From Notolepis coatsorum (Eukaryota > Chordata > Actinopteri > Aulopiformes > Paralepididae): 64,000 nucleotides of DNA. Shown one piece after another: positions 1 through 64,000 of this stretch (within the stretch, counting starts at the first letter, position 1; the number at the start of each line of letters is the position of its first letter). The position numbers and the translations under genes were made by a program. The DNA lies in the NCBI GenBank assembly GCA_963971535.1, contig OZ020593.1, positions 17,177,919 to 17,241,918 of the forward strand, in the 5' to 3' direction. Below the pieces are notes generated by a model. That model saw only the letters and a list, made by a program, of their open reading frames with translations. It did not search any database and was not told the origin of the DNA.

Positions 1-156
1 TTTGGACTGAAGTTTCTACAGTGTTTGAGCCAGTAGACCTGGGGAGAATTTAAACGTCTCCTCTACCACCTCCTCTTCTATCCTCCTCTCCTCCTCCTCT
101 TCTCCTATCCTCCCTCCTCTTCTACTTCGTCTTCTCTTTTTCTCCTCCGTCCATAG

Positions 157-333
157 AACGAACCAGCAAGGTGGCCCCTGGTAGCGGCCTTTTGGGGGGA
201 GATGGCTCCCACTATAAGGACGGCGATGATGGAAGCGGGCGCTCAAGCCATCATAGCCATTTTCAAGTGGGTGTTGCTTGCTATCGTGGAGTGGTGGTGG
301 CAGATGGTGTTGTGGCTTTGGTATAACTACTAA
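157..333 (+). CDS. Exon-like unit, copy 1 (hydrophobic peptide)
   Basis: A long pyrimidine tract (about 60-153) ends in TAG at 154-156 and is followed by a 58-codon open frame to TAA. The frame starts NEPA and ends in a Trp-rich hydrophobic stretch (WWWQMVLWLWYNY). Copies 2 and 3 keep the same acceptor-like context, the same opening residues and the same frame, which is why I prefer this frame to the antisense one. It could be a duplicated last exon of an unrecognised gene, or decayed repeat DNA. The function is unknown. Confidence 0.35.
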   Translation, partial: NEPARWPLVAAFWGEMAPTIRTAMMEAGAQAIIAIFKWVLLAIVEWWWQMVLWLWYNY

Positions 334-641
334 GAACCTGGAGCTCCATTCTGATGCAAAGTTCAAGTTTCAAGTTCAAGTTATGTTCTCTCTCTCCTCT
401 GAGGTTGCTTTAAAGCTAATGTCCCTCTTTTTTTTAACAGGAGTTAATATTCTAGCCGTGAATTTTTTTAGTTTTTCTTCCTGCATTTGGACTGAAGTTT
501 CTACAGTGTTTGAGCCAGTAGACCTGGGGATAATTTAAACGTCTCCTCTACCACCTCCTCTTCTATCCTCCTCTCCTCCTCCTCTTCTCCTATCCTCCCT
601 CCTCTTCTACTTCGTCTTCTCTTTTTCTCCTCCGTCCACAG

Positions 642-818
642 AACGAACCAGCAAGGTGGCCCCTGGTAGCGGCCTTTTGGGGGGAGATGGCTCCCACTAT
701 AAGGACGGCGATGATGGAAGCGGGCGCTCAAGCCATCATAGCCATTTTCAAGTGGGTGTTGCTTGCTATCGTGGAGTGGTGGTGGCAGATGGTGTTGTGG
801 CTTTGGTATAACTACTAA
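642..818 (+). CDS. Exon-like unit, copy 2 (hydrophobic peptide)
   Basis: Near-identical to copy 1 and offset by about 486 bp. The acceptor here is CAG at 639-641 after the same pyrimidine tract, and the 58-codon frame ends in TAA. The duplicated unit begins near 445 (ATTCTAGCCGTGAA) and runs to about 900, where an acidic-repeat frame follows. The unit was copied recently, since only a few differences from copy 1 are visible. No family is recognised. Confidence 0.35.
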   Translation, partial: NEPARWPLVAAFWGEMAPTIRTAMMEAGAQAIIAIFKWVLLAIVEWWWQMVLWLWYNY

Positions 819-906
819 GAACCTGGAGCTCCATTCTGATGCAAAGTTCAAGTTTCAAGTTCAAGTTATGTTCTCTCTCTCCTCTGAGAGGTTGCTTTAA
901 AGCTAA

Positions 907-1635
907 GAGCATGATGTTCTTCAAATATCAGCGTCTCCCTCTTTTCTGTATCTTGAAGTGGAGGCAAAACCTGAAGCGGAACCCAGTGTGGAGGAAGAAG
1001 AGGAGCCAGAACCCAAAGATCTTGAGGTGGAGGTAAAACCTGAAGCAGAACCCAGTGTGGAGGAAGAAGAGGAGCCAGAACCCAAAGATCTTGAGGTGGA
1101 GGCCAAACCTGAAGCACAACCCAGTGTGGAGGAAGAAGAGGAGCCAGAACCCAAAGATCTTGAGGTGGAGGTAAAACCTGAAGCAGAACCCAGTGTGGAG
1201 GAAGAAGAGGAGCCAGAACCCAAAGATCTTGAGGTGGAGACAAAACCTGAAGCAGAATCCAGTGTGGAGGGGGAGGATGGTGCGTTTCTCTCAGCGCAGG
1301 AGAAAGAAGATAACGAATATGCACCAGGGCCGTACTTCCCACTGCAGGGCCACGCTGTCCCTGGGCAACCACACCACCTAGGGGCCCCATCTCCACCGGC
1401 ACACCAGCCACCATACCCATATGAACCCGCGGAGGACGACGACAACCTAATCAGGTTCAGTCCCAAGTCCAACAGGAACCGCCTGCTCAACATCTCGCAT
1501 GATATGGCAACACCACAGCAGGGCCGGTGCTACGGAAGCGGGGCCCAGGGATCAGTGGAGGCCCTGGGAGGGCAACTGGGACAGGAACTCCAGCTAAGCT
1601 CCCTGTGCAATAGCCCCGCCCTGCCACGAAGATAA
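907..1635 (+). CDS. Acidic 23-residue-repeat protein exon, unrecognised
   Basis: An open frame runs from just after a TAA at 904-906 to TAA at 1633-1635. It has no good ATG, so it is probably an internal or terminal exon. An acceptor-like TAAG lies just upstream. It encodes about four and a half copies of a 23-residue Glu/Pro/Lys repeat (core KPEAEPSVEEEEEPEPKDLE; 69 bp). A non-repetitive, Pro/Gly-rich C-terminus of about 115 residues follows. The low-complexity acidic repeat gives no fold or function. The 69-bp period equals that of the array in exon copy 3, but the sequences are unrelated. The start is unknown. Confidence 0.4.
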   Translation, partial: EHDVLQISASPSFLYLEVEAKPEAEPSVEEEEEPEPKDLEVEVKPEAEPSVEEEEEPEPKDLEVEAKPEAQPSVEEEEEPEPKDLEVEVKPEAEPSVEEEEEPEPKDLEVETKPEAESSVEGEDGAFLSAQEKEDNEYAPGPYFPLQGHAVPGQPHHLGAPSPPAHQPPYPYEPAEDDDNLIRFSPKSNRNRLLNISHDMATPQQGRCYGSGAQGSVEALGGQLGQELQLSSLCNSPALPRR

Positions 1636-1820
1636 GAACGCACCGCTGCTGGGATCCACAGGAACCCCTACCACGCACCCCAGTCGGCAATACAAGCCCT
1701 TTTGCATAAGTAGGACCTACCCCACCACGCCAACGGCGGCCCCGGCCTGTACAAACAACGAATATCCTACCTCCCTACTCCCTGCACCTGGTGTGCTGCT
1801 GTATTCAACTATGGGGAGAT

Positions 1821-2160
1821 GACTGCTACTGTACTCAACGGCATCCAGCCTCCTTACAACAGATATATCGTTCTGTGTGTGAAGGAGTGGGAAGACACCT
1901 GACTGCTACTGTACTCAACGGCATCCAGCCTCCTTGCAACAGATATATATCGTTCTGTGTGTGAAGGAGTGGGGAAGACACCTGACTGCTACTGTACTCA
2001 ACGGCATCCAGCCTCCTTGCAACAGATATATATCGTTCTGTGTGTGAAGGAGTGGGGAAGACACCTGACTGCTACTGTACTCAACGGCATCCAGCCTCCT
2101 TGCAACAGATATATATCGTTCTGTGTGTGAAGGAGTGGGAAGACACCTGACTGCTACTGA
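1821..2160. repeat. 80-83 bp tandem repeat, four full copies plus a partial
   Basis: The phrase GACTGCTACTGTACTCAACG recurs at 1821, 1901, 1984 and 2067, and a truncated copy begins at 2149. Spacing is 80, 83, 83 and 82 bp. Copies differ by small indels in a TATATA stretch. Frames across it are period-driven and not taken as genes. Confidence 0.9.
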
Positions 2161-2199
2161 GGACGACAACAAGGGAAGCCAGTGTGCATATTAAAAAGT

Positions 2200-2672
2200 C
2201 AAATTTCTGATTTAGATATGGGTACATATTCAGAGTTTGAAAATACTACTTATATTAAGACTGCCATTTTATTTTATTTGTTCTTTGTTTCCTATTAACT
2301 GCTGTCGGCGCTTCGGGTCACTGAGAAGCGCTTTATAAGGCGCCAGCGACCGATCTGTCCCCGGCCTGGGACTCCTCCCCTTTTCAATTTGCACCTGAAC
2401 TTTTTTTCCCCTCTTCTTTCTTTCTCAATAGTTATTGTTCTACCTTATTATGTTTTTTTTTTTTTATTGTACCTAAGGATGCAACATTTTGCAATTACCT
2501 GCTTGGAATTATCGTCCTACTTAGCCAAGTATGACATTATGATGTATTAATGTTGATTGATTTGATGTTCTGTATGGTGTCTTGAGACTGTGGTTTAGTG
2601 ATATTGATGGTTGAAATTACCAGGATGTGCCAAAAATGGCACAAAGTGGGGAATGTGAAGGGTAATTTCACA
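2200..2672. other. No gene seen; GC-rich TATA-like stretch
   Basis: The stretch near 2305-2345 has GCGCTTTATAAGGCGCC, a TATA-like motif in GC-rich context followed by pyrimidine-rich sequence. It could be a relic promoter. No ORF with recognisable features begins nearby. Confidence 0.25.
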
Positions 2673-2673
2673 T

Positions 2674-2752
2674 CCTCCTCCTCCTCCTCCTCCTCCTCCT
2701 CCTCCTCCTCCTCCTCCTCCTCCTCCTCCTCCTCCTCCTCCTCCTCCTCCTC
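2674..2752. repeat. (TCC)n microsatellite
   Basis: About 26 consecutive TCC/CTC triplets. The poly-serine frame across it is an artefact of the repeat. Confidence 0.95.
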
Positions 2753-3016
2753 TCTTGGTAAAGTCAGGATTTCTGTTTAAAACAGGGCACCATTCATCTG
2801 GCCTGATAAGTTTGTCAAGGTCAGCGCCGGCTAGAAGCCTTTTGGAGCCTCCCAGAGTTCTAAGGAATGCATTGAAGAAGGCGTATCTATTTCCACTGTG
2901 TTAAAACACATGACACTTTTGCTTTTTGTCACTTTCACTCTGACAGACCTGTGAATATGCACTCTGACAGACTGAAAGTCCGTCCGTATGGGCGTACTGT
3001 ATATATTTTCTTTTCC

Positions 3017-3022
3017 AATAAA
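3017..3022 (+). promoter_or_regulatory. Possible poly(A) signal
   Basis: AATAAA followed by CTGTATTGTATTC in an AT-rich, ORF-poor stretch downstream of the acidic-repeat exon. It could end that transcript. This is inference from position only. Confidence 0.3.
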
Positions 3023-3413
3023 CCTGTATTGTATTCATTTAACGTGAGTAATCCGGCTGTCTCTTTCTACCTCCTGTTTGATTATTTCAGAATGCCTAAT
3101 TCGCAGTGTGACACTGTTTTAGGCTGCTGGATGTCCGTGGAGAACCTGGTGGTTTGCACTCTGATTTAAGGCCAATCTCTTGTCTCTGTATTTCATTTAA
3201 TCATCCCTAGAGACGTCAAAATTCTAGCCGTGAATTTTTTTTGTTTTTCTTCCTGCATTTGGACTGAAGTTTCTACAGTGTTTGAGCCAGTAGACCTGGG
3301 GAGAATTTAAACGTCTCCTCTACCACCTCCTCTTCTATCCTCCTCTCCTCCTCCTCTTCTCCTATCCTCCCTCCTCTTCTACTTCGTCTTCTCTTTTTCT
3401 CCTCCGTCCACAG

Positions 3414-3965
3414 AACGAACCAGCAACCAGCGAGGCGGCTACCAGGGGGGCGGTGGCTACCATTTGGGGGGCGGTGCCTACCATTTGGGGGGCGGTGGTG
3501 GAAGCGGGGGCTGAAGCTATCGTAGCGGCTACCAGGGGCGCGGTGGCTACCATTTGGGGGGCGGTGGTGGAAGCGGGGGCTGAAGCTATCGTAGCGGCTA
3601 CCAGGGGCGCGGTGGCTACCATTTGGGGGGCGGTGGTGGAAGCGGGGGCTGAAGCTATCGTAGCGGCTACCAGGGGCGCGGTGGCTACCATTTGGGGGGC
3701 GGTGGTGGAAGCGGGGGCTGAAGCTATCGTAGCGGCTACCAGGGGCGCGGTGGCTACCATTTTGGGGGCGGTGGTGGAAGCGGGGGCTGAAGCTATCGTA
3801 GCGGCTACCAGGGGCGCGGTGGCTACCATTTGGGGGGCGGTGGTGGAAGCGGGGGCTGAAGCTATCGTAGCGGCTACCAGGGGCGCGGTGGCTACCATTT
3901 GCGGGGCGGTGGTGGAAGCAGTGGTGGAAGCTATCGTGGCGTGGTGGCGGCGGCTGTGGCTGTAA
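3414..3965 (+). CDS. Exon-like unit, copy 3, expanded by 69-bp repeats
   Basis: The third copy of the unit begins near 3217. It has the same pyrimidine tract and a CAG acceptor at 3411-3413, then a 183-codon frame starting NEPA and ending AWWRRLWL before TAA. The middle has been expanded by a 23-residue repeat (core ATIWGAVVEAGAEAIVAATR). The frame matches copies 1 and 2 at both ends, which supports real coding, or at least descent from one exon. A Gly/Tyr/Ser-rich reading also exists in another frame but has a TGA in every repeat. No known family is recognised. Confidence 0.4.
   Translation, partial: NEPATSEAATRGAVATIWGAVPTIWGAVVEAGAEAIVAATRGAVATIWGAVVEAGAEAIVAATRGAVATIWGAVVEAGAEAIVAATRGAVATIWGAVVEAGAEAIVAATRGAVATILGAVVEAGAEAIVAATRGAVATIWGAVVEAGAEAIVAATRGAVATICGAVVEAVVEAIVAWWRRLWL
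3517..3930. repeat. 69-bp GC-rich minisatellite, about six copies
   Basis: The unit begins GCGGCTACCAGGGGCGCGGT and repeats every 69 bp with very few differences. It is a multiple of three, so copy-number changes keep the surrounding frame open. Confidence 0.95.
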
Positions 3966-4355
3966 CTACTAACAACCTGGAGCTCCATCCCATCAGAGTT
4001 GATAAGTTGTTGATGGCTTTGTTCTCTGGCTGATGCAAAGTTCTGTTCTCTCTCCTCTGTGATGTTCGTTCTGTTTCTCTGCTTCCGCCGTCGTCCGCTC
4101 CACTGATGTAAGTTGATATTGCTGCATCATTGTGTAATGGTTCTACTTTAGCAATCGAAAAAATCAATAATCAGAAGACCATTGCAATATTATCTACTGA
4201 ATATGAATATGTCAGTGTTTTTGGTAAATAATGTAATGTAAAAAGGGTATATACTGTAGCAAATTATAAGCCTCTGCTTCAGCCTACACGTTTTCGGTCA
4301 TTTTCTTTCTTTTATAAAAGGTTCTACTACATTGCTTTGCTTTGTAAAATACCGA

Positions 4356-4361
4356 AATAAA
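4356..4361 (+). promoter_or_regulatory. Probable poly(A) signal of the copy 3 transcript
   Basis: AATAAA about 390 bp after the copy 3 stop codon, in AT-rich sequence followed by a GTGTGTGT tract. This is a plausible 3' end for the expanded unit. Confidence 0.4.
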
Positions 4362-4493
4362 ACCATAAATTTCATTGTGTGTGTCTTTTAAAAAAAACCA
4401 AAGACAATTTTCCAAAGTTCCTAATAATTCCTAATTCACTAACAGGCGGACTCCCGTGAGTGGTATTTGGACTAAATCAATGCATTCCTTTAG

Positions 4494-4910
4494 GCAGGTA
4501 CTGGACCACGGCCGGAGCCTGGCCCCTCTCACTCTGCTGGGGATGGGGAGGTGAGTTATCATTTAATACCCTCACATTGTGAGGGGAGGTCTGAGTTTAG
4601 TTGCCATCTGACCACCACACATTAATTTTCTTTCTGTTAATTTAGAACGACCGTGAAAGTGTGCAGGCACTGTACAAGCGGAGGTTGAGGGCGGAGATAT
4701 CGGTCCTCGCGTCGGAGTCGGCGTCCCGGAACGCGTACCGCCGGCTCAAAATGCTTAAACTCCAGAAAGAAATTAAATTGCTTGATCGGCAGCTGGATGT
4801 AAGTGTAACCATGTGAAGCTTTGCCTGAAGTATTTGTGCGCGTTGGCATGAAATGCAACTTAACTGAAATAATTTTTTGTGTGCACTTTCATTTACAGGC
4901 GGACAAGTAG
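4494..4910 (+). pseudogene. 3' exons of a Myb/SANT-type transposon accessory gene
   Basis: Three exons splice in frame: 4494-4550, 4646-4798 and 4899-4910 (ends ADK, TAG). Each is bounded by AG and GT sites, and all junctions are phase 0. The protein is a Pro/Ser-rich linker followed by a basic coiled segment (ALYKRRLRAEISVLASES, then KMLKLQKEIKLLDRQLD). This matches the C-terminal region of Myb/SANT-like proteins that accompany PIF/Harbinger transposases in fish. AATAAA lies at 4919-4924. The N-terminal DNA-binding exons are not in the window, so this is a 5'-truncated relic. The assignment to the Harbinger accessory class is from memory of the family. Confidence 0.6.
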
Positions 4911-5269
4911 TCAAAAGAAATAAAGGCTTTATTCTACAACATGGATCTCTTCTTCTTATTCGTGTACATGTTCTTCTATGAGTGGGTATAACTTGAAAGC
5001 AAAGAGGGTGGCAAAGCCTATAACCATATAAATTAAACATGCAAACATAAAAAGAGGAAAACGTATAATGAGTCCAACATTAACCTAAATTAACTCAACA
5101 CCTAACCAAAATGATGGTGGGCAATTCTGTTCCTTGCAGCCTGTCCGGTCTGCTCGTCCAAGTGGACTGGCTGTATCAGGATGGTCCAGGATGACTGGGA
5201 CCCTCTCCTTCCTCAGGGCTTGTGTCCACCAGGGACGTTTTATGAGTTGTCAGCTCCTTTCTGTCATTC

Positions 5270-5460
5270 ATTTCTATGCTGGAGACGCGACAGGCGCGCT
5301 CCTCTTCCCAGCGCCGCGCCTCGCGTTTTATGAGCTCTCACGCCCCGAGCACACTGCTATCGAATGAATTTCACGTGCGGCTCCCTCGCGGGAACGCGCG
5401 CCTGGTCAGGCACACTGGACCTACGACTTGAGCGCGCGGAAGCGCACCGAGGAAGGCATA
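5270..5460. repeat. CpG-rich repeat segment, copy 1 (Harbinger-like subterminal)
   Basis: A CpG-rich stretch after the accessory-gene relic. About 80 bp from 5368 (GAATTTCACGTGCGG) resembles 6520-6602 (GAATTTCACGCACGG). The sequence near 5270-5300 resembles the subterminal part of the full Harbinger element near 8225-8270. It is probably a decayed transposon end. No clear terminal repeat was found. Confidence 0.4.
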
Positions 5461-5579
5461 TTTACATTGGGACAGCTGTAAATGCCTAGTCTATATGTGA
5501 AGTCAGTCATTTTAGAATGATGATCAGTGTGACTGTACTCCTGAAAGAGCAGCGTGGAGCCCCAGCAGCAGCAAGAGCT

Positions 5580-5743
5580 CTCTCTCTCCCCCTCCCTCTC
5601 TCTCTCTCTCGCTCTCTATCTCCCCCCCTCTATCTGTCTCTGTCGGGACAGACAGGCAACCAGATATGACAGATAGGCAACCAGATATGACAGATAGGCA
5701 ACCAGATATGACAGATAGGCAACCAGATATGACAGATAGACAA

Positions 5744-5778
<35 letters not shown>

Positions 5779-5818
5779 GGCAACCAGATATGACAGATAG
5801 ACAAACAAACAGACAGAC
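5580..5818. repeat. CT tract, 21-bp minisatellite and (GACA)n
   Basis: A CT-rich tract (5580-5640) is followed by a 21-bp repeat (ACAGATAGGCAACCAGATATG) and a (GACA)n run near 5750-5778. The repeat then resumes and ends near 5818. Confidence 0.9.
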
Positions 5819-6115
5819 ATGGCGGGGTACTAACTATAGTAATATTGTTTATTTGCATTGGGAAAGATAGACACATTAGCTGGCTGAACAACATCTATTG
5901 AAAGATAGAGAGAAAACGAGAGAGAAAGAAAGAAAGAGCTGTACTGTATTGTACTGTATACCCATTCTGCAATATGTTAATAAAATATACACTGATATAA
6001 GCCTACTGGTTGCTGTTCAATCATAATAATAATCATAATTAGCTGCCAGGAAACAAATAAAACGTTTGTCATTATAGGTGACAAGGTGGATTGACTTAAT
6101 GACTGCTATATCCTG

Positions 6116-6116
6116 C

Positions 6117-6149
<33 letters not shown>

Positions 6150-6150
6150 G
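6116..6150. repeat. (ATT)n microsatellite
   Basis: About eleven ATT units in a row in otherwise ORF-poor sequence. Confidence 0.95.
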
Positions 6151-6239
6151 CAACATTGTAATAGTTATAGGTAACAAACATACAGACAGGGGGGTGTGGG
6201 CGTTTATTTATTTAACATCTATATCTGTGGTAATAATGC

Positions 6240-6660
6240 AGATATTCAACTGTATTTCTGTGACAATGCGCGTGGCGCGCCGCCTCAAATAGGATCGAGG
6301 CGAAAAAAATAGCTTGCCGCTCGCCAGCCACTCGGGAGGCGGCCAGTGTGCCTACTATCGTCCGTTAACATGGGAGCGGAAGTGAAGAGGCAGCCGCCCG
6401 TCCGTCCGTCCGTGTTCATTCGTGAGCAGTGTGCTCGGGGCGTCAGCGGCAGCGTTTTTTGGCGGAGCGCTCCCAGCGCCTAATGGCTCGGATGGCTCGG
6501 GTACATACAACGCGCACGAATTTCACGCACGGGTTCCTAGCGGGATCGCGTGCCTGGCCAGACACACAGAGTCCGACTTCAGAGCGCGCTGCAGCGCGGA
6601 GCCCTCCATAGAACCAGCAGCAGCACAAGCTCTCTCCCTCTAGGGCAGCATGTGGTAGTC
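6240..6660. repeat. CpG-rich repeat segment, copy 2
   Basis: A CpG-rich region whose 6520-6602 part matches 5368-5450. No coding exon is convincing. The overlapping short ORFs in several frames are what CpG-rich DNA gives by chance. Confidence 0.4.
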
Positions 6661-6679
6661 TACTCTACACCCTCCCCAG

Positions 6680-7300
6680 ACTGACAGTAGGGCAGCATGT
6701 GGTGCAAACACACAAGCTTCCAATAATGGTGACTGTTGTCAGGATTGGGGGGGGGTGGTGTAGGACACGCATGCAGACACAAAAAGGGGAATCTTAAAGG
6801 TAACCACTGGAATCGCTGAGCGATGAGAGGGTGGGGGAAAACACAAGAATAAAATAAATAAAAATTAAAATCATAGGAAACACAAAACACCAGTATAAAA
6901 ATCACAAAATAATCACCACTGCCTAGCAGTTGAAAACAACAAGAAAAACAATAGCACTAGAGACAGAGAAAACCCTAGAAGCATGAGCTTGGGACGCTCC
7001 TCTACTATTGAGGGAAAAACATGAAATGGACAAGCATCCGAACAGTCAACCAAACCTACTTAAAGGCACTGCACACCTGACACAAATCAGGTGGCAATCA
7101 AGCCCACACACCTGCCATGCCGCATAGCAATTAACTGCAGAGGCCAGTGATTGACAGCTGTCCCTCACAGAAAGACAAAATAGACAGCTGTCCCTCACAG
7201 AAAGACAAAATAGACAGCTGTCCCTCACAGAAAGACAAAATAAAGCCAAAGCACCTTAGAATAAACTAAAATAAAACCCACATAAAGCGTGATCCATCAC
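6680..7300. repeat. Dispersed repeat with 30-bp triplication
   Basis: A 30-bp unit (GACAGCTGTCCCTCACAGAA plus 10 bp) is repeated three times at 7153-7242. The flank 7243-7300 (AAGCCAAAGCACCTTAGAAT onward) recurs inverted at about 36707-36768, so this is part of a dispersed repeat of unknown class. No coding frame is supported. Confidence 0.55.
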
Positions 7301-7352
7301 AACTGTACTGTTCCCATGTGCAATAGTTCGTTTGGACAGTCTGCCTTCTCCG

Positions 7353-8066
7353 TTAACACTTTGAGTGCCATCGCCGCCATGCGTTGAGTGCCAACAACGA
7401 GAAATCTCGTTATTTAATCGTTATTGCTTTTATTAGCGATATCCATAATTTGTCTTTATCAATCCAGCCTCACGTTATCATTGGGACTGTCTATGAGCTC
7501 GAACAGGGAAAATACAGCCCCCTATCGTCTCCCGGATGGTAATGCACCCATTGGATTGAACTCAATGGAAATGCATGAAAAAGAAAAAAACGGAAACCAC
7601 ATTTTACTTCTCAGGCAGTGTGTCGAGTACATAACGTTGGATCAATAAACGCGATCGATATTTGGAATGGCGATCAGGAATTGGAATAATCTTTTTGCAG
7701 AACATCTGAGGTAAGGATTCTATTTTACCAGTCTTGGGGTAATCAGATGTATTTTTCACATATATCTCAACGTGTCCCCTATGTGTGTATGTGCGTGTAT
7801 GACGTTAGCGCTGACCAGGTCATAGATAATAGATTTTTCAGCCCGCTTCTCTAGCGTGCATAAGTACACATATATACTATCGACAATCTAGCGTTTATTT
7901 GAAAACGATTAATAAATTACAACGTGTGTATTCCAGTAAAGAGCTATTATCACGGAATCTTTTTTTTCTAGAAATTTCCAAAAACTTCAGTTTTTCAAAA
8001 CGGTATAAAACGGAAATGTACCGATGAAAAAACAATCCGTTTCGTACATGTTGACTGCAGTAATTT
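7353..8066. mobile_element. TTAA element, family B copy 1 (3' truncated)
   Basis: TTAA at 7353-7356 is followed by CACTTTGAGTGCC, then sequence aligning with the complete copy at 48493-49417. Similarity is lost near 8066, so the right end and second TTAA are missing. The TTAA target and short inverted ends fit a piggyBac-type non-autonomous element. No ORF is present. The internal CCCCCTATCGTCTCCC is shared by both copies. Confidence 0.7.
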
Positions 8067-8498
8067 TTCAGGCCACTGAACTTAGAAGCAGGCCAGGCCA
8101 GTGTTTCTAGTTGCGGCGGCGCGATAGTTAGATAACCTAAGTGGGGAACAACCAGGAGATCACTGTGACAGAGAGTAAGGGCCCGCGTCCACTTGGCGCA
8201 TATTTATGGCCGCAAGCGTCTTTTTTCAATGTATTCCAATGGGGAGGGAGCGTCGCCTACAGCAAGTGCGCTGCCGTCGGCTTTTTTTTCACCGCCTTTC
8301 AGCTTTTCTATGCGGCCGCACAAGTTCCTAGAAAGTTGAAACCAGTTGAACTTTCCAGAGCGGTGCGCTGAGCACAGCTGAGCGCATATTCAGACAACCA
8401 ATCACAACAGTGGCGCCAACTGTAGGGCTCGCGACACATGTAATCTTGTAACCTGAGACACCGGCGGGGGACCTCACTTCACCTCACCCGACATCAAT

Positions 8499-9246
8499 AT
8501 GGAGGAGATGTTGATTTTGGCTGTCTCCACCTACCCAGAGCTATACGATATGTCCGATAAACATTATCATAATAAAGACAGGAAAGCCCGTTTGTGGGAC
8601 CAGATTGGCAGGACCATGAATGTTGCTGGTGAGTTATTTTTTTTTATATCATCCACTGTACAAAACTATATCTGACGTCGTTATATTGTTAGCATATCAT
8701 TAGCTAGCAATGTCAATCTTTTACATAATGTCATTATTTAATAATAATAATTGTCTGCTATCTGATTATAGGTGATCGTTGCCAATCAAAGTGGAAATAC
8801 TTGAGGGACAAATATAGGAAGGATAGAAGGGCTGAGAAAGAGAAGAAGAGTGGAGCAGAAGCTGGAGGAAAAAAAAGATGGAAGTATTTGAGCATCCTGA
8901 GTTTTTTAGAGCCACACATGAAGGACAGGGAGACCAGCAGTAATTTCAGGGAGATGGAGAGCCAGCAGACTGTGGACTCCTTGCTCGCCTCCATGTCTCC
9001 ATCACATATGTCACAGGTAATAATTGGGCCTGATCACTTCAGTGCAAGCAGGGAGTAGGAGATGAAGGTTGCTGTGGAATATTCCAATGAGCCAAACAGT
9101 GAAGCTGTAGGAATTCAGATCGAGTCAATTTGTATAAAAATATAGAACATAGTTTATTTCTGTTTCCATGCCCACAGAAAAGTGCTCAGTTCATCATCAG
9201 AGACACACCAGCGTCTGACCAGAATGTCATATCTCCTCAACCTTGG

Positions 9247-9313
<67 letters not shown>

Positions 9314-10313
9314 CTAGTCAAAAGCTGTACAGAGATTTAACACAGATGGACATAGATAACATTTCCAGTCACAAGGTTTTGTTTACATAAATGGCAAACT
9401 ATATATATATATATATAGCTTTGGCATTTTGTGGAAAACTGGAAAAAGTGGAAACTTAATTTTCATTTATCTCCAAAACTGAAATATTCTGTCGTCTGTC
9501 ACCCAGATGACCCAAGGTTTGAGCAGTGAGGAGGAGGAGGAGGGCCCTGGTCCATCCACAACACTGCCCCGCTCTGCACCACCAGCGGAGATAGCTGCTC
9601 CACCTGCTGCACAGAGGGAGGTCCCTGGCACCTCCATCATCCGTCGGGGACATAGCGGCTCTGCACCACCAGCGGAGATAGCTGCTCCACCTGCTGCACA
9701 GAGGGAGGTCCCTGGCACCTCCATCATCCGCCGGGGACATAGCGGCTCTGCACCACCAGCGGAGATAGCTGCTCCACCTGCTGCACAGAGGGAGGTCCCT
9801 GGCACCTCCATCATCCGTCGGGGACATAGCGGCTCTGCACCACCAGCGGAGATAGCTGCTCCACCTGCTGCACAGAGGGAGGTCCCTGGCACCTCCATCA
9901 TCCGCCGGGGACATAGCGGCTCTGCACCACCAGCGGAGATAGCTGCTCCACCTGCTGCACAGAGGGAGGTCCCTGGCACCTCCATCATCCGCCGGGGACA
10001 TAGCGGCTCTGCACCACCAGCGGAGATAGCTGCTCCACCTGCTGCACAGAGGGATGTCCCTGGCACCGCCATCATCCGCCGGGGACATAACCGCAGGGCT
10101 CCTCCACCACCACCACCCGCGGCCCCCCTGACTACCTACCAACAGGAACTGATGGGTGTAATCAGAAATGTCCCAGTCCCGGTCAACAGCAACGAAAATT
10201 TTTTATTGAGCCTGCTGCCAGCGCTGGACTCACTTGACGGTGAAAAGAATTCACTTGTCAGAATGAAGATCCAGCTTGTTTTGCACGGGGCTCAGTTTCC
10301 AGTAGAGTTGTAG
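8499..10313 (+). CDS. MADF-BESS (Myb/SANT-like) Harbinger accessory protein
   Basis: Exon 1 is 8499-8628 (start ATG, MEEMLILAVSTYPELYD). Exon 2 is 8772-9016. The last exon is 9507-10313, beginning MTQGLSSEEEEE. Exons 1 and 2 join in phase 1 to give a MADF-type DNA-binding domain with the expected WDQIGRTM and CQSKWKYLRDKYRK motifs. A short exon near 9178-9225 (KSAQFIIRDTPASDQ) is possible, but a (TA)n tract has expanded at its end. The last exon has six tandem 29-residue Pro/Ala-rich repeats and then a BESS-like motif (ENFLLSLLPALDSL) near the C-terminus. In Harbinger systems the Myb-like partner brings the transposase to the nucleus and the transposon ends. Poly(A) signals follow. Confidence 0.85.
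9248..9310. repeat. (TA)n microsatellite
   Basis: About thirty TA units directly after a possible small exon of the MADF gene. They would lie at its donor site (GCTGTATATA) and may have altered splicing. Confidence 0.95.
9569..10090 (+). repeat. 87-bp coding minisatellite, six copies
   Basis: Six tandem copies of an 87-bp unit within the last MADF-BESS exon, each encoding SAPPAEIAAPPAAQREVPGT plus IIRRGHSG-type residues. Copies differ by only a few bases (for example CGT or CGC in RR), so the expansion or homogenisation is recent. The length preserves the frame. Confidence 0.95.
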
Positions 10314-10325
10314 GTTCTTTGTTTT

Positions 10326-10486
10326 ATTGTAATCAGTTCAATTGTTTTTATGTTTAATTGTTTTTAATGATTTAATTTAATTGTAATCAGTTCAATTGTT
10401 TTTATGTTTAATTGTTTTTAATGATTTAATTTAATTGTAATCAGTTTAATTTACCTGTGCCTTTGATGATCTGTAAATAAAATAAA
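10326..10486 (+). promoter_or_regulatory. 3' UTR duplication and tandem poly(A) signals
   Basis: A roughly 53-bp AT-rich unit (AATTGTAATCAGTTCAATTG onward) is duplicated at about 10326-10432. AATAAA lies at 10476-10481 and again at 10481-10486. These are the expected cleavage signals for the MADF-BESS transcript. Confidence 0.7.
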
Positions 10487-10735
10487 TATGCACTGTTCTA
10501 ATAATCAATTCAATGTCTAAATGTATCTGTGCCCATATTGTAATATGTATATATGCATTGGTCAAAGTTTAATCTTGATTTGCATCGTAATAGCCAAAAC
10601 ATTATGCTAGTTATGAATAACATTTATACAAAATTGTTGGTAATAAATAGTTATTGTAGTCACCCTCCAACCATTTTGGATACAAGGACAATCTTGTTTG
10701 AGCATCATGGGAACAACTCTCAACACAAAGTGGGT

Positions 10736-10751
10736 GGCTCTGAAAAGAGCC
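10736..10751 (-). terminator. Histone-type 3' stem-loop, distal copy
   Basis: On the minus strand the RNA reads GGCUCUUUUCAGAGCC: a 6-bp stem with a UUUC loop. It is preceded by CCAAA and followed by ACCCA, exactly the vertebrate replication-dependent histone 3' element bound by SLBP. It lies 57 nt past the transposase stop, sense to that gene. No histone ORF exists in the window. A purine run (GAGAG) follows about 16 nt after the stem and could weakly resemble a histone downstream element. Confidence 0.8.
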
Positions 10752-10758
10752 TTTGGGT

Positions 10759-10774
10759 GGCTCTGAAAAGAGCC
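10759..10774 (-). terminator. Histone-type 3' stem-loop, proximal copy
   Basis: This is identical to the distal copy and 23 bp upstream of it on the minus strand. It begins 34 nt after the transposase TGA (10809-10811), a distance normal for histone mRNAs. The flanks are CCAAA and ACCCA. The two copies form a perfect 23-bp tandem repeat. Confidence 0.8.
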
Positions 10775-10992
10775 TTTGGGTGAATACGGAGGTAGGAGTA
10801 GGAGGTCCTCAGATGATTTCATTCTGCCATGGCACCTGTCCTGCTGCTGAGAAGTACCCAGTGAAGGTTTCCCTGACAGTAATGGCCTCTCTGGTGGCGT
10901 TGTTGCTTCCCATCCTTCTGAGGGCCTGGGCACCAAGGAGTGGCTCTGCTGGCACCGCGGGAGGCAGCGCTGGCACAGATCCATCGTCCCAC

Positions 10993-11115
10993 CTGATTGA
11001 TTGATTGAAAACATTATTAATTGCAGAATGGGTACAATACAGTACAGCTCAATACAAACAACTGTTGGGATGAAAGACTTTCATCTTGTTTACATCAGGG
11101 TCCCCCATTTTCAAT
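10993..11115 (-). repeat. Intron-located retroposon-like repeat, intron 5 copy
   Basis: On the minus strand this holds the shared core (GGGGGACCCTGATGTAAACA, then TGTATTGAGCTGTACTGTAT, then CCCATTCTGCAAT). It ends in a (CAAT)n tail followed directly by the AG acceptor of exon 6. It is 5'-truncated relative to the intron 4 copy. Confidence 0.85.
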
Positions 11116-11124
11116 TCATGCAAC

Positions 11125-11216
11125 CTCTGGAGACACACCCAGTACCCTCCTATACAGTCTCCACTGAGCCCTCTGGAGACACACCCAGTACCCTCCTATA
11201 CAGTCTCCACTGAGCC
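11125..11216 (-). repeat. 46-bp tandem duplication in transposase exon 5
   Basis: CTCTGGAGACACACCCAGTA starts at 11125 and again at 11171. The 46-bp period shifts the reading frame after LYRRVLGVSPE and produces an early stop. Confidence 0.9.
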
Positions 11217-11264
11217 GCCATGATGCCAAAAGAGCACTCCACCATTCTTCTGGCGTGGGAAAGC

Positions 11265-11540
11265 CTGAATGAATTAATGACAACTTTATTTAACAGATTG
11301 CAGAATGGGTACAATACAGTACGGCTCAATACACACAATTGTTAACCCTTTTCACTGCCACACGACAGCAGGTTAACCCTTTCACTGCCACACTACAGAA
11401 GGTTAACCCTCGGTTGTGTTATAGTAAAGGGTTAACCTTCTGTAGTGTGGCAGTGAAAGGGTTAAGGGGCTGCAGACCAGAGAACAACGTTTGTCTTGTT
11501 TACATCAGGGTCCCCCATTTTTTATTCATTGTGACATTTA
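11265..11540 (-). repeat. Intron-located repeat, intron 4 copy, split by a MITE
   Basis: The minus strand carries the longest sense copy, from about CATGTATGTCCCTATG to the ATTCATTCAG acceptor of exon 5. It is interrupted at a TTAA (between CCCC and CAATTG) by the small MITE at 11342-11465. The matching uninterrupted sequence is present at 12132-12141. Confidence 0.85.
11342..11465. mobile_element. Small TTAA MITE with CCCTTTCACTGCCACAC ends
   Basis: TTAA at 11342-11345 and 11462-11465 flanks inverted ends beginning CCCTTTTCACTGCCACAC. An internal TTAACCC at 11373 begins a second full inverted pair, so the element is partly duplicated or self-nested. A shorter relative lies at 19521-19602. 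No coding capacity; piggyBac-type target. Confidence 0.85.
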
Positions 11541-12084
11541 TGGCATAGGGACATACATGACATACAGGTATATAGTACCTGTAGTTAAAGACCCTCTTCT
11601 CTCCCTCCGTTCGCCCTGCGTAGGGCCTCATCATGTGCCTTCGCAGAGGGAAGGCCTCATCTGCCACAAAGAGATGGGGGACGGGGCCCAGGTCCTCTGC
11701 GCCTGGGAGAGGGGTGTCCTCTGGCAGGTCCAATGTCCCTTCGCGTAGGGCCCTGCCGAATACGGAGGCAGACAGCGTTCCCCCATCGCTGCTTCTCCCA
11801 TATGCTCCCACATCGACCATGCGGAAGCGGTAGTGGGCATCCACTATGGCGAGGAGAACGATGGAGAAGGTTCCCTTATAGTTGAAATACAGGGAACCGC
11901 TGCAAGGTGGGGCTTGGACTATGACGTGCTTCCCATCAACTGCACCTATAAAACAACACACAATAAAAAATTCACAATTATGCCACAACAATGTGGAACG
12001 CCGGCCCTACCCACAGCCGTAAAAAGATGTGAATCCCTACCCATGTATGTCCCTATGTCATAAATGTCATTATGAATTACAAAT

Positions 12085-12216
12085 ATGGGGACCCTGATGT
12101 AAACAAGACAAACGTTTTCTCTGGTCTGCAGCCCCTTAACAATTGTGTGTATTGAGCCGTACTGTATTGTACCCATTCTGCAATCTGTTAAATAAAGTTT
12201 TCATTCATTCATTCAC
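12085..12216 (+). repeat. Intron-located repeat, intron 3 copy (antisense to gene)
   Basis: Plus-strand copy containing GACCCTGATGTAAACAAGAC, CCCCTTAACAATTGTGTGTA, TGTACCCATTCTGCAATCTG and a TTAAATAAAG motif. It ends in (ATTC)n followed by AC, whose complement is the GTGAATGAATG donor of intron 3. Confidence 0.85.
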
Positions 12217-12524
12217 CTAGGCAGTTTGGGAAAGCCCAGAGGGAACTGTAATCTTGAGCTATTTTCTGCCAGTCTTCTTTCTTGGGCACAGGCATGTAGT
12301 CCTGTAGAAGACAGCTCCAGATGGCGGTACACACGTCCCTGACGATACGTCCCACTGTACAGTTCCCCACTCTATAGCTGAATGCTATGGTCCTGTAGGA
12401 GTCACCAGTGGCAAGGAACCTAGAATGTGAGACAAATGTTATAAAATATTTTCAGTATACAACTTATTATTATTATTATTATTATTACCCCCGTAGTTGA
12501 ATAGGGTGTGGACACTGCAGCTCA

Positions 12525-12602
12525 AAAAGTCTTTCTCTGGTCTGCATCCCCTTAACAATTGTGTGTATTGAGCTGTAACGTTTTCAATCAATCAATCAAA
12601 CT
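12525..12602 (+). repeat. Intron-located repeat, intron 2 copy (antisense to gene)
   Basis: A plus-strand copy with an internal deletion. TCTCTGGTCTGCATCCCCTT runs through CAATTGTGTGTATTGAGCTG to a (CAAT)n tail. On the gene strand the tail begins within about 6 nt of the GTGAGT donor of intron 2. Confidence 0.8.
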
Positions 12603-12685
12603 CACCGCAGACAGATGCACAGACGCTCTGCAGGGCCGATCGTCTCCCTCAACTTCGTCTGGGATCTAGCGATGGTATCGCCAAC

Positions 12686-12740
12686 CTTGAATGAATGAAT
12701 GAAAACGTTATTAACAGATTGCAGAATGGGATATAGACTG
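12686..12740 (-). repeat. Intron-located repeat, intron 1 copy (3' fragment)
   Basis: On the minus strand CCCATTCTGCAATCTGTTAA leads into (CATT)n and then CAAG, the acceptor of exon 2. Only the 3' 45-50 bp of the repeat is present. Upstream is a separate short duplication (GATATAGACTGATAACAGGT at 12730 and 12760). Confidence 0.75.
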
Positions 12741-13054
12741 ATAACAGGTAGTTACTGTAGGGATATAGACTGATAACAGGTAGTAGTTACTGACATACAA
12801 GAGATCATAAAAAAATATATACATCCGAAGGGGAAGAAAATTTACATGGGTGGACATTTACCTTCTGGAGGAGCAGCTCAAATTGGCATTTTGTTAGCCT
12901 GAAATACGCCTGGAACCGGGCTCCATCGAACTGGAGCTCTTGGATGAGACGATGGTACTCCCCATATTGTTGTCTCCGGCGAATGGTGTCGTGTATCCAG
13001 ATTCTCCCCTCCTTGCTCTATGACCGTCTGGCACGGTGACAGCAGCAGGAACAT

Positions 13055-13461
13055 AATTTTAGGACCTGCTCCGAGGTCATCAATTGGCACACATGCGATG
13101 CATGCATGCAATTCGTATCTGCGATTAACCCATCCTGTCGTCCTTCCCCCCCAAGGGCAGCCGGGAGCAGACAGGCGTCAACGTGAGCCGCGCCAGGGGA
13201 CCAATCCAAGTGCTCCTGTCCGTCTTCGTCAAGGACGCCACAGCGTTAGCGATCTTGTTGTTGTGCATGTTTTTCCATTGGGTTTATCTTATCGGGGGGG
13301 AAACCCTTGCGAGCACGGGGAGAACATGCAAACTCCACACAGAAAGGCCTGGGAGATACCCCACCTGGGTAACTGGCATCATGGAAACCTGGTCCCCAAG
13401 CGGGAATCGAACCCTGGACCTTCTTGCTGTTAACCACTACACCACCGTGCCGCACATCGTT
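13055..13461 (-). mobile_element. tRNA-derived SINE inserted in transposase exon 1
   Basis: The minus strand begins with a tRNA-like head, with a box A-like GTGTAGTGGTTA and box B-like GGTTCGATTCC. The common fish SINE body (GCCTTTCTGTGTGGAGTTTG) follows. The copy is flanked by the 14-bp direct repeat AGCAGCAGGAACAT at 13041-13054 and 13462-13475. That is a clean target duplication showing insertion into transposase coding sequence. Confidence 0.9.
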
Positions 13462-13800
13462 AGCAGCAGGAACATCGTTAAATGTATCCAGCAGAAGTAT
13501 GAGAGCAATTTGCCTCTGCTGGTTGGTGGTCAGACTCATCGCGATTCGCAAAGAAGCACCCACGAATACACTAATAATAATAATAAAAACCGCGACAGTA
13601 AAATACGATAAAAGTTATTATTCCAAGATGGCTGTCATGTAGGTTGTCTCTCGTCTCGCTGCGTTTTTTTTCTCACCGCATGCGCCCCGCCCCTGCTCGC
13701 GTTTTTTTCTCACCGCATGCATGCGCCCCGCCCCATTCTACCGGGCGCACTCCCAGCATGTTTCAGCTAGAAATATGCGCCAAGTGGACGCGGGCCCTAA

Positions 13801-14393
13801 TGCAGTCTAAACAGTCATACATCTTTTATTCAACTTCAGCCCTGATCATAACCATTTTTATTTTTAGATTTTTTTGTAATGTCAGATACAAGATGAAATA
13901 CTCCCACTTTTCTGAAAAGAGTTGTTGTTAAATCTGACATTACAAAAAATTCATCAAAATCTCTGTTGTTGCTAATCATTGACACATGCCTAGCCTGTGA
14001 TAATCCCCCCCAGAAAAATTTACTTTGCATTTGATATATTGAAAATATTTAACTTTTTGTTTTTTTTAACCTAAAATATATACCTAGGTAGATGGAATAT
14101 TGCTCCACTTCTACAAGGGCCATTTGCATTTATCCATTTTTGGTATCTAGGTATATCTATGGACCTCAGGGAATGTATTCACAGTGTCAGAAATATTGTG
14201 TCTATTACTAGGCTTGCTTAAATTGTGATGAAACAAAGGAGAATATGAATTATGATTTTTCTTTGAATCTTTGACAGTGAATAACACCATGATAATAATG
14301 ACCAAACTTAGAAAACTGCCACTGATCTTGTTCAGTACCTTCTTGAGATCATGTGTAAAAAAAAATCTAAGGAAATTAATAAAGGGAAGATGA
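13801..14393. other. No gene seen; short inverted repeat
   Basis: AT-rich sequence. TTTTTTGTAATGTCAGAT near 13869-13886 and its complement near 13932-13949 could form an imperfect hairpin of about 18 bp. No coding or RNA gene is supported. Confidence 0.4.
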
Positions 14394-14573
14394 TTAACAC
14401 TTTAATCGCCGATGACGTGTTTAGACGTCATTCCTAGCCATGCTCATTCTGCCGAAGACGCCGTAACTCGTCTTTGATATCAATATTTCAAAAATCTGTG
14501 ATCGAAATCATATTTCCCCTCCGGGGCCCTGAGATATACTGCAAAGCTCCACTCGACTCTCTAGCGGTTCAAG

Positions 14574-14590
14574 AGCGCCATCTGGTGGCC
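14574..14590 (-). promoter_or_regulatory. CTCF-like core motif in family A copy 1
   Basis: GGCCACCAGATGGCGCT on the minus strand fits the known CTCF core CCASYAGRKGGC exactly, and its flanks also fit the longer consensus. Binding is inferred, not shown. Confidence 0.55.
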
Positions 14591-14930
14591 GATCGGCAGA
14601 TCGCCAACAGGAAATGACTCGTCGAACCCGAAGTGCTCATCCATATGTCGTCCGGGCACTCGCTATTGTTAGAGAGACTCCGTCTTGACACAGTGAACAT
14701 CGATCTGTGCAAATAACTCGAAAAAACATGATTTGGACGTATATACTATTATACAACCTGGAAATGGATCGGGCATTTCTCCATCCCATAATAGAAAAAA
14801 TTCTGTTCCACGCTCATCTGCCAGCGGCGCGAGGAAGCCACGGTGAGTTGCAGCGTTATATTCTAACGTGTTCCATATAAACTGCTATGATGATCATATG
14901 ACCCACACTGGATGAATCATCTACATTTAC

Positions 14931-15520
14931 ATTACATTTACATTTAGTCATTTAGCTGACGCTTTTATCCAAAGCGACTTACAAGTTCTGTACGACAAGA
15001 CAGCAAGAAGGGTACAACTCTATCAGCTGAGTAACAATGTTCATCAAGTGTTGCGTGTTACAGTGTAGGTTAGTTTATTAGGACAAGTGCATGACAGTAA
15101 GGTTAGTCAGGGTTAGATTTTTTATTTTTTTTTTTAATCATTTCAGATAATGGTTGAAGAAGTGAGTCTTTAGTCGACGGCGAAAGATTGGACGGGATTC
15201 GGCTGTCCTAACTGGGATGGGTAGTTCATTCCACCATTGTGGGGCAAGGACTGAGAATAGGCGGCTTCTCTTTGATGACCCTCCGGGAGCTTGGATAGGA
15301 GTAGGTCTGAGGCGGCCAGAAGATGCAGAGCGTAGGGGTCTTGAGGGTGTGTAGTTAGAGACCATTGACCGGAGGTAGGCGGGAGCGGTTCCCTTTGCTG
15401 CACGGTATGCTAGGTCGAGGGCCTTGAAGCGGATACGTGCAGCAATGGGGAGCCAGTGCAGGTCCCTAAGAAGTGGGGTGACATGGGCCGACTTCGGTAG
15501 GTTTGATATCAGGCGGGCCG
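14931..15520 (-). mobile_element. L2/CR1-type LINE 3' end (5' truncated)
   Basis: The minus-strand frame (about 15520-15138) encodes the typical C-terminal region of fish L2-type ORF2: PKSAHVTPLLRDLHWLPIA, FSVLAPQWWNELP and RRRLKTHFFNHYL before the stop. The 3' UTR contains CTTTTATCCAAAGCGACTTA on the other strand and a (TTACAT)n tail at 14931-14950. It sits inside the TTAA element. Confidence 0.85.
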
Positions 15521-15943
15521 CTGCCCACAGAATTATAAACGACCCCCCGCCCATCCGGTCATCATCAGATGATACGTAGTAACTTCTAGAAGTACCTCCA
15601 GTTGAAATGTATTATCTGGCACAGATCACTATCAAACTGTATTTCATCATGCATATAATGCATTTGGGTCTATAAATCACGTTCTGAAGAAAGCTGCAGA
15701 AAACGATAAAAACATACTTATACTTTAGACCGTATTTTAGTATGAATATGTGAATGAAAAAGTATAACATTGATACACCCTGAACAATACATATAGGACC
15801 TTGAATGGGCCATGATAATGTCAATTTAGCGATACAATTTAAAAAGTTATAGCCCTGCAAAGAAGGGGAACTTCTCCATAGACAAATAGAGATGGCGAGG
15901 GATGGTAAATTATGAATTTTAACCATGGCGATCAAAGTGTTAA

Positions 15944-17036
15944 GATAGATAGAAACTTTATTGCCATTTCAACACTGTTGATTGGGATTTGTCTTGGTGC
16001 CACATACAGTACAGACAATGTTAAAAACATACAATATAAAAACACAAGAATACAATATAAAAACACAAGAGTACAATATAAAAACACAAGAATACAATAT
16101 AAAAACACAAGAGTACAATCCCCACAATAAAGAGTTTTACACAAACAATTAAAAAGAAAAAAATGCTACAATACCTAAAATAAATTGCTCAGTGTACCAG
16201 TTTTAAAGTGCATATTGCCTTAAAGTGCATGTTGGCTGGTGCTAGCCCTTGTTGTGCAAAGTGCCTGTACATTTGTACTCGAGTTCAGGTGACAGACAGC
16301 CTCGGGATATGTACCGTTTTTAAAACGGGATGTCCTGCACCTGAGACTTTGGAGTCTTCTGCCAGAGGGAAGGGGGTTAAAGAGGTCGTAAGCAGGGTGA
16401 GAAGGGTCCCTGATCACCTTTTCCCCTTTCCGCCGGATTTGTGTGGCATAAATGGAGGCCACAGAGGGGAGCTCACAGCCGATGATTTTTGACGCTGTGC
16501 GTACAGTACGTTCTAAATGTCCCCTATCATGGACGGTGGTGTTTCCGTACCACACAGTCAATGAGAAGGTAAGGACACTCTCTACAGTGGCTCTATAAAA
16601 ACTGAGCATCGCCTCCCTGGGCACACCAAACTTTTTAAGCTGGCGCAGGGAGTGGAGCCTCTGGTGGGCTTTGCTAATTATGAGGCTGGTGTTAACTTCC
16701 CATTTTAAATTATCACATATGGTGATGCCGAGGAATTTGAAGCTGTCCACCCTCTCCACCTGCTGGCCGTTTATGTACAGAGGAGGGTGGACTGCCTCCC
16801 CGCGCCGGAAGTCAACTATGATTTCCTTTGTCTTGGAGATGTTCAAAAGCAGGTCGTTCTCCTTGCACCATACAGCAAAGCTATCGACTTCAGCTCTATA
16901 GGCCGATTCATCCCCGTTCTTAATTAGTCCCACTACTGTTGTGTCATCTGCATATTTAAAAAAATCGAATAAACAGAAGGTTCTGTAGATACAGTACTGA
17001 ATTCTCCCATCCGGACCAATGCAATTTGAAATATTA
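15944..17036 (-). mobile_element. Rex1/CR1-type LINE, 3' part with RT fragment
   Basis: The minus strand holds reverse transcriptase from the catalytic YADD motif (about 16937-16950) to the C-terminal DPSHPAYDLFNPLPSGRR motif. The stop is at about 16220. The 3' UTR has a 21-bp repeat (16028-16118) and ends GGCAATAAAGTTTCTATCTA at 15946-15965. The region before YADD is missing. The insertion abuts the TTAA of the preceding element. Confidence 0.8.
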
Positions 17037-17040
17037 TTAT

Positions 17041-17565
17041 AGAATATGATGCTTATAAATTACCTTATTGTGTGACATTTTATCTATTACATTATCTGAC
17101 CATGCGTCAGTGGCTCTGGTCTGGAACATAGGAGACTGTCGCTCATCCAGGAGATGGCGCTTCGACACAGGGCTGCTAAATGACAAGAATTTTGTCCAAT
17201 TTGTTGAAGAGGAAATGCAACAATACCTTGAATTCAACATGACACCTGAAATTTCTCCTGTGACACTGTGGGGGGGTGCCAAAGCTTATTTGAGGGGTTG
17301 CATAATAGCTTTCGCATCTGCTAAAAAGAAAAGAAATAATACATACAGTACAGAGTTAGTTTAGAAAATAAAATTAAAAGGCTGGAATACCAGCACAAAA
17401 TGCAGCAGCTCCCGGAGGTACTGGAGGAACTTAAAGAGGCGCGTCAAGCACTCAATAAACTAACATCTGAAAAGGTAGAGCGTGATTTAAGGTTTATGAA
17501 GCAGACATCTTATGAAAGTGGGGACAGAGCTAGCCACCTGTTGGCATACCGCATTAGGGCGGGCC
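17041..17565 (+). pseudogene. L1-type ORF2 fragment (end of endonuclease domain and beyond)
   Basis: Frames on the plus strand give SDHASVALVWNIGDC, RRWRFDTGLLNDKNFVQF and then LEELKEARQALNKL and GDRASHLLAYRIRA. These match the segment joining the endonuclease and reverse transcriptase domains of fish L1 elements. A frameshift occurs near 17360. Both ends are truncated. Confidence 0.75.
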
Positions 17566-17713
17566 ATACATATTTCTTTTTGGAAAATCAATCGAGTGGG
17601 GTGTCTAAAATGTGTGTTTTTTTGTGGGGAATTCAAATATGGGATTCTTTTTCGGATCGGATAACTCTAACCTACATTGTTTTGGATTTCAAAATGGCCG
17701 ATTTGACAATTTT

Positions 17714-18892
17714 TCACCCCTTGGCCATACATGGATGCCAACATGAAGCTCTTGCAAAAGTCCCCATCATCTGCAAGAAGAGTTGGCTGGTGGCCTGCTG
17801 CTGCTCCTGCATGGCCCTGGTGGCCTGCTGCTGCTCCTGCATGGTGGCCTGCTGCTGCTCCTGCATGGTGGCCTGCTGCTGCTCCTGCATGGCCCTGGTG
17901 GCCTGCTGCTGCTCCTGCATGGTGGCCTGCTGCTGCTCCTGCATGGTGGCCTGCTGCTGCTCCTGCATGGCCCTAAAACGGCGCTCTTCTGCTTCTTGCT
18001 GCATTCTCAGGAAATTATCAAATGCAGCACTTTCTCCTGGTCTTGACGTTTTTGGTCAGCCTCATCCATCTTCCTCCTCTGTTGCATAAAGGCTTCCAAA
18101 GTGTCAGTGCCACTACCACCAGCCTTGGCCTTCCTTTTCCTGCATTGGGCACCAGGAATAGCCCACCGCGGGGCACTCTTTCCATTGGCATCATGCCTGC
18201 TCGTGCTGGGTGTGCTGTCATCGTCTTCGACATTAAACTCCACTGAGCTTTGATCCCCTGTTAATAAAATAAACTACAGTGTGTTTAATTAACCTATGTG
18301 AATAACAATTGAACCAAGAATGGTTTAGAACATGTCATAGGCCTGGCATATAATTTATAAATTCATATCCTTACATACTGTCAAAGGCTAGGTCATCTAA
18401 AGTGATTGAAGCTTTGGCTAAGCGTGTGTGTGTGTGTGTGACTGCGAGCCCACTGGACTAGAAGTTTGCCTGGGTTATTGTTTCCATTAGGTGCAGGGCT
18501 AAAGAGCTCTGGTGTGAAGTGAAGAGAGAAACACTGTACTAGACACACAGAAATACAGATCACAAAAAAAACTCATACCACTTCTGTCTAACTCCAGATC
18601 AGCGGAGGCGACACTATTTTCAGTCGGTGCAAGGGAACTTGTCTTTCTCGTCCCCCGAACTCCCACTTTTTCGCAGCAAGTCGCAGACTTTAATGTATTG
18701 CTGGCGCAGTTTTTTTATTTTGACGTGGCATTGATCCATCGTTCTATTATAACCCATTACCGCCATCCTCTCGGTAAACAACTTGTACACCTCGTTGTTT
18801 TTGTGGGTGCCCACAAGTTTTATTTGGTCTTCTGACCATATGTCGATAATGGCTTTCACCTCATCATTCGCCCAAGTCTGTCCACGAGACAT
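17714..18892 (-). pseudogene. SANT/Myb-like transposon accessory gene, decayed
   Basis: Exon 1 (18892-18579) starts MSRGQTWANDEVKAIIDIWS and continues through a SANT/Myb-like domain (HVKIKKLRQQYIKV). Exon 2 begins at 18257 after ATTAACAG, and the junction reads LELDRSG-DQSS. A Lys/Arg-rich segment, then FDNFLRMQQEAEERRFRAMQ and a Gln-rich repeat follow. Two 1-nt frameshifts are needed, one near 18640 and one near 18020. The structure matches the MSANTD-type partner proteins of Harbinger/ISL2EU transposons. No transposase for it lies nearby. Its left border may be the TIR-like GGGCGCTTTCACATATGAGC (read on the minus strand) ending near 19173. Confidence 0.7.
17800..17980 (-). repeat. 24-bp Gln-rich coding repeat
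   Basis: About eight units encode MQEQQQAT, some with an added RA, on the minus strand within the SANT-type gene. In the plus frame it gives only low-complexity Trp/Ala/Leu-rich shadows. Confidence 0.85.
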
Positions 18893-19176
18893 GTTTATAA
18901 AATTATAGTGTGCTTGTTTTGCAGTGAATGCCGCGCGCTGCTGTGTTTTTTTCTTCCTTCTACCCAAGATGCATAGTTTATCAGGTGACTTCCTATATTT
19001 GGTCCGCGTTTGGTCCGATGAAGCGAACCGAGACCTATGTTTTTTGGCGGACCAGAGTTTGCGTGTTTGGTCCGCACTAGAGTTCGACTGCGCATTCACA
19101 CAAACCCAAAAAAGCAGACTATCGAATTCTGGTCCGATAGTCCGGACCAAACAGCTCATATGTGAAAGCGCCCTAA

Positions 19177-19900
19177 GGCCCCGTTTAGACGGAAACGCTA
19201 GCAGGTGAATCCGCAAAAATATTTTTACGGATGTGCCTTTCGTTTATACGGAAACAGCGTTTTTACGGGGTGAAACCGCAAAAAAGTGAGACTACCTTCC
19301 AGGGTGGAATTCCTAGAAACGCAAAAGCTTTGCGCTTTCGTCTAAACTGTCAAACCGTATAAATCTGTTAAAACGATGACAAAGGTTTGTCACGGCTCTG
19401 GTCGCGCGTACTGCTTACGTCACAGGTAGCAGGTATGCGCCAGTAGCCGAGACGTAAACAAAGCAAGTATGTCTGACTTATATCAACGGAGATCACCTGA
19501 AGGCTACATTGGCAGTACTTTTAACCCTTTCACTGCCACACGACAGAAGGTTACCCCTTTACTATCACACAACCGGCTGTCGTGTGGCAGTGAAAGGGTT
19601 AAATACACAAGAATCTGTCCCGCGGCGTGAGTGGACGGACCCACTGTCTGTGAGTGACTCTGCTTTGGTGCAATCACATTCCCCATCCACAGTCTGCGAA
19701 TCAGAGGCAGAGTAGGGCGGGTCTTCACAGCACGTCATGTGACATATGCGCCAATCGTGTGACAGCGGGTCTCCGTCGTTACAGCGTCGTCTGCACGGAG
19801 AATTCCACTCCAAAACGCTCGTCTAAACGTAAAATTAAACGTGAAACCGCAAGATGACTTTTGCGGTTTCTGTTCACAAAACGCTTGTCTAAACGGGGCC
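19177..19900. mobile_element. MITE with GGCCCCGTTTAGACG ends and TAA duplication
   Basis: The ends are GGCCCCGTTTAGACGG and the complement of GTCTAAACGGGGCC. The flanks are TAA at 19174-19176 and 19901-19903. The 3-bp TAA duplication suggests a Harbinger-type non-autonomous element. It carries a nested TTAA MITE and no ORF of note. Confidence 0.75.
19521..19602. mobile_element. Small TTAA MITE, second copy
   Basis: TTAA at 19521-19524 and 19599-19602 flanks near-perfect inverted ends CCCTTTCACTGCCACAC. It belongs to the same family as 11342-11465 and is nested in the TAA-flanked MITE. Confidence 0.85.
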
Positions 19901-19903
19901 TAA

Positions 19904-20335
19904 GTAAACCGATACCTGGAATGGGTGCGTCTCAATGTGTTTTCTAAAAATCCTTCCTTTGCTTGTAATTTTTACCTTCACCTCATTAGGAAAGTATATG
20001 AGAGATGTGAAGGTAATGTTAAAATCGAAGGGGAATCAGAAACACAGCCTCAATTCCATAATATAGCCATTCCATCAATTGTCAAACCTTCCCAGACATG
20101 TTAAGCAGGAGAATAGTAAAGACATTTACTGCACAAATAGTTGGAGCCACTTGTGTCGTCAAATGTGCCCACCTACTGCACGAATCACACTGCACCTACC
20201 GGAAGAAAATCAATTAAAAGAGCATTACTGTAGGTAAATAAAACTCTACAATGAGATTAATGATATGGTAATATGCACACACATTTGTGGGTCAATTAAT
20301 AATCCAAAACACATTTGATGTTATACTTTACTTAC
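19904..20335. other. No gene seen; possible further exon of the Ulp1 relic
   Basis: AT-rich sequence. The minus strand near 20200-20115 could continue a Cys/His-rich finger (RWAH after an AG), but no consistent exon could be fixed. Confidence 0.25.
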
Positions 20336-22142
20336 CATTGCAATCATGCTCTCATCAGCATCACATTGCTGGAAGGAGCACACCACACAGTGAGCCTCTA
20401 CATTCCCTAGAAACAAAGTTTTTCATAAGGTTTTAACTGTAGCAACTCCACTCATTCTGTATGAGTAAATAAATCATGGTACACTATACAGATTTTCATT
20501 TAATTTGTGAGTAAGAGAACAAATGCATTTCACCAAGTGTTCACAAATCAAATACCTCTTAAGTACATGACCCACACAGACTGACCACCTTTGTGTCTGA
20601 GGTGATGGAATTTGCATGGATTTTGACTAAGAAAATATTTTGATGTCACTGCTTTCATGCAGTGTTTGATGCCACTGACCTGCACACTGAAGCAGTGGAC
20701 AAGCTAGTTCAAAACGTGCCTTCTGAACAGCTTATGCAGATGTCTGGACAGTACTGATGTCTCCCTCCCTCTCCTCTTCTGCAAACTGCAAAATGCCATT
20801 TTAGCTGGCAACAGTCATTTCAGTTACTTATAAATGTCTATAACATAAGTTACAAAATGTTTACCATCAACACTAAAACCCCACAGCTGCTGCAATCTTG
20901 CTGCCTGTTGTGGTGCATTGTTTGCACTGTCCACTGTGCTCCCTGCTCTCTACGGTCTGTCGTCCTCAAGAAATTCCTAATTATTGTTGAAAGAATGAAA
21001 AGAAGACACAGTAAATCAGGGATATTCTCATTACAAAAGCAAAAGCTTCCAATTTTGCAAAGGTCATCTTAAAATCTGACCAATCTGTCTTGTAAATTGA
21101 AACTTCAACACAAGCACTGTTACCTCCAGTTTCGTAGTAATTTACACTCATAGGCACCTTCACTTCCCATTGGATTGATCAGCACAAGTGCCTTAACTGA
21201 CATGTTGACAATCTAAAAAAGTTGAGTACATTCATGTTATTCTCTCATCACATTACTTATATTTATTTAGCAGATCCTTTTATCCAAAGTGATTGGATTC
21301 TACTGCATCAGAGGTCAATTGAAAGCACTACATGCAAAAATAAGTCTCATGGAAAAAATATTGCACTGTAAAATAAGCAAAGAAAGGTAACAAACCACTA
21401 AAATCCAGTGACTTCCAAAAAATATTGCACTGTAAAATAAGCAAAGAAAGGTAACAAACCACTAAAATCCAGTGACTTCCAAAGTTGACAGGGCACATCC
21501 ACATTTCTTCCCCCGGGAACTTCATCTGAGGAATGGGTTTTTAAGACAAAGTTATTGTTAATTATTATTGATAATCAATGCTGCTAAATAACTGACAAAT
21601 AAATTACCTTTCTGAGACACTGGAATCTTCCAGAAAACAGTGAAGTTGCAACACCAGCACACAGATGGTGAACAGGTTTCTGTTAAAAACAATTAAAATG
21701 TATGCCAAATTAATCAGAATCAGATTGATTTAGCCAGGTAGGGTTTCACACATTTGTACGGAGGGTAGGGGTTCCCAGCTTCACATGCTGCTTCAATGAT
21801 CCACCTGCGGTGGAGTCAGGCATGTGTACCTGGGAGAGCTTGTCCTTCAGCCGGGTCAGTAGTGTCCTGTTGTCTTTCAAATCATTATATTATAGTGCAG
21901 GAAACATCTAACAATATAATTTCCACTTGCCTGCTGTTTTCCAACAAGGGTGAGCATGTATGCATCAATAATAAATAAACAATAAAAAGATTTCTCTTAC
22001 ATTTTCAACAGTGCAGTTTAGTCTCTTACTTCATCAGACAGCCACTCTGTTCCATGCAGCGTACGGAAAGAGGAATCATACAGTTTGTATGGTCCAACAA
22101 CTGCTTCCACTAGGCCATGATCGTCTGCAGCCCACAGCATTA
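20336..22142 (-). pseudogene. Spliced Ulp1-like (C48) cysteine protease relic
   Basis: Minus-strand exons are recognised at 22142-22030 (GPYKLYDSSFRTLHGTEWLS then DE), at about 21525-21470 (PVNFGSHWILVV, the catalytic His context), and at about 21210-21126 (NMSVKALVLINPMGSEGAYE then LLRNW). GT donors follow at two of them. The order and motifs match Ulp1-type SUMO proteases: WLSDE, then HW, then the L-I-D/N-P step. The usual DP is NP here. A further Cys-rich exon (20406-20336; HCVVCSFQQCDADESM) suggests a PHD-like finger. The catalytic Cys region is not found. The gene probably rode on a transposable element. Confidence 0.6.
21352..21483. repeat. 64-bp tandem duplication
   Basis: AAAATATTGCACTGTAAAAT onward is repeated with a 64-bp offset and is almost identical. 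It overlaps the boundary of the HW-containing protease exon. Confidence 0.9.
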
Positions 22143-22289
22143 TATATTTTTTTAAACTAAAATTGTATTCACATTTTTCACAATTTACATTACAGTTGAC
22201 AGACAAAAATAATAATACATCCCAACAAACATTCAACATAAATGATAAGACTTAAACAAAAAAGTGTGACATGGGTTCAATCACCTCCC

Positions 22290-23105
22290 TTGAATTTGAA
22301 TAAACCGTGCCTTCATAATGGCTTAAAGAAAATAAAAATCCATCGGTTGGTTGTCATTTTATAGCGCCGTGAATATAAGGTTTATCGCACTTTTCGCCTA
22401 GTCTTTTTTCTAGGGAGCTAGATATGAGGCTAAAAGCTAGTCACGTTATATCAAACGCCATTTCTGCTGTATATATACGAATGAAATAAAACAAACTGCG
22501 TAGCATCCGGACTATTACAGAGCATCTATGGATGAAATGGGGGCGGCGGGCGACGCCGATTACTATTATTGATTAGCAATACAGTGTGCGTTCAAGTAGC
22601 CATGTTGACTGATCGATCACGTTGCGTGTTACAACAATGTCCAATCCAGCTGTAATTTGGGGGAATAGTATCCTACCGTCAGGCCATGTGATCGCCGGCA
22701 GCATTTCGTCATTAGTCATCGGAATCTGGTAGATCGATATGTCCATTGGTTGATCATAAATCCCATTATTCCAGGCTGAAATCTGCGTTCGGTAACGTGA
22801 TCAAAGATGGAGTATGTTCGGCTGGAATCGAGGCTCAAATGAAACGCCCACAGACAGTAAAAATTTCTTTTTTTTCAATCGCCCTCAATGATACTGCAGT
22901 GGAGCGATGGCGCCCCTAAGCGGATCTGACCGGTATTGCATGTTTCGAAAATCAAATATGCGGGTAGGTCCTGCAAGTTGATGGCGGACTGTAATAGCGT
23001 TATTAATATGGAATAAAACAATAACAACTCGCCACGGCTATATACGTGGCTCTGGTCCACAACGCATGGCACCGTAACACGTATATATACGTGGCCAGTC
23101 CTTAA
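22290..23105. mobile_element. TTAA element, family C copy 1 (5' end decayed)
   Basis: It aligns with 49886-50790 and 52728-54996 from ATAAACCGTGCCTTCATAAT onward, including CATTTTATAGCGCCGTGAAT. It ends near TTAA at 23102-23105 and contains the palindromic CCACGGCTATATACGTGG near its 3' end. The left terminal TTAA was not found. Confidence 0.65.
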
Positions 23106-23262
23106 AGTGATCTCGGGTCCCTCCTTCCAGTGTATCCGCAACGATGTCATAGGCGATTGGAACTTGATTCCGTGTTCCTTCAGTGTCCTTTTAATCACTG
23201 CATAGCTTCAGCGCTTTATTGCCACCTCCGTTGAATAGTCGTGGTCAAACGACAGCCTTTTT
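23106..23262 (-). pseudogene. L1-type ORF1 C-terminal fragment
   Basis: The minus-strand frame gives VIKRTLKEHGIKFQSPM then RIHWKEGPEI, the C-terminal end of fish L1 ORF1p. About 95 bp also occurs at 25050-25145 in the longer ORF1 copy. The left side is cut by the family C element. Confidence 0.7.
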
Positions 23263-23264
23263 TT

Positions 23265-24510
23265 AAGTGTTAAAGTTTCTTTTATTGGGGGGATTTGGGG
23301 AACATCAGCGGTTTTAGACTCATACGTGAAAGTTGTAATAAGATATTTAAAAATATAAGAGATGAAACACTTTTGAAGGTATTTATTATAAAAAGTTAAA
23401 GGATAACTCCACTATTTTGGGAAATTAGCTTATTTAACATCTTCCCTGGAGTTAGACAAGAAGATGCATACCTTTTTTGTCTCTGTGCGTGCATTTTAGC
23501 TTTGGGAATAGATGCTCCGTTAGCATAGCTTAGCTTCATCACTGGAAGTGAGGCAGGACAGTAGCCTTACAGTGCCTTACAGTGTATTGCAAGGTCTGAC
23601 ATTGACCAAACTTGATATGCATGACCTTGGTGGGCTCTAGGTCAACTCCTGAAAAGGGGGTCAATGTCAGACTTTGCAATCAAAAGTTAGGGGGCTAATA
23701 ACCCTTGCCATAATTTCAGTGCGCCCCTAACTTTTGATTGCAAGGTCTGACATTGACCCCCTTTTCAGGAGTTGACCTAGAGCCCACCAAGGTCATGCAT
23801 ATCAGGTTTGGTCAATGTCAGACCTTGCAATACACTGTAAGGCACTGTAAGGCTACTGTCCTGCCTCACTTCCAGCGATGAAGCTAAGCTATGCTAACGG
23901 AGCATCTATTCCCAAAGCTAAAATGCACGCACAGAGACAAAAAAGGTATGCATCTTCTTGTCTAACTCCAGGGAAGATGCTAAATAAGCTAATTTCCCAA
24001 AATAGTGGAGTTATCCTTTAACAAGCACTGTAATATAAAAGTGAATAAGCAAAGTATTTATACAGGGTGAATATAGCAAGGTACAATTGAAATCTAGATT
24101 GTTACAACCGGCCGGTCGAGTATATAAAAGAAAGGAAAAACAGTCAAGTCCTTTGTGGGTCCGTCCAGTCTAGTCAAAGCAGAGAAGTAAAAGAAGTGAA
24201 GTCCAGTCGTTTCTCTGTCAGGGTGTTTTTATTGGCCCCCTAGTCCAGTGTGTGTACGTGGTGTCTCTCCTGAGTGCACGTTCTGTGTCTGTGTCTATTG
24301 GTCAGCCTGTATGTCCGCCGTGCGTGGAACGCACATTTACGTGCAAGTTTGTGCGTGTGTGTCTCTATGATAACGATCTGTGATTAATGGAGACTAGAGT
24401 ATGCGACCAGTGTTTGACCTGGTCGTATATTATTTGGCTTGTGGCATTTTGTCATAATGAGTTTGAATTATTTGATCTGGCTAATCTGGTGGGTGCTGTG
24501 TGCGCGTTGA
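23265..24510. repeat. Dispersed repeat R1 copy 1, interrupted by a foldback
   Basis: Sequence from CATACGTGAAAGTTGTAATA (about 23320) resembles 50985-51545 in the same order: GAGATGAAACACTTTTGA, ACAACCGGCCGGTCG, TATATAAAAG, GAGTGCACGTT and GATAACGATCTGTGATTAAT. The TATA-like box and length would fit an LTR, but no TG/CA ends were established. The foldback 23396-24021 is inserted in it. Confidence 0.6.
23396..24021. mobile_element. 626-bp foldback (near-perfect inverted repeat)
   Basis: It begins TTAAAGGATAACTCCACTAT and ends with its complement. Arms of about 300 bp match almost base for base around a short unpaired centre near 23700. A related, shorter element is at 41713-42010. No coding capacity. 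Confidence 0.95.
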
Positions 24511-24900
24511 GAGCGAGGGTGTATGTATGTGTGTGTGTGTGGGGAAGATGTGTGCGTGTGACGTGTGTGTAGGTTTGTCCTATGTGTAAGTGTGTGTGTA
24601 TCTCGTGTGTGTGTATGCTTGTGTGTGAGAGGGACGGAACCATGCACCAGGGGTCAGCTGCAGGTCACTGATCTGTGAGTGGTCCTCTGGCTGGGAGAGA
24701 GACGTAAACAAGCTTTATATAGTGTGGTGATGGGAGAATGTCTCTGCTTATAAAATTACATGATACGTGTCATATTTCAACAATACCGAGGTAGGGTGGC
24801 TTTAAAATTTAAACAGGATTTGCTGCAGCTCTACTGTCCTGCAGCTTTTCTTCTGATTTCAAACTCCGTGTCGTTGACGATGTCCAGGCTCGGTCCTTAC
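24450..24900. repeat. GT-rich low complexity; otherwise nothing seen
   Basis: (GT)n-like tracts lie between about 24515 and 24630, followed by ORF-free sequence up to the L1 ORF1 copy. Confidence 0.6.
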
Positions 24901-24907
24901 ATGGAAC

Positions 24908-26607
24908 TCACTGGGGGCCACCCCAATATATTCGTTCTTTTGAACGACCATTTGATATTGTTGTCCTTTTTTTTGGGACGTTGTCCTCCAAACCATGTGA
25001 CGTGAGGAGGCTCTTCCCAGCTGACTTGACCTTCCTCATAGGACACATCATTCCGTGTTCCTTCAGTGTCCTTTTAATCACTGCATAGCTTCGGCGCTTT
25101 ATTGCCACCTCCGTTGAATAGTCGTGGTCAAACGACAGCCTTCTTCCCTCTACCTGTATTTTTTTCTTCCAGGCGGCTCTGAGTATACTTTCTTTCACTT
25201 CGAACCTCAAGAAGTTGATAATAACCGCCCTCGGGGGCTTGTCAGCGTGCGGTTTCGGGGTAAGTGCTCTGTGGGCTCTCTGAATTTCCATTTTGTTCAG
25301 TCCCGTCTCCTTCAGTTCCTTCTTGAGTAGCTTCTCCACATACTCGCCCATCGACTCTCCCTCCACTCCTTCCTTCAGTCCCCATATTCGGATATTATTT
25401 CTCCGCGATCTCCCTTCCATGTCCGACAACCTTTCCTTCATTTTCTCTTGTTGCAGAATTGCGATTGTCAATATATCGTGTATCTCCGTGTTCCAGTGTC
25501 GTGAATTATCAAAATAAAACATGTAAAATATCAATGAAATGTACATGTGCTGGACGAAATGCTGTTGTATTACAGAAATGGATCAAAAATCTGCTCGCTG
25601 TCTCCTTGCCAAAGGAGCCAGACTCAAGCCAACAGCTGTTAACAGGGTCACCATCCCTCGTCAAAATAGTTTCTAAAAGGCCTCAGAGGTCAGATAGGTA
25701 AAACCAGACCACTTGGCATCAGATGACAATCTCCCCTTACAACCGATTTGACTGACTTTTAGGTCATACACTGACAGCCTCAAGGCTATTTGAAGTAAGC
25801 AGGGAAGAGTTCTGTTGACTTTAGCTAGCAGACCAAACAGGCCATTATGGGATACCCACGTGTTAGGTTGAGTAGATAATATATTTCAATCTGTATGGGG
25901 GCCGCGTTCAGGGACACTAGGTTAAATCATTCTAAGAGGAACTAGTTCAAGTAAGGGCCCAAATTGGGACAAAACAGTAGAAACTCTGGCGGGTGAGACA
26001 AGGTAAAAACTGGGATTATAATCAATCTAATATGAATCATAAAGGCAGAATAATCAGGAATAGTCTGCCCAATAGAACAACCAATCTAAAGGCTAAACCA
26101 TTTTAGTTTTTAGAACTAAAATAGGAAGAAATGGATCAATAGAAAAGCTAAAAAGTAGTTATATTATAGAATCACCTTTAGACTATAGGTTAGAGAGCAT
26201 GAAATAGTTGACAACAGTGATAGAAGACATTTAAAAATACCATTATAATCTGATAATGAATGAAAAATACTAAAGTCTTCCGTCTCTGCCACTCTCCCCT
26301 CCAGCGGCGCCATGCTCTTCCCTTGTTCCTCCACCTTTTCATTTACCGCTTCGAGCTCCGCATTCATTTCTCCTCTGAAGTCTTCCTGCTCCTTTTTCAA
26401 TTCCTCCCTTAGCCTCCCGATATCAGTCCTTATCGTGTCCGTATTTGCCTGCATGTTTGCAAATATTGTGTCCGTATTTGTCTGTATATTCGCAAATATC
26501 CCGGCCTGCATGTTCGCTGCCCATCCCGGCATTTCCTTATCAAGAGCGTCCGGCTGTCCTCCCCCTCCCACCTGGTCTGTTCCTTCCTCGCGTCTGGGAT
26601 CTTGCAT
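24908..26607 (-). pseudogene. L1-type ORF1 copy split by an insertion
   Basis: The N-terminal part (26607 to about 26273) starts MKMQDPRREEGTDQVGGGGQ and runs into a coiled coil (RTDIGRLREELKKEQEDF). The C-terminal part (about 25498-24908) has the ORF1p core RRNNIRIWGLKEGVEGES then IQRAHRAL and PPRAVIINFLRF. About 775 bp of unrelated sequence separates them, and removing it rejoins the frame region (VAETED then WNTEIHDI). The very C-terminus is divergent. Confidence 0.75.
25499..26272. mobile_element. Unclassified insertion in the L1 ORF1
   Basis: This interrupts ORF1 between GTCTTCCGTC and CAGTGTCGTG. It has no ORF and no obvious terminal repeats. Both ends carry a TTATCA/TGATAAT-like stretch. 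A solo LTR or a MITE is possible. Confidence 0.4.
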
Positions 26608-26639
26608 CTTCAAATTCCCTTTCTCTTGAGACTCTTTAT

Positions 26640-27110
26640 TTTCTCTCTATTTCTCGTTCCTTGTTTCTTGTTTGCATCTCTACTTTTTATTTATTTTCAA
26701 GTCTTTATTCATCAGTTTTTTAACTGTTTCGACCAAGAGCTCGAGCGCACATGTGCTACTCATTTCCTATCATACCGGAAGTCCTCTGATTCGCCCACAG
26801 CATTCTAACTGAAAACACAACATGAATGTTAAACCACAGATATACTTTTATTTATATTATTAATCTTTTTTTATTATCGCCGTACTATTACTGTTACAGC
26901 AGCTGCTAAATCAGCACGTCTAGCTGCTTCAATAGCAGGAGTAGCAGCACGTCTCGCTTCTGCCAAAGCACGTCTACCACGTCCGTTGCCTATGCCCTTG
27001 TTTTTTTTTTATCTGCGACCTTTTCCGGGTCACTGTGTCGTCATAGGAACCCTGGGGCAGGTAGAACCCTGCGATGAAGACTACATCGGACCTTCCGAAG
27101 TAGCCGGGCC
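26640..27110. other. Mostly nothing seen; small basic Ala/Arg frame
   Basis: 26640-26815 is L1 5' flank. A minus-strand frame from about 26990 to 26876 encodes an Arg/Ala-rich peptide (RRALAEARRAATPAIEAARR) ending in TAA. It is too short and simple to name. Confidence 0.25.
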
Positions 27111-27192
27111 TTCCGTACTGCGAGTGAATGTGTGAGTGAATGGGTGAATGTGAGGAACAAAATTGTAAAGCGCTTTGGATAAGAGATATCTG
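27110..27192 (+). mobile_element. SINE 3' fragment
   Basis: GTGAATGTGTGAGTGAATGG leads to GTAAAGCGCTTTGGATAA, the same 3' body as the full copy at 42011-42262 (minus strand). The tRNA head is absent. Confidence 0.65.
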
Positions 27193-27548
27193 TCTACCAG
27201 CTGGAGGTGCTGTGATCAGGGGACATGTTATTTGGGTTATTATTCCTTCATATGAACAGCCAAGCTTGGCACAAAACACTGGGCTGGACAAGTAAAGAAA
27301 TAATAATAAAAAATAGGGGGAATAAAAATATTAAACTTTTCTGGAATATCCATGACTTTTCAGGGTCTACACAAATCCCATGACTTTTCAAGGATTTGCA
27401 GGAACCCTGTTACAGTGCAGATACTGTAGTACCAGCAGCACTTTGTCTACCTTCCAAAACCTCGTAAATACAAGAACAACATCGTCTGGGCAACGTGACG
27501 ATATCTGTGTTGTTGGAGAGCGAGATCAGGCTCCAGCGGGTCGTGTCG

Positions 27549-27673
27549 TTGCGGACCTTCATATCCGGGAACTATATAGCAGCTTTTATCCGAAGCGCTT
27601 TCCAATTAGTTGCGGACCTTCATATCCGGGAACTATATAGCAGCTTTTATCCAAAGCGCTTTCCAATTAGTTG
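27549..27673. repeat. 61-bp tandem duplication of SINE-tail sequence
   Basis: TTGCGGACCTTCATATCCGG occurs at 27549 and 27610, each followed by a CAGCTTTTATCC(G/A)AAGCGCTTT stretch like the SINE tail. Confidence 0.85.
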
Positions 27674-27693
27674 CGGACAGCAGCAGCTCTTTT

Positions 27694-28175
27694 TTTTTTT
27701 GATCCACTTTTTCTCCCATTTTCTATATTTTCTCCCATCCCAATTTCGTATCATCCAATTCAACCCTCCCCTGTCACGAACGCTGTTTCTTGCCTCCCAC
27801 AAGCCGGCTGCAATGTGGACTAAGTCATACATAGCACAAGTCCCCTCCGGTACTTGAGGTAACAGCAGTCGCATCTTTTCACCTGCGCAGCTCGACCTCT
27901 CAGTGTCGAGGAGTAACGCGTGGGAGGCTCACGCTGCCCCCGACACTTCCTGATTCTACTGCGCAGGCGCACCAACCGACTTGTAGGAGTCGCTTGTTCA
28001 CAACGTTCGATCCCCACCCTTCAGTTTTCCCTCCCCGTAATACGGCCAATGTGTATTACTGCGGACGACCAGCCAAACTGAAAAACAATGTGGAGAGCTG
28101 GATTCGAACACGCGAATCCTAGCGTCTCCACACTGGTGGCGAGTGACTTGTCCACTACACCACCTAGCCGCCCTG
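27694..28175 (-). mobile_element. Long tRNA-derived SINE with 20-bp target duplication
   Basis: On the minus strand it starts with a tRNA-like head (CTAGGTGGTGTAGTGGACAA; box B-like GTTCGAATCC) and ends in a CCACTTTTTCTCC-type tail next to an A/T run. GGACAGCAGCAGCTCTTTTT flanks it at 27674-27693 and 28176-28195. A relative lies at 55150-55617. Confidence 0.85.
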
Positions 28176-28219
28176 GACAGCAGCAGCTCTTTTTCATTGG
28201 GCCCACAGAGGGAACTTTG

Positions 28220-28470
28220 AAGGGTCTAAACTAGGGCTAAAAACCCAATGAAATATAATAATAATAATAATAATAATAAATAATTATGCTTCTTAGCAGA
28301 CTTCTTAGCTTAACATAACAGACCTACAGTAAGTTTGGGGGAACTAAAGAGATACCTGGGGTTGCAACAAAAGTGCAACTAGGTCTAAAAACACAATGAA
28401 ATAAAATAATAATAATAAATAATATATCCTTCTTAGCAGACTTCTTAGCTTAACATCCCAGGGAACTAAT
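28220..28470. repeat. About 165-bp imperfect tandem duplication with (AAT)n
   Basis: CTAAAAACCCAATGAAAT, a run of AAT units and CTTCTTAGCAGACTTCTTAG each occur twice. No coding frame. Confidence 0.75.
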
Positions 28471-28504
28471 GGGATAACTGGGGATGTTGTTTGCTCCTGA
28501 CAAG

Positions 28505-29119
28505 AGTCTCAGGGTGTTTTCACACCTGTAGTTTGTTTGCTTTGTTCCGATTCAGGGAGACACAGGGACTATTATGATACAATGTTGCACTTGTCCAGGG
28601 ATCCCCAACACTTTGCTGATCTTTCTGAGGGCTGCATACCCCAAACCTAATTTGTGCGCTAAGAGGACCATGCGCACATTCACATCAAACGCCACATCGT
28701 TCCTGGTTGAGTCGTGGATACGTGTGGAATTGGATGTATAGACACTTTTGCGGTACTGATCTGTTTCGCACAGACTGCACTCAATTATCAAACTGCTACA
28801 GAACCCCCGATTCTGCGGATCGATGATAATTTGAAGCCCTGTCCCCGCGCAATTAGGACATATCAACACGCCGATCAGTTCATTCAAGCGGGCTACATGA
28901 ACTATAAGCCACTGCTGTGACGAGGCTTGGTGTTTCCCCGCTGTCTAAACACTCCTGCTTTCCAATTGACAGCTTACGCATCGATGCGCTTTGTGAAGGC
29001 ATTTCATCTTCTACTCCAGTAGAAGTTTCTTTTTGTTTACACCCTCTTGCTACCAACAATTGTTGTTGTCTTTTATGGGAACTCTTTACGCTGAGTTTCC
29101 TCACTCGCTGTTTCGGCAT
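28505..29119 (-). pseudogene. Mutator-like transposase N-terminal fragment
   Basis: Minus-strand frames give a basic N-terminus (MPKQRVRKLSVKSSHKRQQQ, from 29119). Past a frame break near 28890 they give the zinc-binding and helical region typical of animal Mutator-like transposases (LNELIGVLICPNCAGTGLQI; FDVNVRMVLLAHKLGLGYAA). At the low-coordinate end, AGGGTGTTTTCACACCTGTA (28513-28532) looks like a terminal repeat of the ISL2EU/Harbinger type, so the assignment to a superfamily is uncertain. The catalytic part is absent. Confidence 0.55.
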
Positions 29120-29435
29120 TTTGACAGATCAGGTCTCCCGCGGAATGGCTGACAACAGGATGTCAGAGCATGTGATGTACCTGAACCAATCACGCTATCA
29201 GAAATCTGCACCAGCCCAATGAGATCTCTGTGCTTGTGACAAGCTCTTAGCGCGAGACAGCTGTACCTCATAATGCCGGTGATCTGAATTCGGAATGCTG
29301 CAAAATCAACAGGCGCAGCATGACAAAGTGTAGTAAAATAAACATCTAAATGTGTATTTTGAACGTTTCCTTTCCAATAGTCTGAAAAAAGACATGTTAT
29401 GGAAGCAAAATAGCACAATCTCAAAATTGACCAAA
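29120..29435. other. No gene seen
   Basis: Unique-looking sequence upstream of the Mutator-like fragment. No matching terminal repeat was found here. Confidence 0.4.
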
Positions 29436-29437
29436 AA

Positions 29438-29830
29438 TTTTGGAGCCGGAGAAATGGAACTTCAGATCCATCTTCCGGGGACCTGTGTAGACGACGTGAT
29501 AGGGGATTCCCAATGACTGATAGAACTCCTCTGCATCTTGATTCATCGTAAAAAACATCTGCATGGACTTTCCGTCATCAGGAGAGGTGAAAACAAACTG
29601 CTTGATCTTCTCGAACTGATCTTCTCCCTGTCGTGGCGGCCTTTTGAGTGGACGGCGTAGCGGATGGACAGTTCATCGGGCGTCACGTCCTCGTTCTCAT
29701 GGCGGGGCACGGTGGACTGGTCCGTGTAAACCGTGTAGTCCTTGGTTAGGAGGAAATCCACGGCGTAGCGCATCGGAGCCTGCTGCAGGAACAACAGGGG
29801 GGGCTTGAGGCCTTTCACATTACCAGGAGT
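29438..29830 (-). pseudogene. sars1: Processed pseudogene fragment of cytosolic seryl-tRNA synthetase
   Basis: The minus strand reads through an LLFLQQAPMRYAVDFLLTKD region, then after gaps QFEKIKQFVFTSPDDGKSMQ, then AEEFYQSLGIPYHVV and KMDLKFHFSGS. These are successive parts of the class II catalytic domain of SerRS, normally split over several exons but contiguous here. Internal deletions (the motif 2 region and the stretch before KMDL) and frameshifts break it. This points to retrotransposition of a sars1 mRNA. The 5' part is missing and no poly(A) tract was found. Confidence 0.75.
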
Positions 29831-31278
29831 ACTTCTTCTCCACCATGTTTTTGAAGAGTTAGCGTCGAAAGTGAAGAGAATACTGAGTGACAGAGGAAGA
29901 TGCTAAATGAACAGGTAACGTTAACGCTGAGTCGGTTGATGGGCGGGGCCAAAACTATATTTTGTCTTTAAAGTAGGTCCTCGTTGGACAGTGTAATTTG
30001 CTTGCGACATATTAATTTAATCCGATAAGGTCCAGAAAAATCAGGCTCCATTCTTCCTCCCTTCCTTCCCCGCTTCCTCACATTGAAGAGAAGCACCTCA
30101 TCTCCAGCTTGATACACGGTATTTCTGTACTTCTTTTGTACCCTTTTTGCATAGGCCTGCTTCTGCTTCTCCTGAGACTTGGAGATGTTCTCCTCCGCTG
30201 ATCTTTTTACTATCTCCATTGACTGGTTTTTTTCCTCAAAAAAATTTGACAGAAGTCCTCTCCTCAGGAAGAATTATGGTGGAAAGCTGAAATGAAAAAC
30301 AAGTATTACTGGTAATTATCCAGCTGAATATGATTAAAAACATAGAACTACAAGCCATTATGATTCTTTTTAAAGGACACCAGAAACAAACTGACCGGCA
30401 TGTCAACAGGAACCTCAGAGGGGAACACTGCCTCCCTCCCATACATCAAAAGAAAAGGGGAGTGTTTCGTGGTGGTGTGGACCTTTGACCTTAATAATGA
30501 AAACAAGGTAGCATCCAGGAAGACATCCCAGTTGTTCTGCTATAAATAGTAAGATTGAATATGTGAATAATATAAATGATCCATGGTTAAAAGCTTTCCC
30601 TGAATTCGGAGTGGAATGTTAAAGGTAATTTAACGAGACAAGCCTGTCACAAAGTTCTACGAAGAGCTTGAAAAAAACGTGCCGCTTTATATTGTTGTTA
30701 GTCTTCTCATCCAGGCCATTGGTTTGGGGATGCTAGGCAGCTGTGAAGCTTCTTTCAATAGCCAGGAGACTACAGAGGCTGCTGTTGAGCTGAAACATGA
30801 AACTGTTACAGTAAAAAGAAAAAAAGCACAAAGGAATCATTCCTGAATTGTATTTTACTACAATAGTATTTAAAAAGTGCACATACTTCATTTACAAATT
30901 CTCTTCCCTGGTCAGAGAGGATTCTTTGGGGACAACCATACAATAGAGCAGATGTGACGTGCCACTTCAGCTGCTGTTTTGGTCTTCAGTGGGAAAGCCT
31001 CAACCCATTTTGAAAAGTAGTCTGTGGCTGTGAGAATATACAGGAACCCATCCACAGTTTTTGGAAGAGGTCCAGTTAGGTCAATGCCTATTAGCTCCCA
31101 GACAGCAGACACCTATCAAGGTAAAACAAATATTTACTTTAACATTTTCAATACTTCTTTATTAATAGCTGTTGTATAATATCAATACCACTATACACAA
31201 TTACCTTTATACACTGTAATGGCTGTGCAGCAGTCAACGATTTCCCACTTTTCTGGCAGCAATCACATTCCAAGACCT

Positions 31279-31312
31279 TTAACACTTTCAGTGCTAGCAG
31301 GGGGCGCACGAT
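31279..31312. other. TTAA-element end remnant with CTCF-like core
   Basis: TTAACACTTTCAGTGCTAGC at 31279-31298 resembles the ends of the TTAA elements and runs into GCTAGCAGGGGGCGCAC (31293-31309), close to the CTCF core. It lies exactly where the P2X7-like reading passes into the integrase reading. Confidence 0.4.
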
Positions 31313-31639
31313 TGGTATCCGGCCAAAATCTGCCCTGTATATATTTGTTGCCATTTGTAGGGTATATGAGTTGAAGCAGACTGGTTGCAATCCAGGATGA
31401 TCAACCATGCACGAAACTGCCTCGGGCTCTTGATTGATTCTTCTCCTGACCTATAGAAAACAAAATACAGTTAGCCATATGCATGGTTTTCAGTGCTACC
31501 CAGATGCAAGGTTGTGTGACATTGCTACTGTACCTGAGGAACCTCCATGCAGCAGACATTCTCCACCTCGGTCGGCATTCGTCCACACTTCCCACAGGTA
31601 CACCTAGTAGATTGATTTGAGGGTGAAGGAAATCAATCT

Positions 31640-31770
31640 ATCAATGATCAAAATGGCTACAATACAGTACTGCTCAATACACACAACTGCTTGAGGATGC
31701 TAGGATGGAGACCAGGAAAAGACTTTCGTCTTGTTTACATCAGGGTCCCCCATTTTCAATTCATTATAAC
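31640..31770 (-). repeat. Intron-located repeat, copy in the P2X7/integrase relic
   Basis: Minus-strand copy of the repeat found in the Harbinger introns: GGGGGACCCTGATGTAAACA, then TTGTGTGTATTGAGCAGTAC, then a TTGATAGATTGATT tail. It lies in the first intron of the relic, sense to it, with the tail about 25-35 nt before the acceptor. Confidence 0.75.
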
Positions 31771-32254
31771 ATATGATCTACAGTTAGGGTGACATGACAT
31801 GGTGTCCCACTTTTGATTATACTGCAATTATACTGCACAGCCAATTGACCTAGGATGCATGTACCCGAATAAAGTAACGTTATAGCAAGCTATCGAGTGA
31901 GTCAGAAGTAAGTACTAACGTTACTGTTAACTTTACTTTATACTAATGTTACTATATAAATTTGCAGGGGGACATTAGGTCAAATGGCTGTGCAGTACAA
32001 CCAAAAGTAACGTTATAGCAAGCTATCGAAGCAAGCTAGTCAGAAGTAAGTACTAACGTTACTGGCTCTTTTCGGCCAGCCATTAGACTAACATTACAAT
32101 ATAAACGTACCACTCAAACGATTTGCAAGCCTCGCTGTTGCAACTCAACTTCTTCTTCCGAAACATAGTCTGGGTCGCTCTCTGGATCCCAAATATACGG
32201 TACCGGTACAGCCATCTTGTTTACTATAAACTGTTTTCAATTCACCTGGAAGGA

Positions 32255-32497
32255 TGGGGACATGCAGCTATTTGGTGGGTGGCTGTCACTCAAAGCATTC
32301 TGCTAGTATGGGTGGAGCCAAGCCAATATCAGGCTGATATACTTGAGGGTGGGAAATGATGCTTTTGAGTAATCCATTAGAAATATAAAACAATGATTTA
32401 TTTTTTAATAAACCTTACAGATGTCTTCCATAGACTCACAGGAATTGTGTAAAGTTGCCCAAATAGTGCTAGGAATAGCAATGCATGTCCCCTTTAA
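32255..32497. mobile_element. TTAAAGGGG element, truncated copy
   Basis: Matches the right part of 47037-47652 (TTAGAAATATAAAACAATGA through CAATGCATGTCCCC) and ends at TTAA 32494-32497. The left end is shortened to a GGGGACATGCA remnant at about 32258. Confidence 0.7.
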
Positions 32498-33447
32498 CAC
32501 TATGATCGCCGTGGACGAGTTTACACGTCATTCCTAGCCATGCTCATTCTGCCGAAGACGCCGTAACTCGTCTTTGATGTCAATATTTCAAAAATCTGTC
32601 ATCGAAATCATATTTCATTTCCGGAGCCCTGAGACACACTGCAAAGCTCCACTCAACTCTCTAGCGGTTCAAGAGCGCCATCTGGTGGCCGATCGGCAGA
32701 TCGCCAGCCGGAAATTAACCTTTGAACCGGTAGTGCTCATCCATATGTGGTCCGGGCACTCGCTATCGTTAGAGAGACTCCGTATTGACACAGTGAACAT
32801 CGATCGGTGCAAATAACTCGAAAAAACAACATGATTTGGACGTATATACTATTATACAACCTGGAAATGGATCGGGCATTTCTCCATCCCATAATAGAAA
32901 AAATTCTGTTCCACGCTCATCTGCCAGCGGCGCGAGGAAGCCACGGTAAGATTCAGCGTTCTAACGTCTTCTATACTAACTGATCTGATGAACATATGAC
33001 CCACACTAGATGAATCATCTAACGCTGCCCACGGAATTATAAACGATCCCCCACCCATCCGGTCATCATCAGATGATGCGTAGAAACTTCTAGAACCACG
33101 TCCAATTGAAATTTTTTATCTCACACAGATTCCTACCAAACTGTATTTGATCATCAATATAATGCATTTAGGGCTATAAATCACATTCTGAAGAAAGCTG
33201 CAGAAAACGATAAAAACATACTTATACTTTAGACCATATTTTAGTATGAATATGTGAATGAAAAAGTTTAACGTTGCTACACCCTGAACAATACATATAG
33301 GACATTGAATGGGCCATAATAATGGCAATTTAGCAATATAATTTAAAAAGTTATAGCCCTGCAAAGAAGGGGAACTTCTCCATAGACAAATAGAGCTGGC
33401 GAGGGATGGTAAATTATGAATTTAACCCATGGCGATTAAAGTGTTAA
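32494..33447. mobile_element. TTAA element, family A copy 2
   Basis: Complete, 954 bp with TTAA at 32494-32497 and 33444-33447. The inverted ends are CACTATGATCGCC and GGCGATTAAAGTG. It shares its left TTAA with the adjacent truncated element. Confidence 0.9.
32674..32690 (-). promoter_or_regulatory. CTCF-like core motif in family A copy 2
   Basis: GGCCACCAGATGGCGCT on the minus strand, identical to the motif in copies 1, 3 and 4. Confidence 0.55.
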
Positions 33448-33663
33448 GGTTTTCTGCTGTAATTCCAAAAACGAGAGTTATAGGCCCTGACGCATATGAT
33501 AGATTATCGATTGGCGTTTCTTTCCTATACACGCTATATAAAGAAATTCAAATGTATATGATCGGTATACATTATGCTTCATCATGCGTGAAGGAAAGGG
33601 GGGGGGGGGGGGTCGTTTATAATTCCTTGATCGTCAGTAACGGCTTTATTTGGTATGGGTTAA

Positions 33664-34642
33664 TAGAGCTGCCGCGGTATTGACATTTTCCTTACCGCAC
33701 AGATTTGCGAAATATTTCCTACCGCCGCGGTTATTACCGCACAGTGCGCACAAAAAAAGAAAAAAAAGTTTGAATGCATTTTTTTTTTTTTTTTTTGTAG
33801 TCTACTCTTATAGCCTGCCTCTAGTCTAATGGCACTTTTCCACTGCATAGTACCTACTCGACTCGACCCGCTTTAGGCACCTGGTACTTCGTTCCTTTTC
33901 CACTGCAGCCAGGTACTACTCCGTTTGTCTCCGTGTGGGGATGCAGGCGGGGCCGCTCGCTTGTGTACACTGAAAGCTCCGTGTCCGAGGGCTTGCAGCA
34001 AGCCAGAGTTTAACACAGTTTAAATCAATCAATCAATCAATAACAACATTAACCATACTCTCGTTGCGTCTATGCTGCCAAAGCTAACGTTACCTCTCAT
34101 TGTGTATTCTACCAAGCAACCCGGGTTTAACGTTACCTCTCGTGTATATCGGCTGACGGTAGTATTAGGCTAATAACAACAACAAACTTAACACATCAGC
34201 GATCTTGTTGTGACACTAAACTCTCCGCTCGGTGGTAAATTGGGTTGATGTCGGTTTTGTTTCATCAATAAATAAGGCAGAATACACAGTGAATCCATTC
34301 TTTTTTGTTTATTGCACTTGGTTCTGTCGCAAACAAATCCTGAATGAAATGCATCCTTAGCGAGGCAGTAAAGATGGCGGCGTTCTGTTTTTGTTCAGAG
34401 CCTCCAAACTGTGACGTGTCTCTCTTCTGACCAGTCAGTGGTCTGCAATGTTTCACATGACTTTTCTGGTACCACTTCTACCCAATAGGGTCGCTTGGAA
34501 CCGAGTAGGGTATATCTGCAAAGCCGCAAGCCAACTTTATTATTATGATAAAAAACAGCGGTGACGCGGTATTCAGCCTAACTCTGCGGTGAGCGTGATG
34601 CAACAGCGATACCGCGGTAATGCGGTTATCGCGGCAGCTCTA
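33664..34642. mobile_element. hAT-like MITE with nested element
   Basis: Ends TAGAGCTGCCGCGGTATT (left) and the complement of GCGATAACCGCATTACC with CGGCAGCTCTA (right). The outer sequence GGTTAATA / GGTTGATA may be the 8-bp target duplication. It contains a second element starting near 33835 (CACTTTTCCACTGCATAGTA). Confidence 0.6.
33835..34500. mobile_element. MITE of the CACTTTTCCACTGCA type
   Basis: The left end is CACTTTTCCACTGCATAGTA and repeats as CCTTTTCCACTGCAGCCAGG at about 33895. The right part has TTTCTGGTACCACTTCTACC and a GGAACCGAGTAGGG stretch. It looks like a fish-type MITE with loose inverted ends. No ORF. Confidence 0.45.
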
Positions 34643-35154
34643 GGTTGATATATTGATCAGATGGTTTGCAGTGAAATGAATAAACAATCGGGCTGAAAAT
34701 AACGTTACTGTCCTCTTACCGTTCGCCGATGAGACTGGAGGAAAAAGATCCCAATTATTTGACGCTGATCTCCTAGATCCATTTCCGGTTTGTATGGCGC
34801 AATAAACGCCGAAATCATATCGATTATTGAGTTTAGAAAGCGATCCAAATGCACTATAGTGTTTGTCTGGATCCACGTAACAAGATATTACTGCCGGAGG
34901 GATTTCCTCTATGCACCAGCGCCACTTCCGGTTTTGGCGAGAGTGTAACTCGCCCGACCATCCACCAGGCGGCGGTATTGAGGTGTTGCAATCTCATACA
35001 GGGTGCCGCTGCAGTCCGGAGAGAGACTGGATGAATTATGAATGCCATGGCGAAAAAATTTAATATTGATCCCAAAAACTACTTACGCCGTTGTTGGCGT
35101 TCAACGCATGGCGGGCAAAAGCGGCGTAAGTCGTTCTTGGCGACCAATGTGTTA

Positions 35155-35530
35155 ATAATAATAATAATAATTCATTAACAGAAACCGAAATTAAGAAATG
35201 TGTGATTAGGAGCGATTTTGGTAAACTGTAGCGTTCCTGGTTTCCTTTAACTTGTTTTTTCTCTTCCTGTTTTCGCTTGTGACTTTTCACCTAGATCCCT
35301 GATGCCTATATCCCCACGTTGGGTATCATTTGAAAGTCACACTCATTGGCTACAACCCGGTCTAATCATTTTCGAGATTGCCAAATGATTGACGAAGCTA
35401 GAGCCCCGGGAGTCGGGGTGGTAATCTGACTCTGCCGTGTACTTTGGTGCACGCCTCGGCATGTAACTCAAGAACCGCTGAACGGATTTTGTCAGGCAAC
35501 AAATAGGGCTTTAATCCGATATATATATAT
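35155..35530. other. No gene seen
   Basis: AT-rich DNA with short (AAT)n and (AT)n tracts. Confidence 0.4.
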
Positions 35531-35531
35531 A

Positions 35532-35645
35532 TGTAACGGATGGTATCGTGAAGCGCAGTCAAGAAGGGCTGGGGTGAGTAGCGGTGCCAGGATGGTATCG
35601 TGAAGCACAGTCACAAAGGGCTGGGGTGAGTAGCGGTGCTATGGG
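35532..35645. repeat. 57-bp tandem duplication
   Basis: GGATGGTATCGTGAAGC(G/A)CAGTCA through GGGTGAGTAGCGGTGC occurs twice in a row. Confidence 0.85.
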
Positions 35646-35689
35646 TTAAACTCACTCTCACATCCTCAAAAAGACGCATTGACATGGTA

Positions 35690-35835
35690 CAAAGAAGTGA
35701 ATTCACCTCTTGGTATAGCGGTCTGTGTTGCTGCCCGCGGTGTGGGAGATCGGGGTTCAACTCCCACTCGGGGCATCGAAGTTTGAGGTGACGTTGTCAC
35801 AACCGTTACATATATTGTATTAAAAAATATGCACA
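35690..35835 (+). mobile_element. tRNA-like SINE head
   Basis: CTTGGTATAGCGGTCTGTGT (box A-like) and GATCGGGGTTCAACTCCCAC (box B-like) are 30-40 bp apart in the right order. The 3' stem of a true tRNA is not convincing, so a SINE promoter is likelier than a tRNA gene. Confidence 0.5.
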
Positions 35836-35839
35836 CCCG

Positions 35840-36700
35840 AGCCGCTAGAGGTCGCCAAAGTGCCGGTGGGCAAATCGTTCTCAAAAGGGCCCACATGTGG
35901 GCCGTTGCATGCTCTTCTACCCGAGCGGTCCATCGGCGGACCGCAAATGACATCACTTCAGTCGAAAGAAAAAGAAGATGAAATAAGGAGGGGTCTGACC
36001 AAAGAAGGTTTTGTAAATGAGTGCCAATGAAGTTCTCGTCAAGAGTGTAACGATGGCCAATTTACAGATGCGTACAAGTCACAGTGATACAAGACACAGT
36101 GAGTGTAGAAAAGGGGGCATTTGAAGCAACAGCAACGCGTTGGGCACTGCTAGATCCCAATCCTTGGGAGATCCCATGGGTATGACCAACTTAGCAGAGG
36201 CTGATGGACACGCAGGGCATTGTGTCAGAATACCGAGTGAAAACAAACTTTGCATTGTTGCATTTTGCTATTTGAAAGGCATTACACAGACAATTATATA
36301 TTCAAGTTATTTATTCAATTAAAATGTAGTCAATTAAAAAAACATAATACAATCTAATTATTGACGCATTTATTTGTCTCATTCAAATAATTGTTGTACA
36401 GTTTCATTAAATGGTGCATTTAAAGCCATTTTAATTCATCATACATGTTTATACATTATATTATTTATTTATCTTTTAATTAATTTATCATAATTAATTA
36501 CTGCTGGCATATGATGCTCCCTGCAGCATGCTGCGAGCGCCATAGGCTCTTTTTGGATGTATAATTTAAGCTAAATGTAGTCTGGTTGTGGAAAATGTCT
36601 TCATGTGTAATAAAGACATACTGTATGCACTGAATTACATTCTGCTCTCACTAAACAGAGCTGCATAGCCTGTCAGGTGATTCTCCAACAAAGTCCATTA
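35840..36700. other. No gene seen
   Basis: AT-rich non-coding sequence. Only short chance ORFs. Confidence 0.45.
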
Positions 36701-37830
36701 ATGTGTGTGATGGATCACGGTTTATGTGGGTTTTATTTTAGTTTATTCTAAGGTGCTTTGGCTTTATTTAGGCCATGTCCTCACGTATATGGATATTTTG
36801 CCAAACGGATATTACCAGGCTCCGTTTAAAATAAAATCCCCGTCCACACCACAGTGTTTAAAAAAAAATCCATCCAGAGACAAACACATAAACGCATATG
36901 AATTGCTCCAACAAGCATGCGGGCCAGCCGGTGGCGATAAGCGATATCCCAAATACCATGGTGGTACGAGCGGTCAGGACGACAGAGAAATTATAGGAAT
37001 TGTCCATTGGTTCACCCAGCCCACTTCACCATTCCTAGCATTTCCATTGGCTATATTGACATACATACAGTAGATAATAAATAGATAGATATAGCGGTGG
37101 ATTAGATGCAGTCCAGAGGAAACAACCAATCTAGATATGTCACGATTTAATGCTTTACTTCTGCGCACTGGGCGACGGAGAGATACAATGTCAATGTATT
37201 CAACGGATTCCTGTAATTCCTGTACTGTACAGTAACTATTCAACTAATAATGTTAAGTTATTATTAGGTCATTCTGGGACCACTCACGCGTGATGCCAAC
37301 ATCCTCAACTATCCGCAACATCAGAGCGCATCAGGTGCAGACCTCTTCTGTCGCGAGTCTATTAACTGAATTTAGAATGGAATTTGGCTTTTAACTGAAG
37401 CAGGGCGCAACACTAGACATGTTTAGCAAAACATTAAATATCTTTGCTACAGTTTGTGATAATGCCTTGCCTTATTTTGTTTCGGAATCGCGATATTGTG
37501 ATCTCAAGGTCTCAACATGACATTGTATGATATCTCTTGAGAAATAAGCGGACGAAAAAAACGCCACTCGTCACTTAAATAAATCAAAACCGCGTGTTTA
37601 ACAACCTCAAAAACGTTCGAAACACGGTTTATATTAACTTAATAAATAAACAGAAATGAAAAATCTACTTATGTAAACGAAAATGTCCAGTATAACTAAA
37701 TAACAGATACATCCCTATTACACGCAAGCAGCGTCTGATGGCCGAATCTGTCGGCACTGGAGTATACAGTAGCTGTTACATCTAGACATTCATGAATGAT
37801 ATACAAGATATACAAATATACAGTACTGCT

Positions 37831-38787
37831 TTAACACTATGATCGCCGATGACGAGTTAAGACATCATTCCTAGCCATGCTCATTCTGCCGAAGACGCCG
37901 TAACTCGTCTTTGATGTCAATATTTCAAAAATCTGTGACCGAAATCATATTTCCCCTCCGGAGCCCTGAGACACACTGCAAAGCTCCACTCAACTCTCTA
38001 GCGGTTCAAGAGCGCCATCTGGTGGCCGATCGGCAGATCGCCAACCGGAAATGACCCTTTGAACCGGTAGTGCTCATCCATATGTGGTCCGGGCACTCGC
38101 AATCGTTAGAGAGACTTCGTCTTGACACAGTGAACATCGATCGGTGCAAATAACTCGAAAAAACAACATGATTTGGACGTATATACTATTATACAACCTG
38201 GAAATGGATCGGGCATTTCCCATCCCATAATAGAAAAAATTATGTTCCACGCTCATCTGCCAGCGGCGCGAGGAAGCCACGGTAAGATTCAGCGTTATAT
38301 TCTAACGTGTTCCATATAAACTGCTATGATGAACATATGACCCACTCTGGATGAATCATCTAACGCTGCCCACGGAATTATAAACGATCCCCCGCCCATC
38401 CGGTCATCATCAGATGATATGTAGTAACTCCTAGAAGCACATCCAGTTGAAATGTTTTATCTCGGACAGATTCCTACCAAACTGTATTTGATCATCAATA
38501 TAATGCATTTAGGGCTATAAATCACGTTCTGAAGAAAGCTGCAGAAAACGATAAAAACATACTTATACTTTAGACCATATTTTAGTATGAATATGTGAAT
38601 GAAAAAGTTTAACGTTGCTACACCCTGAACAATACATATAGGACATTGAATGGGCCATAATAATGTCAATTTAGCAATATAATTTAAAAAGTTATAGCCC
38701 CGCAAAGAAGGGGAACTTCTCCATAGACAAATAGAGATGGCGAGGGATGGTAAATTATGAATTTAACCCATGGCGATCAAAGTGTTA
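37831..38787. mobile_element. TTAA element, family A copy 3
   Basis: Complete, 957 bp, TTAA at 37831-37834 and 38784-38787, inverted ends CACTATGATCGCC and GGCGATCAAAGTG. Very close to copy 2. Confidence 0.9.
38011..38027 (-). promoter_or_regulatory. CTCF-like core motif in family A copy 3
   Basis: GGCCACCAGATGGCGCT on the minus strand, unchanged from copies 1 and 2. Confidence 0.55.
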
Positions 38788-39689
38788 AGAGGCAGAGATC
38801 AATAAGAGAAAAGGGGGAAGAAACTACATGCTATTTCTGTCTGTCATTTCAGCACAAGGCGCTGTCCATCTTATTGCCTCTGTGCGCTTCAAGGCTACGG
38901 GCGCCTATTGTATTGCCATGGATGGAACCAGTCTGAGCATGCGTAGTAAGCTGTGGCGTCATCGTTTATCTAGACTATGCGTTTACAGTGGCTGCACGGA
39001 TCCACTGAACAGGCTCTGTTTAAAAAGAAATCCTCGTCCACACGACAGTGTTTAAAAAAAAAAACCTGATCCAGACGCAAACAGATGCAGTCCAGAGGAA
39101 ACAACCAATCTAGATATGTCACGATTCAATGCTTTACTTCTGCGCACTGGGCGACGGAGAGATACAATGTCAATGTTGAGATCACAATCTCCGGATTCTG
39201 AAACTAAATATGGCGAGTCCTTATCACAAACTATATATATACTAATTACAACAAGACATTAATTAATTGCATTGTACTGTTCACGTGTGGTGCCGTCGTT
39301 CAGCACCAAGGCGCTGTCGGCTGTCCACCGAAGTTATTATTACTTCAAAGCGCTACTGCCTATATGGATAAAACAAGGTGTAATAAGGATGTTTTAGGTG
39401 GTGGTAGTTTCTCTGTTAGGACATTATAGCTGAAATATATAGCCTAGCTAGCCTATAGTCGGTCTGATTATGATATATATTAGAGAAATAGTAAAGTAAT
39501 ATTGGCCAAACAATCTGACGGGCCAGATATTATTACGGCCCACCACAGTCTGAGCATGCGTAGTAAGCTGTGGCGTCATCGTTTATCTAGACTATGCGTT
39601 TACAGTGGCTGCACGGATCCACTGAACGGATATTTTGGAAAATCTTCACTTTAAAATGCGTTTAAGAAAATCTCCGTTTATGTCTCTGA

Positions 39690-39862
39690 ACCCTTTACGT
39701 GTGGATGAAAGGCCCAATCGTGGAATAAAATGTGCGTTTGGCAAAAGATCCAGATACGTGGGGACATGGCCTAAGAAAGTCTCTGTTTATGTCTGAAAAC
39801 ACCCTTTACGTGTGGATGAGAGGCCCAATCGTGGAATAAAATGTGCGTTTGGCAAAAGATCC
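39690..39862. repeat. Duplicated MITE end
   Basis: CCTTTACGTGTGGATGA(A/G)AGG through TTTGGCAAAAGATCCA occurs at about 39690-39752 and again at 39790-39862. Confidence 0.8.
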
Positions 39863-39869
39863 ACATTGT

Positions 39870-40300
39870 CGATTGTACAGGCATGGGATGTGTGACCTGG
39901 AGGAGAGAGGAGGTTTATGGAGGGTAGGGCAATAAAAGAGTTGTATTTCAGAGATACCAGCTGTGGTCAGTGTGAGTCTAGAGAGGTAAAAAGAAGAGTT
40001 ATGAATGTTTTCCCCCAAATAGGGAAAGGGATTTCAATCAATGACATCCTCCTTTTTATGGTGCCTGGAGGCTAGACAAACCTACAGTAGCTATATAAAT
40101 ATGTCGAACAGGACGTTGGAAGCCAAATAGTTCTTCAAACCAATATTCTCTCATGTGGGACATGCATCATTATGCGTTATCAGTCTTATGTTAAGGCTCT
40201 CAAGGCTTGTGGATTAAAGAAAGATGTTTTCCATCTGTAGAGATATTTAAGACCACACTATGGTATTAACATCCATGTTGCTATATAGAACAGAGGATGA
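39870..40300. other. No gene seen
   Basis: Unassigned sequence before a LINE 3' end. GAGATATTTAAGACCACACT is duplicated at about 40241 and 40315. Confidence 0.4.
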
Positions 40301-40309
40301 ACCAAGACA

Positions 40310-40640
40310 GTGAGGAGATATTTAAGACCACACTATGGGCCGGCGGGCTCTGCTGCCAGAACTATCATTGTCAGAACTCGGGACTTGAGAACTAGAGACT
40401 CACATCACTGTACTGACTATCTTGTATTTTGCACTAGAGACTCATATCACTGGACTCTTATCACTGGAATATCTTGTGTTTTGTACTTTTTTTTTATATA
40501 TTATATTGTATTTATATTTTAGTGTATCTATTGTGTATATAGATACTGGACTGTATAGGACTGTGAAGCTATGTATCCCCAACCCCATGCTACTTTGACA
40601 CCCGAATTTCCCCCAAGGGGATTAATAAAGGATCATCTTA
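40310..40640 (+). mobile_element. Rex1/CR1-type LINE 3' UTR
   Basis: Ends with CGAATTTCCCCCAAGGGGAT followed by TAATAAAGGATCATC, a 3' terminus typical of fish Rex1-like LINEs. No RT remains. Confidence 0.6.
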
Positions 40641-40794
40641 TTTTATGTGTAGTACTGTCTTCTGCTATTATGCATTACTAATGAATCTACTTTGCCTATA
40701 TTACTACCTGCTATGCTAATAATATTAGGATATTATTACATATTATGTCTATACTACTATGCACTCAAGTTCGACACTGTTTGACAAACAATGT

Positions 40795-40890
40795 TACTTA
40801 CTCTTAGCTGCCAGAGTTGTACCCTTCCTGCTGACTTGTTGTACAGAACTTGTAAGTCGCTTTGGATAAAAGCGTCAGCTAAATGTAAAT
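40795..40890 (+). mobile_element. L2-type LINE 3' tail
   Basis: TGTACAGAACTTGTAAGTCG and CTTTGGATAAAAGCGTCAGC match, on the opposite strand, the 3' end of the LINE at 14931-15520. Confidence 0.75.
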
Positions 40891-40984
40891 AGAAATGTGC
40901 AGAGGGGCAAAACAAACAACTTGTCAATAGAACTTAAAGCTGGGATCTTAGATTATATTGGAGGGCTGGGACATTCAGGTGAGA

Positions 40985-41120
40985 CTAAGATAAGATATTC
41001 CTTTATTGATCCCCTTGGGGAAATTCTGGCATCACAGCAGCATGGGGGGGGGGGGGGGGTACAGGTACATGGCAATAGTAGAAGACATCATACAGGTAAT
41101 GCAATGATAGTACAGTAGAC
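40985..41120 (-). mobile_element. Rex1/CR1-type LINE 3' end
   Basis: The minus strand ends GAATTTCCCCAAGGGGATCA then ATAAAGGAATATCTTATCTT, the same terminus as 40310-40640. A G run of 16 at about 41043-41059 follows on the plus strand. Confidence 0.6.
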
Positions 41121-41712
41121 AAGTTTGAGTTCTGCCCGTTAGTTATCTGGCTGCAAAACCTCTAACCTCTGTTATATTCCTTGTTCTGTGTTTGTCAAGA
41201 GCTTAGGCCTTTAATAGTTCAGTTGGGTATCAATTAATTCAGTTTACTTTGTTAACAATCAGTGATTTGTTCTTCGTTATGTCATAACGTCATAGCCTTA
41301 TTGTTGTAAAATTGTCATGAAATATGAAGCGATTCAAATAGTTCATAATCACTGAGAAAAGAGGTTTGTGGAATCTATTCTATACACATCAGTCTCCACA
41401 GTCTCTCCCTGTGAATAGATGCAAATGATTAAACACTTAAACTAGTCCAAGTTGTGCCAAAATAATTATTTTCAGCGAGAAGTTTATTCCTGTGTTGTTT
41501 CAAAATGAGACAAGCAATAACTCCAGTGTTGCGTAACGCCACTCAGCCTGCTCAACAGCAAGGATATTTGTGAAATCCTGGCGTGGATCAAGCGTCCCGC
41601 TGGAATAGTTTTCAGATTGCAGCCAAATTCAAATCTTCAAGAAATCCTGGCATGGATCCACGTATCATAGGAATGAAAACACACCTCTTCAAATAAAAAC
41701 AAAAAAAAATAC
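41121..41712. other. No gene seen
   Basis: Non-coding. GAAATCCTGGC(G/A)TGGATC is repeated at about 41571 and 41641. Confidence 0.4.
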
Positions 41713-42010
41713 TTAAAGGAAAACTCCAACATTTTGGGAAATTAGCTTATTTGCCATCTACCCTGGAGTTAGACAAGAAGATACATACCCTTTCTCTTCT
41801 CTGTGCATGCAGTAGGAGTAGGAAGACACGCACCGTTAGCCTAGCTTAGCGTCAGTCACTGGAAGTAGGTTCCTCCATTAGCCTACAGTAGTTCCCAACG
41901 TCTTCCTACTCCTGCATGCACAGAGAAGAAAAAGGTATGTATCTTCTTGTCTAACTCCAGGGTAGATGGCAAATAAGCAAATTTCCCAAAATGTTGGAGT
42001 TTTCCTTTAA
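41713..42010. mobile_element. 298-bp foldback related to 23396-24021
   Basis: TTAAAGGAAAACTCCAACAT at the left and its complement at the right. Internal stretches (GACAAGAAGATACATACC) also match the larger foldback, and the inverted arms are close to perfect at their ends. Confidence 0.9.
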
Positions 42011-42262
42011 ATGGTAAATGGACTGCATTTATATAGCAGCTTTTATCCAAAGCGCTTTACAACATATGTCTCTCATTCACCCATTCACTCACACATTCAC
42101 ACACCGACGGTGGAGGGTGCCAACCTGCTCATCAGGAGCAGTTAGGGGTTAAGTGTCTCGCTCAAGGACACTTCTACAGACTGCCGGGAGGAGCCAGAAT
42201 TGAACCGTGAACTCTCAGATTACCAGGCGACCGCTCTACCTCCTGAGTCACTGTCGCCCCCG
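42011..42262 (-). mobile_element. tRNA-derived SINE, full copy
   Basis: The minus strand starts GGGGGCGACAGTGACTCAGG with box A-like AGGTAGAGCGGTCG and box B-like GGTTCAATTCT. The body ends GTAAAGCGCTTTGGATAAAA. It lies directly beside the foldback. Confidence 0.85.
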
Positions 42263-42469
42263 GATTACAAGGTATAAAACTTGAAAATAGAAGTGGCTGT
42301 AAATAGTCTGGTTTCTTTACTTCAAGTACAAAAATGAATCAACATAAATGTCTTTGGCGCGGCGACACCGAATGAGATCCAAACAATTCCATCAGATCTC
42401 CTTTCAAGGTTACCTGAGAAGTTGGCCGCCCTGCATATAAACTATTAAATGAAGAAAATGATCACGATA

Positions 42470-43165
42470 TAGAAATGGTAGAAAAAGTGGAGGGACCAAT
42501 TGAAAACATCACAGTGGTGGAAGTTGAGAAAGCATTAAAAGGGATGAAGAACAGAAGAGTGCCAGGTCCAACAGGAGTAACAAGCGACATGATGAAGGCA
42601 GCGGGTATTACAGAAGAGATGGTGAGAGTGTTTGGAAACATCTTGGACGAAGGAGAGATCCCGGGGGAATGGAAAACAAGCGCGACAATAACAATTTATA
42701 AAGGGAAAGGAGGTGCACTTGAATGAAGGTTTTTGAGAGGGTGTTGGAGGAAAGGCTAAAGAGAGTGATAAGTGTGGACAGGAGACCGTATGGATTCTGC
42801 CCAAGAAGATCAACGACCGATGCAATTTTTTTATTGAGGCAGATGCAGGAAAGGTATAGAGAGAAGAAAAATAAATTATATCACGTTTTTGTAGATCTGG
42901 AAAAGGCATTTGACAAAATACCAAGGAGTGATATAGAATGGAGCTTAGGAGGCAGAATATACCAGATAGACTTGTGAGAGCTGTAATGTCAGTGTACTGT
43001 ATGTGGGAACTGTAATGTCACTATGTGGGAGCTGTAATGTCACTATATGTGGGAGCCACTTCGAGAGTTAATACAGTAGCTGGAACATCGGAGGACTTTG
43101 ACATTGGAGTGGGGGTGCACCAGGGTTCGGCTCTTAGCCCACTGCTCTTCATTATGGAGGAATAT
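42470..43165 (+). pseudogene. RTE-like LINE reverse transcriptase fragment
   Basis: Plus-strand frames give KALKGMKNRRVPGPTGVTSD, GEIPGEWKTSATITIYKGKG, MKVFERVLEERL, PRRSTTDAIFLLRQMQERYR and KLYHVFVDLEKAFDKIPR. After a gap they give GVGVHQGSALSPLLF. These are ordered RT motifs of the RTE-like class. Stops and deletions break it, and a GTGGGAGCTGTAATGTCACT-type triplication sits at 42990-43060. The YxDD region is missing. Confidence 0.75.
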
Positions 43166-43325
43166 TACGAGTGGAACGCTTTGATGGCATGATGTGGTGT
43201 GGAACCCAATTTGCAGTATAGACCAAGGAGAGGATAGATGGAAGAATGTTACGAGTGGAACGCTTTGATGGCATGATGTGGTGTGGAACCCAATTTGCAG
43301 TATAGACCAAGGAGAGGATATATAG
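43162..43325. repeat. 84-bp tandem duplication
   Basis: TTACGAGTGGAACGCTTTGA onward at 43165 and again at 43249, nearly identical, overlapping the end of the RT fragment. Confidence 0.9.
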
Positions 43326-43329
43326 GAGA

Positions 43330-43800
43330 CGGTAGGCGTTGGTTGCTTCTTTCAGGATAACGTGCACTTTATTGACACACGGAATATAATATGAAAAGAA
43401 CACTTTGAAAAGGAAAAGAAAAGAGAGACCGTGTCTCAAACAACGATATAAACACAACACTAAAAGAGTACTCATGATGGTGAACAACAAACAAAAGTAA
43501 TGATCCAGCAACGGACAGCTGGATTGACAACACTTATATACAAGGACTAATTAGAGACAAGAGGATGATTAGTGAAATGACACACAGCTGGGTAATGACT
43601 AAACATGAAACGTAACAGGGGAAATATACAGAAACATGACAACACCAAACAGCACATAGATACAGACACAAGGAGACAAAACTAAATTAGACAATGGAGC
43701 ACAGTAAGGACAACAGATGAACACACAACAGATTGGTGATGACAGACAGGACATTAATAAATAAAAGACAACAAAGATGAATGCACTGAACTAGTCCCCC
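43330..43800. other. No gene seen
   Basis: A-rich non-coding sequence between the RTE fragment and the RECQL pseudogene. Confidence 0.4.
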
Positions 43801-44355
43801 TGGTGGTTGAGGGACGTAGTTCAGGCGTGGGAATTGTCCATGGACAGATGAGGGTTGTGGGAATTGTCCATGGACAGATGAGGGTTGTGATGCAGGACTG
43901 GGGCGTCCAAGCAGGCCCCCCGGGAACGGGAAGGGTGGGAGGGATGCAGCACCGGCGGGGAGAGGTAGGGGAAAGGGGACACAGGGAACAGGACCTGTGG
44001 GAGGTAGGGGAAAGGGGACACAGGGAACAGGACCCCGTGGGAATCGGGCCGGGGGAAGGGGGTCGACGAGGGAGGCGAGGAGGGCTGGAGCAGGGGGGGG
44101 TAGAGACGATGGGCTAGGAGTGGGACCTGGGGCTGGGATCTCCTCAGTGGCGAGACCCGCCGCCGAACCCCGAACCGGAGGCTCCCCGACGGCAGGACCC
44201 GGCACAGGACCCGGTGCAGGACCCCCAACTGGGGTCCCTCCGGCAATAGGGTCCGGCGTCGCTCTCCGGGCAGACAACACTCCGGTGACGTGGCCCCGAA
44301 GATAGTCCCATAGAGAGGGATCGTCTCCCGAAACCTCCCAGGGAGGAGACCCTGA
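43800..44355 (-). other. GC-rich, Pro/Gly-biased open stretch
   Basis: Several overlapping frames are open because of low-complexity GC-rich DNA. Two short duplications are present: GGAATTGTCCATGGACAGAT (43830 and 43860) and a GGTAGGGGAAAGGGGACACA repeat (about 43965 and 44004). The minus-strand frame following the RECQL piece cannot be assigned to a gene. Confidence 0.3.
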
Positions 44356-44359
44356 CCAG

Positions 44360-44785
44360 GGCGGCAGGTGTCACACATCTGGTTGCATCCCTCGTCATCC
44401 CAGACCTCATCAAAGTGAACGGCCATGAGAGACCTCCGACACCTGTCGACGTTTTGGCAGTAGTCAACCATTTGCTGACGCTTCTTCTGGCCTCCATCAC
44501 TACCATGGTGCTGATCCTGAAGATATCGGCAAAACCAAAGTAGACAATGCAGTCTGCTGGTCCGTCATCTCTGCCTGCTCGCCCGCTCTCCTGGTAATAG
44601 TTCTCTATGGACTTGCTGATGGTGTGATGGATGACGAACTTGACGTCCAGCTTGTCGATGCCCATTCCGAATGCCACCGTAGCCACCACCACCTGGATCT
44701 TGTTGTTGGTCCACTTGCGGTGAATCCGGGACTTGTCGTCGGGGTCCATGTTACCGTGTTTTACTGACGCACCTGCTCCTCTGCT
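44360..44785 (-). pseudogene. recql: Processed pseudogene fragment of RECQL helicase
   Basis: The minus strand encodes, without introns, the end of helicase domain 2 and the start of the zinc-binding region of RecQ1. Motifs are [20 protein letters not shown] (motif V region), [18 protein letters not shown] (motif VI with the QxxGRxGRD signature), [14 protein letters not shown], then after a frameshift [20 protein letters not shown] and CNQMCDTC. Helicase RECQL unwinds DNA with 3'-5' polarity. In vertebrates this region spans several exons, so contiguity points to an mRNA copy. It is truncated on both sides. Confidence 0.8.
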
Positions 44786-44789
44786 CTCA

Positions 44790-46860
44790 ATCAATCAATC
44801 AAATCCTTTATTTAACCAGATAAGCATCATTGAGATTAAAATCTCTTTTTCAAGAGCGATCTGGCCAAGCAAGGCAGTAGAAAGTTTCAACATAAAAAAG
44901 AGAACATCACAATAAAATACAGATAAAACATTTACAGCAAGCTCCAATTTCAGGCAAGTTATCAAACAGGCAAATTATCAAACACAGTTGCACTGTCCGA
45001 GGGAACTGAGTTCGTAGGATTTTAAAATGGCTTTGAATTCTCCGAGGGTGACCAGTCCTGGTAATTTTAGGTCCTCCTGTATCTTGTTCCAAGATGAAGG
45101 AGCAGCATATTTAAAAGCCCTTTTTCCCAATTCAGTTCTCATATGGGGAACTTCCAGTGTTAGAGCAGCTTGAGAATGAAGGGCATACTTATATTGCTTT
45201 GTGCACAGAAGCACACTTAGGTACGAGGGAACCAGTTTAAGCAGAGCTTTGTGCACAAGAGAGAGCCATCGAGAAAATCGCCATATTTGTAGAGATGGGT
45301 AACTTGCAATGGTATATAGGGTGCAATGGTGCACTCGATTTCCACATCCTGTGACAAAGCGTAAGGCAGAATGGTACACAGTATCAAGCTTTCTAAGGTA
45401 CTGATCAGGTGCATACATGTAGAGTAAGTCACCATAATCGAGTAGTGGTAAGAAGGTGGTCGAGATCAGGTGACTTCTCACTTTAAGTGAAAAACAGGAT
45501 CTGTTTCTGAAAAAGAAGCAGAGTTTAAGCTTCAGCTTTGACACAAGTTTGTCTATGTGAGATTTAAACGTAAGGTTCTCGTCCACTGTAATGAGATTTA
45601 AACGTACAGTAAGGTTCTCGTCCATAGTAATGCCTAGATATTTGTACGAAGCAACCCTTTCGATGTCAGTCCCTCCAGCAGTAAGTGTGGGAAGATCAGC
45701 TGGGAGTCTCTTCCCATTTGAGAAGAGCATACACTTTGATTTGCCAGCATTTAACACTAGCTTAAGCTGGGTAAGATGTGACTGAACAATGTCAAAGGCA
45801 GATTGTAAGAACTCCATCGTTTGCACAACACTGGGAGATGAGCAATACATTACTGTGTCATCAGCATAGAAATGGTAAGCAGCATTAGACAGGTTGATAC
45901 AAAGATAATTTACATATATGGAGAACAGTAGAGGTCCCAGTACGGAACCTTGTGGTACACCCTTAAGTACAGGGAGGAAAGATGATGATAAACTAGCAGA
46001 CTGTACACGCTGTGATCTACCCGTCAGGTAATTTGAAAACCACTCTACAGCCTGTCTAGATAAACCAGTTTTATGTAGACACTTCGATAAAATGGCATGG
46101 TCAACCGTATCAAAGGCTTTGGATAAGTCTAGGAACAGAGCTGCACAGTATTTATTGGAATCCAGTGATTCAATGACATCATTGACTACTTTAAGAGTAG
46201 CAGTGATCGCGCTGTGCTTCTTTCTGAAACCTGACTGGTTCTTGGAAAGCAGGCCATGTGAGTCTAAGAAATCTTTTAGCTGCTCACTTATTAGTTTCTC
46301 AATGACTTTGGCTAAAACACACAACTTTGAGATTGGTCTGTAATTGTTAAGGGATGAGGGATCACCCCCTTTCAACAGGGGGAGGACGTGGGCAGATTTC
46401 CAGACTAATGCAATCTCATTGCTTTCGATGGTGAGATAAAAAATGTAAGTTAAAGGTTCTGCAATAAAATCAGCAGCTGCCTTGAGAAAATGAGGCTCCA
46501 ACTTATCCGGACCTGCAGATTTGTCTGAGTTGAGCTTCTTTAGGGCCCTATGGACCTCAACCACCTCAAAAGGAGATCAATTGAAGGGTTCAGTTTCTGA
46601 GTTTGAGGGGGGTGACATAAGGGGCCCCTGATGTTCAGAGTCTGATGGCTGTAGTGACTCAAACAAGGATCCTGATGAAATAAAATGTTGTTAAAAGAAT
46701 TAAGAATGGTTAATTTATCAGTCACAGTACAGGACTCAGTTTCTATGCTGAGTGGCAATTCATTTGTGATGTCACTCCCATAAGTGGTCTTGATAACCTT
46801 CCAAAATGCTCTGCACTTACCAGCGTAAAAGCAGTGGCTCAGCAAGCAAAATATATTCAC
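44790..46860 (-). mobile_element. CR1/Jockey-superfamily LINE with long RT frame
   Basis: The minus-strand frame 46564-44978 encodes 528 residues. It has successive RT motifs NNYRPISKLCVLAKVIEKLI, FRKKHSAITATL, LFLDLSKAFDTVDHAIL, GVPQGSVLGPLLFSIYVN and the catalytic YADDTVMYC, then the thumb and a long C-terminal region. Upstream sequence in another frame (about 46860-46570; KCRAFWKVIKTTYG, ELPLSIETESCTVTDKL) is the pre-RT region, offset by a frameshift. A 12-codon duplication (DENLT twice) lies near 45570-45630. The 3' end is AATAAAGGATTTGATTGATT with a TTGA tail at about 44790-44805. No endonuclease domain remains. Confidence 0.85.
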
Positions 46861-47036
46861 TGCTGCATCCACAGGAAGGCCCTAGCTGCCAAAAAAATGC
46901 CTGCAACAACCAGGAAGGGGGTTGGGAATTGGCATAACGACTAACAGTGGGATGGGAGAAAAATCGGAAAAAGGAGGGGGAAAAAGATAATAAAAAAGTA
47001 GCCAAATTACACTATAAAACGAACTGGATAGTTGAT

Positions 47037-47652
47037 TTAAAGGGGACATGCATTATAAATGTCTTTTTTCAGTGTCTAGCATTGTATTATAGTAATAGGA
47101 GTTAGTATCAATGTGTCTGTGTCTCTAAATACCAGATTGGCGGATTGCCACAGAGAGCGAGCGAGAGAGAGAGGGAGAAACAGATACACCCTCGGACAGA
47201 GCACACATACACACACGCGCGTCGCGCTGTCGTCTCTCGTCTGTCTCTCTCTCCCCCTCTCTATCTCTCTCGATTCTGGAGCATAACTAACGCCCCGTCT
47301 ATAGCTGTAGCGCACAGTGGAAGACTTCCTCAAACGGGAGAGGGAGAGAGAGAAGGGGACCTGCGTATCTCACACACGCAGCTGTGTTCACACAGTGCTC
47401 CGTGTCTCTCTCTCTGTCTGCCACTCACAGACTGTGTGGATGACTGTCACTGAAAGCGCTTATGGGCGGAGCCCAGCCAATAACAGGCTGAAATCCTGAG
47501 GCTGGAAAATTATGCTTTTGAGTACACCATTAGAAATATAAAACAATGATTTATTTTTTAAAATAAACCCTACAGATGTCTTCCATAGACTCACAGGAAT
47601 TGTGTAAAGTTGCCCAAATAGTGCTAGGAATAGCAATGCATGTCCCCTTTAA
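47037..47652. mobile_element. TTAA element with AAGGGGACATGCATT ends
   Basis: TTAA at 47037-47040 and 47649-47652, inverted ends AGGGGACATGCATT / AATGCATGTCCCCT. Internal GA-rich and CT-rich tracts give the low-complexity frames seen there. A truncated relative is at 32255-32497. Confidence 0.85.
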
Positions 47653-47654
47653 CT

Positions 47655-47915
47655 TCATGCTGAAGCCGTTCTAAAATCAGCTATAAACGTAAACATGTGT
47701 GTGTGGCTGTGTGCGTGCGTGAGCGCACGTCCCATCTCCGGTCTAGCTGACTGTACCCCTGGCTCTCTTATCATCAGCATTATGAGATAGTAACTAAATA
47801 GTAATGCACAGCCACTTGGAAAAGTGACTGTAATCAGATTACTGGCTTGTAAAAAGTAACAAGTTAGATTACTATTTACTGAAAAAAAGTTATCAGATTA
47901 GTTACTGGCATCACT
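47655..47915. other. No gene seen
   Basis: Contains a TAATCAGATTACTGG / AGATTAGTTACTGG type low-order repeat (47820-47910) of a kind common in fish MITEs. No ORF. Confidence 0.35.
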
Positions 47916-47919
47916 TGTC

Positions 47920-48265
47920 AGATGGCAGGACGGAAGGACCAGTGCCGAGGTGGATGAGATCTGTGGTGTCAGGGAAATTGATTTCAAGGTGAGATATGGA
48001 CGTCTCATGTGGTTTTGGACATGTGAGAAGATCGGAGGAGGCGGGGGGGGATGTTGAGAGGGGTGGAGGAAATGATTGTGGATGGGCGGAGACCGAGAGG
48101 GAGACCGAAGCAGACGTGGAGGGGATGTGTGGAGAATGATATGAGGGATCTGGAGATACATGAAGACATGGCACAAAACCGTGCCCAGTGGCGTGGAGTC
48201 ATCGCCCCGTCCAACCTCACTGTAGTGGGAAAATAGGGACGTAAAACGAAAATGATGATGATGAT
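47920..48265 (+). pseudogene. RTE-like LINE ORF2 C-terminal end and tail
   Basis: Plus-strand frames read RYGRLMWFWTCEK, then MIVDGRRPRGRPKQTWRGCV and MAQNRAQWRGVIAP, the C-terminal signature of RTE-type ORF2 (GRRPRGRPK, then W). The 3' end is a short (ATG)n tail at 48252-48264. Confidence 0.8.
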
Positions 48266-48492
48266 GAAGTATATCACGGCATACATACCTTATGCATACT
48301 GCACCTTATGTGTATAGAGAGAGAGAGCGGGGGGGGGGGGGTGACAGAGGCTACCTTTCTTTCCGTCTCTCCAGACAGCATCTGCACCCCGAGAAGCCTC
48401 CGCCTCATCTCCTCACATCTGTCTGTTGCAATCAAACAGCTGCTGCCCTCCTACCCCTCCATATCACCATCCATCCGTCTCTCGCTCTCCAC

Positions 48493-49417
48493 TTAACACA
48501 TTAGGTGCCAGCAACGAGATATCTCGTTGTTGGCCTCCATGCGGTGAGTGCCAATGACGAGAAATCTCGTTATTTAATCGTTATTTCTTTTATTAGCGAT
48601 ATCCATTCATCTTTCATCCATCCAGCCTCACGTTATCATTGGGACTGGCTCTGACCTCGAAAAGGGCAAATACCGCCCCCTATCGTCTCCCGGATGGTAT
48701 TGCACCCATTGGAAATGCATGAGAAAAAAAACTCCGGGATCCACATTTTACTTCTGAGCCATGTAACCTGAGACTATTGCATCCACTGAGGGAACTGGGA
48801 GCAGCGTTGATTATGTGTTTCGAGGTATAACGTTGGATCAATAAACGTGATCGATATTTGGAATGGCGATCAGGAATTGGAATAATCTTTTTGCAGAACA
48901 TCTGAGGTAAGGACTTTATTTTACCAGTCTTTAATTAGGGTTAATCAGATGTTTTTTCACAGATTTCACAACGTGTCTCTATGTGTGTGTGTGTGTGGCG
49001 TTAGCGCCAGGCAGGGCATAGATAATCGATTTTTCAGAACGCTTCTCTAGCGTGCATAAGTACACATAATACTATCGATAGTCTAGCGTTTATTTGAAAA
49101 CGATTAATAAATAGGCCGAAAAATGACAACGTGTTTTGTGTATTCCAGTAAAGGGCTATTTTTGCGGATTTTTCTGGAATCACTAGAAATCTTCAAAACT
49201 ATACTCGTATTCAAAACGGTATAAAACGGAAATGTACCAATTTAATTTCGTACATGTTGACTGCAAGCAAGTCATTGATAAGCGACGGTTGTATTAGACA
49301 CATAGCCATAATTTAAGATATAGTTTATGCGTTTGCAAATATCCCCGTCCTCTCATTGACTAAAGCGCTGGCACTCGCGATAAATCGTGCACCCCCTGCT
49401 GGCAACCAATGTGTTAA
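48493..49417. mobile_element. TTAA element, family B copy 2
   Basis: TTAA at 48493-48496 and 49414-49417. The left end CACATTAGGTGCCAGCA and right end CTGGCAACCAATGTG are inverted partners. 925 bp, no ORF. It aligns with 7353-8066. A CTCF-like TGCCAGCAGGGGGTGCA lies on the minus strand at 49388-49404. Confidence 0.85.
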
Positions 49418-49885
49418 CGGCAGAGGATATCACTCTATAAACTCTGAGGTCCATCTCATATGCACAGAAGCAGATTTTTCCGCTTTCCTCTTCTCCTATT
49501 CTCTTTACAGTGCCTCATTCTTTATGATCTAATAATAGTTCACTCTCTCTCTCGTTCGTTTGACGAACCTCGTCACGCGTGTCAGCGTGTCAAGCTGCAG
49601 CCGGTAGTGTCTCTAGGGTCATTAAAGGACCAGCCACTGTGCCACTGATGAGCACGTCGCTCATTTCCACCCCACCACCCCATCCAAGCCCGGCCCAGGC
49701 ATTGTGGCTCAAATTAAGGAGGATGACTAATGCTTTGTTTGCAATCAAAACGGGCTTAAGTGGGGACTATTTAAAGCTCTCGCCTGACGTACTCTCGAGA
49801 ACTCTTGCCTACGTGCACACTCGGATGCGTGCGCGCGCACACACACACATACATGATTACATTCTGCAGTAGTGGAAATTAGGTA
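49418..49885. other. No gene seen
   Basis: Unassigned sequence with a short (CA)n tract near 49838-49850. Only chance ORFs. Confidence 0.4.
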
Positions 49886-50790
49886 TTAACACATTCGGGG
49901 CCATTGGGATCTGTCTAATCCCACTCTATACGGCCAGCATTTCATAATAAACTTTCATTGTGTGTGATGCTGTTTGTAGAGCTAAAATTGACACTATAAA
50001 CCGTCCCTTCAATATGCCTTATACAAATAATTTTTTCATCAATACGTTCCCATTTTATAGCGTCGTGAATATGAACTATATACCGGAATGTTCTGTTATA
50101 TTTCCTGGAACGCAAGATAAAGGGTGCTAAGCTAATAACGTTAAATCGAATGGCGTTTCGGCCAGCTAGAGCTAAAACTCAAAATGCCTATTGTCGGTAT
50201 CATGGTCCACCATGAATGCATGAAAGGGGGTGGGGGGACGTCGTTTCTGATTATTGATTACCAATAACGGCATTCGCCTCAGTAGCCTTATTCGCTGATC
50301 GGCTTGGGTATGATAACAAGGCCTGATCAGCATGTAATTTACGTGAAAAAGCTGTTACCTGTGGCCGGTTGGATCCACAAAAGGATTTCCCAGTTATCGA
50401 TCGCCATCTGGTAGATCCATATGTCCATTGGCTGATGCTATATTCCTTTACTGCACACTGAATTCAGCGTCCCAAAGACTATTCCAGGCCATCGGCTACA
50501 CGCATAGCTTTAGGCTAACAGAAAAACCCATGCATAATAAAAAATTCAAAAACATCGGTCTGTAACAGGGAACACTGCATTATCGAGACAGCGCCCCTAT
50601 GAGGATCTGGCCGGTAATGCACTTTTCCGAATTCCAAGAGTAGGGTAAATCTGCAGTGCCGCAGGGTGACATTGAGTGGGATATTACAATGGAATAAAAG
50701 CCAAAACAACCTTGCCACGGACATATCCGTGGTTGGCCCTCAACCGTTGGATCCGAAACATGGACATGTCCGTGGTTGGCCCCGAATGTG
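49886..50790. mobile_element. TTAA element, family C copy 2
   Basis: TTAA at 49886-49889 then CACATTCGGGGCCATTGG. The right end TTGGCCCCGAATGTG is the inverted partner, but the expected TTAA is now AGTA. Contains CCACGGACATATCCGTGG (50715-50732), a perfect palindrome. Confidence 0.8.
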
Positions 50791-50984
50791 AGTAGTGTAC
50801 TACTCAAGTAAGCTACTTATAGTTTACGTGAGTATTTTCATTTTAACTTTACTCTTTATTACATTTATCTGAACCCATGAGTTACAGGTTACTTTGAAGA
50901 AAAAGATTTTGCATTTGATACACAAACGTCATGTAAAACGCATACTTTTACTTTAGATACTGTCACATTTTTTACTCGGATACG

Positions 50985-51545
50985 TGAAAGTTGTAATAAG
51001 ATATTTAAAGAGATGAAACACTTTTGAGGGTATTTATTATAAAAAGTGAATAAGCAAGGTATTATAAAAAGTGAATAAGCAAAGTATTACAAAAAGTGAA
51101 TAAGCAAAGTATTATAAAAAGTGAATAAGCAAAGTACAATTGAAATCCAGTTGGTACAACCGGCCGGTCGTATATAAAAGCAAATGCAGTCAAGTCATTG
51201 TCCCGTCAGTCCAGTCAGTGTCCAGCAGTCTCGTCCAGTCCGTGAAGCAGAGAAGTCCCCTCCTTCCCTGTCAGGGTGCTCTTTATTAGCGGCCCCACAG
51301 TCGAGTGTGTATGTGTCTCTGTCCTGAGTGCACGTTGTGTGTGTTGTGTATTGCACATTTCCGTGCACACATGTGCATGTGTGTGTCTGTGTGTCTTTAT
51401 CGATAACGATCTGTGATTAATGGAGACTGTGGTATGTTGACCAGTACCTGACCGGGGTCTTATAATCCCTTGGCTAGTCGTATATTAGTGACTTGTGGCA
51501 TTTTGTGACAATGAGTTGAATTATTTGATCTGGGCTAATCTGGTG
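50985..51545. repeat. Dispersed repeat R1 copy 2
   Basis: Same order of motifs as 23265-24510 but without the foldback. It contains a 28-30 bp tandem repeat (AAAAAGTGAATAAGCAAAGT) at about 51041-51140 and a TATATAAAAG box at about 51171. Confidence 0.6.
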
Positions 51546-51639
51546 AGATCTCTCACCAAAGGACTTAAGTGGATGCAAATGGTGTTTCTGGTCTGGGGGG
51601 GGGGGTTTATAAGTCTGTGGCCGACGTTAAATGAATCAT

Positions 51640-52127
51640 GTAGTATGGGTGATATATTGATCATAGCAGTTTGTATCAAAAATGGTAAACAAACAGGCTG
51701 AAACTCACCCCAGTCTCCTCGTAGCGTTGGGTGATGAGCGTGGAGCAAAAATATTGCTATTATGGGATGTTGATATATGCGATCCATTTCCAGGTTGTAT
51801 AATAGTATATACGTCCAAATCATGTTGTTTATCGAGTTATTGGCAACGGATCGCTATCCATTGTGTCGAGCTCGAGTATCGCGAGTGGCCGGACCGAATA
51901 TGGATGAGCACCTACTTCCTGCCGCTCATTTCCTGTTTGGGCGATCCGCCGATCGGCCACCAGATGGCGCTCTTGAACCATTGGAGAGTTGAGAGGAGAT
52001 CAACAGGGGATCTCAAGACTCCATGGGTAAAATATGATTGCCATCACAGATTTTTGAAATATTGATTGGCAGATTACGCATGGCGGAGAATGACGTGGAA
52101 ACTCGTCCTTGGCGAATAAGGGGTTAA
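51640..52127. mobile_element. TTAA element, family A copy 4 (inverted, divergent)
   Basis: Complementary in order to the first half of family A copies and ending at TTAA 52124-52127 with GGCGAATAAGGGG. The other end is not complete. It keeps the CTCF-like motif. Confidence 0.7.
51955..51971 (+). promoter_or_regulatory. CTCF-like core motif in family A copy 4
   Basis: GGCCACCAGATGGCGCT on the plus strand, identical to the other three copies although the surrounding element has diverged. Confidence 0.55.
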
Positions 52128-52510
52128 TTTAGTAATAATTTAACAATACATTCAATAGCAAATACTTTTACCACAGTACTCATGTATCTGGATATTTAAG
52201 GAACTGTGTAGCTCTTCCACCACTGATATTCTGTCACTAACCCCTACTCATGTGAGAGCCAACGCGCCCTGGCTGAGGCATGGATCATTTCATACTGTTC
52301 TGTTATATGGGCCTGTGGCATTTTCAAGGGTAATTGCTGGACTGAAAAATGGCTGCACATATGCTGACATTTCCCACTTGTTAAGCCCTGACACACAATG
52401 CGGGTCCACATAACACAATGTTCTCTCCACAAACACTTCCCAGGGCGTGCGGTCACACGCTACTTTTGCACAGAGACACAGCGGTGGAGGAGGTCAGTAA
52501 AGGGAGAAAT
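52128..52510. other. No gene seen
   Basis: Non-coding sequence between two TTAA elements. Confidence 0.4.
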
Positions 52511-52514
52511 ACCC

Positions 52515-52720
52515 AATAGATTCAAGATTCAAGAGTTGTATTTGTCACATACATACACACAAGACATGCAGTGAAATGTAGGTGGCCATGCCCGCCTCGA
52601 TTGTGCAAAATTACAAATAATAAAATAGAATAGATAATAAAATAGAGTAGACATGATAAAAAAAGTAATACGAATAAGAATAAAATACAATCACAATACA
52701 TATGACGATAAATAAGTATA
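52515..52720 (-). mobile_element. LINE 3' tail (TTGAATC type)
   Basis: The minus strand reads CATGTCTTGTGTGTATGTAT, then GACAAATACAACTCTTGAAT. This is a 3' terminus common to fish LINEs or the SINEs they mobilise. Confidence 0.5.
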
Positions 52721-52727
52721 ATTCGTA

Positions 52728-54996
52728 TTAACACATTCGGGCCATTTGGGGCCGTCTAATATCACTCTAGACGGCCAGCATTTCAAAACAGACTTGCATA
52801 GTTCGTGAGGCTGTTTGTAGAGCTAAATCTATACTTTATAGTATTGCTATCTGTCCATTCTCATTGTCAATTGAGACCATAAACCGTCCCTTCAAAATGG
52901 CTTAAAGAAAAAGAAATTCATCAATACGTTGTCATTTTATAGCATCTTGAATATAAGCGTTATATGGGATTTGGGCTGGTATATTTCCTGGAAGGCATGA
53001 TATAAGGCGCTAAGCTAGTAACGTTAAATCCAATGGCATTTCGGCTATAGAGAAGCTAGAGTTAAAAATCAAACTGCATATGATCGATATGATGGTCCAC
53101 CATGAATGCATGAAAGGGGGGGGGGCGGGTGACGTCGTTTCTGATTATTGATTACCAATAACGGCATTTGCCTCAGTAGCCTCATTCGCTGACCGGGTGG
53201 ATGGCTATTGTGGTAATATTGACCTTGAATTCCATAACTAATATGTGTGAATAAAAGAAATTAATCCATAATGTAAAAACAGGGCTTAGCCAAAAGTGCA
53301 TTCCAAACAAACCCCCGCGCAGGGGTAAGACTGGATTAGAGAACAACAGTTGCCGGTCATAAAAGGCCACAGGGGAAGTCACACCCCACAGTAAACAGTG
53401 GCTCACTTTAAATAGCAGAGGAACAAGTGTTATTACACTCTTGTTATGGAATCCTGGTATATGTATCACAGATAGACAGAGTTTCAGTCTGGTGAATAAA
53501 GGTTTGTGTGGTTTCATAGGATGTCTGGTATCAGTCTGGGAAAGCACTGACTGTACTTGGGTGATATTAGACATCTATAACCATATAGAAGGAATGTTTA
53601 TTCAGTCAGAGGAGATTTGAGCAGCCAAAGGAGGGGGGCCATCAAAAGCGCCCTCCTCGATACTCATCAAAGGAACCACACCGACGGGGGCCATTAGGCG
53701 GCCCCCTCTGTTTACTGAAAGAAGACTCACACAGGAACCACACCCACGGGGGCCATTGGCGGCCCCCCTATGTTTAAAGGAAGACAATGACGGGGGCCAC
53801 CAGCGGCTCCCTCTGTTTATTGAGTCAAGACCCACACAGGAGATCGAGGAGGTGGGGGCAGCCGGCCCCCACAGAGAAACCCAGGAGATCGATTGGGGAC
53901 AGCCCCCACAGAAGACCACCTGATTGGATCAAAACGGACTACTAGAATGTTATGATTGGTGGGAAATGATAGTATTTAAGAGCGAACACAGGGTTAATTC
54001 AGGAGCCCAGACCCCTCCCCAGGTCTGCGGCTCCACCGCCACCCATCCAGAGACTACTGTGAGCTGATTGCATTTTACGTGAGTAAATCATGGGAAACAC
54101 CAATTGTTGTTTAGATTCGAGTAATGTACAGATCCCTGATCTATCTGTAAACCAGATTTACTCATGTGTAATGCTTACAGTATTTTCTCTAATTACATTT
54201 ATGTTAACAATGACTGTTGTATGTATGGTGGGGTTTTGAGATGCAAACCTTGTTGATCCTGTGTACAAAACAGACATGATTAATGTATTCTGATAATCCT
54301 TGTATGTGAAAAGCAACCTTTTTATTCACTCCTGGCCGCCGAGACAAATAAATCCATGAGTTGAATTCGAACTCTGTTGTCTGGACTGCACATTTATTCC
54401 TTGCTGGCTATATTGGGAGTCAGATGAGGAGACCAAATTCTATCACTTATGATCCTTTTTCCTCCTCCAGTTTAGCGACCTCCTTGTACTGTACAATAAC
54501 CTTAGATTATTGTTAGGATTCTACTACACTATCAAAGCAAGGCCCAACCAAGCTGAAATTGACATCAAATCGATCTTAACTGTGACCGGTTGGACTGCAA
54601 AAAGGATTTCCCAGTTAGCGATCGCTATCTGGTAGATCGATATGTCCATTGGCTGATCATATATTCCTTTACTGCACACTGGAATCCGCGTCCCAAAACG
54701 TATTCCGTGCTACATGCTACAGGCATAGCTTCAGGTTAGCAGAAAACTACATTGAAGATCCAGAAAAAACAAGACAACTTCTGCCACAGGGAACACTGCA
54801 TTATCGAGACAGCGCCCCTACGAGGATCTGGCCGGTAATGCACTTTTTCGAATTCAAAGAGTAGGGTACTTCTGCAGTGCCGCTCGGTGACATTGAGTAG
54901 GTTATTAAAATGGAATAAAAGCCAAAACAACCTGATGGCCCTCTAGCGTTGGATTCGAAACACGGACATCTCCGTGGCTGGGCGCCAATGTGTTAA
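52728..54996. mobile_element. TTAA element, family C copy 3, with large insertion
   Basis: TTAA at 52728-52731 and 54993-54996. The left part matches copy 2 up to ATTCGCTGACC (about 53205), and the right part resumes near GTGACCGGTTGGA (54580). Confidence 0.8.
53208..54583 (+). mobile_element. LTR-like insertion in family C copy 3
   Basis: About 1.37 kb absent from copy 2. It has an imperfect repeat with hairpins (GGGGGCCATTGGCGGCCCCC type) at 53640-53870, a TATTTAAGAGCGAACA box near 53971 and AATAAATCC near 54347. CTCTGTTGTCTGGACTGCAC follows. The promoter-to-poly(A) layout resembles a long terminal repeat. No gag or pol frame is present and the LTR boundaries were not proved. Confidence 0.35.
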
Positions 54997-55149
54997 AGGT
55001 TATTTTAGCGTGTACAAGGGTGTTTGAGGAGTCTGACGCTCACTGCGTTACAGTTGGCAGCTCTGTGTTGTAGTTGGGGACCATATACAGGTAGGCTACA
55101 TGGTTAGGGACTAGCCTTGTTAAATATTAAAAGTCCTAAGTCATTTGTT
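54997..55149. other. Short unassigned stretch
   Basis: No recognisable feature. Confidence 0.4.
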
Positions 55150-55617
55150 TTTTTTTATCCACTTTTTCTCCTTATTTTCTATTTTTCTCCCATCCCAATT
55201 TCGTATTTCCAATTCTCCCCTCCCCTGTCTTGAACGTTGCTCGACTATGCCTCCCACTGGTCGGTCGTAGGGAGGATAGAAGCCTTGCATCATGTGTCCC
55301 CTCCGGTACACGAGGAGGCAGCCTGTCACATCTTTTCACCAGACAGTGCGGACTCTGTGGCGAGGTGTAACGCGTGGGAGGCTCACACTACCCCCCTAAC
55401 GTCCTGTCTCTGCTGTGCAGGCGTCCCCCAACCGACCTGTAGGAGTCGCTGTCCACAACGTCCAATCCCCACCCATCGACGTCCACCCGCTACCTCTGCC
55501 AATTGAGATAGTATGATGACTGGCCCAAGCCGGAGGCAATGCTGACACCGGGATTCGAGACCGGAGTCTCTTGCATTGGTGACGAGCGCAATCTCCACTG
55601 CGCTACCCAGCCGCACC
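55150..55617 (-). mobile_element. Long tRNA-derived SINE, second copy
   Basis: The minus strand begins GCGGCTGGGTAGCGCAGTGG with box B-like GGTCTCGAATCC and ends in the CCACTTTTTCTCC tail shared with 27694-28175. Internal GGAGTCGCTGTCCACAACGT is also shared. Confidence 0.8.
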
Positions 55618-55624
55618 TAATTGT

Positions 55625-55961
55625 ATGATCACAGCTCCATCGAAGCCTGCAGCTCCCCCAACACAGAAGACGGCGAGGGAGCACTTTCTCCTCAGCCAAG
55701 TGCCTGTGATGGAGGCTCTAACCCCCTCCATTGCAGGCAAAGGCACAAATTGCCATAATCAAAATTCTGGAGGAACTTCGTGCTCTCCAGGAGCAGGGCA
55801 ATGTAGCTTCAGCTGGCCCATCAGCCATGAGGCCAACAAGACAGCAGTGGGAGCAGGGGCAGAGGTACCTTACACATTTTAATTACTGGGAGCAAAATCG
55901 ATACATTGCACCGCACCCCTCCATGTACTGTCAGGATCCCGCCACCGATCTAGAGGTTTAA
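55625..55961 (+). pseudogene. Unrecognised exon-like fragment, transposon-associated
   Basis: Two overlapping frames are open. One has IAIIKILEELRALQEQGN, a short coiled segment, and ends TDLEV with TAA at 55959-55961. An acceptor-like CAACACAG lies near 55663. The style (helix plus Gln/Glu, small exon) recalls C-terminal exons of Myb-like transposon proteins, but I do not recognise it. Confidence 0.3.
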
Positions 55962-55966
55962 TGTCT

Positions 55967-56390
55967 CAGGCAGTCTGCGTGAATACTTTACGCAAGCAAG
56001 TTGTCCTTTTGCGCGATCTGATTGGCCACTGACGTTTCTGGTCATGTGACATGTGCGCCCAATCGTGTGATGGCAAGTTCTTTGGGCGGTTAAGCTTAGG
56101 TGCTCTTTCGAAGTTGGTTAAGGTTAGAGTTTGTCTTAGAGCATGGCGATAGAACGCCAGCCCTGATTCCAAACTCTAACCTTCACCAACTGCGAAAGAG
56201 TCGCCTAAGCTTAACCAGTGATAAACTAGGCGTTAGGTCGTTTGCAGGCTGTTCGACGCGGAAATGGGCTAAGACACTGCTCGTCATGCAATTGGGCGTG
56301 CATGTCACATGACCAGAAACGTGCGTGGCCAATCAGAGTGCAAAACGGGAACGCGGAAGGACAACTTGCTTGTGGGAAGTATAGACGCAG
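55967..56390. mobile_element. Foldback element with nested inverted arms
   Basis: The outer arms share GTGTCACATGACCAGAAACG-like sequence, about 56028-56068 against 56285-56330 inverted. The inner arms share GGTTAAGCTTAGG and AAGGTTAGAGTTT, about 56089-56130 against 56170-56217 inverted. It forms a large hairpin. No coding capacity. Confidence 0.75.
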
Positions 56391-56394
56391 CCAG

Positions 56395-56500
56395 TCTCTC
56401 TCTCTCCTCTGGTCCCCTGCCCTCCTCTGCCCTCCTCTGGTCCTCTGCCCCCTCTGGTCCTCTGCCCCCTCTGGTCCCCTGCCCTCCTCTGGTCAGTCAC
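56395..56500. repeat. CT-rich minisatellite (CCTCTGGTCC units)
   Basis: Several imperfect copies of CCTCTGGTCCCCTGCCCT-type units in a row. Confidence 0.8.
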
Positions 56501-56514
56501 CCATGTTGGCCCAG

Positions 56515-56960
56515 GTCTTCACCCATGTAAAATATACATGTAAAGTAATTTTTACTTTAACCACATACATACCCTTTGCCCTGGGTATAGGGGAGAAGAA
56601 AGGACATGATCTCTTTTTTTTGCTCTTCTTTTTCTAACATATGATGTTCTCAGATTCTTCCATTTCTTTTGGCATTCATCAACTGCAAACTAAAATGTTA
56701 TGATAATGATTGGTATGTTAAATTTCTTGTTCTTTTTAAATAAATGTGATCAAAAGTCTGAAAATCGACCATAGTCCTTATTGTATATTTTTGTAAATAA
56801 TAAATGTGTTTGTGCCAAATCCCAAAAGCGACAGGTCCAGGATATTTTCAATGTTTTGGCTAATTTTGATTTAAATTGTATAATTCCCATTTTAAAATGT
56901 TTTACCATGATATGTGTGGTATCTATTTTTTCAGCACAGTCTCACCTATATGACTGACAA
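56515..56960. other. No gene seen
   Basis: AT-rich sequence before the LINE RT. Confidence 0.4.
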
Positions 56961-58168
56961 GTTAGTTTTCATACTGTATAGTGTATATGAAGAATGCCTG
57001 TTCATCAGACCTTTTTCTTTATGCGGATGACTCAGCCATTCTGGTCTCCCATAAGGACTTGGCAGTAGTGGAGAGGACCCTTAGTGAGGAGCTATCAAAT
57101 GTGCAGACATGGCTGTCAGATAACAAACTATCTCTTCATCTAGGAAAAACAGAGGCCATCCTGTTCGGATCAAAGAAATGGCTTGGTAAAGAAATTGAAA
57201 TGAAGGTAAGAGTAGGTGAGAAGCAAATAACAAACAAGGATTCTGTAGTATATCTAGGCTGCATACTGGACAAACATCTTACAGGAGAGGCCATGGCTAA
57301 AAAAGCCCACACTAAAATCTGCCAGAAAACGAAATTCATAGCTAGACAAGGGAAACTACTGGACCAGGCAACACTTAAAATGCTAGCGGGCGCATTAGTA
57401 CAGAGTCACTTTGACTATGCTGCCACCTCCTGGTTTAGTGGCACTCCACAGGTCCTGAAAAACAAACTTCAGACAGCTCAAAACAAATTAATGAGAGTAG
57501 TCCTTAAACTACCTCCACGTACTCACCTAGGGCCAACTTTCTTTAGGCAACTAAACTGGCTTCCGGTCAATAAAAGGGTAATTCACATAAAATTAGGTCT
57601 CACACACAAGATAGTTCAAAATACAGGTCCGAAATATCTATCTAATTATTTTAATCGATTCCGTGACAATCATTCATACTCCACTAGAAGGAGCAGTACG
57701 GATTTTATTCTGCCAAAATGTAACTCCCTAATGGGCACAAATACTTTTTTATATTCTGCAGCACTGGAGTGGAACAAGCTTCCAGTGGCCCTGAAAAACA
57801 TCGAAGAGGGGGGAGGTTTTAGACGTGCCACAAAGAAATGGCTAGCCAGTGAAGTATAGAATAGCCATAGGAAGGAGAGGGTAGGGAGTGTTTTTTTTGT
57901 ATGGGGTTGCTATTATGTTTTATTCTCTGTTTTTTATTATGATGATCTATGTTTTATTATGATGCTCTATGTTTTATTATGATGCTCTATGTTTTATTAT
58001 GACGCTCTGTTTTAGTATGTTTTATTATGATGCTCTATGTTTTATGATGTCTGTCCATGTCCAAAATCAGGGACCATGATGGAAATAAGTGCTTGCACTT
58101 TCTCATGTTTTTATCCCTTGGATGCTGTCTTTTACTCCACAATAAAAATCAATCAATCAATCAATCAT
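56960..58168 (+). mobile_element. Jockey/CR1-superfamily LINE, 3' half
   Basis: The frame 56981-57859 begins just before the catalytic motif (SDLFLYADDSAILVSHKDL). It continues through the RT thumb (WLSDNKLSLHLGKTEAILFG, VVYLGCILDKHLTGE) to a complete C-terminus (LEWNKLPVALKNIEEGGGFR). It is open throughout and could be a recent copy. The 3' UTR has a roughly 21-bp repeat (TTTTATTATGATGCTCTATG) at 57940-58045 and ends AATAAAAATCAATCAATCAA at 58140-58168. The 5' part, including the endonuclease, is missing. Confidence 0.85.
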
Positions 58169-58437
58169 CACAGCACTTGCATTTCCATGCTGTGATGCTC
58201 CTCTTTCCCGCCTTGGTGCACTGCACACAGGTCTTATGGCTAGCGGTGGCTTTCTGGCTCTTGTCCGCGTCCGCTGCGGGAGGGGTGATGGGAACAGGGA
58301 TGTGGTTTGCCTTCCTGTCCACAGGAACTCCTGTGCTGTCCACTCCACACAGCTCCTCCATCAACACCTCCAGGAACGCCTTGTGTGCGAGAGGCTTTTC
58401 CTGCTTCGCCCTACACAAGTCGCAGTGGAGGATGTAG
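58169..58437 (-). pseudogene. piggyBac-type transposase C-terminal fragment
   Basis: The minus-strand frame gives KPLAHKAFLEVLMEELCGVD, then NHIPVPI, then SHKTCVQCTKAGK and WKCKCCDD. This is the end of a piggyBac transposase: the last helical region and the start of the Cys-rich domain. It stops at the LINE tail junction (58168), so the LINE cut it. It is also the only piece in the window of a transposase that uses TTAA targets. Confidence 0.7.
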
Positions 58438-58439
58438 GA

Positions 58440-60377
58440 CAGGGCTATTCAACTAAATTGTTCAGGGGGCCACATTGTCAGAAACCCAAGGGGCCAGGGG
58501 CCGGACTGCCACGGCGCCTCCCCGTGCTATGAATATATGTACACTTGACACAACACGCAACAAATATATGTACACTTGACACAACACGCAACCACATTTT
58601 CACAAATTTTATTTAACTACATTGCAAAAGTAGTCTACTTTTCAAAATAAGTGCTTCATTTATGTGCCACATCTGCAACATCTCCTGCAAAAAGTGCTTC
58701 ATTTATGACTGTGCAACAACTGCAACATCTCTTCAACATTTCAATATAAAAATAAAATAAAAAACAAACAAGTCAATGATGTGCATCTGAACATTCTAAC
58801 ATCAACACTTGAACAAAAAACACATTTATAGTGCAGCTTATGAAAAATTGCTTCATGTCTGTGCAACAACAGCAAATCACAGCATCTTATTAGCACTTAT
58901 TGTCCACTCTTAACTCTCAAACATCAGGGGGGGTGGGGGGCAGACAGGCCTAGCCTACATACACACATCTAATGAGAGAGATTGCACTTCTTTGACTGGG
59001 CAATGGCAGAGAAAGAGGGTTCATAGGAAGTGAGGGCTACCCGCAAACAGTGATGCAAATGCTCATTTGTCAAGGAGGCACGGTTGCTTGTTTTAATGGC
59101 ATTCATGTGAGAGAAACTGGATTCACAGGTGTATGTTGAGCCAAACATTGTTAGCACAGATATTGCCAGCGTTTTTATTTTGGGGAATGTGTTGACATGA
59201 ATACACTTTATCCAAAATGTTGTGGTGGATTCATTCTCAAGTGCCTGCTTCAGAGCAGATGATGCTTGCATGTCAATTATTTCAAGTTGCAGGAGACCTT
59301 CATCAATGTGAAGTGATGCAAGGAACTCTTGTCCTTTTGTGGAAATAGCAGCTACATTGGCAAATGGGTTGCTCACAAAATGCATCAATTCTCTGGGCAT
59401 GTCAAAATCATCAAATCGACTTGCAAAGTTTTCCCTCAATTTATCAATGAAATCTGTCATTAATTGAGTGACTTTTGGCTGTAACTTTATCAAGTCATCA
59501 ACAAGTAAAGTCAAAAGTGTGGGAAAGTGGAGCATTCTGTCAGTGAGATCAGATGAGAAAAGAACTAGTTTAGTTTGAAATGCAGTTAGACTTTCAACAA
59601 TATCTGTAACTGTTTTATTTCTACCCTGCAGTCCCAGATTAAGTTGATTCAAATGATGAAAGATGTCGCTTAAAAAGCACATATTGGACACAGATCCATC
59701 ATCCAACATTAGCGACACAGAAACGTGTTGGCTTTCTTCTGCTTGGAGTCACGGAGAAACGTTATAATTTCATTCCTGAGGTCACATACTCTCTTGAGCG
59801 CATTGCCCTTGCTTAACCACCGAACGTCATTGTGTAACAGTAAATCACTATGATCAGCTGACATATCCTCAAGTAGTTGACGAAACAGTCTGTGTTGAAG
59901 ACTGGACGTCGCTCTGACAAAGTTAATCATGGCCATAACGGAGTCCATTGTATCTTTCAACTCACCACTGAGTCGGGCGCACAGAACGCTCTGGTGGATC
60001 AAGCAGTGGAGTGATTTCATCCTCGGTGCGATGGCACGCAGTCGTGCAGCCAGGCCTTTGATCCTCCCCGCCATAGATGGAGCACCGTCTGTAACCAGCA
60101 TGTTAACTTGCTCCAAATTAAGCTTGTTGTCTTTGAAAAAAGCAACAATCTTGTTGAACACGATTTCACCGGTTGTCTTTCCTTCCAGAGGTATTAGTCC
60201 CAGGATGTCCTCTCTGAAAATGTCACCATCGAAAAAACGCACAAATAAACACAGCTGAGCTATGTCTGAGTCCACAGCCAACGATATTACAGCAGCTTTC
60301 CTCAATTGACCCAAAATAGTTTCAAAAACGTCTGTGGCTAAAACATCTATCCTTCTCGCTGTTGTTGTATCTGACAT
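58440..60377 (-). pseudogene. hAT-family transposase, 5' truncated, one frameshift
   Basis: Frame 60377-59709 has the catalytic-domain segments SLAVDSDIAQLCLFVRFFDG, NMLVTDGAPSMAGRIKGLAA, SLHCLIHQSVLCARL and HNDVRWLSKGNALKRV. Frame 59718-58969 continues with NMCFLSDIFHHLNQLNLGLQ and the C-terminal dimerisation motif FGSTYTCESSFSHMNAIKTS. The two overlap by about 10 bp at 59709-59718, so one 1-nt frameshift splits a single protein. The low-coordinate end has a hAT-like terminus CAGGGCTATTCAAC at 58440. The N-terminus (BED finger, start codon) is lost at a MITE junction at 60378. Confidence 0.85.
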
Positions 60378-60380
60378 GGG

Positions 60381-60816
60381 CAGGGGTGTAGCTCCAGATT
60401 CTGGGCCCCATGAAAGAATGTATTTGTAGGCCCCCAGTGAATGCGAGCGTGCAAGCGGAATTTTTTTTGGCCATTTTTTTATTGATGAAAACGCATAATA
60501 TGGTTTACTTTTTACCTATACATTCGGATCAGCAGTTCAGCACCTGCACTGTTGGTGGGTGAGCCTAGTAAAGGATGCCGCATTGCGTTCATCTTCAATG
60601 AATGGACCAATGCAATAGTCTACCAAAGCCCCCCCTCTCTCTCTATATATCTCACACACACACACTTCAGAAACAATATCAATGAGAGCATCAATAATAC
60701 ACCTGAGTGATGTCTAGTATAAAAGAAAAAAAAAAGAAAAAAAATTGCCCCCCCCCCCCCCAGTGCTGGGCCCTTGGAATCATCCTAAGCTACCCCCCCC
60801 CCCAGCTACGCCCCTG
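60381..60816. mobile_element. hAT-like MITE (CAGGGG(C/T)GTAGCT ends)
   Basis: Left end CAGGGGTGTAGCTCCAGATT; the right end is the complement of CAGGGGCGTAGCTG. TGGGCCC follows inside each end. It has A-rich and C-run tracts. No clear 8-bp target duplication was found. Confidence 0.65.
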
Positions 60817-60948
60817 CACACACATACAGCAAACAAACCGCTACACATATAAAACAGCTGTAAAACAAGTGACATCCACCTCTAGTTCAGCATCAATCAC
60901 CTATAAGGAAAATATATCTTTACATCAATACATAGAGCATTTCTTGGT

Positions 60949-61678
60949 GAACTAGTTAGTGTGTACTAGTTACCGGAGGAGCTGGTAGAACTAGTTTGGA
61001 GCATTTCTTGGTGAACTAGTTAGTGTGTACTAGTTACCGGAGGAGCTGGTAGAACTAGTTTGGAGTGTTTCTTGGTGATCTAGTTAGTGTTTACTAGTTA
61101 CCTGAGGAGCTGGTAGAACTAGTTTGGAGTGTTTCTTGGTGATCTAGTTAGTGTGTACTAGTTACCTGAGGAGCTGGTAGAACTAGTTTGGAGTGTTTCT
61201 TGGTGATCTAGTTAGTGTTTACTAGTTACCTGAGGAGCTGGTAGAACTAGTTTGGAGTGTTTCTTGGTGATCTAGTTAGTGTTTACTAGTTACCGGAGGA
61301 GCTGGTAGAACTAGTTTGGAGTGTTTCTTGGTGATCTAGTTAGTGTTTACTAGTTACCTGAGGAGCTGGTAGAACTAGTTTGGAGTGTTTCTTGGTGATC
61401 TAGTTAGTGTTTACTAGTTACCTGAGGAGCTGGTAGAACTAGTTTGGAGTGTTTCTTGGTGATCTAGTTAGTGTTTACTACCTGAGGAGCTGGTAGAACT
61501 AGTTTGGAGTGTTTCTTGGTGATCTAGTTAGTGTTTACTAGTTACCTGAGGAGCTGGTAGAACTAGTTTGGAGTGTTTCTTGGTGATCTAGTTAGTGTTT
61601 ACTAGTTACCTGAGGAGCTGGTAGAACTAGTTTGGAGTGTTTCTTGGTGATCTAGTTAGTGTTTACTAGTTACCGGAG
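60949..61678. repeat. 64-bp minisatellite, array 1
   Basis: The unit runs GTTTGGAGTGTTTCTTGGTG to GAGCTGGTAGAACTA, 64 bp, in about 11 copies. Variants are ACCTGAGG/ACCGGAGG and a 10-bp deletion (TACTACCTGAGG). Units contain ACTAGTT palindromic steps. Confidence 0.95.
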
Positions 61679-63023
61679 GAGGTTTCAGGTTTCAGGTTTT
61701 TATTTAGACTCCACAACATATACAGATCATTACTCCAGCATACATTGCTGTCAAGGATAGTAACGTAAAAGCCTCTTGACTTATTTCCATCGTTGTCCTT
61801 GGGTGTCAAGGATGCTAGAAACACACAACTCATTACAGAATTAATCACAATTATTATCTTTGCATAATAATAATGGCACAACCCTAAATTAATACAAAAC
61901 AAAGCACATTTGTTGTTACAATGTTCATTTATGTCGAAAGTCAGTGAGCTTCAGGAAGCACCCTCGGGGGAGGGAATTTGGGGGATGGGAGGGAGGGCGG
62001 AGAGTGGGGGGTGGGAGTTAAGGATAGGGTAGTGGCTTAGGGTTTGGGCGTGTGAGGCAGTCGAGGGATCCACCCCTCCTTCCGTGCACGTCGCCAGTCG
62101 TGCTCGTGGGGGGGGAGGTTTGCGTGAGGATGGGGAGGGGGGGAGGCCATCCATCTTATCTTCAGACAGTCAGATACTGTCCCGTCCTTGGTTGCGATGG
62201 GTACGGATGTCATAAACCAGGTCTTATCTTGACTTCTTCTCCTCGGCCTCTTGCATTGACCTCGAACATTCCTTCTTTTCTTCCACAGACTTGAGTTTCG
62301 TGGCGGGGGGGGGGGGGGGGGGTGGGTTGCATCAGGTTACAATGATTCCTGTAATGCTTTAATTTAATCCAGATCTTGCATCTTCTTTGTCGCGGTCCTA
62401 ATGTCCTGCGCGACCCCCAACATTATTTGACCCCTACATTGTTCATCGGCTGTATGTTGAGCGAGCCGCTTTGTCAGTTCAATGTGGGCATTTTCCAATC
62501 TTGCTACTACTTGACGGCAGCAAATCCAAATCCAAATTGCGATCGCTCCCCAACCGATCAGGAAGATGACGAGGAGATACAGATCCTCAACATCTTCAAT
62601 CTCAATAGAATATAGGCATATTGATCGCCAATTATTCCAACTGTCAATTGCAAACCCGGCCTGGAATGTCCCTATCGGACATAATGGTTCGGTCGCACTT
62701 TGTTTTCTTGAAGAGAAGATTCGATCCACTGCTGCAAAACTCCAGCTTACTAGTTGATCCATTGATTGACTGAGTGGGAAGTCAGGTATATTGAAGAAAA
62801 AGTAGAATGTCCACACCGTCAAGGAGGCAGATGTAAGGCAGTTGTAATTAGGGATCCACACCGTTATTAATTGCAGCTTAGAGTCCACACCGTCGAGAGA
62901 AGCAGAAAGACAGCGCTGGTGTACGGAGATAAAAGCGGCTGCAGGGAGGAGGGTAGAGGAGGCCTTGGAGGGCAGGGAGGAGAGATAAAAAATGCGACTG
63001 CTCTCTGGGGAGGTTAGAAAGGA
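61679..63023. repeat. Unique segment between the minisatellite arrays
   Basis: Begins GGTTTCAGGTTTCAGGTTTT, which starts again at 63856-63858 after array 2. It holds a GC-rich GGGGAGGG tract (61960-62150), a G run at 62304-62321 and the minus-strand frame described separately. Confidence 0.85.
62364..62762 (-). CDS. Putative single-pass membrane protein, unrecognised
   Basis: A 132-codon frame from MDQLVSWSFAAVDRIF to VAQDIRTATKKMQDLD. The frame is open further upstream, but this ATG starts the non-repetitive part. There is a strong hydrophobic segment near residues 73-93 (LYLLVIFLIGWGAIAIWIWI) followed by CC and an Arg/Lys-rich, coiled-like C-terminus. The N-terminal side has no clear signal peptide. 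It sits inside the 2.18-kb tandem segment. It could be a small gene, an accessory frame of a mobile element, or chance. No family recognised. Confidence 0.35.
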   Translation of the reverse strand: MDQLVSWSFAAVDRIFSSRKQSATEPLCPIGTFQAGFAIDSWNNWRSICLYSIEIEDVEDLYLLVIFLIGWGAIAIWIWICCRQVVARLENAHIELTKRLAQHTADEQCRGQIMLGVAQDIRTATKKMQDLD

Positions 63024-63855
63024 TCTGGTAGAGGAGCTGGTAGAACTAGTTTGGAGTGTTTCTTGGTGATCTAGTTAGTGTTTACTAGTTACCTGAGGAG
63101 CTGGTAGAACTAGTTTGGAGTGTTTCTTGGTGATCTAGTTAGTGTTTACTAGTTACCTGAGGAGCTGGTAGAACTAGTTTGGAGTGTTTCTTGGTGATCT
63201 AGTTAGTGTTTACTAGTTACCGGAGGAGCTGGTAGAACTAGTTTGGAGTGTTTCTTGGTGATCTAGTTAGTGTGTACTAGTTACCTGAGGAGCTGGTAGA
63301 ACTAGTTTGGAGTGTTTCTTGGTGATCTAGTTAGTGTTTACTAGTTACCTGAGGAGCTGGTAGAACTAGTTTGGAGTGTTTCTTGGTGATCTAGTTAGTG
63401 TTTACTAGTTACCGGAGGAGCTGGTAGAACTAGTTTGGAGTGTTTCTTGGTGATCTAGTTAGTGTTTACTAGTTACCTGAGGAGCTGGTAGAACTAGTTT
63501 GGAGTGTTTCTTGGTGATCTAGTTAGTGTTTACTAGTTACCTGAGGAGCTGGTAGAACTAGTTTGGAGTGTTTCTTGGTGATCTAGTTAGTGTTTACTAC
63601 CTGAGGAGCTGGTAGAACTAGTTTGGAGTGTTTCTTGGTGATCTAGTTAGTGTTTACTACCTGAGGAGCTGGTAGAACTAGTTTGGAGTGTTTCTTGGTG
63701 ATCTAGTTAGTGTTTACTAGTTACCTGAGGAGCTGGTAGAACTAGTTTGGAGTGTTTCTTGGTGATCTAGTTAGTGTTTACTAGTTACCTGAGGAGCTGG
63801 TAGAACTAGTTTGGAGTGTTTCTTGGTGATCTAGTTAGTGTTTACTAGTTACCGG
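63024..63855. repeat. 64-bp minisatellite, array 2
   Basis: Same unit as array 1, about 13 copies, with the same variant types including the 10-bp deletion units near 63598 and 63658. Confidence 0.95.
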
Positions 63856-64000
63856 AGGTTTCAGGTTTCAGGTTTTTATTTAGACTCCACAACATATACA
63901 GATCATTACTCCAGCATACATTGCTGTCAAGGATAGTAACGTAAAAGCCTCTTGACTTATTTCCATCGTTGTCCTTGGGTGTCAAGGATGCTAGAAACAC
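63856..64000. repeat. Start of second copy of the 2.18-kb segment
   Basis: About 143 bp essentially identical to 61678-61822, offset 2,178 bp, running off the window end. A higher-order tandem repeat is implied. Confidence 0.9.

Follow-up and report, generated by a model that had tools for sequence, protein, structure and literature searches.

Four of the five introns in the transposase gene of a Harbinger DNA transposon from Notolepis coatsorum (introns 1, 3, 4, and 5) are very probably 5'-truncated copies of a single abundant LINE, inserted into exons and removed by splicing from then on. The gene occupies the minus strand of a 64,000-nucleotide stretch of contig OZ020593.1, hereafter the window, which we compared with other loci in the 3.42 Gb genome of the same species. 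That LINE insertions became introns is supported by the facts that the four positions are empty in other Harbinger elements, that the introns are nearly all LINE, that the GT-AG insertions are common to paralogs, and that complete reading frames are obtained only upon splicing. The LINE would have provided new introns in both orientations, sense for introns 1, 4, and 5 and antisense for intron 3.

The transposon is complete, with 27-nt TIRs that are perfect at 8179-8205 (+) and 13771-13797 (-) (Table 1). It combines the DDE_Tnp_4 transposase domain (PF13359), TIRs, and 3-bp TAA duplication of a Harbinger and, like PIF/Harbinger transposons, has a separate partner gene; unlike PIF/Harbinger transposons generally, it carries four extra introns and a histone-type stem-loop past the transposase stop. 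The proteins nearest to the spliced transposase come from teleosts, Synaphobranchus kaupii (74% over 99%) and Epinephelus moara (87% over 75%). The stem-loop after the transposase stop is conserved, and none of the ten scanned loci of other Harbinger families contains one above the Rfam cut-off.

Table 1. Location of the features described in the text (window coordinates).
Feature	Position	Strand	Remarks
LINE copy, further short	5931..5998	+	No tetranucleotide tail; at no recognised splice site
Harbinger transposon	8179..13797	.	TIR GGGCCCGCGTCCACTTGGCGCATATTT at both ends; TAA target duplication
Partner-gene open frame	9483..10313	+	BESS motif (PF02944); 87-bp tandem repeats
Histone-type 3' UTR stem-loop (RF00032)	10712..10776	-	Tandem pair; about 34 nt past transposase stop
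Exon 6, up to stop codon	10809..10992	-	
Intron 5 remnant	10993..11124	-	Read as new; sense LINE copy, tail at acceptor; donor deleted in window copy
Exon 5	11125..11264	-	46-bp tandem duplication (about 11124-11216); 3' end lost in window copy
Intron 4	11265..11578	-	Read as new; sense LINE copy, tail at acceptor
Exon 4	11579..11945	-	Bulk of DDE_Tnp_4 domain (PF13359)
Intron 3	11946..12216	-	Read as new; antisense LINE copy; GTGAATG donor formed by tail
Exon 3	12217..12419	-	
Intron 2	12420..12605	-	Older position; antisense LINE copy directly after GTGAGT donor
Exon 2	12606..12685	-	
Intron 1	12686..12861	-	Read as new; sense LINE copy, tail at acceptor
Exon 1	12862..13539	-	Interrupted in window copy by a presumably SINE-like insertion (about 13055-13453)
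LINE 3' end, further copy	31602..31790	-	Decayed tail at predicted acceptor of a presumed P2X7-like exon, another gene
Putative reverse transcriptase ORF, relative of intron-supplying LINE	56966..57859	+	RVT_1 E 3.3e-05, 24.1 bits, below the Pfam cut-off of 29.6

Excision of introns 1 to 4, each with GT-AG borders, yields an open frame collinear with homologs, and the exon borders of the four introns taken as new are AAG|G, TAG|G, CAG|G, and GAG|G. The transposase copy in the window is dead: exon 1 holds an insertion, exon 5 a 46-bp duplication, and the intron 5 donor is lost. The exon 1 insertion, which we take to be SINE-like, is missing from the paralogs covering it, where 13054 is joined to about 13454-13462. 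In paralogs intron 5 is clean (LHNFMR|WDDG, GAG|GTAGGC ... CAATCAG|GTGGG), its donor having been lost also at one other place (L014, L026).

The sequence-only reading that preceded this analysis had reported the same repeat in all five transposase introns, with its tail at the splice site, and we recovered it in all of them, the tetranucleotide tail lying 0-6 nt from a splice site. As it had described, the copies in introns 1, 4, and 5 are in sense orientation with the tail running into the acceptor (TTCATTCATTCAAG, ATTAATTCATTCAG, and CAATCAATCAATCAG, respectively), whereas those in introns 2 and 3 are antisense, the tail beginning 6 nt inside the donor in the former (GTGAGT|TTGATTGATTG) and at the donor itself in the latter (GTGAATGAATG). 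Two of its details held only in part. The two sequence blocks that it considered common to the copies are complete only in introns 3 and 4, whereas those of intron 5 have a changed or missing end, intron 1 is devoid of GACCCTGATGTAAACAAGAC, and intron 2 of both; and its intron 5 does contain the repeat with the tail at the acceptor, but the window copy has neither the donor nor the end of exon 5. An HMM made from the copies detected seven of them in the 64-kb window at E below 1e-6, five being concentrated in the 1.9-kb transposase stretch.

Sequence comparisons identify this repeat as the 3' end of one very abundant LINE. Two LINE hallmarks are present, a putative reverse transcriptase ORF upstream of the repeat and a variable 5' truncation with a constant tailed 3' end. 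In locus L019, the coding region upstream of the repeat matches the window ORF at 56966-57859 (44.5% over 164 aa, E 8.6e-42), which has an (AATC)n tail downstream of it as well. The retroposon-like truncation proposed from the window alone was also evident in the LINE copies, which have differing 5' ends and a common AATAAA..(ATTC/AATC)n end. The family is large, as two queries gave 3405 and 1583 candidate places genome-wide, unconfirmed counts from a first look in which 40 of each were scored; six arbitrary 6-kb stretches (36 kb) contained one copy. The 3' ends are almost identical among 12 copies of a young subfamily, most of which differ in their 3' flanks; two loci (L074 and L081), having both flanks in common, seem to represent a single insertion transported within a larger repeat. 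Putative target duplications of 4-6 nt, overlapping the AG|GT consensus, are seen at the four introns, and none was clearly definable in 10 genomic LINE copies. Neither the repeat nor the transposase had a match in viral and prokaryote contig collections.

Since it supplied four independent introns to one gene in both orientations, the LINE might be a dedicated introner active genome-wide, also in host genes, a possibility compatible with the main explanation for the Harbinger gene that nonetheless seems improbable to us. A further copy in the window (31602-31790) does end at the predicted acceptor of another gene's exon, which we take to be P2X7-like from its CxCGxC..MPT..E..CC motif, a domain name that Pfam did not confirm. 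However, the LINE family is large and the few copies read outside the Harbinger family lie mostly away from splice-like sequence. AG directly follows the tail in 3 of the 12 young-subfamily copies, all in (GA)n repeats and two of them sharing both flanks, and TTCAG is present at the tail of L060, one of the remaining copies read outside Harbinger elements; with flanks inspected by eye in this unannotated genome, a splice-site setting was not obvious in the 12 subfamily copies or in the single copy of the 36 kb. The search for a splice bias among genome-wide copies that had been suggested for this repeat thus showed none, in small samples and without annotation. The term introner-like suits the Harbinger transposase gene, but these samples give no visible sign of a dedicated intron-making family; likewise, a retroposon making introns in either orientation agrees with introns 1, 3, 4, and 5 but not with the older intron 2. 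As in introners, positions 1, 3, 4, and 5 are intron-free in homologs, while position 2 is not, and the family comprises at least four introns, the cut-off of the 2022 introner survey, though within one transposon gene. A speculative extension, which we consider doubtful, is that the tail functions as a two-way splice cassette (CAG in sense, GTGAAT in antisense) and the LINE, where abundant, as a retroposon introner in any expressed gene, including those of the host, with transposon genes coming first through fast selection and amplification. As a separate matter, we weighed a presumably RECQL-like fragment next to another LINE at 44.8 kb as a further instance of such an intron, and discarded it because its appearance is that of a retrocopy rather than of an intron-containing gene.

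LINE coverage of the introns was assessed solely against copies outside the transposon. The best-kept copies of introns 1, 3, 4, and 5 are 91-100% LINE. Intron 4 is covered in full (314/314 nt, counting in a nested palindromic repeat at about 11346-11460), intron 3 over 246/271 nt, its last 25 nt being without LINE match, and intron 5 over 164/170 nt in L005 and 179/180 nt in L029. For intron 1 the values are 98/176 nt in the window, where 78 nt are unmatched, and 91/95 nt in the 95-nt form of L012; its 5' half matches the LINE at just 74-78% identity. LINE sequence reaches to within 0-6 nt of both ends in introns 1 (L012), 4, and 5, and 0 and 25 nt of the ends in intron 3, but does not extend out to the boundaries in the window's long form of intron 1 or in intron 2 (102/186 nt). 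An inner segment of intron 3 (11971-12043) matches the end of the LINE ORF and, by eye, the intron 1 donor GTAAATGTCC is similar to the LINE where its ORF terminates, at the stop codon, and the intron 4 donor GTACTATATACCTG lines up with the LINE sequence GTACTAAATACCTG. As controls, intron 2 of L058 contains no LINE (0/186 nt) and that of L051 contains 454/1151 nt, all of it about 120 nt or more away from the splice sites.

Introns 1, 3, 4, and 5 are best read as new gains because other Harbinger elements of the genome read uninterrupted at those positions. A genome-wide protein search, whose query began at the end of intron 3 and included exons 4 and 5, separated two sets of loci: the best 40 rows (92-99% identity, window included) all stop at residue 144-146, the end of exon 4, whereas about 83 of the roughly 150 matches listed run through position 4 into exon 5, none at more than 75% identity (hand count). 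An N-terminal protein search found no relatives ending at intron 1 or 2. We fetched 14 Harbinger loci and mapped them onto the S. kaupii protein; L051-L055 are one family and hence not independent witnesses. Positions 3, 4, and 5 are each unbroken in 12/14 loci. Two stretches of L051 are unbroken, residues 1-102, which include position 1, and residues 117-351, which include positions 3, 4, and 5; intron 2 lies between them, and another break follows past 351. In L058 the unbroken stretches are residues 23-102 and 102-403. Position 1 is cleanly covered in L051, L058, and L062, plus L064 with a gap of a few nucleotides, and none of these four loci has an intron there. An example of an empty site is AACTGCCTTGGTGCTATT, to be compared with AACTGCCTAG|GTGCAGTT in the window copy. 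Among the remaining cases, L054 has no position-3 site, L059 stops short of position 5, and L056, an 84% relative of the intron-bearing family, carries at the same donor the LINE tail of intron 3 and, 2 kb past exon 4, a fragment of the LINE found in intron 4. L064 is interrupted at position 4 by a different LINE-like repeat in antisense orientation, whose tail is (GATA)n and whose duplication is 5 nt long (AACTA); this Harbinger copy contains stops and lacks GT-AG. The empty positions 1, 3, 4, and 5 come from 72-75% and more distant Harbinger relatives.

Position 2 has a different history. It is an intron in L051 (GAG|GTGAGTAGC) and L058 (GAG|GTGAGTCAT), with the same GTGAGT donor as in the window, and because the L058 intron has no LINE match, intron 2 is most reasonably an older intron that the LINE entered later, next to the donor. 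L057, L060, and L061 each have an acceptor at the corresponding site, and six metagenomic ORFs (P0077, P0087, P0161, P0166, P0229, and P0236) open in intron-like sequence right before R-Y/F-L (RYLATGD); the position is not universal, as the 47% relative L062 has its intron about four codons beyond. The distinction of old from new is based on the genome's own Harbinger families, and the metagenomic ORFs may include RNA-derived contigs. The comparison with related transposases that the sequence-only reading had recommended thus revealed introns at the same place without the repeat for intron 2 only, positions 1, 3, 4, and 5 being empty.

It could be argued that what these shared splice sites and metagenomic ORFs indicate for intron 2 applies to all five introns, namely that they are old and that an abundant LINE merely inserted near their splice sites, by chance or target preference; LINE copies do also lie well inside intron 2 of L051. 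We find this very hard to accept for introns 1, 3, 4, and 5, whose positions are exonic in other Harbinger elements, so that four introns would have to have been lost independently, and in which the LINE lies 0-6 nt from either end in the case of intron 1 of L012 and introns 4 and 5, and from one end in the case of intron 3.

Splicing of introns 1, 3, 4, and 5 would explain the pattern of frame and splice-site conservation among paralogs. We read 20 loci for splicing signals, the window copy and 19 paralogs, counting only cases with both ends readable. GT-AG borders are found in 12/12 cases for intron 1, 16/16 for introns 2 and 3 alike, 12/13 for intron 4 (one GA), and 9/9 for intron 5. Exons keep the frame and are stop-free in 9/12 (exon 1), 15/15 (exon 2), 18/18 (exon 3), 13/15 (exon 4), 12/13 (exon 5), and 9/9 (exon 6) cases, so that exons 2, 3, and 6 are in frame in all 42 full cases while intron lengths vary (91-183 nt for intron 1, 270-312 nt for intron 3, and 305-407 nt for intron 4). 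Removal of all five introns gives an unbroken protein of 416-419 aa in three of the four six-exon loci (L012, L013, and L028, of one subfamily), the fourth (L008) having an early stop. Selection on the transposase is equivocal from substitution tests: relative to the window, pN/pS values of 0.12-0.39 were obtained for 22 of 25 rows (L025, L033, and L035 repeat places of L015, L012, and L013) and values of 0.6, 0.9, and 1.8 for L004, L007, and L008 on few changes (3, 4, and 7), and the introns diverge about as little as pN. An apparent slower divergence of introns than of synonymous sites was abandoned once CpG sites were removed. As pN/pS is weak, the case for splicing relies on the frames and splice sites. 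That the LINE copies are instead dead exon insertions in a defunct transposon, with accidental GT-AG borders and no splicing, would suit the defunct window copy, the GT-AG borders that target duplications around AG|GT yield by construction, and the non-spliceable LINE insertion in the decayed relative L064, but is highly unlikely given that many paralogs hold the same insertions with conserved splice sites and that full six-exon reading frames are kept in 3/4 complete copies.

We therefore retain the explanation that LINE insertions into exons became introns, for which a mechanism can be proposed. Each LINE copy would have integrated at an AG|G site through target-primed reverse transcription, producing short target duplications (AAGGT, TAGGTG, CAGG, and AGGT) that are not distinguishable from the splice consensus. 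The (ATTC)n/(AATC)n tail would provide one splice site in either orientation: in sense copies, ...ATTCA plus the target G would make a CAG acceptor and, in antisense copies, the target G plus TGAATG would make a GTGAAT donor. The second site would come from the truncated 5' side of the LINE or from the target, which may account for the donors GTAAAT and GTACTA of sense copies and the U-rich acceptor TTTTATAG of the antisense one. Transposon copies with spliceable insertions would have kept producing transposase and been amplified; the Harbinger family thus probably survived LINE hits by their removal from mRNA.

Intron gain in vertebrates is considered rare, and little is known of how it happens. 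In this Harbinger gene, four coding introns would be traceable to one LINE family, in both orientations, and intron-free relatives from the same genome serve as controls; new vertebrate introns would thereby be caught soon after their birth. Two questions become testable: which properties allow a retroposon inserted in an exon to be spliced from the outset, and whether LINE tails made of simple repeats commonly act as sources of splice sites. We found no literature report of LINE-made coding introns in vertebrates, subscription journals being mostly outside the scope of the search.

The closest known systems are introners. In the survey of Gozashti et al. (2022), these were sought by similarity reaching the splice boundaries, their splice sites are carried by the element or co-opted at the insertion site, most fit DNA transposition, and there was no evidence for a pattern of gain in vertebrates (PMC9860276). 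The introns described here resemble introners in that whole introns correspond to transposon copies, that relatives lack an intron at those positions, and that the element brings one splice site while the other is co-opted; they differ in that the source is a LINE, that both orientations work, and that one transposon gene is shown to be affected. Among teleosts, a study on notothenioid slc26a2 describes introns 3 and 5 of that gene as recent transposon-derived coding introns with GT-AG within direct and inverted repeats, intron 3 having been created by NTE-1, a DNA-transposon-like element with inverted repeats and 4-nt direct repeats (PMC12357937). Ours would likewise be recent transposon-derived coding introns in a teleost, but, unlike those slc26a2 introns as reported there, they come from a LINE with a tetranucleotide tail and number four in one gene. 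Retroposons that create introns by inserting into exons also have precedents, as described in PMC2394776, in a SINE-made coding intron of rice catalase A and in human 3' UTR introns made by Alu, four cases in separate genes; in contrast with these rice and human examples, the LINE described here appears to have made four coding introns in one gene family.

Beyond the LINE ends lying in the five introns of the Harbinger transposase, the window has a more diverged LINE end of this kind preceding an exon (CTCGKCGRMPTEVENVCC) that we take to be P2X7-like, and its decayed AATC tail extends to the predicted TAG acceptor of this exon. The LINE may thereby have supplied a 3' splice site here as well. 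In L064, a locus of another Harbinger family, a LINE-like repeat in antisense (~1833-2212 of the locus), with a (GATA)n tail and an AACTA duplication but devoid of GT-AG, interrupts the gene close to where intron 4 would lie; this insertion is a natural case of a non-spliceable hit. A LINE encoding an RT adjoins, through its (TTGA)n tail, a helicase coding fragment (Helicase_C), presumably RECQL-like, and the two represent either a chimeric retrocopy or a retro-pseudogene with a LINE insertion. Among the loci listed from the genome-wide protein search (query: end of intron 3 through exons 4-5), 17 of 30 are similar Harbinger fragments within one 5-Mb stretch, as if they had been amplified within a larger local duplication. 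Those inspected contain exons 3-4 and part of intron 4.

Features in the window (window positions) and on contig C27 of the same genome
Feature	Position	Strand	Details
Histone 3' UTR stem-loop (RF00032)	10712-10776	minus	AAAGGCTCTTTTCAGAGCCACCCA; 40-43 bits
Diverged copy of intron-source LINE end	31602-31790	minus	upstream of P2X7-like exon
LINE with RT ORF, and adjoining helicase fragment	44144-46576	minus	RT ORF 44978-46576
Long minisatellite array	1820-2159		83-bp unit
Long minisatellite array	3466-3941		69-bp unit
Long minisatellite array	60940-61681		64-bp unit, ~12 copies
Long minisatellite array	63031-63858		64-bp unit, ~13 copies
Harbinger fragment cluster	C27, ~5.4-10.5 Mb		L030, L032, L034, L036-L041, L043-L050

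The transposase stop codon is followed, after ~34 nt, by a histone-type stem-loop, usually a tandem pair, downstream of which sits GAGAGAGTTGTT, in our estimation similar to the histone downstream element. The stem-loop scored above the RF00032 cut-off (34 bits) in seven of the eight scanned intron-bearing Harbinger loci and in none of the 10 scanned loci of other Harbinger families. The transposase mRNA may acquire its 3' end by histone-type, S-phase-linked formation. To our knowledge, histone genes with such 3' end formation lack introns, in contrast with this intron-bearing transposase.
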